In this document: piece by piece, positions 1-64,000 of the stretch
Numbering within the stretch: position 1 is the first letter of the stretch
Layout of the letters: every line of letters begins with the position of its first letter
Assembly: GCA_902516925.1 (NCBI GenBank)
Contig: CABYAF010000001.1
Span: 62,001-126,000, forward strand
DNA from: an uncultured Bacteroidota bacterium
GTDB lineage: Bacteria > Bacteroidota > Bacteroidia > Flavobacteriales > Flavobacteriaceae
Direction: 5' to 3'
Length of the DNA: 64,000 bases
The notes under the pieces: model-generated
Databases searched by the model: none
What the model was told of the DNA's origin: nothing
The model's input: the letters and a program-made list of their open reading frames with translations, nothing else
Translations under genes and position numbers: made by a program

Positions 1-95
1 TTCTTACAGATGATGAAATTGAAGATGGATATATCTTAACTTGTCAAGCAAGACCAACTTCTGACGAGGTCGAAGTTAGTTATGATGAGGTATAG
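1..95 (+). CDS. C-terminal end of a ferredoxin-type 2Fe-2S reductase (partial)
   Basis: Only the last 30 codons are present, read in frame from base 3 to a TAG at 93-95. They contain GYILTCQARPTSDEVEVSYD. The ILTCQ-x-PTS segment is typical of the end of the plant-type 2Fe-2S ferredoxin domain that closes PaaE-like and Hmp-like NAD(P)H reductases, where the Cys is the last cluster ligand. The rest of the protein lies upstream of the window, so the exact family member cannot be decided. The gene converges on the GT9 gene and the two coding ends overlap by 20 bp. Confidence 0.7.
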   Translation, partial: LTDDEIEDGYILTCQARPTSDEVEVSYDEV

Positions 96-1143
96 TATCA
101 TCTAAGATTTTTAATGCTTTCTCAATTATTTCTTTTGGTTCAATAGATCTAAATGCACTTTCGTATCCTTTTGGAACTTTATTTCCGAATACTGAGGTTG
201 GAATTGACGGATATAAGTTCCTGTCAATCATTATTGAATTTTCTGAAGATTGATCAAATGGGGTGAAGCCACAAAATGGGTGAGTCATTCCCCATATTGT
301 CAAAACAGGAATTCCACAATTAGCTGCAAGATGACCATTGGCTGAGTCCATTGAAATCATAAGATCTATGTAATTAATAATATTTATTTGTTGGCTTAAG
401 CTGAAACGCGATGAAACATCATAAACATTTTCGTATGCTTTATCCCAGATTTCTATTTGTTTTAACTCATTATTTCCTCCTCCAAAAAGATAGACGTTGT
501 AATTGATTTGAAGATATGCGATTACATTTTGCATGAGGTCTAGGGGGTAACTTTTACCCTTATATGATGCAAAAGGAGCAACACCTATAATCTGTTTATT
601 TTGGCATAAAGAAAGTAGTTTTTGTTCTTCAGAGTGATTGTCTAAATAAGGTTTTACCGGATACTCATGGTTAACTAAATCAACTGGAAACCCTAATCTC
701 CTAAAAACATCACAATATTTATATTGAATAGGCGTTAATGGTTTAAATATTTTGTTTTTTTTTCTTGTTAACTTTTTACGATTAGCTCTTCCCTTATCAA
801 TAGACTGAACTTTTTTGAAAGATAATTTGAAAAGAAGGTTTAGAACTTTTGTTCTTAAAACATTATGCAGGTCTGCAATTGATTTAATGTTTTTTTTTCT
901 TAGTACTTTAAATAACTTTATTAAGCCTTTTAGACCTTTGTATTCTTGATTAAAATCTACTTCAATAAATTCTAAATTATCAAATTCGTCAAAGAGTGGC
1001 TTAGCATAATTTCTGGAAACAAATATGATTTTTTGATCAGGATATGTTCTAAAAAAAGATCTTAATACAGGTATAATCATGGCTATATCACCAAGAGCAG
1101 AGAACCTGTAAACTAGAACTGATTTATCCTTTGGCTGAATCAT
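76..1143 (-). CDS. Glycosyltransferase family 9 (heptosyltransferase-like)
   Basis: A 355-aa protein with the GT9/WaaF-type layout. The N-terminal Rossmann half has RFSALGDIAM near residues 13-22, the usual place of the 'R-x-GD-x-L' motif. The C-terminal nucleotide-sugar half has SMDSANGHLAANCGIPVLTI around residue 265. Family members transfer heptose or related sugars to the lipopolysaccharide core at the cytoplasmic face of the inner membrane; the actual acceptor is unknown here. The ATG overlaps the end of the upstream DUF4254 gene by 20 bp, so the two are probably co-translated. The 3' end overlaps the convergent reductase gene. Confidence 0.88.
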   Translation of the reverse strand: MIQPKDKSVLVYRFSALGDIAMIIPVLRSFFRTYPDQKIIFVSRNYAKPLFDEFDNLEFIEVDFNQEYKGLKGLIKLFKVLRKKNIKSIADLHNVLRTKVLNLLFKLSFKKVQSIDKGRANRKKLTRKKNKIFKPLTPIQYKYCDVFRRLGFPVDLVNHEYPVKPYLDNHSEEQKLLSLCQNKQIIGVAPFASYKGKSYPLDLMQNVIAYLQINYNVYLFGGGNNELKQIEIWDKAYENVYDVSSRFSLSQQINIINYIDLMISMDSANGHLAANCGIPVLTIWGMTHPFCGFTPFDQSSENSIMIDRNLYPSIPTSVFGNKVPKGYESAFRSIEPKEIIEKALKILDDTIPHHN

Positions 1144-1753
1144 CTTTTTTATACAAAACAGGGTTTAATGATTCGTCATTATACATTTTCATTTGCTTGT
1201 AAACTCTCATTTTCTTATTGCCTGTAGATAAATCAATTAATAATTGATCTATTGATTCTGAAAGATCTTTTTGCTGCTCAAGCAGAACATTTAATTTTAC
1301 TTGACAATTATTTCTGTGATCATCGGTGACATCCTCTCTTTTTGATTCCTCTTCCATATGAAATATTTTTAAAATCAAAATAGATAACCTATCCATTGCC
1401 CATGCAGGACTCTCAGTATTAATTTTTGCATCTTCACTTGGGGTTACATCTGAATATAGCTTTAAAAAATATGAGTCTATATACTCTACCATCTCCGTTC
1501 TGTTTTGATTAGAGCTATCAATCATTCTTTTAAGCTTCATACCTTCATTGGGGTCAATATCAGGGTCACGTATTATATCCTCAAAATGCCATTGAACAGT
1601 ATCTATCCAGTTCTTCTCATACAATAAGTGCTGAAGACTTTTAATCTCATAAGGATTGTCTGGCTTGCGGCTTATATCATCATAAACATGGTAATCATTA
1701 ACTGATTTTTCAAATATTTCAATTGCTTGTTTGCTGATTTTTGTATTTGTCAT
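1124..1753 (-). CDS. DUF4254 family protein
   Basis: A 209-aa soluble, acidic, mostly helical protein with no signal peptide. It resembles the DUF4254 family, which in Bacteroidota commonly sits beside GT9 glycosyltransferases, as it does here. Conserved-looking stretches are the N-terminal WHFEDIIRDPDID and the central ESPAWAMDRLSILILKI. The biochemical role is not known; the neighbourhood suggests a part in envelope glycan assembly. It starts at ATG 1753, overlaps the preceding membrane-protein gene by 4 bp and the following GT9 gene by 20 bp. Confidence 0.75.
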   Translation of the reverse strand: MTNTKISKQAIEIFEKSVNDYHVYDDISRKPDNPYEIKSLQHLLYEKNWIDTVQWHFEDIIRDPDIDPNEGMKLKRMIDSSNQNRTEMVEYIDSYFLKLYSDVTPSEDAKINTESPAWAMDRLSILILKIFHMEEESKREDVTDDHRNNCQVKLNVLLEQQKDLSESIDQLLIDLSTGNKKMRVYKQMKMYNDESLNPVLYKKDDSAKG

Positions 1754-2703
1754 AGGATGAATCTAAAAATTATTGTTGATGCAATTATAGATATAAAGAT
1801 AAAGTTTATATAAAAACTGTTAATTTTTTTTACAAAAATCTGAGCAATAAAATAAACCAGTATTAATGAAACATAATGGAATTCTGACCCGCTTAGTCCT
1901 TTATTTAGCATAAAAAAACTTATAACTGTAAAAAAGAATAATATCCCTGCAACGTCCAGTGCTCTTCTTTGAAATCCAGAAGTCTTTCTTAGCTTAACAG
2001 CTACAGCAATTATAAAATAAATAATAATAAGTGTTAATGATCCAAATGAGATTGGAATTTCAAAACTCTCCGCTTTAGATATTTGAAGTTGGTCTTCAGT
2101 TTCAAATATGTATGAGCTAAATAGTGGTAGTTCAAGGCCAATAAATGAATTGATAATATGAATTGTAGGTAACATTATCATAGGGGTTCCTATTATAATT
2201 ATAAAGTGTTTAATGTCTCTCTTAACATTTGCAATGACTAGAAGTATTAATGGTATTAGAAGAACTAATATGTTTTCTAAAATAAACACAGAAGAGATCG
2301 TTATCAGAAGTGCTGCGTCAAGGAGTCTTTTTAATTTTTCATTATTATTTTTTGCTTCAAAGAATAATCTTGTGTTCCTCCATGCAGACCATGTTGCTGC
2401 TGAAGCTAAAATAAAACGCAAATCAACAGTCTCGACAGGAAATGAGAACACGACAATTGGATATAATAAAAGATGATATGCATTTCTATTTGTTCTCTCA
2501 ATTGTTAATTGTCTTGTAACAGTGTCAATTGCATAATTTGTGAGCATTAATGCGCCAAAAATTATAATTCCATTTAAAAGTCTTGACTCAAATAACGACC
2601 ACTTAAACTCAAGATTAGAATAATGATAGGACACTCCAACTAATAAAAGAGATGAAACAGTTACTGAAGTATAATTTAATTTCTGAAATGCCTTTGCAAT
2701 CAT
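1750..2703 (-). CDS. Polytopic membrane protein, DUF6427-like
   Basis: A 317-aa very hydrophobic protein with roughly eight to ten predicted membrane segments spread along its length and short charged loops (for example RKTSGFQRRALD around residue 240). It matches the size and position of the flavobacterial DUF6427 membrane protein next to DUF4254/GT9, but no catalytic motif can be seen. It is probably the first gene of the three-gene minus-strand operon ending in GT9. Its start faces the small plus-strand membrane-protein gene at 2740. Function unknown; the family name is given with moderate confidence. Confidence 0.7.
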   Translation of the reverse strand: MIAKAFQKLNYTSVTVSSLLLVGVSYHYSNLEFKWSLFESRLLNGIIIFGALMLTNYAIDTVTRQLTIERTNRNAYHLLLYPIVVFSFPVETVDLRFILASAATWSAWRNTRLFFEAKNNNEKLKRLLDAALLITISSVFILENILVLLIPLILLVIANVKRDIKHFIIIIGTPMIMLPTIHIINSFIGLELPLFSSYIFETEDQLQISKAESFEIPISFGSLTLIIIYFIIAVAVKLRKTSGFQRRALDVAGILFFFTVISFFMLNKGLSGSEFHYVSLILVYFIAQIFVKKINSFYINFIFISIIASTIIFRFIL

Positions 2704-2739
2704 ACTTCAATGTATTAATTTTGTTCAATAAATTTAATT

Positions 2740-2973
2740 ATGGTTAAAGATTTTTTCTACTCTCTTTCTTGGCTGTTCAAAGAAGTTCTTTTCTTGCCCT
2801 TTGATCTTCTTAGAAACATTCAACTTGATAGTTGGTATATTGCAAATATTGTAAGTTGGTCTTTCATATTAATTGGAATAGCAGGCGCTGCTTATTGGCT
2901 CAAGAAATTGAAAGAGTTTGATGACAATGATGAAGAAAACAAAGATATCACCTCTCATTCTTTTCTAAAGTAA
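2740..2973 (+). CDS. Small membrane protein, DUF6341-like
   Basis: A 77-aa protein with an amphipathic N-terminus (SLSWLFKEVLFLPFDLLRN), one clear membrane span around residues 33-52 (IVSWSFILIGIAGAAYWLKK) and an acidic C-terminal tail. It corresponds to the short flavobacterial protein often mislabelled uracil phosphoribosyltransferase; nothing in it resembles that enzyme. It is divergent from the DUF6427-like gene, with 36 bp between the two starts, and its 3' end overlaps convergent purD by 9 bp. Function unknown. Confidence 0.65.
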   Translation: MVKDFFYSLSWLFKEVLFLPFDLLRNIQLDSWYIANIVSWSFILIGIAGAAYWLKKLKEFDDNDEENKDITSHSFLK

Positions 2974-4239
2974 ATCAAAACCTATATCCTCTCTGTAATT
3001 CATTCCATCAAATTTTATATTCTTAATTTGATCATATGAGTTTTCAATAGCTAATTCAAAGGTTTTGGCCATTGATGTAATTGCCAGAACTCTTCCACCG
3101 CTAGTGAAAAAAGAATCATTCTTTTTTTTAGTTCCCGCATGAAATACTGAGACTTCAGATAAGTTATTTAAACCATTTATGGTTTTACCTTTTTCATATG
3201 ACTCAGGATAACCTCCTGAAACTAATATAACTGTTGCAGCATGATTGTCACTAATATTCAATTTTATATCATTGAATTTGGGTGTTCCCATTGAATCAAA
3301 TAGTTCTACTAAGTCATTTTTTAATCTAGGAAACACAACCTCTGTCTCTGGATCTCCCATCCTAACATTATATTCAATAACATACGGCTCATCATCGACT
3401 TTTATTAGTCCTATAAAAACAAATCCATTATACTTCATGTTTTCCTTAATAATGCCGGTAATTGTTGGTTTAATTATTTTATTTTGAATTTTAGATAAAA
3501 ATTTATCGTCGAGAAAAGGTACAGGAGAAATAGCACCCATGCCTCCGGTATTTAAACCGGTATCTCCTTCACCTATCTTTTTATAGTCTTTAGCAAAAGG
3601 AAGAACTTTGTACTTTTCACCATCTGTCAAGATGAAGCATGAAAGTTCAATTCCATCAAGAAATTCCTCTATGACAACTTTAGTAGAGGAGTCTCCAAAT
3701 TTTTTATCTAGAATCATATTCCTTAGTTCTAATTTAGCCTCATTTATATCATTTAATATTAAAACTCCTTTACCTGCAGCTAAACCGTCTGCTTTTAAGA
3801 CATATGGTGGGTTCATTCTCTCTAAAAAACTGTCTGCCTGATTTATATTTTCAATAGAAAAAGTTTTGTGTTTAGCAGTTGGTATATTATACTTTTCCAT
3901 AAAGTCTTTAGCAAAGTCTTTACTGCCTTCTAGAAGGCCTGCTTGTTTGCTTGGAGCAATAATATTTACATCCATGAGTTCAATATTAGATTTGAAGAAG
4001 TCATAAATACCGTTAACTATAGGATCTTCCGGTCCAACAAATACTAATGAGACTTTATTTTCTAGTGTAACCTTCTTAATAAGCTCAAAGTCATTTACAT
4101 CTCCCTCAATATTAACTGCTAATGACTCTGTTCCTCCATTTCCTGGAAGTGCATAAATTTTTGAACATTTTTTACTCTTTGAAATACTCTTTATTATTGC
4201 ATGTTCTCTTCCACCAGAGCCTATAACTAGAATATTCAT
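2965..4239 (-). CDS. purD: Phosphoribosylamine-glycine ligase
   Basis: GAR synthetase, the second step of de novo purine synthesis: it joins glycine to phosphoribosylamine using ATP. At 424 aa it is full length. The N-terminal GSGGREHAI (residues 7-15), the ATP-grasp loop VLKADGLAAGKGVL near 148 and the metal/ATP site EYNVRMGDPETEVVFPRL near 286 are all intact. It is the last gene of an operon that otherwise handles cell-wall and polysaccharide functions, overlapping the pyruvyl transferase gene by 4 bp. It ends in a 9-bp overlap with the convergent small membrane-protein gene. Confidence 0.95.
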   Translation of the reverse strand: MNILVIGSGGREHAIIKSISKSKKCSKIYALPGNGGTESLAVNIEGDVNDFELIKKVTLENKVSLVFVGPEDPIVNGIYDFFKSNIELMDVNIIAPSKQAGLLEGSKDFAKDFMEKYNIPTAKHKTFSIENINQADSFLERMNPPYVLKADGLAAGKGVLILNDINEAKLELRNMILDKKFGDSSTKVVIEEFLDGIELSCFILTDGEKYKVLPFAKDYKKIGEGDTGLNTGGMGAISPVPFLDDKFLSKIQNKIIKPTITGIIKENMKYNGFVFIGLIKVDDEPYVIEYNVRMGDPETEVVFPRLKNDLVELFDSMGTPKFNDIKLNISDNHAATVILVSGGYPESYEKGKTINGLNNLSEVSVFHAGTKKKNDSFFTSGGRVLAITSMAKTFELAIENSYDQIKNIKFDGMNYREDIGFDLL

Positions 4240-5168
4240 TGAGTTTTAAATTTGTTAATTGTTTGTTTTATGTTTTGGATGTAGTTATTATGATTTTCCA
4301 TATTCTTAACATCCTCTAAATTAATCATAAAAAAGTCGTTGAGGTCTACTGTGTGAAAATAATTTTTTAAGCTAGATATTCTCATTTTATGGTTTGTGTG
4401 CCCTAATCCCTCGTCAATAAAAATGACCTTTAAACCCATAGCTAAAGCTGGTAAAGCAGCATGTATTCTGGAAGTAATTATTATCTCACTTTCAGCAATT
4501 TTGTTTAGCATTTCATGTGCTAAAGTTATACCTTCAGAATAAGAATTAATTGACCTTTTTGTTATTTGAGAATACCTTTTTATTTCAAACTTTTGCTTGT
4601 TTAAATGTTTATTAAACTTATGCAACTTAATTTTATACTTTAAAGATCTTAGGGGGTGCTTGATCAAAGACAATAGCATTTTTATTGGCGATTTATAATC
4701 TAAATATGGTTTAAGCCTGTCAAAAGCTCCTATTACAATAACACCTTTTGGTATTTTATTGTTAAGATATTTATCTCTTTCTATTCCTAATGTTACACAT
4801 GAGGAAAAATAAGCATTGATTCCATTTTTAGCCAAAAGATCTCTTGTGTAATGATCTCGACATCCAATTGGTTCGTGATTTTTAAAGTACTCAATTGACT
4901 TTTGGTTTATAAATGTGTTTGCTATTGAAGGGTTGATATGAAAAGATATAAATAATGGTTTAATATTGTTACTAGGTGGCCAATTTTTTGGATTTTCCAT
5001 AAACCAACCATTAATTATCGTTTTTATTGGGGCCCCATTATAGGTGTTCAGCTTTTCTCTTTCTAGGATTTTAATGTTTTGCTTATTTAAAATATCAATA
5101 ACAGCTTTTGTTTGAATATAGTCTCCTATATTTCTAGATCCACAAAATCCTAATACCCCTATTTCCAT
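4236..5168 (-). CDS. Polysaccharide pyruvyl transferase family protein
   Basis: A 310-aa protein of the CsaB/PssM superfamily, which adds pyruvate ketals to cell-surface sugars from phosphoenolpyruvate. The N-terminus has the typical GFCGSRNIGDYIQTKAV and the C-terminal half has TSRIHAALPALAMGLKVIFI near residue 230, the conserved R-x-H-x-A element. It overlaps the GT4 gene by 1 bp and purD by 4 bp. The acceptor glycan is unknown, and some superfamily members are not pyruvyl transferases, so the role is inferred from family and the adjacent glycosyltransferase. Confidence 0.8.
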   Translation of the reverse strand: MEIGVLGFCGSRNIGDYIQTKAVIDILNKQNIKILEREKLNTYNGAPIKTIINGWFMENPKNWPPSNNIKPLFISFHINPSIANTFINQKSIEYFKNHEPIGCRDHYTRDLLAKNGINAYFSSCVTLGIERDKYLNNKIPKGVIVIGAFDRLKPYLDYKSPIKMLLSLIKHPLRSLKYKIKLHKFNKHLNKQKFEIKRYSQITKRSINSYSEGITLAHEMLNKIAESEIIITSRIHAALPALAMGLKVIFIDEGLGHTNHKMRISSLKNYFHTVDLNDFFMINLEDVKNMENHNNYIQNIKQTINKFKTQ

Positions 5169-6214
5169 TAATCAATATTTTCTTTTATTTTTTCTGTACG
5201 CTTTGATATGTCAAATTTTGATATTATCCTATTCCTTGCTCGTTTTGACTCTTTTTCTCCTAGCTCTGATAACATAAAATCTTTAACGTGTGCTAAATCT
5301 TTTTCAGTGTCAAATAAAATTCCTGTATTTCCAATTATATCTGGAATGCCAAAAACTCTTGAGCCAATCGGGATGCATCCACATAACATAGCTTCACAAA
5401 CTGAATTTGGTAGTCCCTCTAATCGTGATCCCTGAAAATAAAATTTATGTTTTTGATAAAGGTGTTTCATTTGAGTTTTAGTTTGAATTCCAATTACTTT
5501 TATATTAGGACTTAAGTCTATGAAATCATCAATTTGAATTTTTGTTTCACCAACAATTGTAAAAAAGAATTCTGGGATTAAAGATGCTAATTTGTTGAAA
5601 ATCTTTAAACCCTTAATATTTATGACTCTTTCATCTGAAAAAAAGGCAGCTGTTAATACTCCAGTTTTTTCATCTTTCGTATCATAATTCCAAAATCTAG
5701 TATCATACCCTGTATTGATTTCCTTAATTAAAAGCTTTTTATTTTTGGAAAAATTTCTAACTCCTGATACAATATTAAACTTCTCATTAGCATAGCTACA
5801 TCCTTTTTCCAAAGATTTATGGACTACCCATATTTCACTAACTAAACTGTAGTTAATTTTTGCCAATATAGATCTAACCCCTTTTTTAAAGAAAAGACCA
5901 TGCCTGTACTTCTTATCTACTATAGCGTCATATCCTCCAACAACAATAACAGATTTTTTAAAAAAAAGCTTTGAAAAAAGAATAGGTATAAACGCATGAT
6001 AATCATTAAACCAAATAATTACTATTCTCGACCTAGAAACATAAGAAATTGACTTTATTTTTTCTTTTATCCTATTTATTACAAAAGATAAAATTGTTTT
6101 CTTTGGTGTGGATTGTATCTGAAAAACATTATAGTCCAAGGCCGCTAAAATTGAAATGTCAGATTTAACAAAACTTCTTTTAATAGTATAAACTATGGTT
6201 GCATTTTTTTTCAA
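5168..6214 (-). CDS. Glycosyltransferase family 4 (GT-B)
   Basis: A 348-aa GT-B fold enzyme. The nucleotide-sugar-binding half carries SRLEGLPNSVCEAMLCGCIP and then GIPDIIGNTGILFD (about residues 257-300), the usual E-x7-E pattern of GT4. The N-terminal half has basic, hydrophobic surface segments consistent with membrane association. The start is probably the TTG at 6214, giving a TTGA overlap with the GH3 stop codon. It acts with the neighbouring pyruvyl transferase in surface polysaccharide assembly; donor and acceptor cannot be read from sequence. Confidence 0.85.
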   Translation of the reverse strand: MKKNATIVYTIKRSFVKSDISILAALDYNVFQIQSTPKKTILSFVINRIKEKIKSISYVSRSRIVIIWFNDYHAFIPILFSKLFFKKSVIVVGGYDAIVDKKYRHGLFFKKGVRSILAKINYSLVSEIWVVHKSLEKGCSYANEKFNIVSGVRNFSKNKKLLIKEINTGYDTRFWNYDTKDEKTGVLTAAFFSDERVINIKGLKIFNKLASLIPEFFFTIVGETKIQIDDFIDLSPNIKVIGIQTKTQMKHLYQKHKFYFQGSRLEGLPNSVCEAMLCGCIPIGSRVFGIPDIIGNTGILFDTEKDLAHVKDFMLSELGEKESKRARNRIISKFDISKRTEKIKENID

Positions 6215-7704
6215 GAGTTAAAATCATTTAGTTTATCAGCAATTTTTCTATCATTTGAAAGTCTAGGAACTTTATTTTGCCCTCCTAATCTTCCAACTGA
6301 TTTCATATAATCATTAAACCCTCCTTTTTTAACTGAAATTACATCTAAAGGTTTTATTATTCCTCCATGAATTAGGTCTTTGTAATAAATGTTTTGATTA
6401 AGCATCTCAGCTTCTAAGGTTTTTGAAAAGATCTTTATATCCTCTGGCTGAGTTTCAAACTCTACATACCACTCATGGCAGGGAAGTCCATCTTTTGGAT
6501 TTATATTGGGTGCAACCGTAAACTCTCTTATTGATACATTATGATTATTTGTAGCAACCTTCATTGACTTTTCAACCTCCTCTGAAATAACATGTTCTCC
6601 AAATGCTGATAAAAAATGTTTAATTCTTCCTGATACAATTAATCTGTATGGTTTAGTTGAGGTAAATTTAACAGTATCCCCAATATTATAACCCCAAAGG
6701 CCTGCAGAGGTAGATATAATCAATAAGTAATTAACATTAACTTGTACGTCTTTTAATGTGATTCTTTCATATTTCCCTTTTAAGAAATCCTCAGCTTTAA
6801 TAAATTCATAAAATATATCGTTGTTCAACAATAATAGTAAGTCTGTTTTGTCATCAGTAAAATTATCTTGATAGCCGAAAAAACCCTCTGATGCTGGAAA
6901 AGTTGCTAATGTGTCAATCTTTTTTCCAAATAATTTATCAAACGTTGACTTATAAGGATCAAAGCTTACACCCCCATATACATATAGAGACAGGTCAGGA
7001 AAAACTTCCTTTATTGTTTTGTTTTCATTAGAAACGATCTTTTCGAAATACATTTGGACCCATGATGGTATTCCTGCAATAATTGTCATTTTTTCTCCAA
7101 CTGTTTCCTCAATTATGGTATCAACTTTTTTCTCCCAGTCCTCAATACAGTTTGTACTCCATGACGGTTTTCTATTATTTAAAAAAAGTTTTGGGATGTA
7201 GTGAGCGCTAATACCTGAAAGTCTACCAACAAAAACACCATTTTTTTTGTTAAGCTTGGGGCTTCCTTGTAAAAACATATGTTTTCCGTTTATTGGTCTG
7301 TAGTTTTTTGTTTTTAAAAAATAATTTAGAAGTGCATCTCGAGCTGAGTTAATATGTGTTCGAATTGATTCTTTTGTTATTGGTATATATTTTGCTCCTG
7401 ATGTAGTTCCACTTGTTTTAGCAAAATAAAGGGGTTGTCCTGGCCATAAGATGTTTTTTTTCCCTGCAATAACTCTATCAACATATGGTTTTAAAGCTTC
7501 ATAATCTCTAATTGGAACTTGATTTTGGAAATCCTTATAATTTTTTATGCTGGAAAAATTGTGATCCTTTCCAAACTCAGTGTTAATTGCTTTTTTTAAT
7601 AATTTATTAAAAGTTTCCGCTTGAAATTTTAATGGATTTGAAATCCATTTATTATTTCTTTTTTTAACTAGTCTAGCAAAAAGTATTGTTATTAAAGTTT
7701 TCAT
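6211..7704 (-). CDS. GH3-family acyl-adenylating enzyme-like protein
   Basis: A 497-aa protein of the GH3 auxin-responsive promoter family in the bacterial branch. The ATP-binding motif AKTSGTTSGAKYIPITKES lies near residue 93, a second conserved region FPASEGFFGYQ near 270, and the hinge region VSGRIKHFLSAFGEHV near 358. Plant members link amino acids to hormone carboxyls through an acyl-adenylate; the bacterial substrate is unknown, though many Bacteroidota carry one copy. It begins immediately after the M23 peptidase stop codon and overlaps the GT4 gene by 4 bp. Confidence 0.85.
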   Translation of the reverse strand: MKTLITILFARLVKKRNNKWISNPLKFQAETFNKLLKKAINTEFGKDHNFSSIKNYKDFQNQVPIRDYEALKPYVDRVIAGKKNILWPGQPLYFAKTSGTTSGAKYIPITKESIRTHINSARDALLNYFLKTKNYRPINGKHMFLQGSPKLNKKNGVFVGRLSGISAHYIPKLFLNNRKPSWSTNCIEDWEKKVDTIIEETVGEKMTIIAGIPSWVQMYFEKIVSNENKTIKEVFPDLSLYVYGGVSFDPYKSTFDKLFGKKIDTLATFPASEGFFGYQDNFTDDKTDLLLLLNNDIFYEFIKAEDFLKGKYERITLKDVQVNVNYLLIISTSAGLWGYNIGDTVKFTSTKPYRLIVSGRIKHFLSAFGEHVISEEVEKSMKVATNNHNVSIREFTVAPNINPKDGLPCHEWYVEFETQPEDIKIFSKTLEAEMLNQNIYYKDLIHGGIIKPLDVISVKKGGFNDYMKSVGRLGGQNKVPRLSNDRKIADKLNDFNS

Positions 7705-8562
7705 TTAAAACTCAATATAGCTTTGAGGGTCAACTGGCTCACCTTGATACCATAATTCAAAATGAAGATGAGGACCTGTTGTAAGCTCACCAGTATTTCC
7801 AGTGAAGGCAATTATTTCTCCTGTGCCAACCCTGTCCCCTTGACTTTTAACGATAGAAGAATTATGCTTATAGATTGATGTTAAACCATTTAAATGCTCA
7901 ATTATAATTACAAACCCTGTTGCTGATGTCCATTCGGAAAACACAACAATTCCTTCGCTAATAGAATGAACAGGAGAGTTCTCGGGCATAACAATATCTA
8001 TCCCATAATGCTTGCTGTTTATATCAAAAGCTGATGAAAGACCACCTTTGACTGGAGGGAAAAGGACAGTTGTAAATCTCTCTCCTTGAATATCAAATGC
8101 ATTATATTTGTCTTCCTCCTCAACTAGTGCTCTTAACAACGAATCTTCCTGATTCGTATTAACTATCTCTAATTCAGTAACCCTATTTTCATTTCTACTT
8201 AAGTTTTCGTCTAACTCTTCATATGAAATATTTCCAGATAACAGGTCTTTTAGTGAGTTAATGTAATTACTTTGAGTGATATAGAGGCTTTCCAAGGAGT
8301 CAAGTTTCATTGAGTTTTCAACTGCATTTTGTCTTAACTCAATACTGGTATACCCTCTAAAATATTCCTTAAGAGGGGTAAAGTATATTAGTAAAAAAGA
8401 TGCAGACAAAACCACTAGAAAGGCTATAAAGGATGAAAAGGCAAGATTAAGTGATGATGATGAGAGGAGTTTCTTCCTCTCAAGTGTTTTTTCATTTACG
8501 ATTAGTATGTGAAACCTTTCAGAAAGTTTATCTAGTAGAGTATGTTTTTTCTTTTTTGGCAT
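7705..8562 (-). CDS. M23 (LytM-type) murein endopeptidase, membrane-anchored
   Basis: A 285-aa protein with one membrane span near residues 33-53, a short coiled-coil region (about 70-145), then a LytM domain. All zinc and catalytic residues are present: HYGID (His, Asp), an intermediate YKHNS His, and GPHLHFELW. It should cleave peptidoglycan cross-links in the periplasm, or act as an amidase activator. It is the first gene of the operon leading to GH3, GT4, pyruvyl transferase and purD. The ATG is only 5 nt from a TATATTTG box, so the mRNA may be leaderless. Confidence 0.9.
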   Translation of the reverse strand: MPKKKKHTLLDKLSERFHILIVNEKTLERKKLLSSSSLNLAFSSFIAFLVVLSASFLLIYFTPLKEYFRGYTSIELRQNAVENSMKLDSLESLYITQSNYINSLKDLLSGNISYEELDENLSRNENRVTELEIVNTNQEDSLLRALVEEEDKYNAFDIQGERFTTVLFPPVKGGLSSAFDINSKHYGIDIVMPENSPVHSISEGIVVFSEWTSATGFVIIIEHLNGLTSIYKHNSSIVKSQGDRVGTGEIIAFTGNTGELTTGPHLHFELWYQGEPVDPQSYIEF

Positions 8563-8567
8563 TAATG

Positions 8568-8575
8568 CAAATATA
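8568..8575 (-). promoter_or_regulatory. -7 promoter box of the M23 operon
   Basis: TATATTTG on the minus strand matches the Bacteroidota TANNTTTG consensus and ends 5 nt before the ATG of the M23 gene. The transcription start would fall at or next to the start codon. No clear -33 TTG is seen. Confidence 0.6.
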
Positions 8576-8636
8576 TGTATAGTTAGGCATAAGTTATTAT
8601 ATGATTAATAAATTCACATTACAAAAAATAATTCAG

Positions 8637-8644
8637 TAAATTTG
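8637..8644 (+). promoter_or_regulatory. -7 promoter box of tatA
   Basis: TAAATTTG matches the Bacteroidota TANNTTTG -7 element and lies 32 nt before the tatA ATG, giving a normal-length leader of about 27 nt. Confidence 0.5.
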
Positions 8645-8676
8645 TAATAGGAACTTAGTTCAATAAATTTTTAAAT

Positions 8677-8829
8677 ATGATAGGTGGACCTCAAATTATT
8701 TTAATAATTATCGTTGTTCTTTTACTGTTTGGTGGTAGAAAGATTCCTGAACTCATGAGAGGACTTGGAAGCGGAATAAAGGAATTTAAAAAAGCCACTA
8801 AGGAAGAAGACGAAGATTCAAAAGAATAA
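8677..8829 (+). CDS. tatA: Twin-arginine translocase subunit TatA/TatE
   Basis: A 50-aa protein. It has an N-terminal membrane helix ([20 protein letters not shown], residues 5-24), the FGxxKxPE-type hinge (FGGRKIPEL), an amphipathic helix ([13 protein letters not shown]) and an acidic tail (EEDEDSKE). This is the full TatA layout at the short end of the family's length range. TatA multimers form the pore that passes folded, twin-arginine-signal proteins across the inner membrane; one candidate substrate is the sugar-isomerase-like protein encoded at 42174-43148. It lies between the M23 gene and convergent DUF4837 gene, 5 bp from the latter. Confidence 0.93.
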
Positions 8830-8834
8830 TAACT

Positions 8835-9812
8835 CTATTTAGCAAATTTCATTGTTGTTATAATAGTGTTTAATTCAAACATATAGTCTCTCTTGCTTTC
8901 TGTTGGTGCAAACGAAAAACCCTCAATTACAATATTTCTTTTATTAATTGTGTCTTTGATAATATAATTGATATAAGGGCCCGCCATAAAATCATTCTGA
9001 ACCTCCCATGTACCCTTTGTTAAGATTGCCTCTAGATTATTAACTTTTGTTTTATAATAATAAGGAAGGTACGCCCGTTCAGTGATCATATATGAGCCTG
9101 GAACTCTACCTGGAACATATATTTTTCCAATTGAATCTCTTATTGCAGGTATTCTCTCTTCTATCTTTTTTAAATCTATATTCAGGGGCAGAGTATAAGC
9201 AATAATATTCAGATGTCCTTTTACTACCTGTTTCTCAATCCAAACAAAATTTGTTGTGTCTTTAACTGTAGAGTATGCATCTGGAAAAGAAAGGTTAATT
9301 CCGAAACGATCTTTAAGTTGGGGATCATCATTAAGAGACTTTCTCATTCTACGAATTTTTTCAATTCTTTCATTTTCAGAAATCGATCTTAACAAAAGAT
9401 CTTTGTTTTCATCAAAATAAAAATTCATTACTTCCTCATCCTCACCAGTTATTAGTGCTGTTATTTGTGGTCTTGCCCAAAGATTTTTAATTAATTTAAA
9501 TCCCTGGTCAGATGTGTCTTTTCTAAAGACAATTATATTTCTACTGCTTCTTGCAAAGCCTTTAAATATTGAAGGCTGTATATAATACAAATCATATTTT
9601 GGTTCGTCAAAGGGAAGTCCTTCGTAGGGCTCCATTAAATATTTCTTGATGTTGCTTCCAAGACTTCCTTCCCATAAACTATTATTCATTACGACAGTTA
9701 AGTCATTAATATTACCATTTGATTCTGGAACGTATGCTTTGGAGCTGTCTGATTGACATGAAATGAGAAGCATCCAGGATAATATAATTAAAAAGTTTTT
9801 TTTAATTTTCAT
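8835..9812 (-). CDS. DUF4837 family lipoprotein
   Basis: A 325-aa protein with a lipoprotein signal peptide whose lipobox reads LLISC (Cys 19). It is expected in the periplasm or outer membrane. It resembles DUF4837, a Bacteroidota family of unknown role. Visible features are NNSLWEGSLG near residue 43 and a conserved-looking C-terminal part with WEVQNDFMAGPYINYII. The start overlaps the pgk stop codon by 4 bp, so it is translationally coupled to pgk although no metabolic link is apparent. Confidence 0.75.
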   Translation of the reverse strand: MKIKKNFLIILSWMLLISCQSDSSKAYVPESNGNINDLTVVMNNSLWEGSLGSNIKKYLMEPYEGLPFDEPKYDLYYIQPSIFKGFARSSRNIIVFRKDTSDQGFKLIKNLWARPQITALITGEDEEVMNFYFDENKDLLLRSISENERIEKIRRMRKSLNDDPQLKDRFGINLSFPDAYSTVKDTTNFVWIEKQVVKGHLNIIAYTLPLNIDLKKIEERIPAIRDSIGKIYVPGRVPGSYMITERAYLPYYYKTKVNNLEAILTKGTWEVQNDFMAGPYINYIIKDTINKRNIVIEGFSFAPTESKRDYMFELNTIITTMKFAK

Positions 9813-10996
9813 TGCATCAAAGCCTTTACTCCCGGAAGGGTCTTTCCCTCTAAACTTTCTAAAAGAGCTCCTCCTCCTGTTGAAATATAGCTAACCCATT
9901 CCTCTTTTCCAAGCTTTTTTAATGCTGCTATTGAGTCTCCTCCTCCAACAATTATATTAATTCCTTTTTCTTTTGCTTCTCTAAGAGAGTTGCATATTGA
10001 TCTTGTTCCCTCAGAAAATAAATCCTTTTCAAAAACTCCCATAGGTCCATTCCAAAAAATTGTATTACTTGTTAGAATTTCTTTATTAAACATTTCCATA
10101 GACTTTTTTCCAATATCTAGCCCCATCCATCCATCTTCTATCTCTTTTGAATTAAAGGTTGATATTTGATCGTTATTATCAAAGTGTTTTGAAGCTTTTG
10201 TGTCTAAAGGCAAAATTATTTTTTTATCTAATCTTCGTGCTAAACTTAAAATTTCTTTTGCATTGATAATTAGTTCATTTTCTAACAGAGAGTTACCAAT
10301 TTGTCCTCCTTTTGCTTTAATAAAAGTGTATGCCATTCCTCCTCCAATTATAATTTTATCTACGTTCCTAATCAGGTTATACAGAATACTAAGTTTACTT
10401 GAGACTTTTGCCCCTCCCAAAATTGCAAGAACGGGTTTTTTACCATTATTAGCAATTTGATTTATTGCCTTAAGTTCTTTTTGAAGTAGCTTACCTGCAA
10501 ATTTTTTATTCTCAAAATATTCAGCAATTACCGCTGTTGATGCATGTTCTCGATGACAAGTTCCAAAAGCATCATTTACATAGATATCCCCTAATTTTGA
10601 AAGGCTCTCAGCAAATACTCTGTCTCCTAACGTTTCCTCCTGATAAAAACGTAGATTTTCCATAAGCATAATACTTCCTTTATCTAATTTAGATATCGCT
10701 TCCTGTGCACCCTGGCCAATACAGTCCTGATAGAAGAATATTGGCTGGTTTAATACCGTAGAGACTGTGTCTACGATTTTTCTTAGAGAGAATTTGTTTT
10801 CTTTTCCTTTTGGTCTACCAAGATGAGATATTAAGATACATGTTCCTCCTTTTTCTAGAATTAAATCAACTGTCTCTTTACATGCTAAAATTCTCGTTGT
10901 GTCAGTTACATTGTCATTATCGTCTAATGGGACATTTAAATCAACTCGCACAATTACTTTTTTGTTTTTTAAGTCTTGTTCTTCTAGATCTGACAT
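9809..10996 (-). CDS. pgk: Phosphoglycerate kinase
   Basis: A 395-aa cytosolic glycolytic enzyme that transfers phosphate between 1,3-bisphosphoglycerate and ADP. The N-terminal substrate loop KVIVRVDLNVPLD, the LISHLGRPKG loop, the ENLRFYQEE region and the C-terminal nucleotide motifs (GGGDSIAAL, ISTGGGALLESL) are intact. It has its own promoter (TATCTTTG at 11016-11023), back to back with that of holB. The DUF4837 lipoprotein gene follows with a 4-bp overlap. Confidence 0.97.
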   Translation of the reverse strand: MSDLEEQDLKNKKVIVRVDLNVPLDDNDNVTDTTRILACKETVDLILEKGGTCILISHLGRPKGKENKFSLRKIVDTVSTVLNQPIFFYQDCIGQGAQEAISKLDKGSIMLMENLRFYQEETLGDRVFAESLSKLGDIYVNDAFGTCHREHASTAVIAEYFENKKFAGKLLQKELKAINQIANNGKKPVLAILGGAKVSSKLSILYNLIRNVDKIIIGGGMAYTFIKAKGGQIGNSLLENELIINAKEILSLARRLDKKIILPLDTKASKHFDNNDQISTFNSKEIEDGWMGLDIGKKSMEMFNKEILTSNTIFWNGPMGVFEKDLFSEGTRSICNSLREAKEKGINIIVGGGDSIAALKKLGKEEWVSYISTGGGALLESLEGKTLPGVKALMQ

Positions 10997-11011
10997 GTTA
11001 ATATTATTTTG

Positions 11012-11041
11012 TTGACAAAGATATAATATGATATATATTTG
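11012..11041 (+). promoter_or_regulatory. holB promoter (-33 TTG and -7 TATATTTG)
   Basis: TTG at 11012-11014 and TATATTTG at 11034-11041 are separated by 19 bp, the usual Bacteroidota spacing. The -7 box ends only 3 nt before the ATG at 11045, predicting a leaderless holB mRNA. Confidence 0.65.
11016..11023 (-). promoter_or_regulatory. -7 promoter box of pgk
   Basis: TATCTTTG on the minus strand fits TANNTTTG and ends 19 nt before the pgk ATG. It sits within the spacer of the divergent holB promoter, so the two polymerase sites overlap and may compete. Confidence 0.5.
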
Positions 11042-11044
11042 GGT

Positions 11045-12142
11045 ATGAATTTAGATAGAATTTTAGGTCAAGGACATATTAAAAAAAGGATCTATGATTC
11101 AATTCAAAAAAAAAAATTTCCTCAATCAAAAATTCTTGTAGATAAAGATGGGTATGGTGGTTTGAATTTTGCTATTGAAATTGCAAGAGAGCTATTAAAT
11201 CAAAAAAACTCTTTTAGCGGAGACGTCTTAGATCATCCTGATTTACATTTTTCATTTCCTACTTTTGCATCCGTTAAGGACACTGAAACCCTTTATGCAG
11301 AGTGGATATCTTTTGTTAAACAATTTCCTTTCTCTGATTTTCAAAAGTGGTCAAGTTTTATTGGAAACACAACTTCTCAAGGTTCTATAAAGGTCTCTGA
11401 GGTAGATAAAATTCATAAGAAAGCAGTTCTTAAACCTTTTCTAGGGGGAAATAAAGTCTTTGTTTTATGGGGTTCTGAAACAATGATGCCTCAAACCTCT
11501 AATAAGCTTTTAAAAATATTAGAAGAACCGCCTAGTGACACATATTTTATTTTGATTACTAATAGTTTACAGGATCTTTTGCCTACAATAATATCAAGAT
11601 GTCAAATTTCAAACCTTGGACCTGTTGGCAATGAAGAGCACAAACAATATTTAGAAAGTTTAGTGAGTGGTGTTGACTATGATTTAATTGTAAAATCTTC
11701 AAGAGGAAGTGTTTCTAGTGCATTAAACTATACAGATGAAGACTCTTCTTCAATCTCTCATGAACAAAATTTTATTGATTGTTTAAGGTTTGCCTTTCTT
11801 GCAAAAAAAAGCAAAAAAGCTGTTTTAGATCTTACCAAATGGTCTGAAAAAATTTCTGCAAACTCTAGAGAGCAACAAAAAGAATTTCTAGGTTTTTGTT
11901 CCTTTCTTATCAGGGAAGCTATGCTTATAAGCTACAGATCTGAAAACCTAACTTCTTTTGTTTCAAGCTCAGATTTCAAAATAGGTAAGCTTTCTCCATT
12001 TGTTCACAGTAAAAATTTAATTGAAATAATTGACTTAATCGAGGAGTCGCATTACTCTATTTCAAGAAATGTTAATTCTAAAATTGTTTTCACTTCGTTT
12101 GCAATTAAAATGACAAAGCTTATTAATACTCCTGAAGGTTAA
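11045..12142 (+). CDS. holB: DNA polymerase III subunit delta prime
   Basis: A 365-aa AAA+ clamp-loader subunit. It begins MNLDRILGQGHIKKRIYDSI, the usual start of the family, and carries the sensor region LLKILEEPPSDTYFILITNS and the SRC motif (ISRCQ, near residue 194), which is diagnostic of clamp-loader subunits. The Walker A position is degenerate (VDKDGYGGLNF), as is normal for delta prime, which does not hydrolyse ATP. ATG 11045 is preferred to an in-frame TTG two codons earlier because it follows the promoter by the same short distance as other genes here. The end overlaps a convergent methyltransferase gene by 4 bp. Confidence 0.9.
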   Translation: MNLDRILGQGHIKKRIYDSIQKKKFPQSKILVDKDGYGGLNFAIEIARELLNQKNSFSGDVLDHPDLHFSFPTFASVKDTETLYAEWISFVKQFPFSDFQKWSSFIGNTTSQGSIKVSEVDKIHKKAVLKPFLGGNKVFVLWGSETMMPQTSNKLLKILEEPPSDTYFILITNSLQDLLPTIISRCQISNLGPVGNEEHKQYLESLVSGVDYDLIVKSSRGSVSSALNYTDEDSSSISHEQNFIDCLRFAFLAKKSKKAVLDLTKWSEKISANSREQQKEFLGFCSFLIREAMLISYRSENLTSFVSSSDFKIGKLSPFVHSKNLIEIIDLIEESHYSISRNVNSKIVFTSFAIKMTKLINTPEG

Positions 12143-12951
12143 TTTCTTTTAAAGACATAAAACGAGGAAGAGTATTTAGACGTAAAAAGCGCTAATATAT
12201 TTGATATAGAACCTATGACTAGTGCGCTGATCCAAGGAAAAATAGACCTTTTGTATTTCGACGAGAGATATGATACATAATAAGAATCCAGCCATAATGG
12301 GTGTTTAGATATTAAACTAAACCCTTTTTCTTTCATAAGATTTTCCAAAGAATTATGATTAAAATGATATAGATGTCTGGGGACATCCCAAGCTGCCCAA
12401 TGTTTTCCAAAAACTTTTGAATCAAAACTATCTCTATTTGGAACTGCTAAAACTAGAGCGCCGTTATGTTTTAAAGTTTTTCCTATTCTTATTATCGTCT
12501 TATTAATATCAGGGACATGCTCTAGAACATGCCACATCATAATCACATCATACTGGTTATCAGTTACTTGTGCGGTTTTTGATTTATTAATTATTGGATC
12601 ATATACCTGAACATTTATCTTCTTTTTTTTTAAAAATTTAGCAAAATATCCATCACCAGATCCATAATCTAAAATTTTATTTGATGGTTGTAGGATTTTA
12701 TGTAAAACTTTTAATTTATAGGAAAACATTATGTTTTGTGAATGCTTATAAAAAAAAGAGAAGACACCTTTCTTTTTATTGTGAGGAAGATAATTTTCAT
12801 TTTCATAGTATTTCTTGTGATTGTGATTTTCCGCTACCTCTGTCCAAACTAGATTAGTCTTATTATCAAGAAAAAGATTGAAGTGCTCCTTTGAAGCAAC
12901 ATAATCTTTTGTGCTTAATACCATTCTGTCTTTTTTGAGTAACTGTTTCAC
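12139..12951 (-). CDS. Class I SAM-dependent methyltransferase
   Basis: A 270-aa protein with the SAM-binding motif KILDYGSGDGYFAKFLKK near residue 93 and the post-motif VIMMWHVLEHVPDI near 136. This HVLEH pattern is typical of methyltransferases acting on small molecules or sugars, with a hydrophobic C-terminal segment. The substrate is unknown. The start codon is a GTG at 12951 that falls inside the parS-like palindrome 12944-12959. It follows mnmG by 9 bp on the same strand and ends in a 4-bp overlap with holB. Confidence 0.8.
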   Translation of the reverse strand: MKQLLKKDRMVLSTKDYVASKEHFNLFLDNKTNLVWTEVAENHNHKKYYENENYLPHNKKKGVFSFFYKHSQNIMFSYKLKVLHKILQPSNKILDYGSGDGYFAKFLKKKKINVQVYDPIINKSKTAQVTDNQYDVIMMWHVLEHVPDINKTIIRIGKTLKHNGALVLAVPNRDSFDSKVFGKHWAAWDVPRHLYHFNHNSLENLMKEKGFSLISKHPLWLDSYYVSYLSSKYKRSIFPWISALVIGSISNILALFTSKYSSSFYVFKRN

Positions 12952-12959
12952 GTGGAACT
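12944..12959. promoter_or_regulatory. parS-like ParB binding site 1
   Basis: TGTTTCACGTGGAACT. Its reverse complement AGTTCCACGTGAAACA matches the bacterial parS consensus TGTTNCACGTGAAACA at every position but the first. It covers the GTG start codon of the methyltransferase gene, just downstream of mnmG. A second site lies at 14840-14855. Confidence 0.75.
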
Positions 12960-12960
12960 T

Positions 12961-14832
12961 TTATCTACCCATCTTAACAAGCAGGACACTTATGTCGCTC
13001 GGATTTATTCCGCTAATTCTTGATGCTTGAGAAAGAGTGGATGGTCTAATTTTATTTAATTTTTCTTTTGCTTCATTAGATAACGAGGCTAAAGGATTAT
13101 AATCAAAATTATTTGGAATCTTAATGTCTTCTAGTCTTTGAAGTTTGTCAGCGTTTGCCTTCTCTTTTTCTATGTAACCTTTATATTTTATTTGAATCTC
13201 CGTCTGGTCTAAAACTTCATTGTCTAGTTTATTTGCCTGAATATAGTTTTCAACAGGGGCCAATTTTCTTATATCCTGCTGCTTAACATTAGGCCTTGAA
13301 TATATTTTATCTATTTTTCCTTTCTGTGGCACAGGTTCATAATTTACTGATTTTAAAATTTTATTAACCTCATCTAACTCAAAGCTTGTTTCATTAAGAA
13401 ACTTAACAAAGCCCTCTACTTCTACGTTTTTCTTTTTAACGCGGTTATATCTTTCCTCCTTTGCTAATCCAATTTTGTATGATTTCTCTGTTAATCGAAT
13501 ATCTGCGTTGTCTTGCCTAAGTAGAGTTCTGTATTCTGCTCGTGAAGTAAACATTCTATATGGCTCCTCTGTACCTTTTGTAATTAAATCATCAATCAAA
13601 ACACCAATATATGCTTCACTCCTTGTTAATATTAATGGTTCCTTTTCAAATACATTAGCAACAGCATTAATCCCTGCCATTAAACCTTGAGCTGCAGCTT
13701 CTTCGTAGCCTGTTGTACCATTAATCTGTCCAGCAAAAAATAAATTTTTTATCAACTTAGTTTCAAGAGTAAGAGTTAATTGAGTTGGTGGAAAATAATC
13801 ATACTCTATTGCATATCCTGGTCTAAAAAACTTAACATTTTCAAAACCTTTAATTTTTTTGATAGCAGCATATTGAACATCTTCTGGCATTGAAGTTGAA
13901 AAACCGTTGACATATACTTCGACAGTATTTTCTCCCTCTGGCTCGACAAATATTTGATGTCGGTCCTTTTCTGCAAACCTGTGTATTTTATCCTCTATTG
14001 AAGGGCAATACCTAGGGCCTGTACTACTTATGCTACCGTTAAACATGGGTGATCGATCAAAAGATTCTGACATAATATCATGAACCTCATTATTTGTATA
14101 AGTCATATGACAGCTTATCTGATCCTCAAGGGGTTGAATGCTCGCGAGGTAACTAAATTTGGCTGGGTTTTTATCTCCTGGTTGCTCCTCCATAACACTG
14201 TAATCTAATGATCTTCCGTCGACTCTTGGTGGGGTTCCTGTTTTCATTCTACCAGATTTAAACCCATAAGATTCAAGATCTGCAGTAATACCTACAGAAG
14301 ACTTTTCTCCAACCCTTCCTCCACCGAAATTTTTATCACCAACGTGTATTAATCCATTTAAAAATGTTCCATTTGTTAAAATAACAGAGTGAGAGTATAT
14401 TTTATTACCCAGGCCTGTAACCACTCCTTTTATTGTGTTTTTTTTTACAATTAAACCAACAACCATGTCCTGATAAAAATCAAGGTTTGGCGTATTCTCT
14501 AGCATCTCTCGCCATTTTAGCGCAAATTTAGCTCTATCTGACTGAACCCTTGGGCTCCACATTGCGGGTCCTTTTGATTTGTTCAGCATTTTAAACTGTA
14601 TGGCTGTTAAGTCTGAAACTACCCCACTGTAACCGCCAAGAGCGTCTATTTCTCGAACAATTTGACCCTTTGCAATGCCCCCCATTGCTGGATTACATGA
14701 CATCTGACCAATAGTTTGCAGATTCATTGTAACTAAAAGTGTTTTGGCGCCTAAGTTTGCAGCAGCAGCGGCAGCCTCTGCACCAGCATGACCTCCACCT
14801 ACAACAATAACATCATATTTAGATTCAAACAT
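12961..14832 (-). CDS. mnmG: tRNA uridine-5-carboxymethylaminomethyl(34) synthesis enzyme MnmG
   Basis: A 623-aa FAD protein that, with MnmE, installs cmnm5 on U34 of certain tRNAs. The N-terminal dinucleotide fold DVIVVGGGHAGAEAAAAA and the conserved SCNPAMGGIAKGQIVREID follow directly from ATG 14832. FFAGQINGTTGYEEAAAQG near residue 367 and the C-terminal tRNA-binding GidA domain are also present. The start overlaps the end of ybeY by 8 bp. An upstream in-frame extension exists, but it would run through the second parS-like site and lacks family similarity. mnmG is the classical origin-proximal gene gidA, relevant to the nearby strand switch. Confidence 0.96.
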   Translation of the reverse strand: MFESKYDVIVVGGGHAGAEAAAAAANLGAKTLLVTMNLQTIGQMSCNPAMGGIAKGQIVREIDALGGYSGVVSDLTAIQFKMLNKSKGPAMWSPRVQSDRAKFALKWREMLENTPNLDFYQDMVVGLIVKKNTIKGVVTGLGNKIYSHSVILTNGTFLNGLIHVGDKNFGGGRVGEKSSVGITADLESYGFKSGRMKTGTPPRVDGRSLDYSVMEEQPGDKNPAKFSYLASIQPLEDQISCHMTYTNNEVHDIMSESFDRSPMFNGSISSTGPRYCPSIEDKIHRFAEKDRHQIFVEPEGENTVEVYVNGFSTSMPEDVQYAAIKKIKGFENVKFFRPGYAIEYDYFPPTQLTLTLETKLIKNLFFAGQINGTTGYEEAAAQGLMAGINAVANVFEKEPLILTRSEAYIGVLIDDLITKGTEEPYRMFTSRAEYRTLLRQDNADIRLTEKSYKIGLAKEERYNRVKKKNVEVEGFVKFLNETSFELDEVNKILKSVNYEPVPQKGKIDKIYSRPNVKQQDIRKLAPVENYIQANKLDNEVLDQTEIQIKYKGYIEKEKANADKLQRLEDIKIPNNFDYNPLASLSNEAKEKLNKIRPSTLSQASRISGINPSDISVLLVKMGR

Positions 14833-15259
14833 CCTGATTAGTTTCACGTGAAACGGCAAATATAAACTCTTCTTCCATTTTACTCATAGCATACTTTTCA
14901 TTAGAAGTCTTATCTTTATATCCAAGACAATGGAAAAGGCCGTGGGAGACAAGTCTAATACACTCATTATCAACACTTTGGTTATATTTTTTAGCATTCT
15001 CTATCATCATTGACAGGGAGATATAAACTTCCGCAATAAGATTTTTTTCTTCAGAATAATCGAATGTAAGAATGTCGGTATGATTGTCATGATTTAGAAA
15101 ATCTACATTCAGAGCTCTCATAGCGTTTAAATCCACAAAATTATATTCAAGCTTTTCTATTTTAAAACCACTTTTGTTTGCAAAAAAAACAATAGTGTCC
15201 TCTAGAATCTTATTTTGAATTAGTTTATTTGAATATCCGATAAACTTAATCTTTTGCAT
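14825..15259 (-). CDS. ybeY: rRNA maturation RNase YbeY
   Basis: A 144-aa zinc endoribonuclease involved in 16S rRNA 3'-end maturation and ribosome quality control. The metal-binding motif is HGLFHCLGYKD near residue 105; the last ligand position, usually His (GYDH), reads KD-K here. LTFDYSE earlier in the protein matches the family's 'DVLSFP'-like strand. It has a TATATTTG box 7 nt before its ATG and overlaps mnmG. Coupling of ybeY with mnmG is common in flavobacteria. Confidence 0.88.
   Translation of the reverse strand: MQKIKFIGYSNKLIQNKILEDTIVFFANKSGFKIEKLEYNFVDLNAMRALNVDFLNHDNHTDILTFDYSEEKNLIAEVYISLSMMIENAKKYNQSVDNECIRLVSHGLFHCLGYKDKTSNEKYAMSKMEEEFIFAVSRETNQDV
14840..14855. promoter_or_regulatory. 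parS-like ParB binding site 2
   Basis: The 14-bp core GTTTCACGTGAAAC (14841-14854) is a perfect palindrome and equals the inner 14 bases of the canonical parS site. It lies inside the last codons of ybeY, just upstream of the mnmG start, 1.9 kb from the first site. Confidence 0.8.
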
Positions 15260-15266
15260 ATTTCAA

Positions 15267-15274
15267 CAAATATA
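15267..15274 (-). promoter_or_regulatory. -7 promoter box of ybeY-mnmG
   Basis: TATATTTG on the minus strand ends 7 nt before the ybeY ATG, leaving at most a few untranslated bases. Confidence 0.55.
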
Positions 15275-15317
15275 AATCAATTCTTAAGGATAATTTCAAT
15301 AAGGAATATTATGGTGT

Positions 15318-15325
15318 TATATTTG
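15318..15325 (+). promoter_or_regulatory. -7 promoter box of gltX
   Basis: TATATTTG ends 4 nt (AGGA) before the gltX ATG at 15330, predicting a leaderless or nearly leaderless mRNA. Confidence 0.6.
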
Positions 15326-15329
15326 AGGA

Positions 15330-16778
15330 ATGAAGGAAAGAGCAAGATTTGCACCGAGTCCGACCGGCCCTCTTCACATTGGAGGAGTGAGAACAGCTCT
15401 GTTTAATTATTTAATTGCTAAAAAAAATGGTGGTGACTTTATTCTCAGGATTGAAGACACGGACGCCAAAAGAACTGTTCTGGGCGCCGAGGATCACATA
15501 AAAGATTCCTTAAAATGGCTTGGTTTAAAGTTTGATGAAGGGCCAATTAAACAAAGTGAACGGAAGTCTTTATATAAAAATTGTGTTGAGGAGCTTATAA
15601 AAAAGGGGTTAGCTTATTATGCCTTTGACTCTGCTGCCGAGCTTGAAAGTGCAAGAAAAGAGTCTAATGGTGAATTTAAATATAACTATGAAACAAGAAA
15701 GAGTATGATTAACTCCTTTACTGTTTCAGAAGAGGAGATTAAGAATAGAGTAGAAAGAGGGGGGTATGTTATAAGAATGGTTGTTCCTGAAAAAGAAACA
15801 ATAACTGTTAATGACGAGATTAGAGGATCTCTAAGTTTTAATTCAAACGAAATTGAAGATAAAGTGATTATGAAATCTGATGGTATGCCAACATATCATT
15901 TTGCTAATGTTGTAGATGATCATGATATGAAAATTACTTCTGTTGTTCGGGGTGAAGAATGGTTGTCTTCTCTTCCGTCGCACATCACTCTTTATAACCA
16001 TTTTGGTTGGTCACCTCCTAAGTTTTATCACCTCCCGCTAATCTTAAAAAGTACAGGTCAAGGGAAATTATCAAAGAGGAATGCTGAAGAACAAGGCCAC
16101 CCTATTTTTGCTGTTCAATGGGAAGAATCTAAGGGTTTTAAAGAGTCAGGTTACACCCCAGAGGGGATATTAAACTATCTGGCTTTATTAGGATGGAAAG
16201 GAAAAAATGAGGCAGAAAAGTACACCTTGGATGAGCTTATTGAATGCTTTGATAGTAATGATATCAACAAGTCTGGGGCTCGTTTCGATATAAAAAAAGC
16301 ATTATGGGTCAACCACTTACACCTTAAAGATTTTTCTTCTAAAAAAATTCTCTCATTATCTGAACAAGCAAAATCTTTACTAGAAAAAAAGTATAGTGTT
16401 GGGGTATGCGAAGAAATTGTTGGTTTGATTAAAGAAAGGCTTAACACTGTATTTGATGTTGAAAAAGAAGTTTATGTTTTTGTTGGCCAACCTAAAAACT
16501 ATGATGCTGATGCAATTGAAAAAATCACAAGAAATACCATATATGATATTCTAAATTTTTGTAAATTAAATGAGGAGCTTATCTCAGAACCTTTTTCACT
16601 AAAAGAAAGCTTAACGTCTTTTGGGTCTGAAAATGAAATTTCCTTTGGAAATATTATGAAAACTTTGCGACTTTGTATGGTAGGAAGTTTGTCTGGTCCT
16701 GATTTATTTAAAATTATTGAAGTTATTGGTCACGATGAAACGCTCCACAGAATTGAATGTTTAATAAATAAAATTTAA
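15330..16778 (+). CDS. gltX: Glutamyl-tRNA synthetase
   Basis: A 482-aa class I aminoacyl-tRNA synthetase that charges tRNA-Glu. The HIGH signature is FAPSPTGPLHIGGVRTALFN at residues 7-26, and the KMSKS-type loop is GKLSKRNA near residue 247. The C-terminal anticodon-binding helices follow. Length is slightly below the usual 500 or so of Bacteroidota. It is followed after 3 bp by the SPFH protein gene, probably in one transcript. Confidence 0.96.
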   Translation: MKERARFAPSPTGPLHIGGVRTALFNYLIAKKNGGDFILRIEDTDAKRTVLGAEDHIKDSLKWLGLKFDEGPIKQSERKSLYKNCVEELIKKGLAYYAFDSAAELESARKESNGEFKYNYETRKSMINSFTVSEEEIKNRVERGGYVIRMVVPEKETITVNDEIRGSLSFNSNEIEDKVIMKSDGMPTYHFANVVDDHDMKITSVVRGEEWLSSLPSHITLYNHFGWSPPKFYHLPLILKSTGQGKLSKRNAEEQGHPIFAVQWEESKGFKESGYTPEGILNYLALLGWKGKNEAEKYTLDELIECFDSNDINKSGARFDIKKALWVNHLHLKDFSSKKILSLSEQAKSLLEKKYSVGVCEEIVGLIKERLNTVFDVEKEVYVFVGQPKNYDADAIEKITRNTIYDILNFCKLNEELISEPFSLKESLTSFGSENEISFGNIMKTLRLCMVGSLSGPDLFKIIEVIGHDETLHRIECLINKI

Positions 16779-16781
16779 AAA

Positions 16782-17783
16782 ATGAGTCTATTTACAACAC
16801 CCTTAATTATATTATTTCTTTTTTTCATTACTGTTTCTACAGTATTTATCGTTAAACAACAGTCGGCTGCGATTGTTGAAAGGTTTGGTAAATTTCAATC
16901 TGTTAGAGGTCCTGGTTTTCAAGTTAAGATTCCTTTGGTTGACAGAATCGCGGGGAGATTAAGTTTAAAGGTTCTGCAGCTTGATGTGGTTGTAGAAACA
17001 AAGACCAGTGATGATGTTTTTGTAAAACTTAAAGTTTCCGTTCAATACAGAGTAGTTGAATCAAAAGTTTTTGACGCGTTCTATAAGCTAGACTTTCCTC
17101 AGGATCAAATAACATCATATGTTTTCGACCTTATTCGTTCTCAAGTTCCAAAAATGAAACTAGATGATGTTTTTTCTAAGCAAGATGATATTGCTGTCGC
17201 GGTCAAACAATCTCTTGGGGCTGCTATGGAAGAGTATGGATATTTTATAGTTAAAGCACTTGTGACTGACATTGAACCAGATGCAGAAGTTAAAAGAGCA
17301 ATGAATAGAATTAACGCTTCGGACAGGGAAAAAACTGCGGCTCAATATGAAGGAGATGCAGCTAGGATTTTAATAGTAGAAAAAGCAAAGGCTGAAGCAG
17401 AAAGTAAAAGGTTGCAAGGTCAGGGTATCGCTGATCAAAGAAGAGAAATTGCAAAAGGTATTGAAGATTCTGTTGGTACACTTGGATCTGTAGGTATTAA
17501 TTCACAGGAGGCTTCTGCACTTATTGTTGTTACCCAACACTATGACACTTTACAGTCGATTGGTGGAGAAACAAACTCTAACTTGATCCTTCTACCAAAC
17601 TCCCCACAAGCTGGGAGCACCATGTTAAATGACATGGTTGCTGCGTTTACAGCAAGTAGTAAAATTGGTGAGGCGATGCAAAAAGAAAATCAAAAAAGCT
17701 CTGATGCGGGAACCATGAAGACTAAACCTGAAAGTCCTCAAGAACCAGAAACACCTGAATTTGGTGAATTTGAAGGTGAATAA
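16782..17783 (+). CDS. SPFH/Band 7 domain membrane protein
   Basis: A 333-aa protein with an N-terminal membrane anchor (residues 4-24), a Band 7 domain starting VKQQSAAIVERFGKFQSVRG, a long charged helical region with alternating Ala/Glu (about 195-240), and a C-terminal low-complexity tail rich in Pro and Glu. It belongs to the stomatin/QmcA-like group that oligomerises on membranes and supports membrane microdomains or protease control. No NfeD partner gene is adjacent. It lies 3 bp after gltX and 3 bp from the end of convergent glnS. Confidence 0.88.
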   Translation: MSLFTTPLIILFLFFITVSTVFIVKQQSAAIVERFGKFQSVRGPGFQVKIPLVDRIAGRLSLKVLQLDVVVETKTSDDVFVKLKVSVQYRVVESKVFDAFYKLDFPQDQITSYVFDLIRSQVPKMKLDDVFSKQDDIAVAVKQSLGAAMEEYGYFIVKALVTDIEPDAEVKRAMNRINASDREKTAAQYEGDAARILIVEKAKAEAESKRLQGQGIADQRREIAKGIEDSVGTLGSVGINSQEASALIVVTQHYDTLQSIGGETNSNLILLPNSPQAGSTMLNDMVAAFTASSKIGEAMQKENQKSSDAGTMKTKPESPQEPETPEFGEFEGE

Positions 17784-17786
17784 AAG

Positions 17787-19439
17787 TTACTTTTTCCAAC
17801 CATCTCTTAACCCTACAGTTTTGTTAAACTCTAGGGTTTTTTTGTTGTCTGTTTTAACAAAATAACCTAGTCTTTGAAATTGATATTGTTGTCCACCCCT
17901 GGCTCTTGATAGATAAGGCTCAACCATGGCGTCTTTTGTTATTAAAGAGTTTTCATTTATTTCTTTTTCAATTGTTGAGTTTTTTCCTGGCTCCTCAACC
18001 TTAAAAAGCCTATCGTATATGTTTATTTTTGCAATCACTGCGTCTTTTGCTGAAACCCAATGAATTGTCCCTTTAACCTTTCTATTGCTTTCTGGAGTGT
18101 TTGATCCACTTTTGCTCTTTTGGTCATACTCACATAAAACTTCAGATATATTTCCTTCTTGATCTTTAACAATATCAACTGCCTTTATTATGTATGCATT
18201 TTTTAATCTTACCTCTTCTCCTGGGGACAACCTAAAAAATCCTTCCTCTGGGTTTTCCTGAAAATCTTCTTTTTCGATAAACATTTCGTTCGTAAACGCT
18301 ATCTCTCTTTTTCCTGCCTTTTCATTTTGTGGATTAATTTCAAAGTTTATGTTTTCTCCCTCTTGCTTATTATAATTTATAATTTTAATTTTTAAAGGGT
18401 TTATAACGGCCATCGCTCTTGGTGCAATTTCATTTAAATGTGATCTAACACAAAACTCAAGAAGAGAGGCGTCAATAACATTTTCCCTTTTTGAAACACC
18501 TACTGTGAGCGCAAAATTTTTGAGCGATTGTGGTGTATACCCCCTTTTTCTTAGGCCAGAGATTGTGGGCATTCGTGGATCATCCCACCCTGATACCATT
18601 TTTTGATCAACCAACTGAGCGAGCTTCCTTTTGCTTGTAATAGTAAAAGAAAGATTAAGCCTAGAAAACTCTCTTTGTTTTGGTCTAATTCCTTTTAATG
18701 GACTAATTGCATCTAAAAACCAGTCGTACAATTCTCTATGGGGTTCAAACTCAGTTGTACAGAGTGAGTGGGAAACCTGTTCTATGTAATCTGACTCTCC
18801 ATGAGTCCAGTCATACATTGGGTAAATTTTCCACTTTTCTCCGGTTCTATGATGGCTTACCTTCATTACTCTGTAAACAACAGGGTCTCGCATTAACATG
18901 TTTGGAGAATCCATATCAATCTTTGCTCTTAAAACATGCTCTCCTTGGTCGTACCTACCTTGATACATGCCTTCAAAAATAGAGAGGCTTTCTTCTTTTG
19001 GCCTATCTCTAAAAGGGCTGTTTTCTCCTGGTTGAGTTGGTGTTCCTTTTTGTAGGGCCATCTGCTCTGAGGTTTGAGAATCTATGTATGCTTTGTTTTT
19101 TTCAATTAAACTTATTGCCCACTCATAAAGTTGATCAAAGTAATCTGAGGCATAGCACTCTTTATCCCAATCAAAACCAAGCCAGTTAATATCGTGTTTT
19201 ATGGCGTCTACATATTCTTTTGCCTCTTTTTCGGGGTTTGTGTCATCAAACCTTAGGTTAACTGGTGAGTTATATTTTTTACCTAAATTAAAATTTAAAC
19301 ATATTGCTTTTAAATGTCCAATATGTAAGTACCCGTTTGGCTCTGGGGGGAACCTAAACCTTAAGTTTTTCCTGTCAAAACCTCTGGCTATATCTCCTTC
19401 TATTATTTGCTCAATAAAGTTTGGACCATTTTTCTTCAC
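17787..19439 (-). CDS. glnS: Glutaminyl-tRNA synthetase
   Basis: A 550-aa class I synthetase charging tRNA-Gln, so this organism need not rely on the amidotransferase route. The HIGH region is RFPPEPNGYLHIGHLKA near residue 28, and the KMSKS-type loop reads TITSKRKLAQL near 264, with Thr where many GlnRS have Met. The C-terminal beta-barrel anticodon domains are present. The start is GTG 19439, set by a TATCTTTG box 5 nt upstream and by the family's N-terminus (NFIEQIIEGDI). Third codon positions are A/C-rich, unlike minus-strand genes right of 22.5 kb. Confidence 0.95.
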   Translation of the reverse strand: MKKNGPNFIEQIIEGDIARGFDRKNLRFRFPPEPNGYLHIGHLKAICLNFNLGKKYNSPVNLRFDDTNPEKEAKEYVDAIKHDINWLGFDWDKECYASDYFDQLYEWAISLIEKNKAYIDSQTSEQMALQKGTPTQPGENSPFRDRPKEESLSIFEGMYQGRYDQGEHVLRAKIDMDSPNMLMRDPVVYRVMKVSHHRTGEKWKIYPMYDWTHGESDYIEQVSHSLCTTEFEPHRELYDWFLDAISPLKGIRPKQREFSRLNLSFTITSKRKLAQLVDQKMVSGWDDPRMPTISGLRKRGYTPQSLKNFALTVGVSKRENVIDASLLEFCVRSHLNEIAPRAMAVINPLKIKIINYNKQEGENINFEINPQNEKAGKREIAFTNEMFIEKEDFQENPEEGFFRLSPGEEVRLKNAYIIKAVDIVKDQEGNISEVLCEYDQKSKSGSNTPESNRKVKGTIHWVSAKDAVIAKINIYDRLFKVEEPGKNSTIEKEINENSLITKDAMVEPYLSRARGGQQYQFQRLGYFVKTDNKKTLEFNKTVGLRDGWKK

Positions 19440-19444
19440 AATGC

Positions 19445-19452
19445 CAAAGATA
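19445..19452 (-). promoter_or_regulatory. -7 promoter box of glnS
   Basis: TATCTTTG on the minus strand ends 5 nt (GCATT) before the GTG start of glnS, the same geometry as at other genes with apparent leaderless starts. Confidence 0.6.
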
Positions 19453-19486
19453 TTGAAAAGGTAGATAGAAAGTATGTCTGCTTTTA

Positions 19487-19494
19487 TATCTTTG
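19487..19494 (+). promoter_or_regulatory. -7 promoter box of folB
   Basis: TATCTTTG lies 8 nt before TTG 19503 and 5 nt before ATT 19500, the two candidate start codons of folB. Confidence 0.5.
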
Positions 19495-19502
19495 GTAAGA
19501 TT

Positions 19503-19853
19503 TTGTCAAAAATATATGTAAATAACGCGTGGTTTTATTCTTTTCATGGATGTCTTCATGAAGAGAGTGTTATTGGTGCTGAATATTTAATAAATGTTGT
19601 GGTAGAGACAAACACTGATGTGGCTGAAAAAAACGATGACCTTAAAAACACTGTTGATTATGTTGATATTTATAATGCTATTAAAACAGAAATGGACAAG
19701 CCTTCAAAACTGCTTGAATCTGTAATGGAGAGAATGATTGTTTCGATAAAAGAAATTAGCGGTGATGCGTCTGTTGTGGATGTTAGTATCAAAAAACTCT
19801 CTCCTCCTATTGGGGGTAATGTTGATTCTGTGGAATTAAGAAAGAAAGTTTAA
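19503..19853 (+). CDS. folB: Dihydroneopterin aldolase
   Basis: A protein of about 116 aa that converts dihydroneopterin to hydroxymethyl-dihydropterin in folate synthesis. The family core YVNNAWFYSFHGCLHEES (matching the family's 'YGYHGxxxEE' region with its conserved Glu) and the KKLSPPIGGNVDSVEL segment near the C-terminus, which corresponds to the family's 'K..P.' catalytic Lys, are present. No ATG lies in a suitable place: TTG 19503 is taken as start, and ATT 19500 is an alternative that fits the promoter spacing used by neighbouring genes. The frame stays open upstream into the glnS start region, but that part has no family resemblance. Confidence 0.82.
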   Translation: MSKIYVNNAWFYSFHGCLHEESVIGAEYLINVVVETNTDVAEKNDDLKNTVDYVDIYNAIKTEMDKPSKLLESVMERMIVSIKEISGDASVVDVSIKKLSPPIGGNVDSVELRKKV

Positions 19854-19862
19854 TCTTTTTTT

Positions 19863-19870
19863 TACTTTTG
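19863..19870 (+). promoter_or_regulatory. -7 promoter box of tRNA-Cys
   Basis: TACTTTTG fits TANNTTTG and ends 8 nt before the first base of the mature tRNA. Confidence 0.5.
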
Positions 19871-19878
19871 CATCCTAT

Positions 19879-19949
19879 GGCATTGTGGCCGAGTGGCTAG
19901 GCGGAGCTCTGCAAAAGCTTTTACAGCGGTTCGAATCCGCTCGATGCCT
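19879..19949 (+). tRNA. tRNA-Cys (GCA)
   Basis: Folds into a complete cloverleaf. The acceptor stem is GGCATTG with CGATGCC (one T-G pair), the D stem GCC/GGC, the anticodon stem GAGCT/AGCTT, and the anticodon loop CTGCAAA gives GCA. The T stem is AGCGG/CCGCT with loop TTCGAAT. The discriminator base is T, as required for tRNA-Cys. CCA is not encoded. Its last base is also the last base of the convergent rnr stop codon. Confidence 0.95.
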
Positions 19950-22099
19950 CAAGCAAGGACTTGAAAGTCAAGCCTTTTCTTTATTTGATCTGCTTTAATT
20001 AGCATGACCCTGGTTTTGTCTCCTAGCTGATATTTCTTGCCTGTTCTTTCTCCAACAAACCTGTGGTTTTTTTGATCGTGTACAAAAAAATCCCCCGGCA
20101 AATCTTTTGCTTTGACAAGCCCCTCACATTTATTTTCAACAACCTCAACAAAAATCCCTCTTGCTATTACTCCTGAGATGACTGCATCAAAAGTCTTTCC
20201 TTCTTTATCTTTCATGAACTTTATTTGCATAAGTTTTATAGAGTCTCTTTCTGCTTTCGTTGCTAGAATTTCCATGTGTGTTGAATGCTTACACAGGCTT
20301 TCTGTTTCCTCTGTTTTTATTTTTTCCCCCTCTATCTCTGCCTGAATTAACCTATGAACCATTACGTCAGGATACCTTCTAATTGGTGATGTAAAATGGG
20401 TGTAGTTCTCAAAAGACAACCCGTAGTGACCTATGTTTTTTGTTGTATATTCTGCCTTGCTCATACTTCTAATCATAAGTGTGTCTATTAAGTTTTGTTC
20501 GTTTTTGCCAAATGCGTTTTTTAAAAGGGTATTAAGTGAATCGTTTAATTCTTTTGAGGTTAACTTTAGGTTATAACCCATTCTTTTCACTACGGTTTGT
20601 AGGTTTTTTAACTTCTCCTGGTCTGGTTGATCATGAACCCTATAAACGAAGCGCTCTTTACCTTTTCTCATTTTTTCTGCTACTTTTTTATTTGCAAGCA
20701 ACATAAACTCTTCGATTAGTTTGTTTGAGCTTTTTGTTGTTTTGAAAACTATATTTTCTGGTTGGTTTTTCTTGTCCAACTCAAATTTTATCTCTGTCTT
20801 ATCAAAAATTAAAGCACCGTTATTTATTCTTTTTTTTCTTATTGTTTTTGCCATGCTGTTAAGCGTTGTTATGGCCTCAACCGTTTTCTTTGTTACCGTT
20901 TTATCTTTTTTTAATATTGTGTGTTCTTTTGGAATCTTTATTTCGCCTGTTTCAATAATGTGCTGTGCCTCTTCGTATGATAGTCTTACGTCAGATTCTG
21001 TAATTGTTTTTCCAAACCACTCTTCTTTAATGTCTCCGTTTTTATTCATTATAAACACGGCTGAAAAGGTGAGTTTTTCTTCGTTTGGTCTCAGGGAACA
21101 AAGGTTGTTAGAGAGTGTTTCAGGTAGCATGGGTATTACTCTGTCTACTAAATAAACAGATGTTGCTCTGTTTTGGGCCTCGTCATCTATCTTTGTTCCC
21201 TGCCTTACATAGTGTGAAACATCTGCAATATGAACTCCCACCTCATATTTGTTTTCTTCTATTTTTTTAAATGATATTGCATCATCAAAATCTTTAGCGT
21301 CTACAGGATCTATTGTAAAGGTTAACTCTCCCCTCATATCCCTTCTTTTTTTTATCTCTTCTTTTGTTATTGCTGGTGAAATTTTTTGCGCCTCCTCTTC
21401 TACTTTTTCTTCAAACTCTGTAGACAAGCCATATTCATATAGTATTGAATAAGCATCTAATGAATCGTCTCCAAACCCGAAGCTTTTAATTATTTTTCCT
21501 TCTGGTGAGTTTTTTGGTGAATCCCAGGATTTTATCTCAACCGCTACTTTTTCTCCTTCCTGATAATCCTTCATTTCTTCTTTATCTATAAAAAAGTCAG
21601 TATACATTCTTGCGTTTCTTGTGTTTACAAAAGCATATTCTTTGTTTTTTTGAAAAACTCCAACAAACACATCTTTTTTTCTTTCAATTATTTCTAAAAT
21701 TTTTCCTTCGTATTTATTTTTGTTTTTTCTTTCTCCAACAGCAACATAAACAATATCTCCATGGAGACCTTTGTTCAGGTTTCTTTGCTCAACCAAGACG
21801 TCCGCGTCTAATTCTTCACACACAACATACCCTCTTCCAGTACTTGTAATTTCTAAAACACCTTCTGCTGTGTTTGATTGAATACCTGGTGCAACAAATT
21901 TCCCTTTATTAGTTTTTATTATCTGCTGGTTTTTTAGAAGCTTATTTAATATTTTAATTATGTCGTTTCTTCCTTTTGTATCGTTTACACCCAGAGAGAA
22001 AGCAATTTGTTTATAGTTAAACTCCTTGTTGGGTTTGTTTCCAATAAATGACTTTATCTTTCTTTCTAATCCCTTTAAATCCTTCTTTTTCTTTGACAT
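19949..22099 (-). CDS. rnr: Ribonuclease R
   Basis: A 716-aa 3'-5' exoribonuclease of the RNase II superfamily that degrades structured RNA. It has an N-terminal helix-turn-helix-like region and cold-shock domains (about 1-240), then the RNB catalytic domain starting near FTIDPVDAKDFDDAISF (residue 265), whose clustered Asp residues bind the metal. Further on are FTSPIRRYPDVMVHRLIQ and a C-terminal S1 domain (ISGVIARGIFVEVVENKCEG). It is transcribed away from the 421-bp gene-free stretch at 22100-22520. Confidence 0.95.
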   Translation of the reverse strand: MSKKKKDLKGLERKIKSFIGNKPNKEFNYKQIAFSLGVNDTKGRNDIIKILNKLLKNQQIIKTNKGKFVAPGIQSNTAEGVLEITSTGRGYVVCEELDADVLVEQRNLNKGLHGDIVYVAVGERKNKNKYEGKILEIIERKKDVFVGVFQKNKEYAFVNTRNARMYTDFFIDKEEMKDYQEGEKVAVEIKSWDSPKNSPEGKIIKSFGFGDDSLDAYSILYEYGLSTEFEEKVEEEAQKISPAITKEEIKKRRDMRGELTFTIDPVDAKDFDDAISFKKIEENKYEVGVHIADVSHYVRQGTKIDDEAQNRATSVYLVDRVIPMLPETLSNNLCSLRPNEEKLTFSAVFIMNKNGDIKEEWFGKTITESDVRLSYEEAQHIIETGEIKIPKEHTILKKDKTVTKKTVEAITTLNSMAKTIRKKRINNGALIFDKTEIKFELDKKNQPENIVFKTTKSSNKLIEEFMLLANKKVAEKMRKGKERFVYRVHDQPDQEKLKNLQTVVKRMGYNLKLTSKELNDSLNTLLKNAFGKNEQNLIDTLMIRSMSKAEYTTKNIGHYGLSFENYTHFTSPIRRYPDVMVHRLIQAEIEGEKIKTEETESLCKHSTHMEILATKAERDSIKLMQIKFMKDKEGKTFDAVISGVIARGIFVEVVENKCEGLVKAKDLPGDFFVHDQKNHRFVGERTGKKYQLGDKTRVMLIKADQIKKRLDFQVLA

Positions 22100-22520
22100 T
22101 TATATTTTTTTTAAATCTCAAAGATACTGTTATTAAAAGCTAGATTAATTTTATTATCAATAAACATTTAAACATATTAATAATAAGTATTTATAAAAAT
22201 TAAATGAATATTATATGTGTTGTTAATTTCTTCATAAATAGTTTGAAAAACAACAACAATTAACACAGAAATGAAAAAACTAACAAACAATAAACAATGC
22301 AAAATATTGATTTACAAACAACAAGTAACGAAGTAAACAGTTGTTAACAAGTGTAAAAACAACAGAAAGGTTAACAACTAATACAAACAAAACCCAAGAA
22401 AAAGAGTTAGTAAAAGAAAAGAAATGTTTAGAAAAAAAAAAAAAGAAGAATTATTAAGAATAAACAAACAACTATTAACAACATATAAAGAAATAATAAA
22501 GGAATTACTAAATTGAAAAA
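22100..22520. other. Gene-free region with strand-composition switch (replication origin or terminus candidate)
   Basis: The only stretch over 300 bp without a gene. Up to about 22240 the plus strand is T-rich. From there to rpiB it is rich in A and C and poor in T and G. The same change is seen in third codon positions of genes on either side. The motif TTAACAAC recurs: minus strand 22219-22226, plus strand 22371-22378 and 22475-22482, and a perfect TTGTTAACAA palindrome at 22341-22350. No exact TTATCCACA DnaA box is present. On the minus strand 22166-22177 reads ATATGTTTAAAT, a loose match to the right half of dif. An A-run at 22432-22444 precedes rpiB. Confidence 0.6.
22119..22126 (-). promoter_or_regulatory. 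-7 promoter box of rnr
   Basis: TATCTTTG on the minus strand ends 19 nt before the rnr ATG, with an A-rich leader in between. Confidence 0.5.
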
Positions 22521-22955
22521 ATGAAAATAGCAATAGGTAACGATCATGCTGGTGTTGAGGTAAAAAGAAAAATAGAGAGCTACCTTTCTCAGAAAGGACA
22601 CGTGGTTATCAACAAAGGATATGATGGAAAAGAAAGCGTAGATTATCCAGACTTTATACACCCCGTATCAATAGAAGTAAAGGAAAAAAAAGTACAAATT
22701 GGAATAATAATTTGTGGAAGCGGAAACGGGGCAGCAATGACAGCCAACAAACACAAAGGAATAAGAGCGGCAATATGCTGGAATGAGGAAATTGCTGAAC
22801 TTGCAAGACATCACAACGACGCAAACATAATTAGCATACCATCTCGTTTTTTATCAGAAGAAGAGATAATAAACATAGTAGAGGTTTTTATAAAAACAAG
22901 CTTTCAAGGAGGAAGGCACAAAAGAAGAATAGATAAAATTGATGGAAATGATTGA
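22521..22955 (+). CDS. rpiB: Ribose-5-phosphate isomerase B
   Basis: A 144-aa enzyme of the RpiB/LacAB family interconverting ribose 5-phosphate and ribulose 5-phosphate. The N-terminus IAIGNDHAGVEVKRKI, the catalytic Cys 65 in IIICGSGNGAAMTANK, and the GRHKRRIDKI C-terminus that binds phosphate are all present. Third codon positions are strongly A-biased (30 A, 15 T, 10 C and 5 G in the first 60 codons after ATG), opposite to the minus-strand genes that follow. The 3' end overlaps the GNAT gene. Confidence 0.94.
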   Translation: MKIAIGNDHAGVEVKRKIESYLSQKGHVVINKGYDGKESVDYPDFIHPVSIEVKEKKVQIGIIICGSGNGAAMTANKHKGIRAAICWNEEIAELARHHNDANIISIPSRFLSEEEIINIVEVFIKTSFQGGRHKRRIDKIDGND

Positions 22956-23394
22956 GTGGAAAGAGCAAAAGTTTTCTGATGTAAGCACAAAGGAGTTTTA
23001 TGAAATATTTAAGTTTAGAAGTGAGGTTTTTGTGGTAGAGCAAGAAATATTATACAACGACTTTGATTATAAAGACTATAAAGCTATTCATCTATCGGGA
23101 TTCATAAACGATAAGTTAATGGCGTATGCAAGAATTTTTGATAAAGGAGATTATTATGAAAATAATCCTGGTTTTGGAAGGGTGGCGGTTGAAGAAAAAA
23201 AAAGAGGAAACAATTACGGAAGGGAGCTAGTAAAAAAATGTATAGAGGTTTGTGAAAACAACTTCGAAACAAAAGAAATAAAAATTTCTGCGCAAGAGTA
23301 TTTAGAAAAATTTTATTTAGACCTAGGCTTTGAGTTTAGAGGCGAGAGATATATGGAGGACGGCATTCCCCACTGCGCGATGTATTATAAATAA
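22942..23394 (+). CDS. GNAT N-acetyltransferase, ElaA-like
   Basis: A 150-aa acetyltransferase. The acetyl-CoA loop is VAVEEKKRGNNYGRELVKKC (R/Q-x-x-G-x-G/A region near residue 76), followed by ISAQEYLEKFYLDLGFEFRG and EDGIPHCAM. That combination is typical of the ElaA subgroup. The substrate is unknown. ATG 22942 overlaps the rpiB stop by 14 bp; an in-frame TTG just before it and an ATG two codons later are alternatives. It ends 1 bp from the convergent lipoprotein gene. Confidence 0.85.
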   Translation: MEMIEWKEQKFSDVSTKEFYEIFKFRSEVFVVEQEILYNDFDYKDYKAIHLSGFINDKLMAYARIFDKGDYYENNPGFGRVAVEEKKRGNNYGRELVKKCIEVCENNFETKEIKISAQEYLEKFYLDLGFEFRGERYMEDGIPHCAMYYK

Positions 23395-23395
23395 A

Positions 23396-24127
23396 TTAAT
23401 TAGACGGCCTTAAACCCCAGCTTTGTCTTTCAGACAAAGAAGGATTACAAGCGCTCATAAATAAATCACGAACAATGTAAATGGGTTTGTATCCACCACC
23501 ATACCAATCATAATCTGCAGAGGCAGTCAAACACAAACCAAGATCATTCACCTGCTTGATTTTACCATCACCCTCAAAAACAAATTTTTGATTAGGGTTT
23601 TGATCACACTCACGCAAAATCAAACGAGAAGAAGACCCTACGCTTTCCACCTCCATACAGACATTATAAAAAGGAAGGCTAAACTCACCCCCGCTAATTT
23701 TGGAAACATCAAAACCTTGATCAGCCGAAACACCTCCACTTTCAAAATCACCCCCAACCAACGTACCTATTTGTTCAGAATGACAAGTATGGGCGCGTAA
23801 AGGCTTATCAAGACCCCCGCCATTGTTCAGAGGCGTCAGAGTGTTAGGTGAAGCTGCAGTAGGGTTACTAGGATCAACAATAGGAGGAGTAGCGGGTCTA
23901 GTAATACTATGATCTATATGTGCGTTTATGTCTATGCAAACACTACTCTTGACTTCTCGTGATGACATATATTGAAGATTTTCAGGATATACGAAGCCAG
24001 GATCTAAATCGTTTAATAAATAAATCTCTGCTGTTTCCGGAAGACCAACTTCTTCAATATTTAGATCAGAACCTTTATCACACGAGAATAAAAAAAACAG
24101 AAAGAAAAAGAAAGACAACAAGCGCAT
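23396..24127 (-). CDS. Lipoprotein with ricin-B-like lectin repeats
   Basis: A 243-aa protein with a very hydrophobic signal peptide and lipobox LFSC (Cys 16). After a low-complexity Pro/Thr/Asn-rich linker (about 75-105) come two beta-trefoil-like units. The first has NVCMEVESVGSSSRLILREC followed by NPNQKFVF; the second has GLCLTASADYD and a C-terminal LSERQSWGL, where Q-x-W/F is the hallmark of ricin-type lectins. It should be surface- or outer-membrane-attached and bind sugars, but no catalytic domain is present. It lies just after rnpA. The lectin assignment rests on these motifs only. Confidence 0.6.
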   Translation of the reverse strand: MRLLSFFFFLFFLFSCDKGSDLNIEEVGLPETAEIYLLNDLDPGFVYPENLQYMSSREVKSSVCIDINAHIDHSITRPATPPIVDPSNPTAASPNTLTPLNNGGGLDKPLRAHTCHSEQIGTLVGGDFESGGVSADQGFDVSKISGGEFSLPFYNVCMEVESVGSSSRLILRECDQNPNQKFVFEGDGKIKQVNDLGLCLTASADYDWYGGGYKPIYIVRDLFMSACNPSLSERQSWGLRPSN

Positions 24128-24145
24128 TATTCCACTAAATTAGAG

Positions 24146-24470
24146 CTAAGCAATGTTTTTAACAAGAAGTTTAAGGTCTTTTTCAATATCTAAAAACGAA
24201 GCAACTTTTTCAGAAGAATAAATAAACATAAACCAACCCCCCACCAAAAGACAACAAGTCTTTTGAGTGTTTTCTAACAACCTCACGAAGAATGCGTTTT
24301 AGTTTGTTTCTATCAACAGCAAGAGTAAAATTTTTTTTTGGAACAGACACAACAAAACGAGAATCTTCCTTGTTCAAAAGATAAACACAATGAAGAAAAG
24401 AAGATGAAACTCTTTTACCAGAACTGAACAACACCTCAACGTTTTTATTTCCTTTAAGCGGTTTCATCAT
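24146..24470 (-). pseudogene. rnpA: Ribonuclease P protein component, with a one-base frameshift
   Basis: RnpA binds the RNase P RNA and helps remove tRNA 5' leaders. The uninterrupted frame from ATG 24470 stops at 24210 after 86 codons. It includes the RNP-box-like FTLAVDRNKLKRILREVVRK, then ends abruptly in GGGLVYVYLFF. If one G is removed from the G6 run (24237-24242, C6 on the plus strand), the frame continues as FMFIYSSEKVASFL and on to KLLVKNIA. That is a normal flavobacterial RnpA C-terminus, ends with TAG at 24146-24148, and gives 107 aa. The longer version fills the gap to the next gene. Since RnpA is essential, a base-call error, slippage or an intact second copy must be considered. 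It overlaps the MBL gene by 4 bp. Confidence 0.8.
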
Positions 24471-25318
24471 GAAAAAAAATCATTTAAAGAAGAGCTGTTT
24501 TCTAACCTCACACCTTTGTCTGTGTTCATTAAAGTCACCAGTTCATTATATGGATCGTGCTGCAGAAAAAGAAGAGTTCCATTTTCTAAACAGTTTTTTA
24601 AAACCTTAGACTTCTCTTCCATGGTAACCAAAGGTCTAACATCGTAACCCATTAAATATGGAACAGGAATATGCCCAGCGGTAGGGACTAAATCAGAAGT
24701 GAAAAGAATAGACCGCCCCCTATACTCAACCATAGGCAAAGCCATTTTTTCAGTATGGCCATCAACAAGCAAAAGATCAAACCCAAGCTCTTTACAAAAA
24801 CCACTATCAACACCATCATAAAGGTTTAGCTGACCAGATTCTTCCAAAGACAAAATGTTTTCTTTTAAAAAAGAAGCCTTTTCTCTAGGGTTTGGGCTTA
24901 TGCTTGCCCAGTCCCAATGTTTTTTTGAACACCAGAAACGAGCATTTTTAAAAAGTGGGACAATTTTATCGCCCTTACGTTTTGTTGCACCACCGCAATG
25001 GTCAAAATGAAGATGCGTAAACAAAACATCCGTAACATCGTCTGTAGAGAACCCATTTAACCTCAAAGAGTTTTCCAGGGTTGCATCACCGAACCGGGAG
25101 TAATGACTAAAAAACTTTTCACTTTGTTTATCGCCAAGACCAGCATCAACCAGAATAAGCCTTTTTCCATCCTCAATTAAAAGACAACGCGCACTCATTT
25201 CAATTCGGTTACTTGAGTCGGCCGGGTTTGTTTTTTCCCACAAAACCTTAGGAACAACGCCAAACATTGCCCCACCGTCAAGTTTAAAATTACCAGTCTC
25301 AATTGAATATAAATTCAT
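24467..25318 (-). CDS. Metallo-beta-lactamase-fold hydrolase
   Basis: A protein of about 283 aa starting MNLYSIETGNFKLDGG at ATG 25318. The metal-binding signature is FTHLHFDHCGG (HxHxDH), with VDAGLG before it and LVDGHTEKMALP and LFLQHDPYN supplying the later His ligands. The layout resembles lactonase-like or AttM-like members acting on lactones or other esters, but the substrate is not determinable. It sits 1 bp after the lepA stop codon and overlaps rnpA by 4 bp, so lepA, this gene and rnpA form one minus-strand operon. Confidence 0.85.
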   Translation of the reverse strand: MNLYSIETGNFKLDGGAMFGVVPKVLWEKTNPADSSNRIEMSARCLLIEDGKRLILVDAGLGDKQSEKFFSHYSRFGDATLENSLRLNGFSTDDVTDVLFTHLHFDHCGGATKRKGDKIVPLFKNARFWCSKKHWDWASISPNPREKASFLKENILSLEESGQLNLYDGVDSGFCKELGFDLLLVDGHTEKMALPMVEYRGRSILFTSDLVPTAGHIPVPYLMGYDVRPLVTMEEKSKVLKNCLENGTLLFLQHDPYNELVTLMNTDKGVRLENSSSLNDFFS

Positions 25319-25319
25319 G

Positions 25320-27119
25320 TTAATCGTTGATTTTAAGGACAGCCATAAAAGCTTGCTGAGGAATCTCAACACTTCCAACCATTCTCATTTTCTTTTTACC
25401 CTTTTTCTGTTTTTCCAACAACTTTCTCTTTCTTGTAACATCACCACCATAAAGTTTAGCGGTTACATCTTTTCTATAAGCCTTAATGGTTTCTCTTGAA
25501 ATAATTTTAGCACCTATTGCCGCTTGAACGGGAATATCAAACTGCTGTCTTGGTATTAACTCTTTCAGTTTTTCACACATTTTTCTACCCATTCTTTGAG
25601 CATTATCGAAATGAATTAAAGAAGACAAAGCGTCAACAGGTTTTCCGTTAAGCAAAATATCTAAACGGACAAGCTTTGATGCAACAAAACCGGTGGGCGT
25701 ATAATCAAATGAAGCATACCCTTTTGAAACAGATTTGAGACGATCATAAAAATCAAAGACAATTTCCGCTAAAGGAAGCTTAAAGTTAAGCTCAACCCTT
25801 TCTGTTGTTAGGTATCTTTGGTTTTTAATTTCACCTCTTTTTTCAATACATAAGGTTAATACATTACCAACAAACTCTGACTTTGTTATGATTGTTGCGT
25901 CAATGTAGGGCTCTTCTACACGATTTAAGCTAGACGGGTCTGGAAGGTCAGACGGGTTGTTCACCTTAATTTCTTTAGACGGGTCTTTGTTTACATAAGC
26001 CTTATATGAAACATTAGGAACGGTTGTTATTACCGACATATTAAATTCCCTTTGCAGTCTTTCTTGAATTATTTCTAAGTGAAGCATACCTAAAAAACCA
26101 CACCTAAAACCAAAACCAAGAGCGGCAGAACTTTCAGGAGAAAAAACCAGAGAAGCGTCATTAAGCTGAAGCTTTTCCATGCTAGATCTTAAATCTTCAT
26201 AGTCATCAGTGTCAACAGGGTAAATACCAGCAAAAACCATAGGCTTTACTTCTTCAAAACCTTCAATAGCTCCAACAGCTTTATCACCAACTAGTGTTAT
26301 CGTGTCTCCTACTTTTACGTCTTTTGCATCTTTAATTCCAGTGATTAAATAACCAACATCACCAGTCAAAACTTCTTTTTTTGGAACCTGGCTTAACTTT
26401 AGTGTACCCACTTCTTCAACCCCATAATCTTTTCCCGTCGACATAAATCTAACCCTGTCACCTTTCGAAAGCTTTCCGTTTATAACCTTAAAATATGTTT
26501 CAATTCCACGATATGGATTAAACACAGAATCAAAAATAAGGGCCTGCAAAGGAGAGTCTAGCTTTCCCTCTGGAGCAGGTACCCTGTCAATAATTCCTTT
26601 GATTATATCTTCTATACCCTCACCTGTTTTGGCAGAGGCAAGAATAACCTCTTCAGGTTTACACCCAATTAAAGAAACAATTTCATCAATAACAACCTCT
26701 GTGTTTGCAGAAGGCAGGTCAATCTTGTTTACAACAGGGATAATTTCTAAATCATTGTCAACAGCTAAATATAGATTAGATATTGTTTGGGCCTGAATAC
26801 TTTGAGCAGCATCAACAACCAACAAAGCCCCCTCGCAAGCAGCAATAGCCCTGGAAACTTCGTAGGAAAAATCAACATGCCCGGGGGTGTCAATTAAATT
26901 TAAAATAAATTTTTCACCACCCACCTCATAGTCCATCTGTACCGCATGAGACTTTATTGTTATTCCTCTTTCCCTCTCAAGATCCATATCATCTAATAAT
27001 TGGTCCTGTTTTTCTCTGTCGGAAACAGACCCAGTAAAATCTAGAAGACGGTCTGCAAGCGTACTCTTTCCATGGTCTATATGGGCAATAATACAGAAAT
27101 TACGTATGTTTTGTGACAC
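25320..27119 (-). CDS. lepA: Elongation factor 4 (LepA)
   Basis: A ribosome-associated GTPase of about 599 aa that back-translocates or remodels stalled ribosomes. The G1 motif [15 protein letters not shown], switch region [14 protein letters not shown]3 [12 protein letters not shown] and G4 NKIDLP are intact. The LepA-specific C-terminal domain ends [12 protein letters not shown] 27119 is preferred as start because the product then begins [18 protein letters not shown], as in relatives, and the TATCTTTG box at 27135-27142 is upstream of it. Third positions are strongly T/G-biased. Confidence 0.96.
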
Positions 27120-27134
27120 AATAAATGTTTCCCA

Positions 27135-27142
27135 CAAAGATA
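27135..27142 (-). promoter_or_regulatory. -7 promoter box of lepA operon
   Basis: TATCTTTG on the minus strand ends 15 nt before the preferred GTG start of lepA. Confidence 0.5.
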
Positions 27143-27193
27143 CTTACTTTGTATAATCTTTAGGGACAACACATAAATAAATTAAAGAATTGT

Positions 27194-27201
27194 TAATTTT
27201 G
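27194..27201 (+). promoter_or_regulatory. -7 promoter box of dus
   Basis: TAATTTTG fits TANNTTTG and ends 4 nt (CCAC) before the dus ATG, predicting a leaderless mRNA. Confidence 0.6.
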
Positions 27202-27205
27202 CCAC

Positions 27206-28204
27206 ATGCTTAAAATAGGAAACATAGAACTTCCTGAATTTCCATTGCTGCTTGCGCCTATGGAAGATGTTAGTGATCCACCTTTTAGAGCTCTTTGTAA
27301 AGAGCAAGGTGCGGATGTTGTATACACTGAGTTTATATCAAGTGAGGGATTAATAAGAAACGCAGCAAAAAGCACGAAAAAACTAGATATCTATACAAAA
27401 GAAAGACCAGTTGGAATTCAAATATTTGGATCAAACCTTGAGTCTATGTTGGGTGCGGTAGATATAGTTGAGAGAACAAACCCGGATATAATTGATATTA
27501 ACTACGGGTGCCCTGTAAAAAAAGTTGTTTGTAAGGGTGCAGGAGCAGGGATTTTAAAAGACATTCCACTTATGGTGAGTCTTACAAAAGAAATAGTAGA
27601 GAGGACAAAGCTGCCTGTAACTGTTAAAACAAGACTTGGTTGGGACGAAAAGACAATTAAAATTGTAGAGGTGGCGGAAAGATTACAGGATGTTGGTATA
27701 AAAGCTATATCTATCCACGGAAGAACTAGAGCTCAAATGTATAAAGGGTTTGCAGATTGGACTAAAATAACAGAAATAAAAAACAACCCAAGAATGCATA
27801 TTCCAGTATTTGGAAACGGAGATGTGAATACTCCAGAAAAAGCTAAAGAGATAAGGGATGAATATGGTTTAGATGGAGCAATGATAGGAAGAGCTTCAAT
27901 TGGAAACCCATGGTTCTTTGACCAAGTAAAACACTACCTTAAAACAGGAGAAAAAAAACAAGAACCAACAATTGCTGAGAGAGCAGAAATGGCAATTCGA
28001 CACTTAAAGATGGCTGTTGAATGGAAAGGAGAAATTTTGGGAGTATTAGAGACAAGGAGACACTATGGAAACTACTTTAAGGGTATAGCAAATTTTAAAG
28101 ACACAAAGAGTAGAATCTTAAATGAAAAAAACCCTGAAACAATTATAAAAGAACTTGAAGGTGTTAAAAAAACTTTTTCAGAAGCTGTTTTTATTAAGCT
28201 TTAG
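27206..28204 (+). CDS. dusB: tRNA-dihydrouridine synthase (DusB-like)
   Basis: A 332-aa FMN enzyme that reduces specific uridines of tRNA to dihydrouridine. The N-terminal LLAPMEDVSDPPFRALC, the catalytic Cys in NYGCPVKKVVCKGAGAGIL (near residue 100) and the FMN phosphate-binding IPVFGNGDVNTPEKA and DGAMIGRASIGNPW are all in place. The symbol is by best overall resemblance to DusB. It is divergent from lepA and its last 11 bp overlap the end of the convergent FtsX-type gene. Confidence 0.93.
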   Translation: MLKIGNIELPEFPLLLAPMEDVSDPPFRALCKEQGADVVYTEFISSEGLIRNAAKSTKKLDIYTKERPVGIQIFGSNLESMLGAVDIVERTNPDIIDINYGCPVKKVVCKGAGAGILKDIPLMVSLTKEIVERTKLPVTVKTRLGWDEKTIKIVEVAERLQDVGIKAISIHGRTRAQMYKGFADWTKITEIKNNPRMHIPVFGNGDVNTPEKAKEIRDEYGLDGAMIGRASIGNPWFFDQVKHYLKTGEKKQEPTIAERAEMAIRHLKMAVEWKGEILGVLETRRHYGNYFKGIANFKDTKSRILNEKNPETIIKELEGVKKTFSEAVFIKL

Positions 28205-29387
28205 CATTAGAGCTAGAAGACCAAGCAGAGGTTACAATCCCCATAAAAACAATTGTTGTAAAAACAATAATCACATTAAAAGCAGTTAAAGACACAGGGT
28301 ATGGTATAGAGGTACCAGGCACATAAACGAAAGAATAAAAATTCTGAATCGTTATTAATAACCAAGCAACACCAAGACCTAGTCCAGTTCCAAAAACTGT
28401 AGTAAAAACTCCAAGAGAAAAGAAGATGTTGTTAAAGTCTTTTTTTTGACCACCCAATATCTCAAGAACACGTAAATCTTTCCTTTTTTCAACCATCATT
28501 ATTGTAATTGAGCCAACAAGATTAAACATGGAAATTAAAGCTACCAGAGAAAAAATCAAATAAACAGCAATATTCTCAGTATTAAGCATTTTGTATAAAG
28601 CCGGGTTTAGGTCTTGCTTGTCTAATACAGAAAAATTAGACGCAAATAGAGCGTTTACCTCTTTTTCTAAATCAGACTTGTTTACACTTCCGTCTGAAAC
28701 AACCTCAATAGATGTGTATGAGTTTTCACCCACTCCCATAAGAGAAGAAAGTGTTTTAAGAGAAGTAAAGGCAAACTTGTTTTCAATATCAGAGCTTATT
28801 TGATATACACCTTCAATATCTAATGTTCTAGTATTAAATGGGGAAAAACTAAACAATGACCTTGAGTTTTTCTTTGCAGCTGTTGCTAAAAGAGAGAAAT
28901 CATCACTCATTACAACCTCAAGAGATGAGGCTAAATCTGCACCCAAATAGATTGCGTCTGGTTTACTGGGAGAAAAAGCACCAATAAGAGAAAGCGAGTC
29001 AAGCATCTTACCCATGTAATAATCATCATAAACCCCTTTAAGTATAACAGCACCAGAATTAAGCTCATTAGAAAGGGCAACTTTCTCTTCAATTACAGGA
29101 GAGGCGTCCAGCACACCCTCAATACCCTTTATCATATCTAATTTATCTTGACTTATCACAAAATAGCTTCCTGTTTTTTGAACAATTTTCAACTCTGGAT
29201 CAAATGAGCTTGTATATGTCAAACCAAAATTTTTAAGGCCAGCAAACCCACTTAAAACTAGAAGAAGAACACATGCTGCAGAGACGATCATAAAAAAAGC
29301 AAACCCATTAATTCTATTCACAATTGTTTTTTTGTCCTTCGAAAAAAAGTAGCGAACAGCAATTTTATATATATAAGGCTTGAGCAT
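28194..29387 (-). CDS. ABC transporter permease, FtsX/LolC-E type
   Basis: A 397-aa inner-membrane protein. It has one N-terminal membrane span (about 27-50), a large periplasmic MacB-like domain (about 55-275), then three spans (about 280-300, 325-350, 365-390). This is the FtsX/LolE architecture: such permeases move lipoproteins or transmit ATP-driven motion with a separate ATPase. No ATPase gene is adjacent. Its start lies 2 bp after the rbfA stop codon, an arrangement frequent in flavobacteria. Confidence 0.88.
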   Translation of the reverse strand: MLKPYIYKIAVRYFFSKDKKTIVNRINGFAFFMIVSAACVLLLVLSGFAGLKNFGLTYTSSFDPELKIVQKTGSYFVISQDKLDMIKGIEGVLDASPVIEEKVALSNELNSGAVILKGVYDDYYMGKMLDSLSLIGAFSPSKPDAIYLGADLASSLEVVMSDDFSLLATAAKKNSRSLFSFSPFNTRTLDIEGVYQISSDIENKFAFTSLKTLSSLMGVGENSYTSIEVVSDGSVNKSDLEKEVNALFASNFSVLDKQDLNPALYKMLNTENIAVYLIFSLVALISMFNLVGSITIMMVEKRKDLRVLEILGGQKKDFNNIFFSLGVFTTVFGTGLGLGVAWLLITIQNFYSFVYVPGTSIPYPVSLTAFNVIIVFTTIVFMGIVTSAWSSSSNAKA

Positions 29388-29389
29388 TA

Positions 29390-29749
29390 TTAATTAATAG
29401 GATTATCGGGATTATTAATAGAGTCATCAACAGAGTCAATGTAATCTAAAGAGTCGTCAATAAAGAAAGCAAGCTCTGGAATTTTTCTTAGATGGTTTTT
29501 AAGAGACATGGATAGGTCATGTTTAATTCTAGCAGCATTATCTTTAATTTGAGCCAAGTGCTGAGCTGAACTGTCACTTGGAAAAATACTTAAATAAACC
29601 TTGCATAAAGAAAGGTCAGGGGAAACCCTTACACGAGTAACCGATATAATTAAATTTTTAACGCCGCCTCGCCTAAGATCAGAACCAATTAATTCTGCAA
29701 TTTCTTTTTGAATTAAAGAGGAGATCTTTTTCTGTCTCTGAGTTTCCAT
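29390..29749 (-). CDS. rbfA: 30S ribosome-binding factor A
   Basis: A 119-aa KH-fold protein that assists 16S rRNA 5'-end processing and 30S maturation. The family's N-terminus is recognisable (TQRQKKISSLIQKEIAELIG), as are VTRVRVSPDLSLCKVYLSIF and the C-terminal LRKIPELAFFIDDSLDY. It is followed 2 bp later by the FtsX-type permease. The ATG lies 4 nt after a TACTTTTG promoter box, so the mRNA is predicted to be leaderless. Confidence 0.93.
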   Translation of the reverse strand: METQRQKKISSLIQKEIAELIGSDLRRGGVKNLIISVTRVRVSPDLSLCKVYLSIFPSDSSAQHLAQIKDNAARIKHDLSMSLKNHLRKIPELAFFIDDSLDYIDSVDDSINNPDNPIN

Positions 29750-29753
29750 CTTT

Positions 29754-29761
29754 CAAAAGTA
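29754..29761 (-). promoter_or_regulatory. -7 promoter box of rbfA
   Basis: TACTTTTG on the minus strand ends 4 nt (AAAG) before the rbfA ATG. Confidence 0.55.
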
Positions 29762-29810
29762 CTAGAAATAAAAAACAATATTTAAGTTTTATAAAAACAT
29801 TCCGAAATTG

Positions 29811-29818
29811 TATATTTG
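29811..29818 (+). promoter_or_regulatory. -7 promoter box of the CAT-anticodon tRNA
   Basis: TATATTTG ends 10 nt before the first base of the mature tRNA. Confidence 0.55.
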
Positions 29819-29828
29819 CGCTCTTACT

Positions 29829-29902
29829 GGTCCTATAGCTCAGTTGGTTAGAGTAGATGACTCATAATCATTTGGTCCCTGGTTCGAGTCCAGGTGGGAC
29901 CA
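29829..29902 (+). tRNA. tRNA with CAT anticodon (elongator Met, or Ile2)
   Basis: A 74-nt cloverleaf. The acceptor stem GGTCCTA/TGGGACC has one T-G pair, the anticodon loop CTCATAA gives CAT, the T stem is CCTGG/CCAGG with loop TTCGAGT, and the discriminator base is A. The first acceptor pair is G-C, so it is not an initiator. Elongator Met and lysidine-modified Ile2 share this anticodon, and the bases seen do not settle which it is. CCA is not encoded. A strong terminator follows. Confidence 0.9.
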
Positions 29903-29907
29903 CCCTT

Positions 29908-29934
29908 AAAACCCCTCTTCTTGAGGGGTTTTTT
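29908..29934 (+). terminator. Rho-independent terminator after the tRNA
   Basis: A 10-bp perfect stem AAAACCCCTC/GAGGGGTTTT with a TTCTT loop, continuing into a T run. It directly follows the tRNA and also marks the end of the convergent minus-strand membrane-protein genes. Confidence 0.85.
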
Positions 29935-29937
29935 GTT

Positions 29938-30123
29938 CTAAATAACAAAAAACTCAATAATCAAGGGAATGGTTATAAAAAAACTAATGCACATCCTTTC
30001 ACCGAAGCTTACATCATCTTTATAGCCCCCCCACTTGGTAAACGGCTGTCTAATTTTTCTTATTTTGTAGTAAAGAGGCATGCTTGTTAAAAGTACTATA
30101 TAATAAACTATTATAGCAGCCAT
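29938..30123 (-). CDS. Small two-span membrane protein, unknown function
   Basis: A 61-aa protein, starting MAAIIVYYIVLLTSMPLYYK from ATG 30123. It has two hydrophobic segments (about 2-20 and 43-60) separated by a basic loop containing RKIRQPFTKWGG. It overlaps the stop codon of the upstream DUF975-like gene by one base (TGATG; a GTG one codon earlier is also possible). This coupling supports it being a real gene. I do not recognise the family. Confidence 0.55.
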   Translation of the reverse strand: MAAIIVYYIVLLTSMPLYYKIRKIRQPFTKWGGYKDDVSFGERMCISFFITIPLIIEFFVI

Positions 30124-30713
30124 CACTTTTTAAATTCTTTTTTAAGCTCCTCATAAAAACCAGCATATGCAACAGAATATCTTGGAAGAAGCCATACCCA
30201 CCAAATAAATAAAGTAAAAACTCCCAAAAAAAAGTACAAAAAGGCTTCTAAGTTCAACATGAACAGCTGCCATTTATTATTTCTCATCATTTTTTCACTT
30301 AAGTTAAATGCTTCAATTACACCAATATCAGGATCATCTGCAAGTATAAAAAAAACCTGAGAGTACATTAATGCTAAAATAATTCCAGGGATAATCAAAA
30401 GTATAAAACCAAGAACAATAGCGATTGAAAGTATCAGTATAAAAACAATGGGCTTAAAACCATTAAAACGACTAAAGATTGTTTTAAAATCCCCCTCACC
30501 TTTATTATAAACATCAAGACAAAAAACAGCGATACCTAATTGAAGATATCCTGATAGACAAACCACCACAATGTTTAAAAGTACATTTTGAGGCGAAACA
30601 GAAGATATTATTTGAGGCAATGCGGATGCTAGAACTAAACAAATGAATACCTGAAAATAAGAATCCTTTAAAATAGGTTTTGTTCTATCGACTAAATCAC
30701 GGTTTGATATCAT
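30123..30713 (-). CDS. DUF975-like integral membrane protein
   Basis: A 196-aa protein with about four or five membrane spans. ALMYSQVFFILADDPDIGV and the following AFNLSEKMMRNNKWQLFML strongly resemble DUF975-type proteins, where the 'AL..S..LM.G.k..lF.L' pattern after a cytoplasmic loop is characteristic. Function in this family is unknown. It is coupled to the 61-aa membrane-protein gene downstream. Confidence 0.72.
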   Translation of the reverse strand: MISNRDLVDRTKPILKDSYFQVFICLVLASALPQIISSVSPQNVLLNIVVVCLSGYLQLGIAVFCLDVYNKGEGDFKTIFSRFNGFKPIVFILILSIAIVLGFILLIIPGIILALMYSQVFFILADDPDIGVIEAFNLSEKMMRNNKWQLFMLNLEAFLYFFLGVFTLFIWWVWLLPRYSVAYAGFYEELKKEFKK

Positions 30714-30756
30714 AAATTAATTAATGGTTATTATAAATGTAATAAAAACCTCGATA

Positions 30757-31011
30757 CTATTGAGCTTTTACATTAGTAAGCATGTAATCAAAAAACACAC
30801 CTTTTAAAAAATTAACCAACTCCTCATCTTTTATCACCACACTATCTTTAAAAACACCAAAGTCAATATCATTTTCAAAATAAGTAACAACCATTTCATA
30901 TTCATTTATAGTTGCATCGTGTTCAATTTTAGTTTTTTTGTAAAGCATTGTGTTTCCATTAAGCTCTTTTTGCCTTTGGTCTTTTTCCGTCTCAATAATT
31001 TTATATCTCAT
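30757..31011 (-). CDS. Hypothetical 84-aa protein
   Basis: An acidic-to-neutral soluble protein (MRYKIIETEKDQRQKELNGN onward) with alternating beta-like stretches and a C-terminal FLKGVFFDYMLTNVKAQ helix. I do not recognise the family. The coding frame is consistent with its neighbours in codon use and is followed closely by the DUF975-like gene. It may be co-transcribed with a 27-codon membrane ORF upstream (31001-31084). Confidence 0.5.
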   Translation of the reverse strand: MRYKIIETEKDQRQKELNGNTMLYKKTKIEHDATINEYEMVVTYFENDIDFGVFKDSVVIKDEELVNFLKGVFFDYMLTNVKAQ

Positions 31012-31084
31012 CTTTTTTAAAAAACTTTCTGTACAACCAATATATTAAAATGAATATGTAACCAATAATAAAATAATATCGCAT
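31001..31084 (-). CDS. Possible 27-aa single-span membrane microprotein
   Basis: A short frame from ATG 31084 to TAA 31001: MRYYFIIGYIFILIYWLYRK followed by FFKKDEI. It is a single membrane span with a positive tail, a plausible microprotein. It overlaps the start of the 84-aa gene by 11 bp. Being short and A/T-rich it could be a chance frame; no promoter box was found close to it. Confidence 0.3.
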   Translation of the reverse strand: MRYYFIIGYIFILIYWLYRKFFKKDEI

Positions 31085-31229
31085 ACATAAATTTAAAAAA
31101 AATCAAAATATTATTAATTACTGCAATCTAGTTTTTAAACACGTATAATCTAAAATTATAAAGCTTAAGCAAAAAATATTAATAAGTGTATAAAGCAGTT
31201 GTGTCGTTTTATAAAAAGTTTTAATTTAA

Positions 31230-33416
<2,187 letters not shown>

Positions 33417-33454
33417 ACTATAATTTTTATATTTAAAGACTTAAAAGATCAATT

Positions 33455-35476
33455 ATGAAAAATTACACTTTTAAATTTATACTAAGCGCACTATTGTTCT
33501 CTTCAATTTATTTGAACGCACAAGAATTTACGGTGGAATCAAACCTTGATAACTTATCAATAGAAGTTGGTGAGATTTTTGAACCCATAACAAATATTAT
33601 AAATAAGAACGGAGATAAAGTAGAGTGCCCAAACATAATTTATTACAATAAAAATGGGGCATTAAATTGGGACGACGGAATTAGTATTAATAGAAGGAGA
33701 GGAACAATTAAAGGAGAAATTCCTGGTCAACATAAAGTTATTGCACTTTGTATTGGACTATCTGAAGGTAGATTGAGTAGAGATTTTGATGTGACAGTTA
33801 ATTATGCTAAGCCTAAAGAGCTGCAAGTTGACCTAAGCAGAGAAACAGTATATACAGGAACATATGTCCCTCTACTTTATAAAGTGGTTGACGCATATGG
33901 TTTTACTAGGTTTGATGCTGAGATTCAAATAAGTTCGGACAATGACTTAGTGGAAATAGACAACTTAAATAATGTTAAAGCAGTCAAGCCTGGGAATGCT
34001 AAACTAAAAATTGAGCTTGATGGAGTATCAACATCATTAAGTTTTAAAATTAAAGAAACACCAATCTCTAAACTTTCAATTAACGCTAATCTTGATGTAG
34101 CCAGAACAGGAGATGTGGTTAAGTTCTCCACAACTGCTTATGATACTAAAGGAAGGGTAGTTACAGATGCCCCCCTTAGTTATTCTTTCTCGGGAGAGTC
34201 TTTTGATAAGAGTTCAACTGCCGCAGGTTTAATAAAAGATGATGGAAGATTTGTTGCAGAAACAGCAGGCAAGTATTTAATTACGGTAACAGCTGGAGAG
34301 AAGTCAATTTCAAAACCCCTGGTTGTTTATGATAGAGGTATTCAAAGAGAAGTTGTTACTGTGGGAGCAGGTACAGTAGAGGATAAGCACACTTCAGACT
34401 TTTGGGTGTTTGAGGGGCAAGATGGAAATGATTATGCAGTTTCTGGCACTTGGGGTGCAGATGGAACTACTTATTTCTGGGATGTGACAGATCCAGGAAA
34501 TTTGAAAAAAATTGATAGTGTTCAAGTAGATGCAAGAACCGTGAATGATGTAAAGGTTTCAGCGGATGGTAGAATTTCTATAATTAGTAGAGAGGGAGCT
34601 TCAAATAGGAGAAACGGAATTGTAATTCTTGACACAACAAACCCTTACGATGTTAAAATTCTTTCAGAGTACACAACAAACTTAACTGGAGGTGTTCACA
34701 ACTTATTTATCTACGAAGACCATGTTTATGCACTTAGTAATAGCGAAAGGTTTTACGTGATAAATATTAAGGATCCAACAAACCCATATGAAGTTGGTAT
34801 GTTTGAAATAGGAGAAAAAGGACAAGCTATTCATGATGTATGGATAGAGGATGGTATTGCATACTCTTCAAACTGGAAACATGGAGTATATATGATTGAC
34901 GTTGGCAATGGGGTTGCAGGTGGGTCGCCATCAAATCCTGTAGCAATGGCAAATTATAGCTATGAATCAGGAGCTCATCACGCAACATTTCCTTTTAAAA
35001 GTAAATCGGCTGATAAGTTTTATACAATATTAGGTGATGAAATTTTTCCTCAAGGCATTGATGTATATACTACTAATGAGACAGCAGGATTCCTTCACTT
35101 TGTCGATTTTACTGATTTAAACAATCCAGTAGAAGTTGCTAGATATGAACTGCCTGGACACGGATCTCATAATTACTGGATTGAGGACGAAGTACTATAT
35201 GTAGCAATGTATACAGGTGGTGTCAGGATAGTTGATATTAGCGGAGAACTTATGGGTGACCTCTTTCGACAGGGACGTGAAATAGGCCATATCAACACAG
35301 CAAATCCAAACGGATATATTCCTAATGCTGCAATGTCGTGGGGTGCACAGCTCTATAAAGGTCATGTCTTTTATTCAGATCATAATGGTGGGATTGGCTC
35401 ATCAAAAGTGTTACCAACAAAACCAGATAATTCTAGAATTAATGAATATTTAGATAGACCAAGACTAATCGATTAA
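33455..35476 (+). CDS. Secreted LVIVD-repeat beta-propeller protein with Ig-like domains
   Basis: A 673-aa protein with a signal peptide ending SIYLNAQ (about residue 22). An N-terminal part of about 270 residues is made of Ig-like/Big_2-type beta domains (for example NVKAVKPGNAKLKIELDGV and AETAGKYLITVTAGE). Then comes a propeller with LVIVD-type repeats: GIVILDTTNPYDVKIL, FYVINIKDPTNPYEV, GVYMIDVGN, FLHFVDFTDLNNPVEVARY, GVRIVDISGEL. Histidine-containing loops (GVHNLF, QAIHDVW, AHHATF, GSHNYW) recur at the blades and may bind metal. No sorting domain is seen at the C-terminus. It starts 38 bp after katG and ends 3 bp before the next propeller gene. Function unknown. Confidence 0.75.
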   Translation: MKNYTFKFILSALLFSSIYLNAQEFTVESNLDNLSIEVGEIFEPITNIINKNGDKVECPNIIYYNKNGALNWDDGISINRRRGTIKGEIPGQHKVIALCIGLSEGRLSRDFDVTVNYAKPKELQVDLSRETVYTGTYVPLLYKVVDAYGFTRFDAEIQISSDNDLVEIDNLNNVKAVKPGNAKLKIELDGVSTSLSFKIKETPISKLSINANLDVARTGDVVKFSTTAYDTKGRVVTDAPLSYSFSGESFDKSSTAAGLIKDDGRFVAETAGKYLITVTAGEKSISKPLVVYDRGIQREVVTVGAGTVEDKHTSDFWVFEGQDGNDYAVSGTWGADGTTYFWDVTDPGNLKKIDSVQVDARTVNDVKVSADGRISIISREGASNRRNGIVILDTTNPYDVKILSEYTTNLTGGVHNLFIYEDHVYALSNSERFYVINIKDPTNPYEVGMFEIGEKGQAIHDVWIEDGIAYSSNWKHGVYMIDVGNGVAGGSPSNPVAMANYSYESGAHHATFPFKSKSADKFYTILGDEIFPQGIDVYTTNETAGFLHFVDFTDLNNPVEVARYELPGHGSHNYWIEDEVLYVAMYTGGVRIVDISGELMGDLFRQGREIGHINTANPNGYIPNAAMSWGAQLYKGHVFYSDHNGGIGSSKVLPTKPDNSRINEYLDRPRLID

Positions 35477-35479
35477 ATT

Positions 35480-36532
35480 ATGAAGACACTCTATTTAATT
35501 TTATGCCTTTTAATTTTTAACATTGGGTTTTCACAAGAATATTATATCTATGTTGCCGCCGAGTCTGATGATCAGGTTTCAGTATTAAAATTTGATGGAA
35601 AAGAAATTCAAGAGACAGATAGAGTTTCGGTTGGAGTAATGCCTACAGAAAATGAAGGTCCACACGGAATAACAGTTGACCCTAACGGAAAATATTGGTA
35701 TCTAACCCTGGCACACGGAAGCCCAAACGGATCAGTTATTAAATATTCTACTGAAAACAATGAGCCACTATCAAAAGTTGAGTTAGGACTTTTTCCAGCT
35801 ACCATGCAAATTTCAAAAACAACAGGACTTCTTTATGTAGTCAATTTTAATTTGCATGGCCTAATGAAAACAAGCACAGTATCTGTTGTTGATCCAGAGT
35901 ACATGGTAGAGATAACTAAAATAAAAACAGGTATTATGCCTCATGGGTCAAGAATGTCCCCAGATGGAAATCTTCATTATTCTGTAGCTATGATGTCGGG
36001 AGAACTATTTGAAATAGACGCGATTGATTTGAGTGTCAAGCGTATTTTGAGTCTTGATAGCAATAAACACCACAGGAATGCGATGCATCACTCAAAAGTT
36101 AAGCCAACCTGGGTAACTCCGTCCCCGTCAGGAAAAGAATTATATATAGCTGGTAATGGCTCAAATAAAATCTTCATTGTAGATGTCGAACAATGGAAAG
36201 TTAAGCAAACAATTGAGACAGGAGAAGGACCCTACAATATTGCCGCTTCACCTGATGGCAAACACATTGTAACAACCTTGAAAAACGAGGGAGCAGTTTC
36301 TGTTTGGTCCTTAGATAAAGGCAAGCAAATCTCTAAGATAAAAACATCAACGAACATCCCACATGGAGTGGTAATTTCACCGGATAATAAGTATGCTTTT
36401 ATTTCTGTTGAAGGGGTTGGCGGTGAAGCCGGTAAGGTTGATGTAATTAGCCTTGAAAAACTTGAATTAGTTGATTCTGCTGAGGTCGGAAAACAGGCAG
36501 GGGGAATTGCTTTTTGGAAAATTGCAGATTAG
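35480..36532 (+). CDS. Secreted YVTN/YncE-like beta-propeller protein
   Basis: A 350-aa protein with a signal peptide ending NIGFSQ (about residue 18), then seven propeller-like repeats (YIYVAAESDDQVSVLKFDG, GLLYVVNFN, ELYIAGNGSNKIFIVDVEQ, PDGKHIVTTLKNEG, PDNKYAFISVEG). Many blades contain PHG-type loops (GPHGITVDP, MPHGSRMSP, IPHGVVISP), and there is a His cluster DSNKHHRNAMHHSK near residue 195. These could hold a metal, but that is inference. It is placed between the LVIVD protein and an aminotransferase gene, overlapping the open frame of the latter. Confidence 0.75.
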   Translation: MKTLYLILCLLIFNIGFSQEYYIYVAAESDDQVSVLKFDGKEIQETDRVSVGVMPTENEGPHGITVDPNGKYWYLTLAHGSPNGSVIKYSTENNEPLSKVELGLFPATMQISKTTGLLYVVNFNLHGLMKTSTVSVVDPEYMVEITKIKTGIMPHGSRMSPDGNLHYSVAMMSGELFEIDAIDLSVKRILSLDSNKHHRNAMHHSKVKPTWVTPSPSGKELYIAGNGSNKIFIVDVEQWKVKQTIETGEGPYNIAASPDGKHIVTTLKNEGAVSVWSLDKGKQISKIKTSTNIPHGVVISPDNKYAFISVEGVGGEAGKVDVISLEKLELVDSAEVGKQAGGIAFWKIAD

Positions 36533-36537
36533 ATGTA

Positions 36538-37755
36538 ATGGAAGGCTTTTCAGAAAAAACTAGAGAGTACTTTCCTTCTTTGAATAGAGTTAATAGCTCT
36601 AATCAGCAAATTATATACTTAGATGGTCCTGGAGGAACTCAGGTTCCTATTCAAGTAATTGAAGCAATTTCTCAGTACTATCTTAGATCAAATGCAAACA
36701 CTCATGGAGAGTTTATTACAAGTCAAGAGACAGATTTAGTTATGGATGATCTCCGATCTAAAGTTTCTGTTATGCTTGGGGCAGAAAGTCCAAATTCAAT
36801 TTCAATTGGTCAAAACATGACTACATTAAATTACAGTTTGGCAAGAGCTTTGTCGAGAAAATTTAATAAAGGTGATGAGGTAATTGTAACTGAGCTTGAT
36901 CATGAAGCAAATAGAGGGCCGTGGATGATCTTGAAAGAAGGGGGTGTCAAGATCATTGAAGTTAATTTAATGCAGAATGGAACTCTTGATTATTCTGATT
37001 TCAAAAGTAAAATTAATGATAGAACAGTAATGGTTTGCATGGGAATGTCGTCCAATGCATTAGGAACACTTAATAATTTCAATAAGGTTAAAGAATATTT
37101 AAAAGATAGAAAATGTCTTTTTTTGCTAGACGCTGTACATTATGCACCTCATTTTTTAATTGACGTTAAAGAGTTAGATTGTGATTTTATGTTATGTTCA
37201 GCTTATAAGTTTTATGGACCACACATCAGTTTTCTTTACTCAAAGCCTGGAGTTTTAAATAACCTTAACCCAGACAGATTAGTTGTTCAAGCGCAGGAAG
37301 CACCATATATAATTGAAACAGGGACATTGAACCATGCAGCTTGCTCAGGAGTTTCAGCAGCTATTGACTTTGTTTCATCTTTAGGCGAAGGAAGTACATA
37401 TAGGGAAAAACTGGAAAGTGCATATTTACAAATAAGTGATCATGAGTTCAAACTCGCAAAACATCTCTATGAGTCATTACAAGGCTTTGATAAAACAACT
37501 GTTATTGGTCCTGATTTTTCTTCAAGAGAACGAACACCGACAGTATCATTTGTTCACTCAGAATACTCTCCTCAAGAGGTGTGTGCTAGCTTGGCTAAAC
37601 AAAATATTTGTGCCTGGGATGGACATTTCTATGCAATTAAGGCAATCCAGCAATTAGGTCTTGAAAGTAGAGGGGGTGTAACAAGACTTGGAATTTCACT
37701 TTACAATACAAAAAAAGAGATAGACAGAGTAATTGAAGTTATAAAATCTATTTAG
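36538..37755 (+). CDS. Class V aminotransferase (cysteine-desulfurase-like, TIGR01976-type)
   Basis: A protein of about 405 aa starting MEGFSEKTREYFPSLNR at ATG 36538. It has the fold-type I PLP enzyme motifs: NMTTLNYSLARAL (cofactor phosphate region), VTELDHEANRGPW, LLDAVHYAPH with the Asp that pairs with the pyridine nitrogen, and the Lys of CSAYKFYGPH as Schiff-base residue. The LDGPGGTQVP start and WDGHFYAIKA end resemble the cysteine-desulfurase-like subfamily whose substrate is undefined. It is the last gene of the katG run and ends 1 bp from the convergent Stealth gene. Confidence 0.85.
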   Translation: MEGFSEKTREYFPSLNRVNSSNQQIIYLDGPGGTQVPIQVIEAISQYYLRSNANTHGEFITSQETDLVMDDLRSKVSVMLGAESPNSISIGQNMTTLNYSLARALSRKFNKGDEVIVTELDHEANRGPWMILKEGGVKIIEVNLMQNGTLDYSDFKSKINDRTVMVCMGMSSNALGTLNNFNKVKEYLKDRKCLFLLDAVHYAPHFLIDVKELDCDFMLCSAYKFYGPHISFLYSKPGVLNNLNPDRLVVQAQEAPYIIETGTLNHAACSGVSAAIDFVSSLGEGSTYREKLESAYLQISDHEFKLAKHLYESLQGFDKTTVIGPDFSSRERTPTVSFVHSEYSPQEVCASLAKQNICAWDGHFYAIKAIQQLGLESRGGVTRLGISLYNTKKEIDRVIEVIKSI

Positions 37756-37756
37756 T

Positions 37757-38698
37757 TTAGCTGCTTAATTTTTTGATAAACCAATTTTGAAAAACTTGCT
37801 GTGTTTCTTGCGTGGCTATATTTAGGTCTTGTATATTCAGAAATTTAACATCAGCTTTTGAATCAATACTAATTAATATATTTTCTAGTTTTTTGGCCGA
37901 AAGAATTTTGGATTTATTTATCTCTACAAGCTTATTTGTGGATGACTCAACATAGAGATTTTTTTTAATTAACAGATGCCAACAAAGACTGTAAGGCATA
38001 TACTGCCTACCATCTCTAAATTTATGCCTTATTTGGTTTTTAAGTCTCTCAGGGTTTGTATCATAAAAATTCTTGATAACTGATTTTATCTGTGGCCTTC
38101 CGCAATGATATGATTTAAAATATCTATCATGGAAACCTACAATATTTGCAGCTTTTGATTGAGCAGCATTAAAGCTTGGCCTAACGTTAAAGAATTTTTT
38201 TATTCTATGTGATATAGTTTTAATTACCTGTTTATTATATGTTTTGGCCCAGACTCCTGTTAAAACAGCTTTATTATTTATAAACCAATCTTCTTGAGAT
38301 GTCTCTTTGACAAGAAACATATCGTCATTAAAATAGATGAACTTATCTGAAAGATTTTTAATCTTGAAGAGTAATGCATCTATGGATCTAATATTAAATG
38401 TTGGCAGACAATCTTTATTCTCACGAAAAATTTCTTCATGATCAATAATTTCAATTTTATCTAAAGTCACTAGATGTTTAATGCTGTCTAAGTTTGGTCT
38501 TTGTTTATCAGTAACAATAAAGATTTTTCTTATAAATGGTGCATATTTCACAATTGATGCGATACATAGATTAATTTCATTTGCTTGAAAATATTGTCTC
38601 TTTAACGTGTTGTTGTCGGTAAGATATTCTTTGAGTTTTCTTTGATAGTCTGGTTCTGAACCATCCACCCATGTTATTACAGCATCAATTTTTTCCAT
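37757..38698 (-). CDS. Stealth-type sugar-phosphate transferase
   Basis: A 313-aa protein with the conserved regions of the Stealth family: CR1 IDAVITWVDGSEPDYQRKL (residues 4-22), CR2 with IRKIFIVTDKQRP and FIYFNDDMFLVKE (around 75-130), a CR3-like FHDRYFKSYHCGRPQI, and a CR4-like HKFRDGRQYMPY. Family members transfer sugar-1-phosphates to build phosphodiester-linked surface polysaccharides. No other capsule genes lie beside it. It begins directly after the stop codon of an XRE regulator gene and is probably controlled with it. Confidence 0.85.
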   Translation of the reverse strand: MEKIDAVITWVDGSEPDYQRKLKEYLTDNNTLKRQYFQANEINLCIASIVKYAPFIRKIFIVTDKQRPNLDSIKHLVTLDKIEIIDHEEIFRENKDCLPTFNIRSIDALLFKIKNLSDKFIYFNDDMFLVKETSQEDWFINNKAVLTGVWAKTYNKQVIKTISHRIKKFFNVRPSFNAAQSKAANIVGFHDRYFKSYHCGRPQIKSVIKNFYDTNPERLKNQIRHKFRDGRQYMPYSLCWHLLIKKNLYVESSTNKLVEINKSKILSAKKLENILISIDSKADVKFLNIQDLNIATQETQQVFQNWFIKKLSS

Positions 38699-38893
38699 CT
38701 AAACAAAATAAAAAAGCTTATTAATTGGGGTTTTTAAAGAATTGGCAATCCTCATCGCTATATCTAGTCCTGGAACAAATTTATTTTTTTCTATTGATAT
38801 TATAGTCTGCCTGCTAACACCAGTCATTGAGGCTAAGTCTTCTTGTGTTAAATTAGCACCTTTTCGATAATCTTTAACTCTATTTATAAGCAT
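38699..38893 (-). CDS. XRE-family helix-turn-helix regulator
   Basis: A 64-aa single-domain DNA-binding protein: LTQEDLASMTGVSRQTIISI (residues 15-34) is a textbook HTH, followed by EKNKFVPGLDIAMRIANSL. The small size resembles stand-alone Cro/YgzD-type repressors. Its promoter contains two copies of an 18-bp inverted repeat placed over the -7 and -33 boxes, implying autorepression. It is followed without gap by the Stealth transferase gene and divergent from the YceI operon. Confidence 0.88.
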   Translation of the reverse strand: MLINRVKDYRKGANLTQEDLASMTGVSRQTIISIEKNKFVPGLDIAMRIANSLKTPINKLFYFV

Positions 38894-38894
38894 A

Positions 38895-38912
38895 TGTAAA
38901 ATAAACTTTACA
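38895..38912. promoter_or_regulatory. Operator-like inverted repeat 1
   Basis: TGTAAA-ATAAAC-TTTACA, a perfect 6-bp inverted repeat with a 6-bp spacer, immediately upstream of the XRE start codon and overlapping the last base-pairs of its -7 box. Confidence 0.7.
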
Positions 38913-38940
38913 AATATAATAAAAATTTATGTAAAACAAA
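38911..38940 (-). promoter_or_regulatory. Promoter of the XRE-Stealth operon
   Basis: On the minus strand, TTTG at 38937-38940 and TATATTTG at 38911-38918 are 18 bp apart, matching -33 and -7. The -33 box lies inside operator 2 and the -7 box runs into operator 1. The start codon is 17 nt downstream. Confidence 0.65.
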
Positions 38941-38947
38941 CTTTACA
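38930..38947. promoter_or_regulatory. Operator-like inverted repeat 2
   Basis: TGTAAA-ACAAAC-TTTACA, perfect half-sites and nearly identical spacer to repeat 1, starting 35 bp from it. It contains the -33 TTTG of the XRE promoter on the minus strand. Confidence 0.7.
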
Positions 38948-38968
38948 TAACTTTACTTTTTTTAGTTT

Positions 38969-38986
38969 TGTAAAGTAAGCTTAACA
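38969..38986. promoter_or_regulatory. Operator-like inverted repeat 3
   Basis: TGTAAA-GTAAGC-TTAACA, one mismatch from the perfect repeat, 39 bp after the start of repeat 2. Confidence 0.55.
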
Positions 38987-38993
38987 TATTAAA

Positions 38994-39011
38994 TGTATAG
39001 TTTGCTTTACA
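38994..39011. promoter_or_regulatory. Operator-like inverted repeat 4
   Basis: Read on the minus strand: TGTAAA-GCAAAC-TATACA, one mismatch from the perfect repeat, 25 bp after the start of repeat 3 and 90 bp upstream of the YceI gene. Confidence 0.55.
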
Positions 39012-39101
39012 TTATGCTCAAAGATGTTAAAGAATAATTAAAACTATTTTAAAAATACTCTTCAAAGGTTGATTTTTCTAGTTTTACTTAAATTTTAATA
39101 C

Positions 39102-39713
39102 ATGAAAAAATTAATCACTTTATTAATGTTTGTCTCACTGGTTTCATGTAACATGAATTCAAACAAAACAGCAGAGACTAATGATGTCACAATGACGGCG
39201 GTTGACGCAACTTATAATATCAATCAAGATCAAAGTAGTCTAGTATGGACTGGACGTGAAGTTTCAACAAGTTCTCACTACGGAACTATTAACTTTACAT
39301 CTGGACAATTTGAAATTGCAGATGGTCTAATTTCACAAGGAGAATTTTTTGTAGATATGACATCTATTACTGTTCAAGACTTAACTGGAGGAAGTAAAGA
39401 AAGATTAGAGGGTCACTTAAGATCAGATGACTTTTTTTCAGTTGAATCTTTTCCAACTGCCCATTTGTATATATCAAGCTCTGAAGTAATTTCAAATGGA
39501 AAATGGATGGTTAATGGATTTTTAACCATTAAAGATATTTCACATCCAGTGTTGTTTGAAATGGCTAATACCGAGGATGGATGGAATGCTAGCCTTGTTT
39601 TCGATCGTTCTAAGTATAATGTAAAATTTAGATCAGGAACATTTTTTGAAAACCTGGGAGATAAGCTCATATACGATGATATTGAATTAAAAATTAACTT
39701 AAAAACTTCATAA
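39102..39713 (+). CDS. YceI-family lipoprotein
   Basis: A 203-aa protein with lipobox LVSC (Cys 16) and a YceI lipocalin-like domain: YNINQDQSSLVWTGREVSTS, then GSKERLEGHLRSDDFFSVES and FPTAHLYISS, and a C-terminal GWNASLVFDRSKYNVKFRSG. YceI proteins bind polyisoprenoid or quinone-like lipids in the periplasm. It is the first gene of a tight three-gene operon with a CDGSH microprotein (1 bp later) and an NADPH-dependent FMN reductase. Its upstream region carries the inverted-repeat array next to the XRE gene. Confidence 0.88.
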   Translation: MKKLITLLMFVSLVSCNMNSNKTAETNDVTMTAVDATYNINQDQSSLVWTGREVSTSSHYGTINFTSGQFEIADGLISQGEFFVDMTSITVQDLTGGSKERLEGHLRSDDFFSVESFPTAHLYISSSEVISNGKWMVNGFLTIKDISHPVLFEMANTEDGWNASLVFDRSKYNVKFRSGTFFENLGDKLIYDDIELKINLKTS

Positions 39714-39714
39714 T

Positions 39715-39798
39715 ATGAATTCTAATAGACCTAGATGTGGCTGTGGAAACACGCAAGACCCAGAAGGATTTTGTGATGGTTCTCACAGTAGCCAATAA
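39715..39798 (+). CDS. CDGSH iron-sulfur microprotein (27 aa)
   Basis: ATG 39715 to TAA 39798 encodes MNSNRPRCGCGNTQDPEGFC followed by DGSHSSQ. The C-x-C-x9-C-x3-H ligand set (Cys 8, Cys 10, Cys 20, His 24) is the 3Cys-1His 2Fe-2S motif of CDGSH proteins, almost without any surrounding fold. It starts 1 bp after the YceI stop codon, and its stop codon shares a base with the ATG of the reductase (TAATG), so it is translated within the operon. Usual bacterial CDGSH proteins are two or more times longer. The cluster probably needs dimer or partner support, which is inference. Confidence 0.82.
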   Translation: MNSNRPRCGCGNTQDPEGFCDGSHSSQ

Positions 39799-40358
39799 TG
39801 AATAAATTACTTGCATTTGGGGCATCTTCCTCAAAAAATTCAAGGAATAAAAAACTAGCCTCTTATGTTGCCAATAGAATGGATCCAAAAGAGGCTATTA
39901 TCGTTGACTTAAACGAATTTGAAATGCCTATTTACAGCGAAGATAGAGAACAAGAGATAGGCGTTCCAGATAAAGCTTATGAGTTTAAAAAATTGGTCAA
40001 TGAAAGTATTGGAATAATTATTTCACTTGCTGAGCACAATGGTTCCTATACCTCGGCATTTAAAAACATATATGACTGGATCTCTGTAATTGAAAAAACA
40101 GTATGGTGTAATAAGCCTTTAATTTTATTATCAACTAGTGATGGACAGAATGCTGGCAGAACAGTTCTTAAAACAGCTTTATCAAGCTTTTCTAGACAAA
40201 GTAAAGAAGAAATCCCTCATTTTTCACTTCCAAGATTTAATGAAAACTTTTCTGACACTGATGGAATAACAGATAAAAAATTAATTGAAGATTTAGATAA
40301 ACAGATAAGTATATTTTCGAGACAGGTAGATGATCTACTTAATTCCAGTAACAATTAG
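39798..40358 (+). CDS. NADPH-dependent FMN reductase
   Basis: A 186-aa flavodoxin-like protein. It begins LLAFGASSSKNSRNKKLASY, the S-x-R/N-x-S phosphate-binding start of the family, and contains IIISLAEHNGSYTSAFKNIY, matching the usual 'P.Y.gs.p..LKN.iDw' motif, with IYDWIS following. It reduces quinones, azo compounds or free flavins at NAD(P)H expense; the specific acceptor is unknown, though the adjacent CDGSH cluster protein is a natural candidate partner. The 3' end overlaps a convergent methyltransferase gene by 24 bp. Confidence 0.88.
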   Translation: MNKLLAFGASSSKNSRNKKLASYVANRMDPKEAIIVDLNEFEMPIYSEDREQEIGVPDKAYEFKKLVNESIGIIISLAEHNGSYTSAFKNIYDWISVIEKTVWCNKPLILLSTSDGQNAGRTVLKTALSSFSRQSKEEIPHFSLPRFNENFSDTDGITDKKLIEDLDKQISIFSRQVDDLLNSSNN

Positions 40359-40943
40359 CGTCCCATTCCATTCACCTTTTTTACCATAGCACCAAGACTC
40401 TACATTAACAAATCCTGCTTTTTTAAAAAAGTCTAACCACGTATTTTCTGAGAATAACTGCATAATACTAATTGATGTCTCTTCCTTCCAAGTGTTAGAC
40501 GGTTTGTTTTCTTTATAATGGTCAATACCCATAATTAATCTACCCCCTTTATTTAGCCAATTATCATAAATATGATTTATGAGAATTTCTGGCTTTTTAA
40601 AATAATAGAAAACTTCCATTGAGTGAACAATATCAACCTTTTCATTAGGATTCCAATCTAATAAGTCAGAACAGAAATAATTGTTTTTTCCATCTAGTCT
40701 TTTTGCTTTTTCAATCATATGAGCCGATCCGTCTATACCAATTGCTTCTTTGCATCTTGGGTCAGAGGAAATAGCTCTGATGACCCAGCCATTTCCACAG
40801 CCAGCATCTATAAAACTATAATTACCCATCCCTTTAGTTGAGTATTCAATCATGTTTTTAACAGATGCAGAGTGGTTTTTCTCCATACCTTCATCTTTTC
40901 CACTTAAAACCCAATTACTAAAAACCTTAATAGGAGACTCCAT
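40335..40943 (-). CDS. Class I SAM-dependent methyltransferase
   Basis: A 202-aa protein with motif I FIDAGCGNGWVIRAISSDP near residue 43, acidic loop AIGIDGSAHMIEKAKRL, and VDIVHSMEVFYYFKKPE as motif II. WKEETSISIMQLFSENTWLD and WNGTLIVTG close the protein. The substrate is unknown. It is the last gene of a three-gene minus-strand operon, starting right after the histidine phosphatase stop codon, and overlaps the convergent flavin reductase gene. Confidence 0.82.
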   Translation of the reverse strand: MESPIKVFSNWVLSGKDEGMEKNHSASVKNMIEYSTKGMGNYSFIDAGCGNGWVIRAISSDPRCKEAIGIDGSAHMIEKAKRLDGKNNYFCSDLLDWNPNEKVDIVHSMEVFYYFKKPEILINHIYDNWLNKGGRLIMGIDHYKENKPSNTWKEETSISIMQLFSENTWLDFFKKAGFVNVESWCYGKKGEWNGTLIVTGIK

Positions 40944-41438
40944 CTAATCTACAGTAATTAATTTATGGTTTAAGCCAGAGTTACAGATCGAAACGATATA
41001 AAGGTTAGAGTTATTTAAGTCATCTATTTGTTCATAGTACTTTTCGTTAATAAGATTATTCACAAAGTCAGGTATTGTATTACTATGACCAACAACAAGA
41101 GTGTTTTCTCCCTCATTTGAATTTAAAAAATCTTCATACACTATATCATCAGCAGAATATATGAGTATTTCCAAATTATTTTTATGTGCAAGAGGCTTAA
41201 CTGTTTTCAGTGTTCTTTTGTAATTTGTAGAATATATTTTAGAAATATCTTTATCAAAGAAATATTTTTTCCAGTTTTCAGCTCTCATAAAACCATTATT
41301 ATTAAGATCTGGATCGCGATCTGATTTATCAGTTCTAACTTTCTCAGCATGTCTAATAAGGTATATTTTAGAACATTCATCACTAGGGTTCTCAAATGAA
41401 ACAAATATGAAAAGCAATAATATTTTTAAAATACTCAA
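40944..41438 (-). CDS. Histidine phosphatase family protein, exported
   Basis: A 164-aa protein starting with a hydrophobic segment (MSILKILLLFIFVSF) that looks like a signal peptide. The phosphatase core has the phospho-accepting His in YLIRHAEK (near residue 28), Arg in STNYKRTLKT, and the second His in LVVGHSNT near residue 117. Substrate unknown; export suggests a periplasmic phosphomonoesterase. It overlaps the preceding membrane-protein gene by 4 bp and abuts the methyltransferase gene. Confidence 0.82.
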   Translation of the reverse strand: MSILKILLLFIFVSFENPSDECSKIYLIRHAEKVRTDKSDRDPDLNNNGFMRAENWKKYFFDKDISKIYSTNYKRTLKTVKPLAHKNNLEILIYSADDIVYEDFLNSNEGENTLVVGHSNTIPDFVNNLINEKYYEQIDDLNNSNLYIVSICNSGLNHKLITVD

Positions 41439-42139
41439 AGGACTATTTTTCTTTTACTTACAGCATAAATTAAATATGCAATAATCATTACAAGAGGCTC
41501 CCAAATCAAAAGATAGTAGGGCCACTCACCAATAACAAGGGGATTGCTTACTTCAGGGGGTGCATTTACATACATATAATTTGAATCTAACAAAAAATTA
41601 ATTGGCATTATGATTGCCATTAAAATATTGAGGTGAATCCAAATCTTAAACCATGAGAACTTAGGAAGCTTAAGATCTAAATGTAGAAACATAAAAACGG
41701 GTAAAGCTATAATTAAACTATGTGAGACATAGTAGTTTAAATAATATCTTAAAGACCCATCAAAATAGTTCATCTGTGGTGTCAAAATTGCCATGATTCC
41801 ACCAATAACACCTGTGTAATATACAAATTGAAAGAGCTTATCTTTTTTCTTTATAAAAGGAAGAACACAACATATAAGGGAAGATATTCCACATAATTGA
41901 ATAGGCAAATTATATTGAATATCCCATGTGCCACTCATAATATATCCTCCATTTTCAGTTATAAAATCAATAATCATTATAGCCCCGATTAGATATGTAA
42001 CTTGTATTTTTTGCCTTCTATTTAAAAACCTAGCAAGAATAAGAGGAACAGAAATAAACAATAATGAAAAAAGAGTCCAAGTTTTCCACTCATCTGTCAT
42101 AAATTCAATGACATATATTGGGATTGGATTCTCTTCCAT
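41435..42139 (-). CDS. TIGR02206/YwaF-like membrane protein
   Basis: A 234-aa protein with about six or seven membrane spans. The central LPIQLCGISSLICCVLPFI ('lPLhlC...' pattern), PQMNYFDGSLRYYLNYYVSH and the terminal GEWPYYLLIWEPLVMIIAYL strongly resemble the TIGR02206/YwaF family of unknown role. It is the first gene of the operon with the phosphatase and methyltransferase genes. Confidence 0.8.
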   Translation of the reverse strand: MEENPIPIYVIEFMTDEWKTWTLFSLLFISVPLILARFLNRRQKIQVTYLIGAIMIIDFITENGGYIMSGTWDIQYNLPIQLCGISSLICCVLPFIKKKDKLFQFVYYTGVIGGIMAILTPQMNYFDGSLRYYLNYYVSHSLIIALPVFMFLHLDLKLPKFSWFKIWIHLNILMAIIMPINFLLDSNYMYVNAPPEVSNPLVIGEWPYYLLIWEPLVMIIAYLIYAVSKRKIVL

Positions 42140-42173
42140 ATTAAAGTGGTTTTTTCAAATGTATAAAAACTAT

Positions 42174-43148
42174 TTAACTAAGATTATAATAGAATGAGTT
42201 TCTCAATAACTCTAGACTTTTTGGTACGGCGATGTTAGCATCTTCATTTCCCTCAAACTCAAGAGAGATATATCCTTTGTAATCATTTTTTCTCATTAAC
42301 TCACCTATCGACTTATAATCAATATTAATTTGATCAAACGCTGGCCATTTTGCACCCCCATAGTATGTTTTTGCTTGAATTAAACAAGTATGAGGAGCCA
42401 ATTCAGCTAGTTGCTTTTCTCTGTTATCAAAGAAATTCCCTGTATCTAATGTAACACTTAACCAGGGAGAGTCTATTGTGTTGACAATTTTCATCACTCC
42501 TCTAGAAGTTAGGCCTAAACCCCAGTGGTTCTCAAGACCTAGAACAACTCCACATTTTTCTGCGGTTGGAATACATTGTTCAATAGAATCAATAACCCAT
42601 TTAAATCCTTCTTCCTCAGTATAGCCGTCAATTATAGATTCTACACCCTTGTTGTCCATTAAAACATCAAACTCTGACTTATCTCCAGCTGGTTTAGTTG
42701 TTCCCCACCTACCAGTATTAATTCTAATAGTTGGAATTCCTAAAGAATATGCCACTTCGATCTGATGCTTCGTTAATTCAATATTTTCTTTTCTTTTTAA
42801 GGTATCAGGACTAACAAAACTTTGATGAGTGGAGAGCCCCATAATATCTAAACCTGAATCGAATGCTCTTTTTTTGAGTTTTTGTAAATAATCATTTTCT
42901 TCGGACTCCATCTGAATAAGGAGTAATTCTATTCCATCGAATCCAAATTCAGATGCTTTATCAATACAATACTCGATTGGTGTTTCACGTCCATTAAATT
43001 GCCAGAACGAGTATGTAGAAACTCCAATAGGATTATGTTTAATTTTTCTTAGAGTTACCTCTTTATTAGCATCAAATTTCGAAGAGCCAAAAAATGGTGC
43101 TCCTAAGGATGCAGTTGCAAGTGATTTTAGTAAAGATCTTCTTTTCAT
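42174..43148 (-). CDS. Tat-exported sugar phosphate isomerase/epimerase-like TIM barrel protein
   Basis: A protein of about 324 aa from ATG 43148. It begins MKRRSLLKSLATASLGAPFF, a twin-arginine signal (RRSLLK) followed by a hydrophobic stretch, so export through the Tat system is likely and tatA is in this window. The rest is an AP-endonuclease-2-like TIM barrel: IGVSTYSFW, GFDGIELLLIQM, GVVLGLENHWG and SVTLDTGNFFDN provide the usual Glu, His and Asp metal ligands. YISLEFEGNED near the end fits the last metal Glu. Substrate unknown. Confidence 0.82.
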   Translation of the reverse strand: MKRRSLLKSLATASLGAPFFGSSKFDANKEVTLRKIKHNPIGVSTYSFWQFNGRETPIEYCIDKASEFGFDGIELLLIQMESEENDYLQKLKKRAFDSGLDIMGLSTHQSFVSPDTLKRKENIELTKHQIEVAYSLGIPTIRINTGRWGTTKPAGDKSEFDVLMDNKGVESIIDGYTEEEGFKWVIDSIEQCIPTAEKCGVVLGLENHWGLGLTSRGVMKIVNTIDSPWLSVTLDTGNFFDNREKQLAELAPHTCLIQAKTYYGGAKWPAFDQINIDYKSIGELMRKNDYKGYISLEFEGNEDANIAVPKSLELLRNSFYYNLS

Positions 43149-43222
43149 GTTGAACAAGTTATTTTTTTATCTAAATTTAATAAATTCAAATTCAAAATTA
43201 TTTTAACCTAAACAAACAAATT

Positions 43223-43972
43223 ATGAAAAAAATATTTTTAATTATAACTCTTATTGCGTTAGGATCAGTTTCAGCGCAAGGAAATGGAGATTATGTAAAC
43301 ATGACTTTTGTTAAAACTACACCAGGTGAAGACTATGGTACAATTATTAATGAAAAGTGGAAAGAGTTGGCTCAAATGAGAGCTGACGAAGGTACAATTA
43401 CAGGATGGGATGTTTGGTGGCGTCCAGGTACAGTAGAAACTGATGAATGGAATATGGTAATTGTTACAATTGCTAAACATCCAGATAGTTTAAATGCTAA
43501 TGCTGGTGTAAAAAAAATGAGACCTAATTATAGTGAAATGGATATTGAGATATTTCAAGAAAAGAATCTTAAGTCTAGAACTATTGTATACGATCACCTA
43601 TACGCAAACAAAGGATTAAATTTTGTAGCGAATGAAGGAGAAACTCCTGATGCTCCTCAAGTTGCTGTTCTTAACTTTATGAAAACAGATATAGTTGACG
43701 GATATGAGTATGAAAAAGCAGAAAACTCACTTAACTCAGGCGGATTAGGTGAAAGAGCAGGATGGGGTCTTTTAAAAAGACTTGACCGTGTTGGAGAAAA
43801 TGTTTATAATAACTACATGACAGTAGATTTTTATGATTCTTGGGAAACAATGATGATGACAAGAGAGCAAACAGTTAGAATTCCAAAACAGATGCAATCA
43901 GTACTTAACATGAGGGCACACTTAAATAGTATTGCGCTTTGGAATGCAGTATCAGTAAGACCAAGTGAATAA
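43223..43972 (+). CDS. Secreted protein with two internal repeats, unknown function
   Basis: A 249-aa protein with signal peptide MKKIFLIITLIALGSVSAQ. The mature part appears to contain two related halves. One begins YVNMTFVKTTPGEDYGTII and contains a GTITGWDVWWR segment. The other begins VAVLNFMKTDIVDGYEYEKA and contains ERAGWGLLKRL. That arrangement suggests two dimeric alpha/beta-barrel-like units, though I do not recognise the family. It stands alone, is followed by a strong terminator, and codon use looks native (few rare codons), hinting at good expression. Confidence 0.65.
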   Translation: MKKIFLIITLIALGSVSAQGNGDYVNMTFVKTTPGEDYGTIINEKWKELAQMRADEGTITGWDVWWRPGTVETDEWNMVIVTIAKHPDSLNANAGVKKMRPNYSEMDIEIFQEKNLKSRTIVYDHLYANKGLNFVANEGETPDAPQVAVLNFMKTDIVDGYEYEKAENSLNSGGLGERAGWGLLKRLDRVGENVYNNYMTVDFYDSWETMMMTREQTVRIPKQMQSVLNMRAHLNSIALWNAVSVRPSE

Positions 43973-43991
43973 TTAATTTTACTAATTATAT

Positions 43992-44019
43992 AAAACCCCT
44001 ACTTTGTGGGGGTTTTTTT
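43992..44019 (+). terminator. Rho-independent terminator
   Basis: An 11-bp stem, AAAACCCCTAC with GTGGGGGTTTT (one T-G pair) and a TTT loop, runs into a T-tract. It ends the 43223 gene. Its T-tract runs directly into the -7 box of the beta-lactamase-like gene. Confidence 0.82.
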
Positions 44020-44026
44020 ATTTTTG
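44019..44026 (+). promoter_or_regulatory. -7 promoter box of the beta-lactamase-like gene
   Basis: TATTTTTG fits TANNTTTG and ends 5 nt before the ATG at 44032. It begins within the T-tract of the preceding terminator, so terminator and promoter are fused. Confidence 0.5.
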
Positions 44027-44031
44027 ATACT

Positions 44032-45186
44032 ATGAGAAATGTTTTTGTGCTTTTTATATCTCTACTACTTTTTATTGGCTGTTCTCTTAGCCCCGACCCC
44101 CTTAAATCAGCATTTAAAACAGATGAGTTCTTAAAAAAGATTGTAAAAGACAAGGATAAGTATGAGATACAGATTCTTTACACAAAACTTTCAAAAAACA
44201 ATCTTGGTCAAACTGAATTTTCAGATTTTAAGTTTCAATTAAATGATGAGAAATATTTTTATCCAGCAAGTACAATAAAACTTCCTATTGCAGTACTGGC
44301 TCTCTCAAAAATTAATGAGTTGAGGGCTAAAGGTTCAAACATCTCTCCTAAATCTAAAATCAAGCTTTCTCTATTAAATAATAATAAAGAAATAATTCTA
44401 AAGGACTCAATTACCTCTTTCCAGAATTTGATTGCTGACGTCTTCTTAGTTAGTGATAACTCAGCTTCTAATGTCTTAATTGATTTTATAGGCTACAATT
44501 ATTTTAATTCATCTATTAGTAATTTGGGGTTTGAAAACACTTATTTAAATCATAAGTTCAATCCTGATCCTTTTGTAGATTCATCATGGATAATTAGTAC
44601 TCTAGATAATGAAATAATATCATCCAATGAAAATCAAATAACTGTTTTAGCAAGTAGTAATATTTCTAATTTAAAAAAAGGTGAAAAAAGATTTATTAAT
44701 GGGGAAATAAAAAATGAATCACTAGATTTTTCATCAAAGAACAGGACGTCAGTGACAGATATGCACAACATAATGAAGAATCTAATTTATCCTGAAATTA
44801 CTATTTCTAAATTTAATTTAAATGTCGAAGACTATGATTTCTTAAGGTATTGGATGAGCAGATTTACCTATGAAGATCTTGGAACAAAATACATTGGAGA
44901 CGATAGATTCTTTAACACCTATAATAAATTTTTTATTCATGGCACTGATACAATTTTAAACAATACTGATGTAAGGGTATATAATAAGATTGGACAAGCA
45001 TACGGAACATCTACTGATAGCGCATACATTAAAAATTATAAAGAAGATGTTGAGTTTTTTTTAACAGCAACTATTTATACCAATAAAAACAAAATAATAA
45101 ATGACAACATATATGAGTATGAAGATATAGCTATTCCTTTTTTATCAAAATTATCAAAAGCTCTTTATCAAGAGCTTTTGGATTAG
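44032..45186 (+). CDS. Class A beta-lactamase-like serine hydrolase, lipoprotein
   Basis: A 384-aa protein with lipobox FIGC (Cys 17). The penicillin-recognising fold is supported by the S-x-x-K motif PASTIKLP (Ser 80, Lys 83) and the SDN loop VSDNSASN (Ser 141). The third motif, usually K-T/S-G, reads NKIGQAYG with Ile in the middle. The altered third motif, long insertions and lipid anchor argue for a peptidoglycan or other serine hydrolase rather than a proven resistance enzyme. It ends in a perfect hairpin and overlaps the convergent dioxygenase gene by 4 bp. Confidence 0.75.
   Translation: MRNVFVLFISLLLFIGCSLSPDPLKSAFKTDEFLKKIVKDKDKYEIQILYTKLSKNNLGQTEFSDFKFQLNDEKYFYPASTIKLPIAVLALSKINELRAKGSNISPKSKIKLSLLNNNKEIILKDSITSFQNLIADVFLVSDNSASNVLIDFIGYNYFNSSISNLGFENTYLNHKFNPDPFVDSSWIISTLDNEIISSNENQITVLASSNISNLKKGEKRFINGEIKNESLDFSSKNRTSVTDMHNIMKNLIYPEITISKFNLNVEDYDFLRYWMSRFTYEDLGTKYIGDDRFFNTYNKFFIHGTDTILNNTDVRVYNKIGQAYGTSTDSAYIKNYKEDVEFFLTATIYTNKNKIINDNIYEYEDIAIPFLSKLSKALYQELLD
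45155..45180. terminator. Perfect 11-bp hairpin at a convergent gene junction
   Basis: CAAAAGCTCTT and AAGAGCTTTTG with a TATC loop, entirely inside the 3' end of the beta-lactamase-like gene and 3 bp from the convergent dioxygenase stop. The position and T-rich flank on the minus side suggest a bidirectional terminator embedded in coding sequence. Confidence 0.55.
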
Positions 45187-46133
45187 TCTTTAACCAAACC
45201 AAGGTCAACTAATCTTTGATAAAGAAAATCTCCTGCTGTTATATCTTCAAATCCTTTTGGATTATTCTCATCAATACATGAATCAATGCAGTCTAATGGC
45301 ATTTCAAGCCTAGGATGTAAGAAAAAAGGAATGGAATATCTGGAGCTATTCCTAAGATTTTTTGGAGGATTCACAACTCTATGTATAGTTGATTTTAACT
45401 TATTGTTTGTATGTCTAGACAACATATCGCCAATATTGACAATAATTTCATCATCCTCAGCTATTGCATCAACCCATTCTCCTTTATTATTTAAAACTTG
45501 CAGGCCTCTACCTTGGGCGCCCATCAAAAGTGTAATCAAATTAATATCACCATGAGCAGCAGCCCTTTCTGCCTTTTTTGGTTCCTCAGTAATAGGAGGA
45601 TAATGAATTGCTCTTAAAATTGAGTTGCCATTAAATATATGTTTATCAAAATATGTTTCTTCTAATTTTAAATAACAAGCAATTGCTCTTAAAATATGTC
45701 TTCCAGTATCTTCAAGCAGCTCATAGGTTTTTTGACCAATCTTATTAAAATTTTTAAGTTCCTTTACAATAACATTTTCAGGATATTTATTCTCTAGTTC
45801 AGGTTCATTTTTAACATACTGGCCAAAATGCCAAAACTCTTTTAAATCACCTACATTTTTTCCTTTTGCATGTTCTTTGCCAAATGGTGTAAAACCTCTT
45901 TGGCTAGCAAGACCTTTAATAATATATTTAGACTTAATACTATCTGGAAGATTAAAAAATTGTTTAACTTCTTTGTATAAAGTATTTTTTACTTCATCAT
46001 TAAGTAAGTGACCCTTAACTGCTACAAACCCAATCTCACTAAAACCCTTACCAAGTTCTTTGATAAATTTTTCTTTGCTTCTTGCATGCCCTGATAAATA
46101 ATCATTCAAGTTTACTTGTGGAATTCTACTCAT
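45183..46133 (-). CDS. 2-oxoglutarate/Fe(II) dioxygenase, isopenicillin-N-synthase-like
   Basis: A 316-aa non-haem iron oxygenase. It has the N-terminal DIOX_N region (IPQVNLNDYLSG through GFVAVKGHLL), then the H-x-D iron motif AAHGDINLITLL (near residue 188) and the distal His with the co-substrate Arg in STIHRVVNPPKNLRNSSRYS (about 245-262). Substrate unknown; bacterial homologues act on diverse small molecules. It starts 2 bp after ribE on the same strand. Confidence 0.88.
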   Translation of the reverse strand: MSRIPQVNLNDYLSGHARSKEKFIKELGKGFSEIGFVAVKGHLLNDEVKNTLYKEVKQFFNLPDSIKSKYIIKGLASQRGFTPFGKEHAKGKNVGDLKEFWHFGQYVKNEPELENKYPENVIVKELKNFNKIGQKTYELLEDTGRHILRAIACYLKLEETYFDKHIFNGNSILRAIHYPPITEEPKKAERAAAHGDINLITLLMGAQGRGLQVLNNKGEWVDAIAEDDEIIVNIGDMLSRHTNNKLKSTIHRVVNPPKNLRNSSRYSIPFFLHPRLEMPLDCIDSCIDENNPKGFEDITAGDFLYQRLVDLGLVKD

Positions 46134-46135
46134 CT

Positions 46136-46720
46136 TTAGTCTTTTTTAGCAATTATTTTTGTGATATACTTACCCAGTATGTCGAATTCTAGATTAACAA
46201 AATTCCCTGGTTTAATGTTTTTAAAATTTGTGTTTTCATAGGTATATGGAATAATAGCTACAGAGAAAGAATCAGAAGATGAATCAACAACAGTTAGGCT
46301 AACACCATTAATAGTTATTGAGCCTTTCTCTACTGTAATATTTTCTTTAGTATGTTTAAAAACATATTTCCAACTACCATTAGTCTCTTGAACCTCGGAG
46401 CATATTGCAACTTCATCAACATGACCTTGAACAATATGTCCATCAAACCTTGAGTTCACTGACATTGACCTTTCAATATTGACAAGATCACCAGGAATTA
46501 GTTTTCCAAGATTGCTTCTATTTAAGCTTTCTTCAATAACTGTGACAGTATAAACATCACCTTCAATGCCAACTATGGTTAAACAGACTCCATTATGACA
46601 TAGACTCTGGTCAATCTTTAGTTCTTTAGTTATAGAGGAGTCTAAAGAAAGATTTAAATTACCCTTTTCTTTTTCAACTTTTTTAACTGTTGCTAAACAT
46701 TCTATAATACCAGTGAACAT
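46136..46720 (-). CDS. ribE: Riboflavin synthase alpha chain
   Basis: A 194-aa enzyme forming riboflavin from two lumazine molecules. It has the characteristic duplicated lumazine-binding domain: MFTGIIECLATVKKVEKEKG with CHNGVCLTIVGIEGD in the first half, and DGHIVQGHVDEVAIC with INGVSLTVVDSSSDSFSV in the second. It is divergent from pdxA, with 46 bp between the two starts, and followed by the dioxygenase gene. No FMN riboswitch is evident upstream. Confidence 0.94.
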   Translation of the reverse strand: MFTGIIECLATVKKVEKEKGNLNLSLDSSITKELKIDQSLCHNGVCLTIVGIEGDVYTVTVIEESLNRSNLGKLIPGDLVNIERSMSVNSRFDGHIVQGHVDEVAICSEVQETNGSWKYVFKHTKENITVEKGSITINGVSLTVVDSSSDSFSVAIIPYTYENTNFKNIKPGNFVNLEFDILGKYITKIIAKKD

Positions 46721-46766
46721 TATTATCTTTATTTTTGCTCAGTAAAATTAGTAATTAAATTAATTA

Positions 46767-47771
46767 GTGGTAAAATCAAAAAAAATTAATGTTGGAATTT
46801 CTATAGGAGATCCTAATGGTATTGGGATTGAAGTTATGCTAAAGGCCTTATATGAGAGACGCTTTAATGATAATTGTAATTATATAATTTATTCCTCATA
46901 TAAATTAATTGTGAATCAAAAAAAGGATTTAAATATTAAGGCACTTCCTATAAAAAAAATAGAAAGTTTTGATGAAATATCTCATAACTCACTAAATATT
47001 AAAGAAGTCTTTACGGAATCAAAATATGAATTTGGGGTTGTTGATAAACAAGTTTCTCAAAATGCAATTATTTCTTTTAAAGAAGCGGTAAAAGATGCCC
47101 GTGATAAGAATATAGATGTTTTAATTACCTCCCCAATTGATAAAAATCTATCTTATTGTGAATCTTTTAAATATTCAGGCCATACAGATTATTTAAGACA
47201 CTATTTTAATGTGGATCCAATTATGTTAATGGTTTCTGAGAAACTTAAAGTTGGACTACTAACTGAACACATATCAATAAAAGATATTGTCCAGAATATT
47301 ACAGTTGAAAAAACAACTAAAAAACTAAAACTATTATGTGAAGTCCTAAATAAAGACTTTGGCATAATTAAGCCAAAGATTGCAGTTCTCTCAATTAATC
47401 CACATGTTGGAGATAATGGTGTAATTGGAACGGAAGATCAAAAATTATTAACCCCAGCAATAAATGAGTTAAATAAAAAGGAGGATATAATTTTTGGTCC
47501 GTTTTCTGCTGATACTTTTTTTTGTAATAATAATTACGTTAAATATGATGCTATTCTAGCAGTATACCATGACCAAGGATTAATCCCATTTAAGACCATT
47601 TCTTTTGGTGAGGGGGTAAACTATAGTGCAGGTCTCCCTATTATTCGAACTTCTCCTGATCATGGTACTGGCTTTGACATTGCAGGAAAGAGTATTGCAG
47701 ACCCATCTTCTTTTAAACACGCTTTAAAATTAGCATTGGATATATACGAGATAAGAAATAAGATAGTTTAA
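46767..47771 (+). CDS. pdxA: 4-hydroxythreonine-4-phosphate dehydrogenase
   Basis: A 334-aa enzyme of pyridoxal phosphate synthesis. The N-terminus VGISIGDPNGIGIEVMLKAL, the metal ligand His in YSGHTDYLRHYF, LLTEHISIKD, YHDQGLIPFKTISFGEGV and the C-terminal TSPDHGTGFDIAGK are all conserved. The start is probably GTG 46767, as no nearby ATG fits the conserved N-terminus. It lies upstream of, but with a separate promoter from, the rpmF-fabH-acc operon. Confidence 0.94.
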   Translation: MVKSKKINVGISIGDPNGIGIEVMLKALYERRFNDNCNYIIYSSYKLIVNQKKDLNIKALPIKKIESFDEISHNSLNIKEVFTESKYEFGVVDKQVSQNAIISFKEAVKDARDKNIDVLITSPIDKNLSYCESFKYSGHTDYLRHYFNVDPIMLMVSEKLKVGLLTEHISIKDIVQNITVEKTTKKLKLLCEVLNKDFGIIKPKIAVLSINPHVGDNGVIGTEDQKLLTPAINELNKKEDIIFGPFSADTFFCNNNYVKYDAILAVYHDQGLIPFKTISFGEGVNYSAGLPIIRTSPDHGTGFDIAGKSIADPSSFKHALKLALDIYEIRNKIV

Positions 47772-47792
47772 CATTAAATAGATAAATTTTTA

Positions 47793-47800
47793 TAAATTTG
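47793..47800 (+). promoter_or_regulatory. -7 promoter box of the DUF177-rpmF-fabH-acc operon
   Basis: TAAATTTG lies 18 nt before the ATG at 47819, so the leader would be about 13 nt. Confidence 0.5.
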
Positions 47801-47818
47801 CCGCTCAATAGTTAAGTG

Positions 47819-48337
47819 ATGAAAACGCTTTCGCCATATTTGATAAAGTTTTCAGGTTTGAAAGAAGGGGTACATTTCTTTAACTATGAACTAGGAAATA
47901 AGTTCTTTAAAAATTTTGATTATTATGATTTTCTTGACGCCAAGCTTTTTGCTAAGCTTGAGTTAGAGAAACAGTCTACACTTTTAAATCTTAAGTTTTC
48001 ATTTAATGGTAAAATTGAGGTTCAGTGTGATGTCTCTATGGAAAGTTTTAATCTTGAATTGGAAACGGACCATGCAGTAGTTATTAAGTTTAAAGATGAT
48101 ATAATTTCCACAGATGATAAAGTTATATTCATGCCAGCGAGCTCACACAGCATTGACGTTTCTCATTTAATTTACGAAAGCATAATTCTAGCTGTTCCTC
48201 AAAAAAAGGTTCATCCAGGAATAGAGAACGGTTCATTAAAATCAGAAATAGTTGAAAAACTAGAAGCACTAAAACCTAAAAAGAATTTTAAAGAAAAAAC
48301 TGACCCTAGGTGGGACAAATTAAAAGATTTATTATAA
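47819..48337 (+). CDS. DUF177 (YceD-like) protein
   Basis: A protein of about 172 aa that precedes rpmF, the nearly universal position of DUF177 proteins, which are linked to 23S rRNA or L32 metabolism. The sequence KIEVQCDVSMESFNLELE corresponds to the family's C-x-R-C-L region, though only one Cys remains, and the C-terminal DPRWDKLKDLL is typical. ATG 47819 is chosen over a GTG one codon earlier. It abuts rpmF without gap. Confidence 0.85.
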   Translation: MKTLSPYLIKFSGLKEGVHFFNYELGNKFFKNFDYYDFLDAKLFAKLELEKQSTLLNLKFSFNGKIEVQCDVSMESFNLELETDHAVVIKFKDDIISTDDKVIFMPASSHSIDVSHLIYESIILAVPQKKVHPGIENGSLKSEIVEKLEALKPKKNFKEKTDPRWDKLKDLL

Positions 48338-48526
48338 ATGGCACATCCAAAACGCAAAATATCTAAAACTAGAAGAGATAAACGTAGAACTCATATTAAA
48401 GCTGAGAAGCAACAAATTTCAATATGTCAGGCTACAGGTGAGTCACACCTATATCATAGAGCTCATTGGCACGAAGGAAAGCTTTATTATAGAGGAAAAG
48501 TTTTAGTTGACTCTTTAGAATCATAA
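48338..48526 (+). CDS. rpmF: 50S ribosomal protein L32
   Basis: A 62-aa ribosomal protein. [20 protein letters not shown] is the standard N-terminus. The zinc-ribbon region has lost most of its cysteines ([15 protein letters not shown]), so this appears to be a zinc-independent type as in many Bacteroidota. It sits between the DUF177 gene and fabH, the conserved order that links ribosome and fatty-acid synthesis genes. Confidence 0.96.
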
Positions 48527-48582
48527 AAAACTAGTATCTTCAATTATCAATTTATTTGTGTAATCACATAATTGATGTTAGT

Positions 48583-49590
48583 ATGATATCTAACAAGATA
48601 AAAAAAATTAAAGCCGCTATTACTGCAGTAGGTGGTTACGTTCCAGAAGACTTTATCTCCAATAAAGATTTAGAAAAAATGGTTGACACTAATGATGAGT
48701 GGATAACTGCACGGACTGGAATTAAGAAAAGAAGAATACTTAAGGAGAAAGGTAAAGCTACTTCATATTTGGCAATAAAAGCAGCTAATAATCTTATTGA
48801 GAAAAAGAAATTAAATCCTAATTCTATTGATTTAGTAATTGTATCTACAATAACTCCAGACTTTCATGGAGCATCAACAGCTCCAACAGTTGCTTCTCAA
48901 ATAAATGCTTCAAATGCATATGCATTTGATATCAATGCTGCATGTTCTGGATTCTTATTTGGAATGTCAACAGCCACTAGTTATATTGAATCTGGTAGAT
49001 ATAAAAAAGTACTTTTAATTGGAGCAGATATGATGTCTTCTATAGTTGATTATACAGATAGATCTACTAGTATTTTATTTGGAGATGGTGCGGGTGCAGT
49101 CTTGATTGAACCAAGTGATAATGGCTTTGGCTGGGAGGATGAATTTTTAAGATCAGACGGAATAGGTGCAGAGTGGTTAAAAATCAAAGCAGGAGGCTCA
49201 TTATACCCTACTTCAAAAGAGACTTTTGAAAAAAAATGGCATTATATTACACAAGATGGAAAGACTGTTTTTAAATCAGCAGTTTCAGAGATGGCCAATG
49301 CGACAGAACAGATTATTATTAGAAATAATCTTAATCCTGATGAGATAAAATATTTATTACCTCATCAAGCCAATAAAAGAATTATTGATGCTACCGCAGA
49401 AAAGATTAATTTAGATAAAAATAAAGTATTAATGAATATCGAAGAATATGGAAATACAACAGCAGCAACAATACCATTACTAATGCATGACTATGAGAAT
49501 AATTTTACAAAAGGAGATAAAATTATTCTTGCTGCGTTTGGAGCTGGTCTTACTTGGGGTGCAGCATATTTAACATGGGCATATAATTAA
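48583..49590 (+). CDS. fabH: 3-oxoacyl-[acyl-carrier-protein] synthase III
   Basis: A protein of about 335 aa starting MISNKIKKIKAAITAVGGYV. KAS III condenses acetyl-CoA with malonyl-ACP to start fatty-acid synthesis. The catalytic triad is visible: Cys in DINAACSGFLFGM, His in LPHQANKRII, and Asn in YGNTTAATIPL. GAGAVLIEPSDNG and the C-terminal AAFGAGLTWGAAYL complete the thiolase fold. ATG 48583 fits the family N-terminus; an in-frame TTG nine codons upstream is less likely. It is followed 10 bp later by accB. Confidence 0.95.
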   Translation: MISNKIKKIKAAITAVGGYVPEDFISNKDLEKMVDTNDEWITARTGIKKRRILKEKGKATSYLAIKAANNLIEKKKLNPNSIDLVIVSTITPDFHGASTAPTVASQINASNAYAFDINAACSGFLFGMSTATSYIESGRYKKVLLIGADMMSSIVDYTDRSTSILFGDGAGAVLIEPSDNGFGWEDEFLRSDGIGAEWLKIKAGGSLYPTSKETFEKKWHYITQDGKTVFKSAVSEMANATEQIIIRNNLNPDEIKYLLPHQANKRIIDATAEKINLDKNKVLMNIEEYGNTTAATIPLLMHDYENNFTKGDKIILAAFGAGLTWGAAYLTWAYN

Positions 49591-49600
49591 AATAAAAATC

Positions 49601-50086
49601 ATGGATATAAAAGAAATACAAAACCTAATAAAATTTGTTTCAAAATCTGGTGTTGAAGAGGTAAAAATTGAAAGGGAAGATTTTAAAATAACAATTAAAA
49701 CTAATAAAAATACTCCGCAGCAAATAGTTGTTGAGGAATTACCAAATAAAATAAATATTCCATCTCAGGGAGTAGTTCCTGTTAGTCAAGAAATTACTCA
49801 AGAAAAAAACTCAAATAATGAGGCTTCAAAAACTGATGATACAAATCATGTAATAATCAAGTCTCCAATAATTGGAACTTTTTACAGAAAACCCTCACCA
49901 GACAAACCTTCATTTGTCGAGGTTGGTCAAAATATAGTAGAGGGTGATGTGCTCTGTGTTATTGAAGCAATGAAACTGTTTAATGAAATAGAATCCGAGG
50001 TTTCAGGAAAAATTATAAAAATTCTTGTAGATGATCAAAACCCAGTTGAGTTTGATCAACCACTGTTTATTATTGATCCATCATAA
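49601..50086 (+). CDS. accB: Biotin carboxyl carrier protein of acetyl-CoA carboxylase
   Basis: A 161-aa protein. It has an N-terminal leader domain (MDIKEIQNLIKFVSKSGVEE), a flexible Asn/Lys/Gln-rich linker (about 40-85), and a biotinyl domain with the biotin-accepting Lys in VIEAMKLFNEIE (near residue 127). PIIGTFYRKPSPDKPSFVEV begins the domain. It carries CO2 for malonyl-CoA synthesis and is followed 3 bp later by accC. Confidence 0.96.
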   Translation: MDIKEIQNLIKFVSKSGVEEVKIEREDFKITIKTNKNTPQQIVVEELPNKINIPSQGVVPVSQEITQEKNSNNEASKTDDTNHVIIKSPIIGTFYRKPSPDKPSFVEVGQNIVEGDVLCVIEAMKLFNEIESEVSGKIIKILVDDQNPVEFDQPLFIIDPS

Positions 50087-50089
50087 AAC

Positions 50090-51424
50090 ATGTTTAAAAA
50101 AATATTAATTGCTAATAGAGGAGAAATTGCTATGCGTGTAATAAGGACGTGTAAAGAGATGGGCATTAAAACTGTAGCTGTATATTCAAAAGCAGATGAG
50201 GAAAGTTTACATGTTCGATTTGCAGACGAAGCAGTTTGTATTGGGCCAGCATTAAGTAATGAGTCATATTTAAAGCCTGCAAATATTATTGCAGCTGCTG
50301 AGATTACAAATGCTGATGCAGTTCATCCTGGATATGGCTTCCTATCGGAGAATAGTAATTTTTCAAAAATATGTGAAGAGCATAAAATAAAATTTATTGG
50401 GGCCTCACCCTCAATGATTGAGGCAATGGGGGATAAGTCAACTGCTAAGAAGACTATGCAAGAAGCAGGTGTACCGGTTATACCAGGCTCAGATGGTTTA
50501 GTTCCCACTTTGGAAGATGCACAAAATATTGCTCTTGAGATTGGCTATCCTGTAATGCTCAAAGCTACAGCAGGAGGAGGAGGTAAAGGTATGAGAATGG
50601 CAAAAGGCCCAAATGACTTAATCAAAGCATGGGAAGTAGCCAGACAGGAGTCTAAGTCAGCTTTTGACAATGATGACATGTATCTTGAAAAATTTATTGA
50701 AGATCCAAGACATATTGAAATTCAAATTATGGCTGATTCTAATGGTAAAGCCTGTCATTTATCAGAGCGTGACTGTTCTATTCAAAGACGCCATCAGAAA
50801 TTAATTGAAGAGACTCCATCGCCCTTTATGACTAAACCACTTAGAAAAGCTATGGGTGAGGCAGCTGTACAAGCAGCTGAATACATAAAATATGAAGGAG
50901 CTGGAACTGTTGAATTTTTAGTTGATAAGCATAAGAATTTTTATTTTATGGAAATGAATACAAGAATTCAAGTAGAGCATCCAATAACCGAACAGGTGAT
51001 AGACTATGATTTAATAAGAGAGCAAATAAAAGTAGCTGCTGGAGAACCAATAAGGGGTAAAAATTATTTTCCAAAATTATGTTCAATAGAGTGCAGAATT
51101 AATGCAGAAGACTCTGAAAACGATTTTATGCCAAATCCTGGTAAAATTTTAAACTTACACTTTCCTGGTGGACATGGAGTAAGAATAGACACACATGTTT
51201 ACAGTGGATATGTGATACCTCCTTATTATGATTCAATGATTGCTAAACTTATAACTACTGCTCAGACAAGAGAAGAAGCTATAAATAAAATGAAAAGAGC
51301 CTTAGATGAATTTGTTATTGAGGGAGTTAAAACAACTATACCATTTCATAAAAAAATGATGGAGCATCCAGATTTTATATCTGGGAATTATACTATAAGA
51401 TTTATGGAATCAGCTGAAGTTTAA
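50090..51424 (+). CDS. accC: Acetyl-CoA carboxylase biotin carboxylase subunit
   Basis: A 444-aa ATP-grasp enzyme. The start is [20 protein letters not shown]. The ATP-binding glycine-rich loop is [16 protein letters not shown] (near residue 159), the biotin-binding and catalytic region [17 protein letters not shown], and the base/Arg region [20 protein letters not shown]. It carboxylates biotin on AccB. It ends the fatty-acid operon and overlaps the convergent asd gene by 4 bp. The carboxyltransferase genes are not in the window. Confidence 0.96.
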
Positions 51425-52416
51425 CACTTGACAAAACCCATCTCTATTAATTTTTCAGCAATTTGAATAGTGTTTGTTGCAGCACCTTTTCTAAGATTAT
51501 CTGCAACAATCCATAAATTTAGACCACTTTTTATACTAAAATCTCTTCTAATCCTTCCTACAAAAACTTCATCTTTATTTGAAGCTTTAATAGGCATTGG
51601 ATATATGTTTTTTCCTGGGTCATCTTCAACAATTAATCCGGGAGAACTTCTTAAAATATTCAACACTTCTTCAAGGTTAAACACATTTTCAAATTCAATA
51701 TTAACTGATTCACCATGACAACGTTCTATAGGTACTCTGACTGCAGTAGATGTAATTTGAATACTATTATCATTTAATATTTTTCTAGTTTCATTTATTA
51801 GTTTATTCTCTTCTTTAGTGTAACCACCCTCTTCAAATACGTCGCAATGTGGCAGAAGATTTTGATCAATTGAATAAGGGTAAGCTTTTTCAGAATTATT
51901 GTCACCTCTCTCACTGTATAATTGGTCTATTGCACTTTTACCTGTACCAGATACAGACTGATATGTAGATATTACAAGACGTTTAATCTTGTACTTTTTG
52001 TGAAGAGGAGCTAGCACAACAAGCATCTGCATTGTAGAGCAATTGGGATTGGCTATTATATAATCATCCTTTGTTAAAGCCTCTGAATTTACTTCACTAA
52101 CTATTAGCTTTTTTGTTGAATCCATTCTCCAAGCAGAAGAATTATCTACAACTCGGGTTCCGTTCTCTGCAAATTTAGGAGCCCATTCATGCGATGTTGA
52201 ACCTCCAGCTGAAAAAAGTGCAATATCAGGCTTCAATGATAATGCATCAGTTAATGAAACTATACTATAATCTTTATCTCCAAATTTAATTTTATTTCCA
52301 ACAGATCTCTTTGAGGCAACTGGTATTATTTGAGTTATAGGAAATTTTCTTTTATCTAAGAGATTGAGCATAACAGTTCCAACAACCCCAGTTGCACCAA
52401 TAACAGCTACTTTCAT
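51421..52416 (-). CDS. asd: Aspartate-semialdehyde dehydrogenase
   Basis: A 331-aa enzyme leading to lysine, methionine and threonine and to diaminopimelate for the cell wall. The N-terminal NADP fold [19 protein letters not shown], the catalytic Cys in [18 protein letters not shown] (near residue 130), and the active-site His/Glu region [18 protein letters not shown] are intact. It is the second gene of a two-gene operon after tdk (2-bp gap) and overlaps accC at its end. Confidence 0.95.
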
Positions 52417-52418
52417 AT

Positions 52419-53000
52419 TTAGTTTTTTTTATTCATTTTTTTATAAAATACTGAACGACATAAAGGTTCATATTTGTCTTTTTCTCCAATAACAACAATA
52501 TCTTTTTTCTTATTTTTTCTGTAACTATAGTTTGCAATATTTCCTGATTTTTTACAGACTGCATGTACTTTTGTAACATATTCTGACACTGCCATTAGAT
52601 TTGGCATGGGTCCAAAAGGGTTTCCAAGATAGTCCATATCTAACCCAGCTATTATAACTCTAATACCACTATTTGCTATTTTATTACAAACATTTACTAT
52701 TTGATTATCAAAAAATTGAGCTTCATCTATGGCAACAACATCGCAATTATTAACTTTCGCCAAAATTTCATTTGAAGACTTTACTTCTATACATTCAAGT
52801 TTACTCTCATCATGTGACTCAATAAAATTTTTACTTCTTGAGTCAACAATAGGTTTAAACACTTTTATATTTTGATTAGCAATCTTTGCTCTATTAATCC
52901 GCCTAATAAGCTCTTCAGTTTTTCCTGAGAACATTGATCCGCATATAACCTCAATCCATCCGAATTGTTCATTATTATATACTGGATTTTCTAAAAACAT
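52419..53000 (-). CDS. tdk: Thymidine kinase
   Basis: A 193-aa salvage enzyme phosphorylating thymidine. The Walker A motif is CGSMFSGKTEELIRRINRA (residues 20-38), the Mg2+ site VVAIDEAQFFD (near 88), and the lasso domain GLDMDYLGNPFGPMPNLMAV (around 118). The zinc-binding Cys pairs are partly retained (AVCKKSG, LCRSVF). A TAAATTTG box lies 25 nt upstream. It is followed 2 bp later by asd. Confidence 0.95.
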   Translation of the reverse strand: MFLENPVYNNEQFGWIEVICGSMFSGKTEELIRRINRAKIANQNIKVFKPIVDSRSKNFIESHDESKLECIEVKSSNEILAKVNNCDVVAIDEAQFFDNQIVNVCNKIANSGIRVIIAGLDMDYLGNPFGPMPNLMAVSEYVTKVHAVCKKSGNIANYSYRKNKKKDIVVIGEKDKYEPLCRSVFYKKMNKKN

Positions 53001-53025
53001 TTTGTAATTTGATTTATTATAAAAA

Positions 53026-53033
53026 CAAATTTA
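53026..53033 (-). promoter_or_regulatory. -7 promoter box of tdk-asd
   Basis: TAAATTTG on the minus strand, 25 nt before the tdk ATG, leaving a normal A/T-rich leader. Confidence 0.45.
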
Positions 53034-53066
53034 TCAAAAAGTAAATCATTATAATAATAAACTAAG

Positions 53067-53384
53067 GTGTTTAAAAAATTAGAAAATAAAATTAAAGAAC
53101 TTGCTTTAAGAATTCATAATTCAAGATTAAATGAATCAAAAAGTATTTATGAAGATTCTAAAAGGTTGTACGAGTTAACAGTTATACATAAATATCTGAC
53201 CAATCAAGATAGAGATGCTGACTGGCTTCTTCATGAGGAAAGACTCAAAGAAACACTCAAAGGTCTAAATCTGGGTACAAAAAAAATATTATCAACTCCT
53301 CATAATGCAAGTGAAGTTACCCCTTTAATTGATTCAATAAAAGATTTAGTAACTGAAATACCTGAGTCAGATGATGATAAATGA
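53067..53384 (+). CDS. Hypothetical 105-aa helical protein
   Basis: A charged, mainly helical protein starting at GTG 53067 (FKKLENKIKELALRIHNSRL), ending in an acidic tail (PESDDDK). DADWLLHEERLKETLKGLNL is the most distinctive segment. I do not recognise a family. It overlaps rsmI by 14 bp and is divergent from tdk, so it probably shares a transcript with rsmI and recJ. Confidence 0.55.
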   Translation: MFKKLENKIKELALRIHNSRLNESKSIYEDSKRLYELTVIHKYLTNQDRDADWLLHEERLKETLKGLNLGTKKILSTPHNASEVTPLIDSIKDLVTEIPESDDDK

Positions 53385-54063
53385 GATCAAACTCTATATT
53401 GTACCAACACCAATAGGAAATCTAGATGATATAACAATAAGAGCAATTGAAACTCTAAAAAATTCTGATCTAATTTTATCAGAGGATACTAGACACGCAA
53501 GAAAACTTTTAAGTCATTATAAAATATCTACAAAAGTCAAAAGTTATCATTTGAATAATGAACATAAAAAAGTGGATGAGTATGTTGAACTAATGCTTCA
53601 GGATAAAATAATTTCTTTAATTACAGATGCTGGAACACCATGTATATCAGATCCTGGATTTTTATTAGTTAGGGAAGCAATAAAAAAAGAAATTCAAATT
53701 ACATGTTTACCTGGTCCAACAGCTCTGATACCTGCTCTTGTTTTAAGTGGACTCTCAAGTGATGCCTTTATCTTTGAAGGTTTTCTTCCAAGAAAAAAAG
53801 GGAGAAAAACAAAACTTAAAGAGATTTCACAGAATTCAATTACAACAATCATTTATGAATCACCATATAGAATAATTAAAACACTGACTGACTTACTAGA
53901 ATTCATAGGAAGTAATAGAGAGGTATCTATTAGTAGAGAGATATCAAAAATATATGAAGAGACCTTTAGAGGCACGGTTAGTGATGCTTTAGATTATTTT
54001 TCTGATAAAAAAATAAAGGGCGAGTTTGTAATTTGTATAAATAAGTACAACAGCCTAAGTTAA
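53371..54063 (+). CDS. rsmI: 16S rRNA (cytidine(1402)-2'-O)-methyltransferase
   Basis: A 230-aa tetrapyrrole-methylase-fold enzyme that methylates the ribose of C1402 in the decoding centre. The family motifs are YIVPTPIGNLDDITIRAIET, LILSEDTRHARKLLSHY, LITDAGTPCISDPGFLLVR and CLPGPTALIPALVLSGL. The C-terminal part (TIIYESPYRIIKTLTDLLE and REISKIYEETFRGTV) is also standard. It is followed 8 bp later by recJ. Confidence 0.95.
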   Translation: MMINEIKLYIVPTPIGNLDDITIRAIETLKNSDLILSEDTRHARKLLSHYKISTKVKSYHLNNEHKKVDEYVELMLQDKIISLITDAGTPCISDPGFLLVREAIKKEIQITCLPGPTALIPALVLSGLSSDAFIFEGFLPRKKGRKTKLKEISQNSITTIIYESPYRIIKTLTDLLEFIGSNREVSISREISKIYEETFRGTVSDALDYFSDKKIKGEFVICINKYNSLS

Positions 54064-54071
54064 ATTTTCTT

Positions 54072-55745
54072 ATGAATAATTGGATAGCAAAGGAACAGGC
54101 TAAAAAAGACAGAATCCAATCTCTTAAAAAAGATTTAAAAATTGAAGATTTTTTATGCTCGTTGTTACTGCAAAGAGAGGTTAACTCATTAAAAAAAGCT
54201 AAAGAATTTTTTCGACCTGATATCAACTCACTTCACGATCCATTTCTTATGAAGGATATGAAAAAGATTGTTGAAAAAATTGATAATTCTAGAGAAGAAA
54301 GGATTATGATTCTAGGAGATTATGATGTTGATGGGACAACATCTACAGCTATGCTATATACATATTTTAAGAATATTCATTACGATGTCCTATACTATAT
54401 TCCAGACAGATATAATGAAGGGTACGGAGTTTCTGAGAAAGCTATTGATTATGCAGAAAAAAACAAAGTTTCATTAATAATAACAGTTGATTGTGGAATC
54501 AAAGCAATTAATCAAGTACACATATCTAATTCAAAGAATATAGAAATGATAATATGTGATCATCATCTTCCAGGTGATGAAATTCCAAATGCTTTTGGAA
54601 TACTAAATCCAAAGCAAAAAAACTGTAAATATCCTTTTAAGGATTTATGTGGCTGTGGTATTGCTTATAAATTAATAACAGCTCATAATTCATTATTAGA
54701 GAATTCGATTGATATAACTGTATTCTTAGATTTTGTAGCTCTTGCAACAATTTCTGATATGATGCCACTGATTGATGAAAACAGAACTATGGTCTTCCAT
54801 GGATTAAATGTTATAAATTCAAAACCAAGAATAGGTCTTAGAAATTTTTTAAAGTCAATTAATGGAAGAATTGATGAATCAAAAATATCATTTAATATTG
54901 GACCAAGAATCAATGCAGCTGGTAGAATGAAGACAGGAAAAATAATTGTTGATTTGTTAGTTGAAGAAGATGTTACTAAAGCTAATATTATCTCTAATGA
55001 GGTTGAATTTTTAAATCAAAATAGAAGAAGAATAGAAAAAAATGTTGTTGATGAAGCTTTAAAGCGAATTGATAATGAGCGTTTCACTAATGTTGTTTAT
55101 GGAGAAGGATGGAATCAGGGAGTCCTGGGAATTGTCGCCTCACGAATAATTGAAAAATCCTATAAACCAACAATAGTTATGACAAAATCAAATGAAGATA
55201 TACTAACTGGTTCTGTTAGGTCAGTCAAAGACTATGATGTATATCAATCATTATCTGATTGTAAGGATAACATAATTCAATACGGGGGGCATAAGTATGC
55301 AGCTGGATTAAAAATAAAAAAATCTAAATTTGATATTTTTAAAAATCAATTTGAAGAGATTGTAAAAGATTCTGTAGGTCAAACAATGTTTAAAAGGTCT
55401 TTTTCTTATGATCTTTTAATTGACTTTTCAAAGTTAACTATTGAAAATATAAAAATAATTAAAAGGATGGCTCCTTTTGGCTTAGCAAACAAACGTCCAG
55501 TTTTTAGAACTAATAATTGCTTTATAGATTCTAAACTAAAATTTCTAGGTAAAGAAGACCAAATCGTTAAGTCAAAAATTAAAGATAAAAATGGGTCACA
55601 ACTATCATTTATATGTTTTGATAAAAAGAGTGAGCTAGTTGACCTTCAATCATCATTTGATGTCCTCTACAATGTTAACTTAAACTCATTCTCAGGTCAA
55701 GAAATTATTGAGTTAACTTTAAGAGAGATATTTATAAAAAAATAA
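54072..55745 (+). CDS. recJ: Single-stranded-DNA exonuclease RecJ
   Basis: A 557-aa 5'-3' exonuclease used in recombination and mismatch repair. The DHH-family metal motifs are present: MILGDYDVDGTTSTAMLYTY, LIITVDCGIKA, MIICDHHLPGDEIP and the later DFVALATISDMMP. The DHHA1 domain shows GEGWNQGVLGIVASRIIEK and IQYGGHKYAAGLKI. The gene ends at 55745 inside the T-tract region of a terminator used by the convergent receptor gene. Confidence 0.95.
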   Translation: MNNWIAKEQAKKDRIQSLKKDLKIEDFLCSLLLQREVNSLKKAKEFFRPDINSLHDPFLMKDMKKIVEKIDNSREERIMILGDYDVDGTTSTAMLYTYFKNIHYDVLYYIPDRYNEGYGVSEKAIDYAEKNKVSLIITVDCGIKAINQVHISNSKNIEMIICDHHLPGDEIPNAFGILNPKQKNCKYPFKDLCGCGIAYKLITAHNSLLENSIDITVFLDFVALATISDMMPLIDENRTMVFHGLNVINSKPRIGLRNFLKSINGRIDESKISFNIGPRINAAGRMKTGKIIVDLLVEEDVTKANIISNEVEFLNQNRRRIEKNVVDEALKRIDNERFTNVVYGEGWNQGVLGIVASRIIEKSYKPTIVMTKSNEDILTGSVRSVKDYDVYQSLSDCKDNIIQYGGHKYAAGLKIKKSKFDIFKNQFEEIVKDSVGQTMFKRSFSYDLLIDFSKLTIENIKIIKRMAPFGLANKRPVFRTNNCFIDSKLKFLGKEDQIVKSKIKDKNGSQLSFICFDKKSELVDLQSSFDVLYNVNLNSFSGQEIIELTLREIFIKK

Positions 55746-55766
55746 ACCCTACCAATGGCAGGGTTT
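55731..55766 (-). terminator. Rho-independent terminator of the TonB receptor gene
   Basis: On the minus strand, AAACCCT/AGGGTTT forms a 7-bp stem around a 9-base loop and is followed by A and seven Ts. The T-tract overlaps the last codons of recJ. On the plus strand no T-run follows, so it works best for the receptor transcript. Confidence 0.65.
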
Positions 55767-55789
55767 ATAAACAAGTATGAAATATAGTT

Positions 55790-58324
55790 TTAGAAATTAA
55801 TATTAAGTCCTAAATTCCATGTTGTCCCTTTTCCAAAGTATACATTGTTTTCAACATTAACACCATTCCAAGTTCTTCCACCATCGTTATGGAAATTGGT
55901 TTGTGATTGTGAAAGATATTCTTCATCAAACAGATTATTCACATTTAATCTAGCCCTAGCATCATAACCTAATAAACTAAATGAATAAGTAGCACCTAAG
56001 TCTGCAGTTCCCCATGACGGCAATTTGATAGATCCTCTATTATTAGCAGAGTTAAATTCGCTATCAAGGGGCCCAAACCTACCGTGAAGATTATCATAGC
56101 TCATCATATCTAAATCAACAGATAACTTTGATGAAACTTTATAATCAAAACCAAGGTATAAAACAGTTTGAGCTGCATCTCCAATTTTTACTCCATCTAA
56201 ATAGAGTGTTCCAGTTGTTCCAGCAGGCTGATTATTATCGATGAAGTAGGCATCTCCTTGAAAGTTTTTTGTGTATTTCCAATCTCCTAATGAGACCATA
56301 CCTTTTACTCTTAAACGACTTGATGGATACCATGTCATTTCACCTTCAATACCCTGATGAGTTTGTTCAACGCCACTATATATAATTCTTACTCCTTGAT
56401 CATCAATCGATGTACTTCTTCTAAGTGTTCTATCACCCCATACGGTATGATATGCATTAATAGTACCTTTAAAGTTAGAGGATCTAAAACCATATCCTAA
56501 TTCAAATGAAGTAAATGACTCATTGAGAATTTCGTCAGCTTCTTCAAAATCATAGTCAGCATTTGGGAATACCCCATCAAAAGATGGAGGTCTCATAATT
56601 TGTCCCACATTAAAGAAAAAGTTTGAACTATCATTTGCTCTATAGTTTGCACCACCTTTAATATATCCTCCATCTACAGTAATTTTTCTACTTAATGTTG
56701 ATGGTGCAGCCGTATAAAATCCTTCCCATTGATATTTCTGACTTGATGTCCCCATTTGAAGTACCGCTGAGAATTTATCACTACCAGTATATTCAATGAG
56801 ACCATTGACACCAGTCCAGTCAACATGTCCTATGTAATATCTTTGAGACCCATTAGGGTTAGAAGTCCCCATATCTTTAAAAGGACTTGCTTCATAGGTG
56901 TCAACAATTACTGTTCCGATTCTATCACCATTTCCTGAGAAGTTAAAACCATTAATCGTAGATATATATCCATCTAGACCAAACATAGTTTCAGGACCTC
57001 TCCTGTGTAATGCCGAATAAGTTCTTAAATCAATACCTAGCTCATATCTAAAATTATCTGAATCTATTTTAATTTTAGAAATTCCACCATACCAGTTATG
57101 AGAGTTTGTGGAGAATCTTCTTATAGTTGTATCTGCTCCCCATTTACTTCCCAGGCCATCAATTGTATTATGATATCCAAGTTTCATTCCAGCAAAAGGA
57201 CCGCTATCAGGAACATGCGCCCCAGCAGCATTTTTCTGAACAGCAACATTCCAATTAATAGTTGTATCCGAATTTCTCCACTCACCATGATCATCAAGAT
57301 ATTCTGCAAAAGATTCTCTGTATGCTGTTACACCATATGACCCTCTTCCTCTTAAACCTGTTCCACCACCTCTTCCAGCAGAACCGTATATAGATGTTGC
57401 TAAAGTTACTCTACTAGAAATTTCCCAATCCCAGTTAAAAGTTGCTAAAGGCTTATTATAGTAATTTCTTAAAACTGAGAATTCCTCCCCTTGATACTCC
57501 CCATATAATTGGTTAAACTTTCTGTAATCATCACCTTGAATTGGTCCATAATCAAGATAATCTTGAAGTTGAGTACTGTAATATGCTTGGTGATGCCACT
57601 GTCCAGCTCCAATTAATGAGAAGTTAAATTCATGATCACCTCCTCTTGGTGTATAACCAACTGAAAACGCATAAGTTGTTCCTTCTCCTTGCATACCATT
57701 TCTCCAGCCATCACCTTGCCAGAAGCCTAGAAGAAAACTTGAAGACCATCCTAGTTCATTAACTCCAGTATTATGAAATGCCGTGAATTTTTGATAACTA
57801 TTGTCTCCAACTGACATCTTAATCCCAGTACCTGGATCTACCTCAGCAGCTCTAGTATTAACCGATACAGTCCCACCAGCTGAAGGAACAGCAAGTGAAG
57901 TTGATCCAAGACCTCTTTGAATTTGTACACTTGACGTAAGATCAATTAGTCCCATCCAGTTTGACCAATAAACTCGACCATTTTCCATATCGTTTACTGG
58001 CTGACCATTAATTACGTATGCGGTATTGGTAAAACCAAATCCTCTTACATACATTTGACCATCACCATAACCACCATTATCTTGATTTGTGTAAACACCA
58101 GGTGTTCTTTTAAGTGTTTCAACAAACTCTAGATTACCAGCTTTTAAATCTATTTCAGCACCCGAAACTGAACTAAAAGCAATTGGAGTTATTCTATCTC
58201 TAGCTACATCAACAACTTGAGAGGTAACTGTAACCTCAGTTAAAGCTATAGAATCAAGAACCGACTCTTGAGCAGAAACTGTAAACGTAAAAAGAGTAAA
58301 TATTATTAAGCTTAATTTTTTCAT
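55790..58324 (-). CDS. TonB-dependent outer-membrane receptor
   Basis: A protein of about 844 aa from ATG 58324, with signal peptide MKKLSLIIFTLFTFTVSAQ. The mature start has SIALTEVTVTSQVVD. The plug domain carries VETLKRTPGVYTNQDNGGYG and MYVRGFGFTNTAYVINGQPV, followed by QRGLGSTSLAVPSAGGTVSV. The 22-strand barrel ends with NVYFGKGTTWNLGLNINF and the terminal Phe needed for BAM insertion. It lacks the N-terminal CarboxypepD_reg domain of SusC types and has no SusD neighbour, so it is probably a siderophore-, vitamin- or small-substrate receptor. Substrate unknown. Confidence 0.9.
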   Translation of the reverse strand: MKKLSLIIFTLFTFTVSAQESVLDSIALTEVTVTSQVVDVARDRITPIAFSSVSGAEIDLKAGNLEFVETLKRTPGVYTNQDNGGYGDGQMYVRGFGFTNTAYVINGQPVNDMENGRVYWSNWMGLIDLTSSVQIQRGLGSTSLAVPSAGGTVSVNTRAAEVDPGTGIKMSVGDNSYQKFTAFHNTGVNELGWSSSFLLGFWQGDGWRNGMQGEGTTYAFSVGYTPRGGDHEFNFSLIGAGQWHHQAYYSTQLQDYLDYGPIQGDDYRKFNQLYGEYQGEEFSVLRNYYNKPLATFNWDWEISSRVTLATSIYGSAGRGGGTGLRGRGSYGVTAYRESFAEYLDDHGEWRNSDTTINWNVAVQKNAAGAHVPDSGPFAGMKLGYHNTIDGLGSKWGADTTIRRFSTNSHNWYGGISKIKIDSDNFRYELGIDLRTYSALHRRGPETMFGLDGYISTINGFNFSGNGDRIGTVIVDTYEASPFKDMGTSNPNGSQRYYIGHVDWTGVNGLIEYTGSDKFSAVLQMGTSSQKYQWEGFYTAAPSTLSRKITVDGGYIKGGANYRANDSSNFFFNVGQIMRPPSFDGVFPNADYDFEEADEILNESFTSFELGYGFRSSNFKGTINAYHTVWGDRTLRRSTSIDDQGVRIIYSGVEQTHQGIEGEMTWYPSSRLRVKGMVSLGDWKYTKNFQGDAYFIDNNQPAGTTGTLYLDGVKIGDAAQTVLYLGFDYKVSSKLSVDLDMMSYDNLHGRFGPLDSEFNSANNRGSIKLPSWGTADLGATYSFSLLGYDARARLNVNNLFDEEYLSQSQTNFHNDGGRTWNGVNVENNVYFGKGTTWNLGLNINF

Positions 58325-58347
58325 GAATATTTTAATTTTGTTTAACA

Positions 58348-58355
58348 CAAAAGTA
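58348..58355 (-). promoter_or_regulatory. -7 promoter box of the TonB receptor gene
   Basis: TACTTTTG on the minus strand ends 23 nt before the ATG, leaving an ordinary A/T-rich leader. Confidence 0.45.
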
Positions 58356-58427
58356 AAATTATTCACTCTTATTTATATTAATTAAATATTAACAAAGGTT
58401 TGCCAATATGTCAACAAAAGCATTGAG

Positions 58428-59969
58428 TTATTTTTTTAGTTGGTCCATTGTTTTTTTTGTGGAATTGTCAAGGTCCACAGTCTTACCAGCTAAAATTTCT
58501 TTAGCTATTGATTTTCCTAGCTCAACACCCCATTGATCATAGCTGAATACATTTAAAATTGATCCAATTGTAAAAATTTTATTTTCATACATAGCTATTA
58601 ATGATCCAAGGTTTAATGGGTCTAACTTGTTAATAACTATTGAGTTTGATGGTTTGTTCCCATCTATATTTTTATGAATATCTTCACCTGAGGTTGATTT
58701 CCCCATCATCAAAGCATTTGTTTGAGCTAAAAAGTTGGAATTTAGAATTTCATGTTGATCAGAATCACCATACAATGATTTTTTAAATGCAATAAAGTCA
58801 GATGGAATAATTTTAGTCCCTTGATGCATTAGTTGAAAAAAAGCATGTTGGGCATTAGTTCCCGTTGATCCCCATACTATTGACCCAGTTTCATAATTTA
58901 CTCTTTCTCCACTTCTATCAATACTTTTACCATTACTCTCCATACTTGCCTGTTGAAGGTAATCGGGGAGCTTAGACAAGAATTGGCTGTAAGGCAATAC
59001 AGCTTCAGTTTCACACATAAAAAAATTATTATACCAGATACTAAGTAAAGCAAGGACTACTGGAATATTTTTTTCAAATGGAGAATTTTTAAAATGAATA
59101 TCCATTTCATGTGCACCTTTTAAAAAATCTTTAAAATTTTTAGAGCCTATGACAATTGAAATAATAAGCCCTACAGACCCCCATAATGAAAATCTTCCAC
59201 CAACCCAGTCAGGTATTGAAAGAATATTATCTTGAGAAATACCAAACTTTTTAGGAGCTTCAGCATTATTTGAAATAGCTATAAAATGATCTTTTATCAC
59301 ATTTTCACTTGCATTATCAATAAACCAAGCTCTTACTTTATTTGCATTTTCAAGTGTTTCAATGGTTGTAAAGGTTTTTGAAACGATTATAAAAAGTGTA
59401 GTCTCTGGATTTAGGCCTTTCAGGAGTTTTGATGTAAAGTCAGAGTCTATATTTGAAATAAAATGTGGTTTGATGCCTCTACTATAATATGCTAGCGATT
59501 CTGTTACCATCTCTGGACCTAAATGAGATCCTCCAATTCCAATATTTACAACGTCAGTAATTTTTTTACCGGTATAACCTAACCTCTTCGCATTATTTAT
59601 TTCATCTGAAATATTAATTATCTTATTTAGGGTTTTATCAACCTCATCATTGCCTGAAGATCTCAGGGCAGTGTGAAGAACAGCTCTGCTTTCGGTCTCA
59701 TTTATAATTGCTCCGTTAAAATATTGATCAATATTATTTTTAAGATTGGTTTCTTCGCACAAATTTGCTAAAAGCTTGAAAGTATTATTGCTTAATCTGT
59801 TTTTTGAGAAGTCAAGGTAAAAATTATTCCAACTTATAGAGAACTTTTCAATGCGGTTATTTTCTTCTTTAAAAAAGTCGGAGATATGATAATCATAATC
59901 CTTATCAAATTGTTGAACTAGCTTTTTCCATGAAGGTAGTTTAGTAGGATTAATTTTTGTGAGAGCCAC
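58428..59969 (-). CDS. pgi: Glucose-6-phosphate isomerase
   Basis: A 513-aa glycolytic enzyme. Signature segments are VVNIGIGGSHLGPEMVTESL (near residue 143), VSKTFTTIETLENANKVRAW, the catalytic Glu in YLQQASMESNGKS, GSTGTNAQHAFFQLMHQGTK and YDQWGVELGKSIAKEI. The start is GTG 59969, which shares one base with the stop codon of the upstream M23 gene. Pgi therefore ends a minus-strand operon that also includes envelope genes. Confidence 0.96.
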   Translation of the reverse strand: MALTKINPTKLPSWKKLVQQFDKDYDYHISDFFKEENNRIEKFSISWNNFYLDFSKNRLSNNTFKLLANLCEETNLKNNIDQYFNGAIINETESRAVLHTALRSSGNDEVDKTLNKIINISDEINNAKRLGYTGKKITDVVNIGIGGSHLGPEMVTESLAYYSRGIKPHFISNIDSDFTSKLLKGLNPETTLFIIVSKTFTTIETLENANKVRAWFIDNASENVIKDHFIAISNNAEAPKKFGISQDNILSIPDWVGGRFSLWGSVGLIISIVIGSKNFKDFLKGAHEMDIHFKNSPFEKNIPVVLALLSIWYNNFFMCETEAVLPYSQFLSKLPDYLQQASMESNGKSIDRSGERVNYETGSIVWGSTGTNAQHAFFQLMHQGTKIIPSDFIAFKKSLYGDSDQHEILNSNFLAQTNALMMGKSTSGEDIHKNIDGNKPSNSIVINKLDPLNLGSLIAMYENKIFTIGSILNVFSYDQWGVELGKSIAKEILAGKTVDLDNSTKKTMDQLKK

Positions 59970-61210
59970 TATATTGAAGTTTTATTTTTAATTATTAAAG
60001 AATCAATTTGTGATTTAATTAAAACAATATCACTAAAATACTTCTTTTTTAAGGACTCATTAATTGGTTTAGCTTCAGGTAGTTTTTGCTTAAATGGATC
60101 TACTTCACGTTCATTTTTCCAAAACCTGTAACATACATGAGGTCCTGAAGTATTTCCTGTCATACCAACCCAACCAATAACATCTCCTTGTTCAATAAAC
60201 TGACTAACTTTTACATTTGCCTTTTGCATGTGGAGATATTGAGTTGTATATGTATTGTTATGCTTTACTTTAACATACCTTCCATTCGCTGCTGTATAAC
60301 TAACCTCAGTTACTGTTCCATTTGCTGTTGACATAATTGGAGTTCCAACAGGAGCTGCAAAATCAGTACCTCTATGTGGCCTGATACGATTTCCATATAA
60401 TGCAATACGCCTTCTTAAGTTATATCTTGATGAGATTCTACCAAATTTAATTGGGGATTGTAAAAAGGCTCTTCTTAAATTCTTACCATCTTGATCAAGA
60501 TATTCAACAATTCCTTTAATTGAGTCAGTCTCATACTCAAAAGCATACCTTTCAACTCCTTTATGTAAAAAATAGGCTGCCTTAACTTTTGTGATTTCAA
60601 CAGGAATAGTATCATCTACGTAAGCTTGTGTGTAGATAACTTTAAATTTATCACCCTTATCTAGTCTAAAAAAATCAATTGTCCAAGCATATATATCAGA
60701 TAAATAATATGTTAATAAAGGGTCTTTGTCTTGCTCTTCAAGGGTTAAATATAATGAGTTATCAATATTACCTGATGCAGACAAATCTTTATAAGTTCTT
60801 TTCTTTTTAAAAGTTTTTCCAAACACACTATCTCTAAGTTGAATCATAGAATATCCTTCAATAGTCGGATGATATACAAAAGCTTTTAAACTTGGTATCG
60901 AATCATTTGTGAATATTAATGTATAAGGTTTTCCACGTTGAAGCATTCTAAAGTCAACATCATCCTTTGTCTTTTCTAGAGCTTTATATATTTCGGGATA
61001 ATCAATGCCCTGACCTTCAAGTATATCTCCAAAAGTATCACCTCTTCCAACTATCTTTTCCTCAAACAGATACTTTGACTCATCATATCCATATTTATAA
61101 TTAATTGGCTCCTCATCTTCTATAATTAGTCCAGCAATATCAGAACCACATGAACTAAATAAGTTGATAATTAAAAATAATAATGAGAAAAAATAATATT
61201 TATTAATCAT
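59969..61210 (-). CDS. M23-family peptidoglycan endopeptidase, lipoprotein
   Basis: A 413-aa protein with lipobox LFSSC (Cys 21), an extended N-terminal part (about 50-260) and a C-terminal LytM domain. The zinc site is complete: RPHRGTDFAAPVGTP (His and Asp), TTQYLHMQ, and GPHVCYRFWKN. It should be anchored in the outer membrane and hydrolyse murein cross-links. It overlaps the DUF3108 gene by 4 bp and pgi by 1 bp. Confidence 0.9.
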   Translation of the reverse strand: MINKYYFFSLLFLIINLFSSCGSDIAGLIIEDEEPINYKYGYDESKYLFEEKIVGRGDTFGDILEGQGIDYPEIYKALEKTKDDVDFRMLQRGKPYTLIFTNDSIPSLKAFVYHPTIEGYSMIQLRDSVFGKTFKKKRTYKDLSASGNIDNSLYLTLEEQDKDPLLTYYLSDIYAWTIDFFRLDKGDKFKVIYTQAYVDDTIPVEITKVKAAYFLHKGVERYAFEYETDSIKGIVEYLDQDGKNLRRAFLQSPIKFGRISSRYNLRRRIALYGNRIRPHRGTDFAAPVGTPIMSTANGTVTEVSYTAANGRYVKVKHNNTYTTQYLHMQKANVKVSQFIEQGDVIGWVGMTGNTSGPHVCYRFWKNEREVDPFKQKLPEAKPINESLKKKYFSDIVLIKSQIDSLIIKNKTSI

Positions 61211-62004
61211 AAACTTTTCTGTTTAATTAAAAGAGGATTCACAATACCTGAGTATTCATTTAAATCTGCTTTAATTGAACCAACTAATAAATCTGCCTGA
61301 ACTCTAATGGGAATCTTATTTACATCATTGGTAAGCCAAATAGTTATACTTCCCTCACCTTTAAAAATTCTACTTCTATTTGTGGCGGGCATTAGTTTTA
61401 AACATTCTATTTTACCATACTTAGTTCTTATAACTTCTTTACCAAGATATTTTAGTGCCAATTCTCTATTCTTAGAGTCATAGAACATATTAATAGTAAA
61501 AAAATCTCCTACTTTAATATCATCCTGAGAAAAATTCTTTCTCAGATAATATAATGACGATATAAGATCTTGAACATTATTCTTTGTAGAAATAATATCA
61601 GTTGTACCTTTTTTTATATTATTAACGGTAGCCTCCATTCTCTCTGAGTTAAATCTAACCTCTAAGTTTTTTGTATATCCACCTTCGTAAATATTCCTTT
61701 TGAAAATTTTAGGTTCTACTTTTTCTGTTTCAAAATAGCTGCTGTAATAATCTTCAACTTTGAAAAAAAGCCTAGCTAGTCCAATTGTTTTTCCATATCC
61801 AGATGCAAGTAAAAGCTCTTGCCCGTCAACCTGACCATTAGATAGGGTTAGAGATGCATAACTGGCATTGAAAATTCCATAATGAACTCTGTATTCAAGT
61901 GTTTCACCTGCCTTGAATGGCTCAAGTCCAACTGATGCTGTTTGACTGAAAATTAGATTTATACTAAAAAATACAAATTGAAGGTATAAGAGAGTAATTT
62001 TCAT
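61207..62004 (-). CDS. DUF3108 family exported protein
   Basis: A protein of about 265 aa from ATG 62004 with signal peptide ending SLIFSQ-like (FSINLIFSQTASV). The family hallmarks are AGETLEYRVHYGIFNASYAS near the mature N-terminus and TIWLTNDVNKIPIRVQADL near the C-terminus. DUF3108 proteins are periplasmic and of unknown role. It is translationally coupled to the M23 lipoprotein gene. A TAATTTTG box ends 9 nt before the ATG. Confidence 0.8.
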   Translation of the reverse strand: MKITLLYLQFVFFSINLIFSQTASVGLEPFKAGETLEYRVHYGIFNASYASLTLSNGQVDGQELLLASGYGKTIGLARLFFKVEDYYSSYFETEKVEPKIFKRNIYEGGYTKNLEVRFNSERMEATVNNIKKGTTDIISTKNNVQDLISSLYYLRKNFSQDDIKVGDFFTINMFYDSKNRELALKYLGKEVIRTKYGKIECLKLMPATNRSRIFKGEGSITIWLTNDVNKIPIRVQADLLVGSIKADLNEYSGIVNPLLIKQKSL

Positions 62005-62013
62005 TTTCAAACA

Positions 62014-62021
62014 CAAAATTA
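62014..62021 (-). promoter_or_regulatory. -7 promoter box of the DUF3108 gene
   Basis: TAATTTTG on the minus strand ends 9 nt before the ATG at 62004, giving at most about four untranslated bases. Confidence 0.5.
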
Positions 62022-62028
62022 AATAAAA

Positions 62029-63756
62029 TTAATTTCTTAATTGATTAAAAACTGATCTACCTCTATTCTTACCAAGAAATTTTATTAATTCATCTTCTTC
62101 TAGTTCTTTAAGCCTTATAAAGGATTTATATTTTTTTAATAATTTATCTTTAAGAATTGGACCAATTCCAATTAAATCATCAATACCTGATTTAAGAGCA
62201 TCTTTACTCCTGATATCTCTATGAAAATTTATAGCAAATCTATGTGCTTCATTTCTTAATTGCTGAATTAGTTTTAGAGTTTCTGACTTTTTATCTATGT
62301 ATAAAGGAAGTTTATCATTTGGTTTAAATATTTCTTCAAGTCTTTTTGCTATGCCTATTATAGCTACTTTTTTTTCTAAATTGAGTTTCTTTATACTTTT
62401 TAGTCCTGCTGATAGTTGACCCTTACCTCCATCAACTATAATAAGATTTGGTAATGGCTTACTCTCTTTTAAAAGCCTTGATAATCTTCTGTATATAACT
62501 TGTTCCATAGATGCAAAGTCATCAGGCCCTTCAATATTCTTAATTTTAAAATGTCTGTAATCTTTTTTGGATGGTTTGCCATTTCTAAATACTACGCATG
62601 AGGCAACAGGATTTGTACCCATTAAATTTGAATTATCAAAACACTCAATTTGGATAGGTTGTTCTTCTAACTGTAAATCTTGTTTTGCTTGTGCCATAAT
62701 TCTATCTCCATGAGCCTGTGGATCTACAATTTTTATCTGCTTCAACTTATCAATTCTGTAAAATTTTGCATTTCTTTCGGAGAGTTCAATAAGTTTTTTC
62801 TTATCGCCAGTTTTAGGAACTGTAATTTTGAGATCTTTAGGAAGATTAATTCTAAATGGCACAACTACTTCTGAGCTTTGAGAATGAAATCTTTGCTTCA
62901 GTTCAATCACTGCTAGCCTTAATATCTCTTCATCAGTTTCCTCAAGCCTTTTTTTAATTTCAAGTGTAAAAGATCGTATGACTGCACCATAAGAAATTTG
63001 CAAATAATTAATGTATGCATGCGTCTGGTCAGAAACTAAAGCAAAAACATCAATATCACTTATCTTGGAATTAACAATAGTTGATTTTGCTTGATAATTA
63101 TATAAAATATCAAGCTTATCTTTAATCTCCTGTGCTTCTTCATATTTGAGTTGTCTAGAAAACACACCCATCCTATCTTTTAATTCATCAATTGATTTTT
63201 TAAAATGACCTTTAATAAGGTGTCTAATAGACTTAATATTTTCAGAGAACTTAACTTTTATAGAATCTTCTGTTTCTTTCTTTATCATATGATTAAGCTC
63301 ATGATTCAAGAAAGGATAGATATCCTTAATTAGTTTAATTAAAAAACGAGCGCTGTAAACATTCGTGAAGGGTCCATAATATTCTCCTCTTCTTTTTTCC
63401 ACCTTTCTAGTATAAAAAATATCAGGGATAGGATCTTTAACTATACATATCCAAGGGTATGATTTATCATCTTTAAGAAGTATGTTATACTTAGGTTGGT
63501 ATTTCTTGATTAAGTTATTCTCCAGTAAAAGAGCATCCATCTCCGTGTCAACAATAATCTTCTCAATTCTTCTTATGCTTCTTACCAAAAGCCTTGTCTT
63601 TTTGCTATCGTGATTCTTTGTAAAATAGGAGGCAACTCTTTTTTTTAAATTTTTTGCCTTACCTATATATATAATTTTTTCATCATCATAGAACTGATAA
63701 ACACCAGGTAACTCTGGGAGTGATTTTGATTGAATATGAAGTTCAGATTGTTCCAT
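62029..63756 (-). CDS. uvrC: UvrABC system protein C
   Basis: A protein of about 575 aa, the dual-incision nuclease of nucleotide excision repair. The N-terminal GIY-YIG domain reads LPGVYQFYDDEKIIYIGKAK (residues 15-34). A UvrB-interacting UVR motif lies near residue 200 (ELKDRMGVFSRQLKYEEAQE), and the C-terminal RNase-H-like nuclease has IECFDNSNLMGTNPVASCVV and LIIVDGGKGQLSAG. The HhH region at the end (GIGPILKDKLLKKYKSF) appears single and short. A TAATTTTG box ends 5 nt before ATG 63756. Confidence 0.95.
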   Translation of the reverse strand: MEQSELHIQSKSLPELPGVYQFYDDEKIIYIGKAKNLKKRVASYFTKNHDSKKTRLLVRSIRRIEKIIVDTEMDALLLENNLIKKYQPKYNILLKDDKSYPWICIVKDPIPDIFYTRKVEKRRGEYYGPFTNVYSARFLIKLIKDIYPFLNHELNHMIKKETEDSIKVKFSENIKSIRHLIKGHFKKSIDELKDRMGVFSRQLKYEEAQEIKDKLDILYNYQAKSTIVNSKISDIDVFALVSDQTHAYINYLQISYGAVIRSFTLEIKKRLEETDEEILRLAVIELKQRFHSQSSEVVVPFRINLPKDLKITVPKTGDKKKLIELSERNAKFYRIDKLKQIKIVDPQAHGDRIMAQAKQDLQLEEQPIQIECFDNSNLMGTNPVASCVVFRNGKPSKKDYRHFKIKNIEGPDDFASMEQVIYRRLSRLLKESKPLPNLIIVDGGKGQLSAGLKSIKKLNLEKKVAIIGIAKRLEEIFKPNDKLPLYIDKKSETLKLIQQLRNEAHRFAINFHRDIRSKDALKSGIDDLIGIGPILKDKLLKKYKSFIRLKELEEDELIKFLGKNRGRSVFNQLRN

Positions 63757-63761
63757 CAAAA

Positions 63762-63769
63762 CAAAATTA
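63762..63769 (-). promoter_or_regulatory. -7 promoter box of uvrC
   Basis: TAATTTTG on the minus strand ends 5 nt (TTTTG) before the uvrC ATG, predicting a leaderless mRNA. Confidence 0.55.
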
Positions 63770-63797
63770 AAGTTATTTTTATTTTATATTAAAGCAG

Positions 63798-64000
63798 ATG
63801 ATTAATAATGAGAAAAAGTTTTTACGAAAAATTTACAAGGATAAGAGATCTAATACACACATAAGTCAATTTAAGAAGTTATGTAAGGATATATTTGATA
63901 ATTTACTTGAGCTTAGTATTTGGGATAAAGACATTTATCACGTCTACTTATCTGTTGAATCTAAAAATGAGGTAAATACTAATGATATTCTAAGTTTCAT
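63798..64000 (+). CDS. 5-formyltetrahydrofolate cyclo-ligase, N-terminal part
   Basis: The first 67 codons of a gene that runs off the window, starting at ATG 63798. The product begins MINNEKKFLRKIYKDKRSNT and includes CKDIFDNLLELSIW and YHVYLSVESKNEVNT. The K-x-x-LRK-x-YK-x-KR opening and the YH-x-YLS-x5-EV pattern are typical of flavobacterial MTHFS, which converts 5-formyl-THF to methenyl-THF. It is divergent from uvrC, 41 bp apart. Confidence 0.8.
   Translation, partial: MINNEKKFLRKIYKDKRSNTHISQFKKLCKDIFDNLLELSIWDKDIYHVYLSVESKNEVNTNDILSF

Follow-up and report, generated by a model that had tools for sequence, protein, structure and literature searches.

Two predicted parS sites bracket mnmG near a probable replication origin in an uncultured Flavobacteriaceae bacterium

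The chromosomal ParABS systems of Bacillus, Caulobacter and Pseudomonas combine a 16-bp parS palindrome, adjacent parA and parB genes, and sites placed near the origin of replication. The locus reported here resembles them in these features, the origin being a probable one, but differs from them in that two sites are held at fixed gene ends, parB and parS are far apart in those relatives that were measured, and neither an Smc over the cut-off nor a ScpA is found in 10 genomes. In Bacteroides caecimuris and other gut strains, a set with two Bacteroidetes, parS clusters mark ori as the sites probably do here, dnaA is not always at ori, and the two Bacteroidetes have no known condensin, whereas a parS pair at mnmG is not described in the available part of that paper (PMC10197239). 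As here, the accessible text of the studies on Mariniflexile (PMC11278836) and Algorimicrobium (PMC12843772) places the origin at mnmG, by means of Ori-Finder and GC skew, and in Mariniflexile dnaA is out of line with the GC skew; the oriC and ter labels in a figure legend of PMC11278836 are reversed relative to its text. However, 'pars' in the accessible text of these two papers stands for parsimony and not for parS, whereas the present analysis confines the skew change to the gap between rnr and rpiB or its surroundings, and parS lies at mnmG. In the accessible text of its sources, a literature search that did not extend to Livny 2007 returned no earlier report of a parS pair at mnmG.

The window, that is, the whole stretch of 64,000 nucleotides analysed, comes from a host that the named relatives suggest to be an uncultured marine member of the Flavobacteriaceae, and it carries the following features.

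12139..12951, minus strand: class I methyltransferase (PF13489, 91.5 bits), the frame opening at the GTG in site 1
12944..12959, no strand assigned: predicted parS site 1, TGTTTCACGTGGAACT, directly after the mnmG stop and holding the methyltransferase GTG
12961..14832, minus strand: mnmG (gidA), flanked by sites 1 and 2 (TIGR00136, 853 bits, cut-off 525)
14825..15259, minus strand: ybeY (TIGR00043, over cut-off), with codons GTT TCA CGT GAA within site 2
14840..14855, no strand assigned: predicted parS site 2, AGTTTCACGTGAAACG, directly before the mnmG ATG, in the last ybeY codons
19949..22099, minus strand: rnr (RNase R; TIGR02063, over cut-off), left of the probable origin
22100..22520, no strand assigned: AT-rich rnr-rpiB gap, probable replication origin, with a T-A skew flip, about 7-10 kb (7.2-9.6) from the parS pair
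22521..22955, plus strand: rpiB (TIGR01120, over cut-off), right of the probable origin

The sequence-only reading had proposed two parS-like sites at the ends of mnmG, one on the methyltransferase GTG and the other in the last ybeY codons, and the coordinates, the match to parS and this placement were all verified. Each site departs from the 16-mer TGTTTCACGTGAAACA at 2 positions, and both match all 12 of the core bases specified in the parS palindrome. In the ybeY frame, site 2 reads V-S-R-E-(T), close to the end of the protein. Within the host's own assembly (992 kb in 33 contigs, 63% complete), the exact core GTTNCACGTGNAAC has only 2 copies, both at the mnmG ends and hence not scattered over the genome; one mismatch adds 2 further places (C3:291 and C16:7949), and a scan at up to two mismatches gives 33 places against 14 for a reversed control pattern.

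The arrangement extends to most of the relatives. The exact core occurs in 68 of 80 of them, the own genome counted, against 2 of 80 for the control pattern. MnmG is found in 19 of 25 same-genus genomes, and all 19 hold exactly two exact sites, while among the 6 without MnmG, 5 have no exact site and the sixth (G007) has a single one, which adjoins ybeY and lies 29 bp from the end of its contig. Of the 34 genomes with an MnmG match, 4 had no locus and 30 had one that was read; every one of these 30 loci carries at least one site (up to one mismatch), and 27 carry them at both ends. Five genomes have MnmG yet no exact core (G053, G058, G063, G070 and G074). The named MnmG loci are the closest 80 of at least 589 relatives, a sample biased toward close kin, and among these closest 80, at up to one mismatch, a site stands at the mnmG 3′ end, the place of site 1, in 73 and at the mnmG start, the place of site 2, in 77, with both ends occupied in 73 (65 with exact cores) and no site at either end in 3. 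The mnmG-end zones of these same closest 80 loci, 57 kb in total, contain 167 of their 186 exact cores, no exact core lies more than 1.5 kb from mnmG, and two control patterns give no exact match.

Both sites overlap coding sequence, and the window alone is statistically weak, as 6 of 100 shuffles yield at least two matches at up to three mismatches, which would fit palindromes that arose through coding constraint or chance. However, the ybeY codons GTT TCA CGT GAA in the core are unvarying in all 19 same-genus loci, whereas the Thr codon, ending just one base outside it, changes freely among synonyms (ACT 7, ACG 1, ACC 3, ACA 8), and codons fixed inside the core beside a codon free just outside it thus point to constraint at the DNA level. 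Against the same explanation stand the sites of G050, which are intergenic and yet still at the mnmG ends, and the exact cores at both ends in most of the closest loci, so that coding constraint or chance retains next to no probability. At site 1, all 19 same-genus loci keep the methyltransferase frame open across the 20 codons that were read, and 12 of these loci lack an ATG in that stretch.

The sites might instead serve mainly in gene regulation, as operators at which ParB or some other factor controls ybeY, mnmG and the methyltransferase, with segregation secondary: site 2 lies just 7 bases before the mnmG ATG, site 1 includes the methyltransferase start codon, and the address at mnmG is widely conserved. 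We consider this unlikely, since in one genome, G047, mnmG lies 280 kb off while three parS sites stay near the skew origin, and since the sites of other loci form arrays and vary in distance, which can reach hundreds of bp. Because the G047 sites stayed while mnmG lies far away, mnmG seems not to be essential to them; at the class level, 6 of 18 loci have no mnmG within 1.5 kb of parS. The sites are linked to the origin region and not to mnmG, and their place around that gene would be an inherited one. As to its history, other orders of the class have a cluster between ybeY and mnmG, which may be the older state, and the second site at the mnmG 3′ end may be an addition in this order.

A protein expected to bind such sites is encoded by the host. 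Its genome has one parB (ParB_N E 1.5e-30), located on contig 10 and not on the contig of the sites, with an adjoining ParA-like gene that stays below the cut-off of all 25 NCBIfam models shown; the position of parAB beside the origin, typical but not defining for ParABS, is thus not seen here. ParB is present in 15 of 15 genomes, and a distance of about 0.4-1.2 Mb separates parB and parS in G018, G038, G047, G050 and G061. According to the available part of PMC7383237, residues R173 and G201 make contact with parS and are conserved among orthologs of ParB. The own ParB has R and G at the equivalent positions, and among the 14 ParB loci read, the ParB of G061 being left out, the first is R in all 14 and the second is G in 13, with Ala in L307; genome G059 has Ala at the G201 position and its rpiB lies 419 kb from parS. 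The top-scoring NCBIfam model for the own ParB is that of Noc (TIGR04285, 205 bits), and the position-184 equivalent is a Noc-like Lys, as would suit sites bound by a Noc-like or an unrelated CACGTG-binding protein. However, 205 bits falls below the Noc cut-off of 315, whereas the ParB model TIGR00180 gives 153 bits, above its cut-off of 58, and the R173 and G201 equivalents are of ParB type and not the Q and R of Noc. The Noc site is ATTTCCCGGGAAAT, from which the core, being that of parS, differs. Binding by such a protein in place of ParB is thus very improbable, and the parS identity proposed from sequence gains support from the placement in most relatives, the parA-parB pair and the ParB-type residues.

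The Smc and ScpA partners of the better-known systems were searched in 10 genomes. Smc passes the cut-off in none of them, all 10 giving fragments that score weakly, 32 bits or less, and ScpA is found in none, in a search for these two proteins whose control models passed the cut-off in 10 and 9 of 14. A ParB-Smc loading platform, with both Smc and ScpA, is thus not seen in these 10 genomes.

The sites had also been said to bear on whether the switch at 22.2 kb is an origin, and the T-A skew supports this. On the own contig, the largest drop of strand-corrected third-codon-position T-A skew falls exactly at the rnr-rpiB gap (22,099/22,521), and the 222-520 kb part of G018, of the same genus, has its largest drop at the same gap; in four runs on these two, 0 of 2000 gene permutations each matched the drop. 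G050 changes sign of GC3 skew at the gap upstream of rpiB, 20 kb from parS, G038 changes skew sign in the zone around the rnr-rpiB gap, and in 12 of 14 genomes the distance between rpiB and the closest parS is 7.7-42.5 kb. Skew was fitted in five genomes (G018, G038, G047, G050 and G061; G048 and G059 were left out), and the fitted origin is separated from parS by 0.7% of the chromosome in G050, 2.2% in G047, 2.7% in G038 and 4.7% in G061, where 54% of bootstrap draws fall within 5% of parS; the sites thus lie near the probable replication origin, the GC fit of G018, 15% away from parS, disagreeing with the other four. With parS taken as origin, the fraction of coding sequence co-oriented with replication is 0.486 in G047, 0.521 in G061, 0.554 in G038 and 0.635 in G050, and parS is the best of all positions in G050 only among these four.

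In the own genus, the T-A skew is the only informative one at parS and the gap: the raw GC skew of the own contig flips neither at parS nor at 22.2 kb, and the strand-corrected GC3 skew of the genus gives no usable flip at either place. Among the 80 named loci, the 62 in which DnaA boxes were counted with the E. coli consensus TTATCCACA gave a roughly flat profile without clear enrichment: a single bin, at +5.5 kb, stands higher with 25 loose matches, and the others mostly have 5-17.

As dnaA and parS are separated by 24-50% of the chromosome in each of four complete genomes, the sites might be parS while the origin is at dnaA, far from them. However, in those four of the five fitted genomes the skew origin is near parS and 21-47% of the chromosome from dnaA, the sign change of G050 is at the rpiB gap, and the accessible text of PMC11278836 and PMC12843772 puts oriC at mnmG, with the dnaA of Mariniflexile off the GC skew; an origin at dnaA therefore has very little likelihood. 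The AT-rich rnr-rpiB gap is most likely the replication origin, from which replication would fire.

Based on these findings, we propose with high confidence that the two sites are the predicted parS of a chromosomal ParABS system, near the probable origin at the rnr-rpiB gap and very probably the bacterial centromere. The host's one ParB, whose gene lies beside that of ParA at another place in the genome, would bind both sites, load there as CTP-dependent sliding clamps, and spread across the ybeY-mnmG-methyltransferase stretch, and ParA would then pull the origin region apart once it has been replicated. They would thus be centromere sites of the ordinary ParABS kind, unusual in their fixed arrangement as a pair, in genomes without detected Smc-ScpA. 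More tentatively, and with less probability than its contrary, the spacing of about 1.9 kb might itself matter in a two-site centromere of the Flavobacteriales, wherein two ParB loading points enclose a domain the size of one gene and assemble the partition complex in the absence of Smc-ScpAB, another condensin or none acting instead.

In conclusion, the sites are short sequences by which the origin region can be marked in a large and ecologically important group where dnaA misleads, and anchoring by them could improve coverage-based growth-rate estimates and the choice of start points for circular genomes. As a probable minimal natural centromere of two sites, with no Smc-ScpA found, the locus offers a testable setting for ParB-parS without that loader.

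The two parS-like sequences that the sequence-only reading placed at either end of mnmG are both present there, and the features needed here are as follows.

6211-7704: a 497-aa frame, presumably resembling GH3-type acyl-adenylating enzymes
12139-12951, minus strand: methyltransferase gene, opening in site 1
12944-12959: parS-like site 1, at the mnmG 3′ end
12961-14832, minus strand: mnmG
14840-14855: parS-like site 2, at the mnmG 5′ end
14825-15259, minus strand: ybeY, holding site 2
22100-22520: the rnr-rpiB gap, AT-rich and divergent, with repeated GTTAACAAC/TATTAACA-like words seen by eye

Two loose matches within 64 kb are mildly unusual, as 6 of 100 shuffles reach as much. A search of the full assembly (991,672 bases, 33 contigs, 63% complete) located the exact core GTTNCACGTGNAAC twice, once at each mnmG end, and did not find the reversed control under the same stringency; one-base variants occupy two further places. 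The suggested genome scan with two mismatches was run, and this threshold, proposed for a longer pattern, proved too loose to be informative with the core, because it returned 33 places versus 14 for the control.

Among 80 relatives (own genome included), the exact core was found in 68, with exactly two copies in 51 and none in 12, and the control matched in 2. MnmG was found in 19 of the 25 same-genus genomes, the same 19 that carry exactly two exact sites; five of the other six have none, and the sixth (G007) has one, 29 bp from a contig end and adjoining ybeY. A MnmG match was obtained in 34 of 40 genomes, and all 30 loci examined carry at least one site (at most one mismatch), with one at each end in 27; the exceptions are L071 and L073 with a single site and L072 with two on the same side. 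A species-level collection provided at least 589 relatives, and its closest 80 named MnmG loci include Bizionia, Winogradskyella, Flavobacterium, Tenacibaculum, Polaribacter and Chryseobacterium, from which genus names we infer the order Flavobacteriales. In these best 80 loci, a site lies upstream of mnmG (-300 to +60) in 77 (74 exact), downstream in 73 (67 exact) and in both zones in 73 (65 exact), and three loci (L253, L258 and L259) have none. The mnmG zones hold 167 of their 186 exact cores, and every exact core is within 1.5 kb of mnmG; outside the zones there are 28 one-mismatch cores, and two control patterns gave no exact match across the 80 loci. The neighbours are retained as well, ybeY being matched in 76 of these loci and the methyltransferase in 73. 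Arrays of exact cores surround mnmG at L201, L202, L204, L206 and L256, numbering 6-8 in four Flavobacterium loci and 9 in one Terrimonas locus. The sites at the mnmG ends are genuine and of a known kind; what is unusual is how fixed their arrangement is. In the accessible portions of the open-access literature we found no description of the pair at mnmG, and no priority is claimed, the survey by Livny et al. 2007, which reportedly mapped parS across bacteria, lying outside this scope.

Across the phylum, the exact core was detected in 184 of 198 genomes and the control in 26. Among the 30 loci listed at this level, 18 represent other orders of the class; the sites adjoin mnmG in 12 of the 18, with ybeY on the other side in 11 of these, and 6 have no mnmG match inside the 3-kb locus. 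This distribution suggests that the position between ybeY and mnmG predates the second site at the mnmG 3′ end, which appears characteristic of Flavobacteriales.

Site 2 spans four ybeY codons, GTT TCA CGT GAA, without one synonymous change in 19/19 same-genus loci. The following codon, its last base just outside the core, encodes threonine by all four codons, and the next is variable, being a stop in 4/19. This pattern indicates selection at site 2 on the DNA rather than the protein. Site 1 supplies the GTG of the methyltransferase, and a start there, as had been proposed, is credible because the frame is open over the 20 codons read in 19/19 same-genus loci and no ATG occurs among them in 12/19; an aspartate in this frame is invariant, encoded by GAC or GAT. 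In other families the methyltransferase alignment mostly starts near residue 11-12, and initiation at the GTG may therefore be peculiar to this genus.

That the sites chiefly regulate mnmG is argued against by one genome, G047, in which mnmG lies at 1,277 kb (G047:C1:1277027), 280 kb from three parS sites that remain in the vicinity of the methyltransferase gene (997-999 kb), close to the origin position of 941 kb given by the fit. Here the sites kept their place while mnmG moved, which likewise suggests that mnmG need not lie between them. At this locus (L344, G047:C1:994000-1006000), the rnr end is 3 kb from parS and rpiB 43 kb off.

The location of the sites bears on the skew switch at 22.2 kb, 7.2-9.6 kb from the parS pair, which had been read as a possible origin. 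Strand-corrected skew fits (20 sampled stretches per genome, 5% step) placed the origin 0.7, 2.2, 2.7 and 4.7% of the chromosome from parS in G050, G047, G038 and G061, with 98, 95, 99 and 54% of bootstrap draws within 5%, and 21-47% away from dnaA. GC skew is weak in the same-genus, two-contig G018 (fit 15% from parS), and coding direction gave parS as its best position in G050 only. At gene resolution, nearly every G050 gene as far as 1,457,226 has negative skew, and from rpiB (1,457,804) onward the values are positive. The sign change spans a 577-bp gap some 20 kb from parS; beyond the gap the reading covered only five short frames, but the next sampled stretches are also positive. In G038 the sign changes within the 909-919 kb interval, which contains the rnr-rpiB gap (911 kb); parS lies at 932-934 kb. 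The strongest drop of strand-corrected third-position T-A skew falls exactly at the rnr-rpiB gap both in the own contig (84,099/84,521; window 22,099/22,521) and, for G018, in the 222-520 kb segment (457,616/458,024), matched by 0/2000 permutations in each of four runs. In G018, rpiB (L292, G018:C1:457169-457602) is in three pieces, one with two internal TGA, which points to either a disrupted gene or an error in the sequencing. The nearest parS is 7.7-42.5 kb from rpiB in 12/14 genomes, with rpiB on another contig in G041 and 419 kb away in G059. The skew switch at 22.2 kb is therefore very probably the origin, and window 22100-22520 a probable oriC that may hold a lineage-specific initiator box; L180, L198, L210, L228, L231 and L247 share a similar gap layout. 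No dnaA was found in the 63%-complete own genome. As far as the accessible parts of these reports go, Ori-Finder likewise placed oriC adjoining mnmG in Mariniflexile, with dnaA off the skew (PMC11278836), and at mnmG in Algorimicrobium (PMC12843772). A Hi-C study of gut bacteria agrees in finding parS clusters at origins, where dnaA is not necessarily present (PMC10197239).

The own genome has a single ParB_N match, with a ParA-like gene directly adjacent, and this ParB scores above the ParB domain cut-off and below that of Noc. Positions 173 and 201 contact parS and are described as absolutely conserved in ParB orthologs, with 179 and 184 variable, in the part of PMC7383237 consulted, onto which we mapped the numbering. 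Compared with solved ParB and Noc sequences, the own protein has the ParB-like R and G at 173 and 201, where Noc has Q and R, and Y and K at 179 and 184. In 13 other genomes R is universal, and G is replaced only in G059, by A. This genome (L072, L288 and L307) combines the Ala at G201 with a distant rpiB and with parS sites that both lie to the same side of mnmG.

In model species, ParB-parS binding, CTP clamps and ParA-driven segregation are established for ParABS, and the usual further step is loading of Smc-ScpAB. This step is probably missing here, judging from profile searches, because Smc over cut-off and ScpA were each found in 0/10 genomes (G000, G018, G022, G023, G038, G047, G048, G050, G059 and G061; seven at least 90% complete), all of which have ParB; Smc gave weak fragments of at most 32 bits versus a cut-off of 567, and the search controls scored over cut-off in 10/14 and 9/14. 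This is consistent with the two Bacteroidetes for which the accessible part of PMC10197239 reports no known condensin. Most likely, ParB binds both sites and loads as CTP clamps, which would spread over the neighbouring genes, and ParA would then move the ParB-parS complex, the origins being segregated soon after replication.
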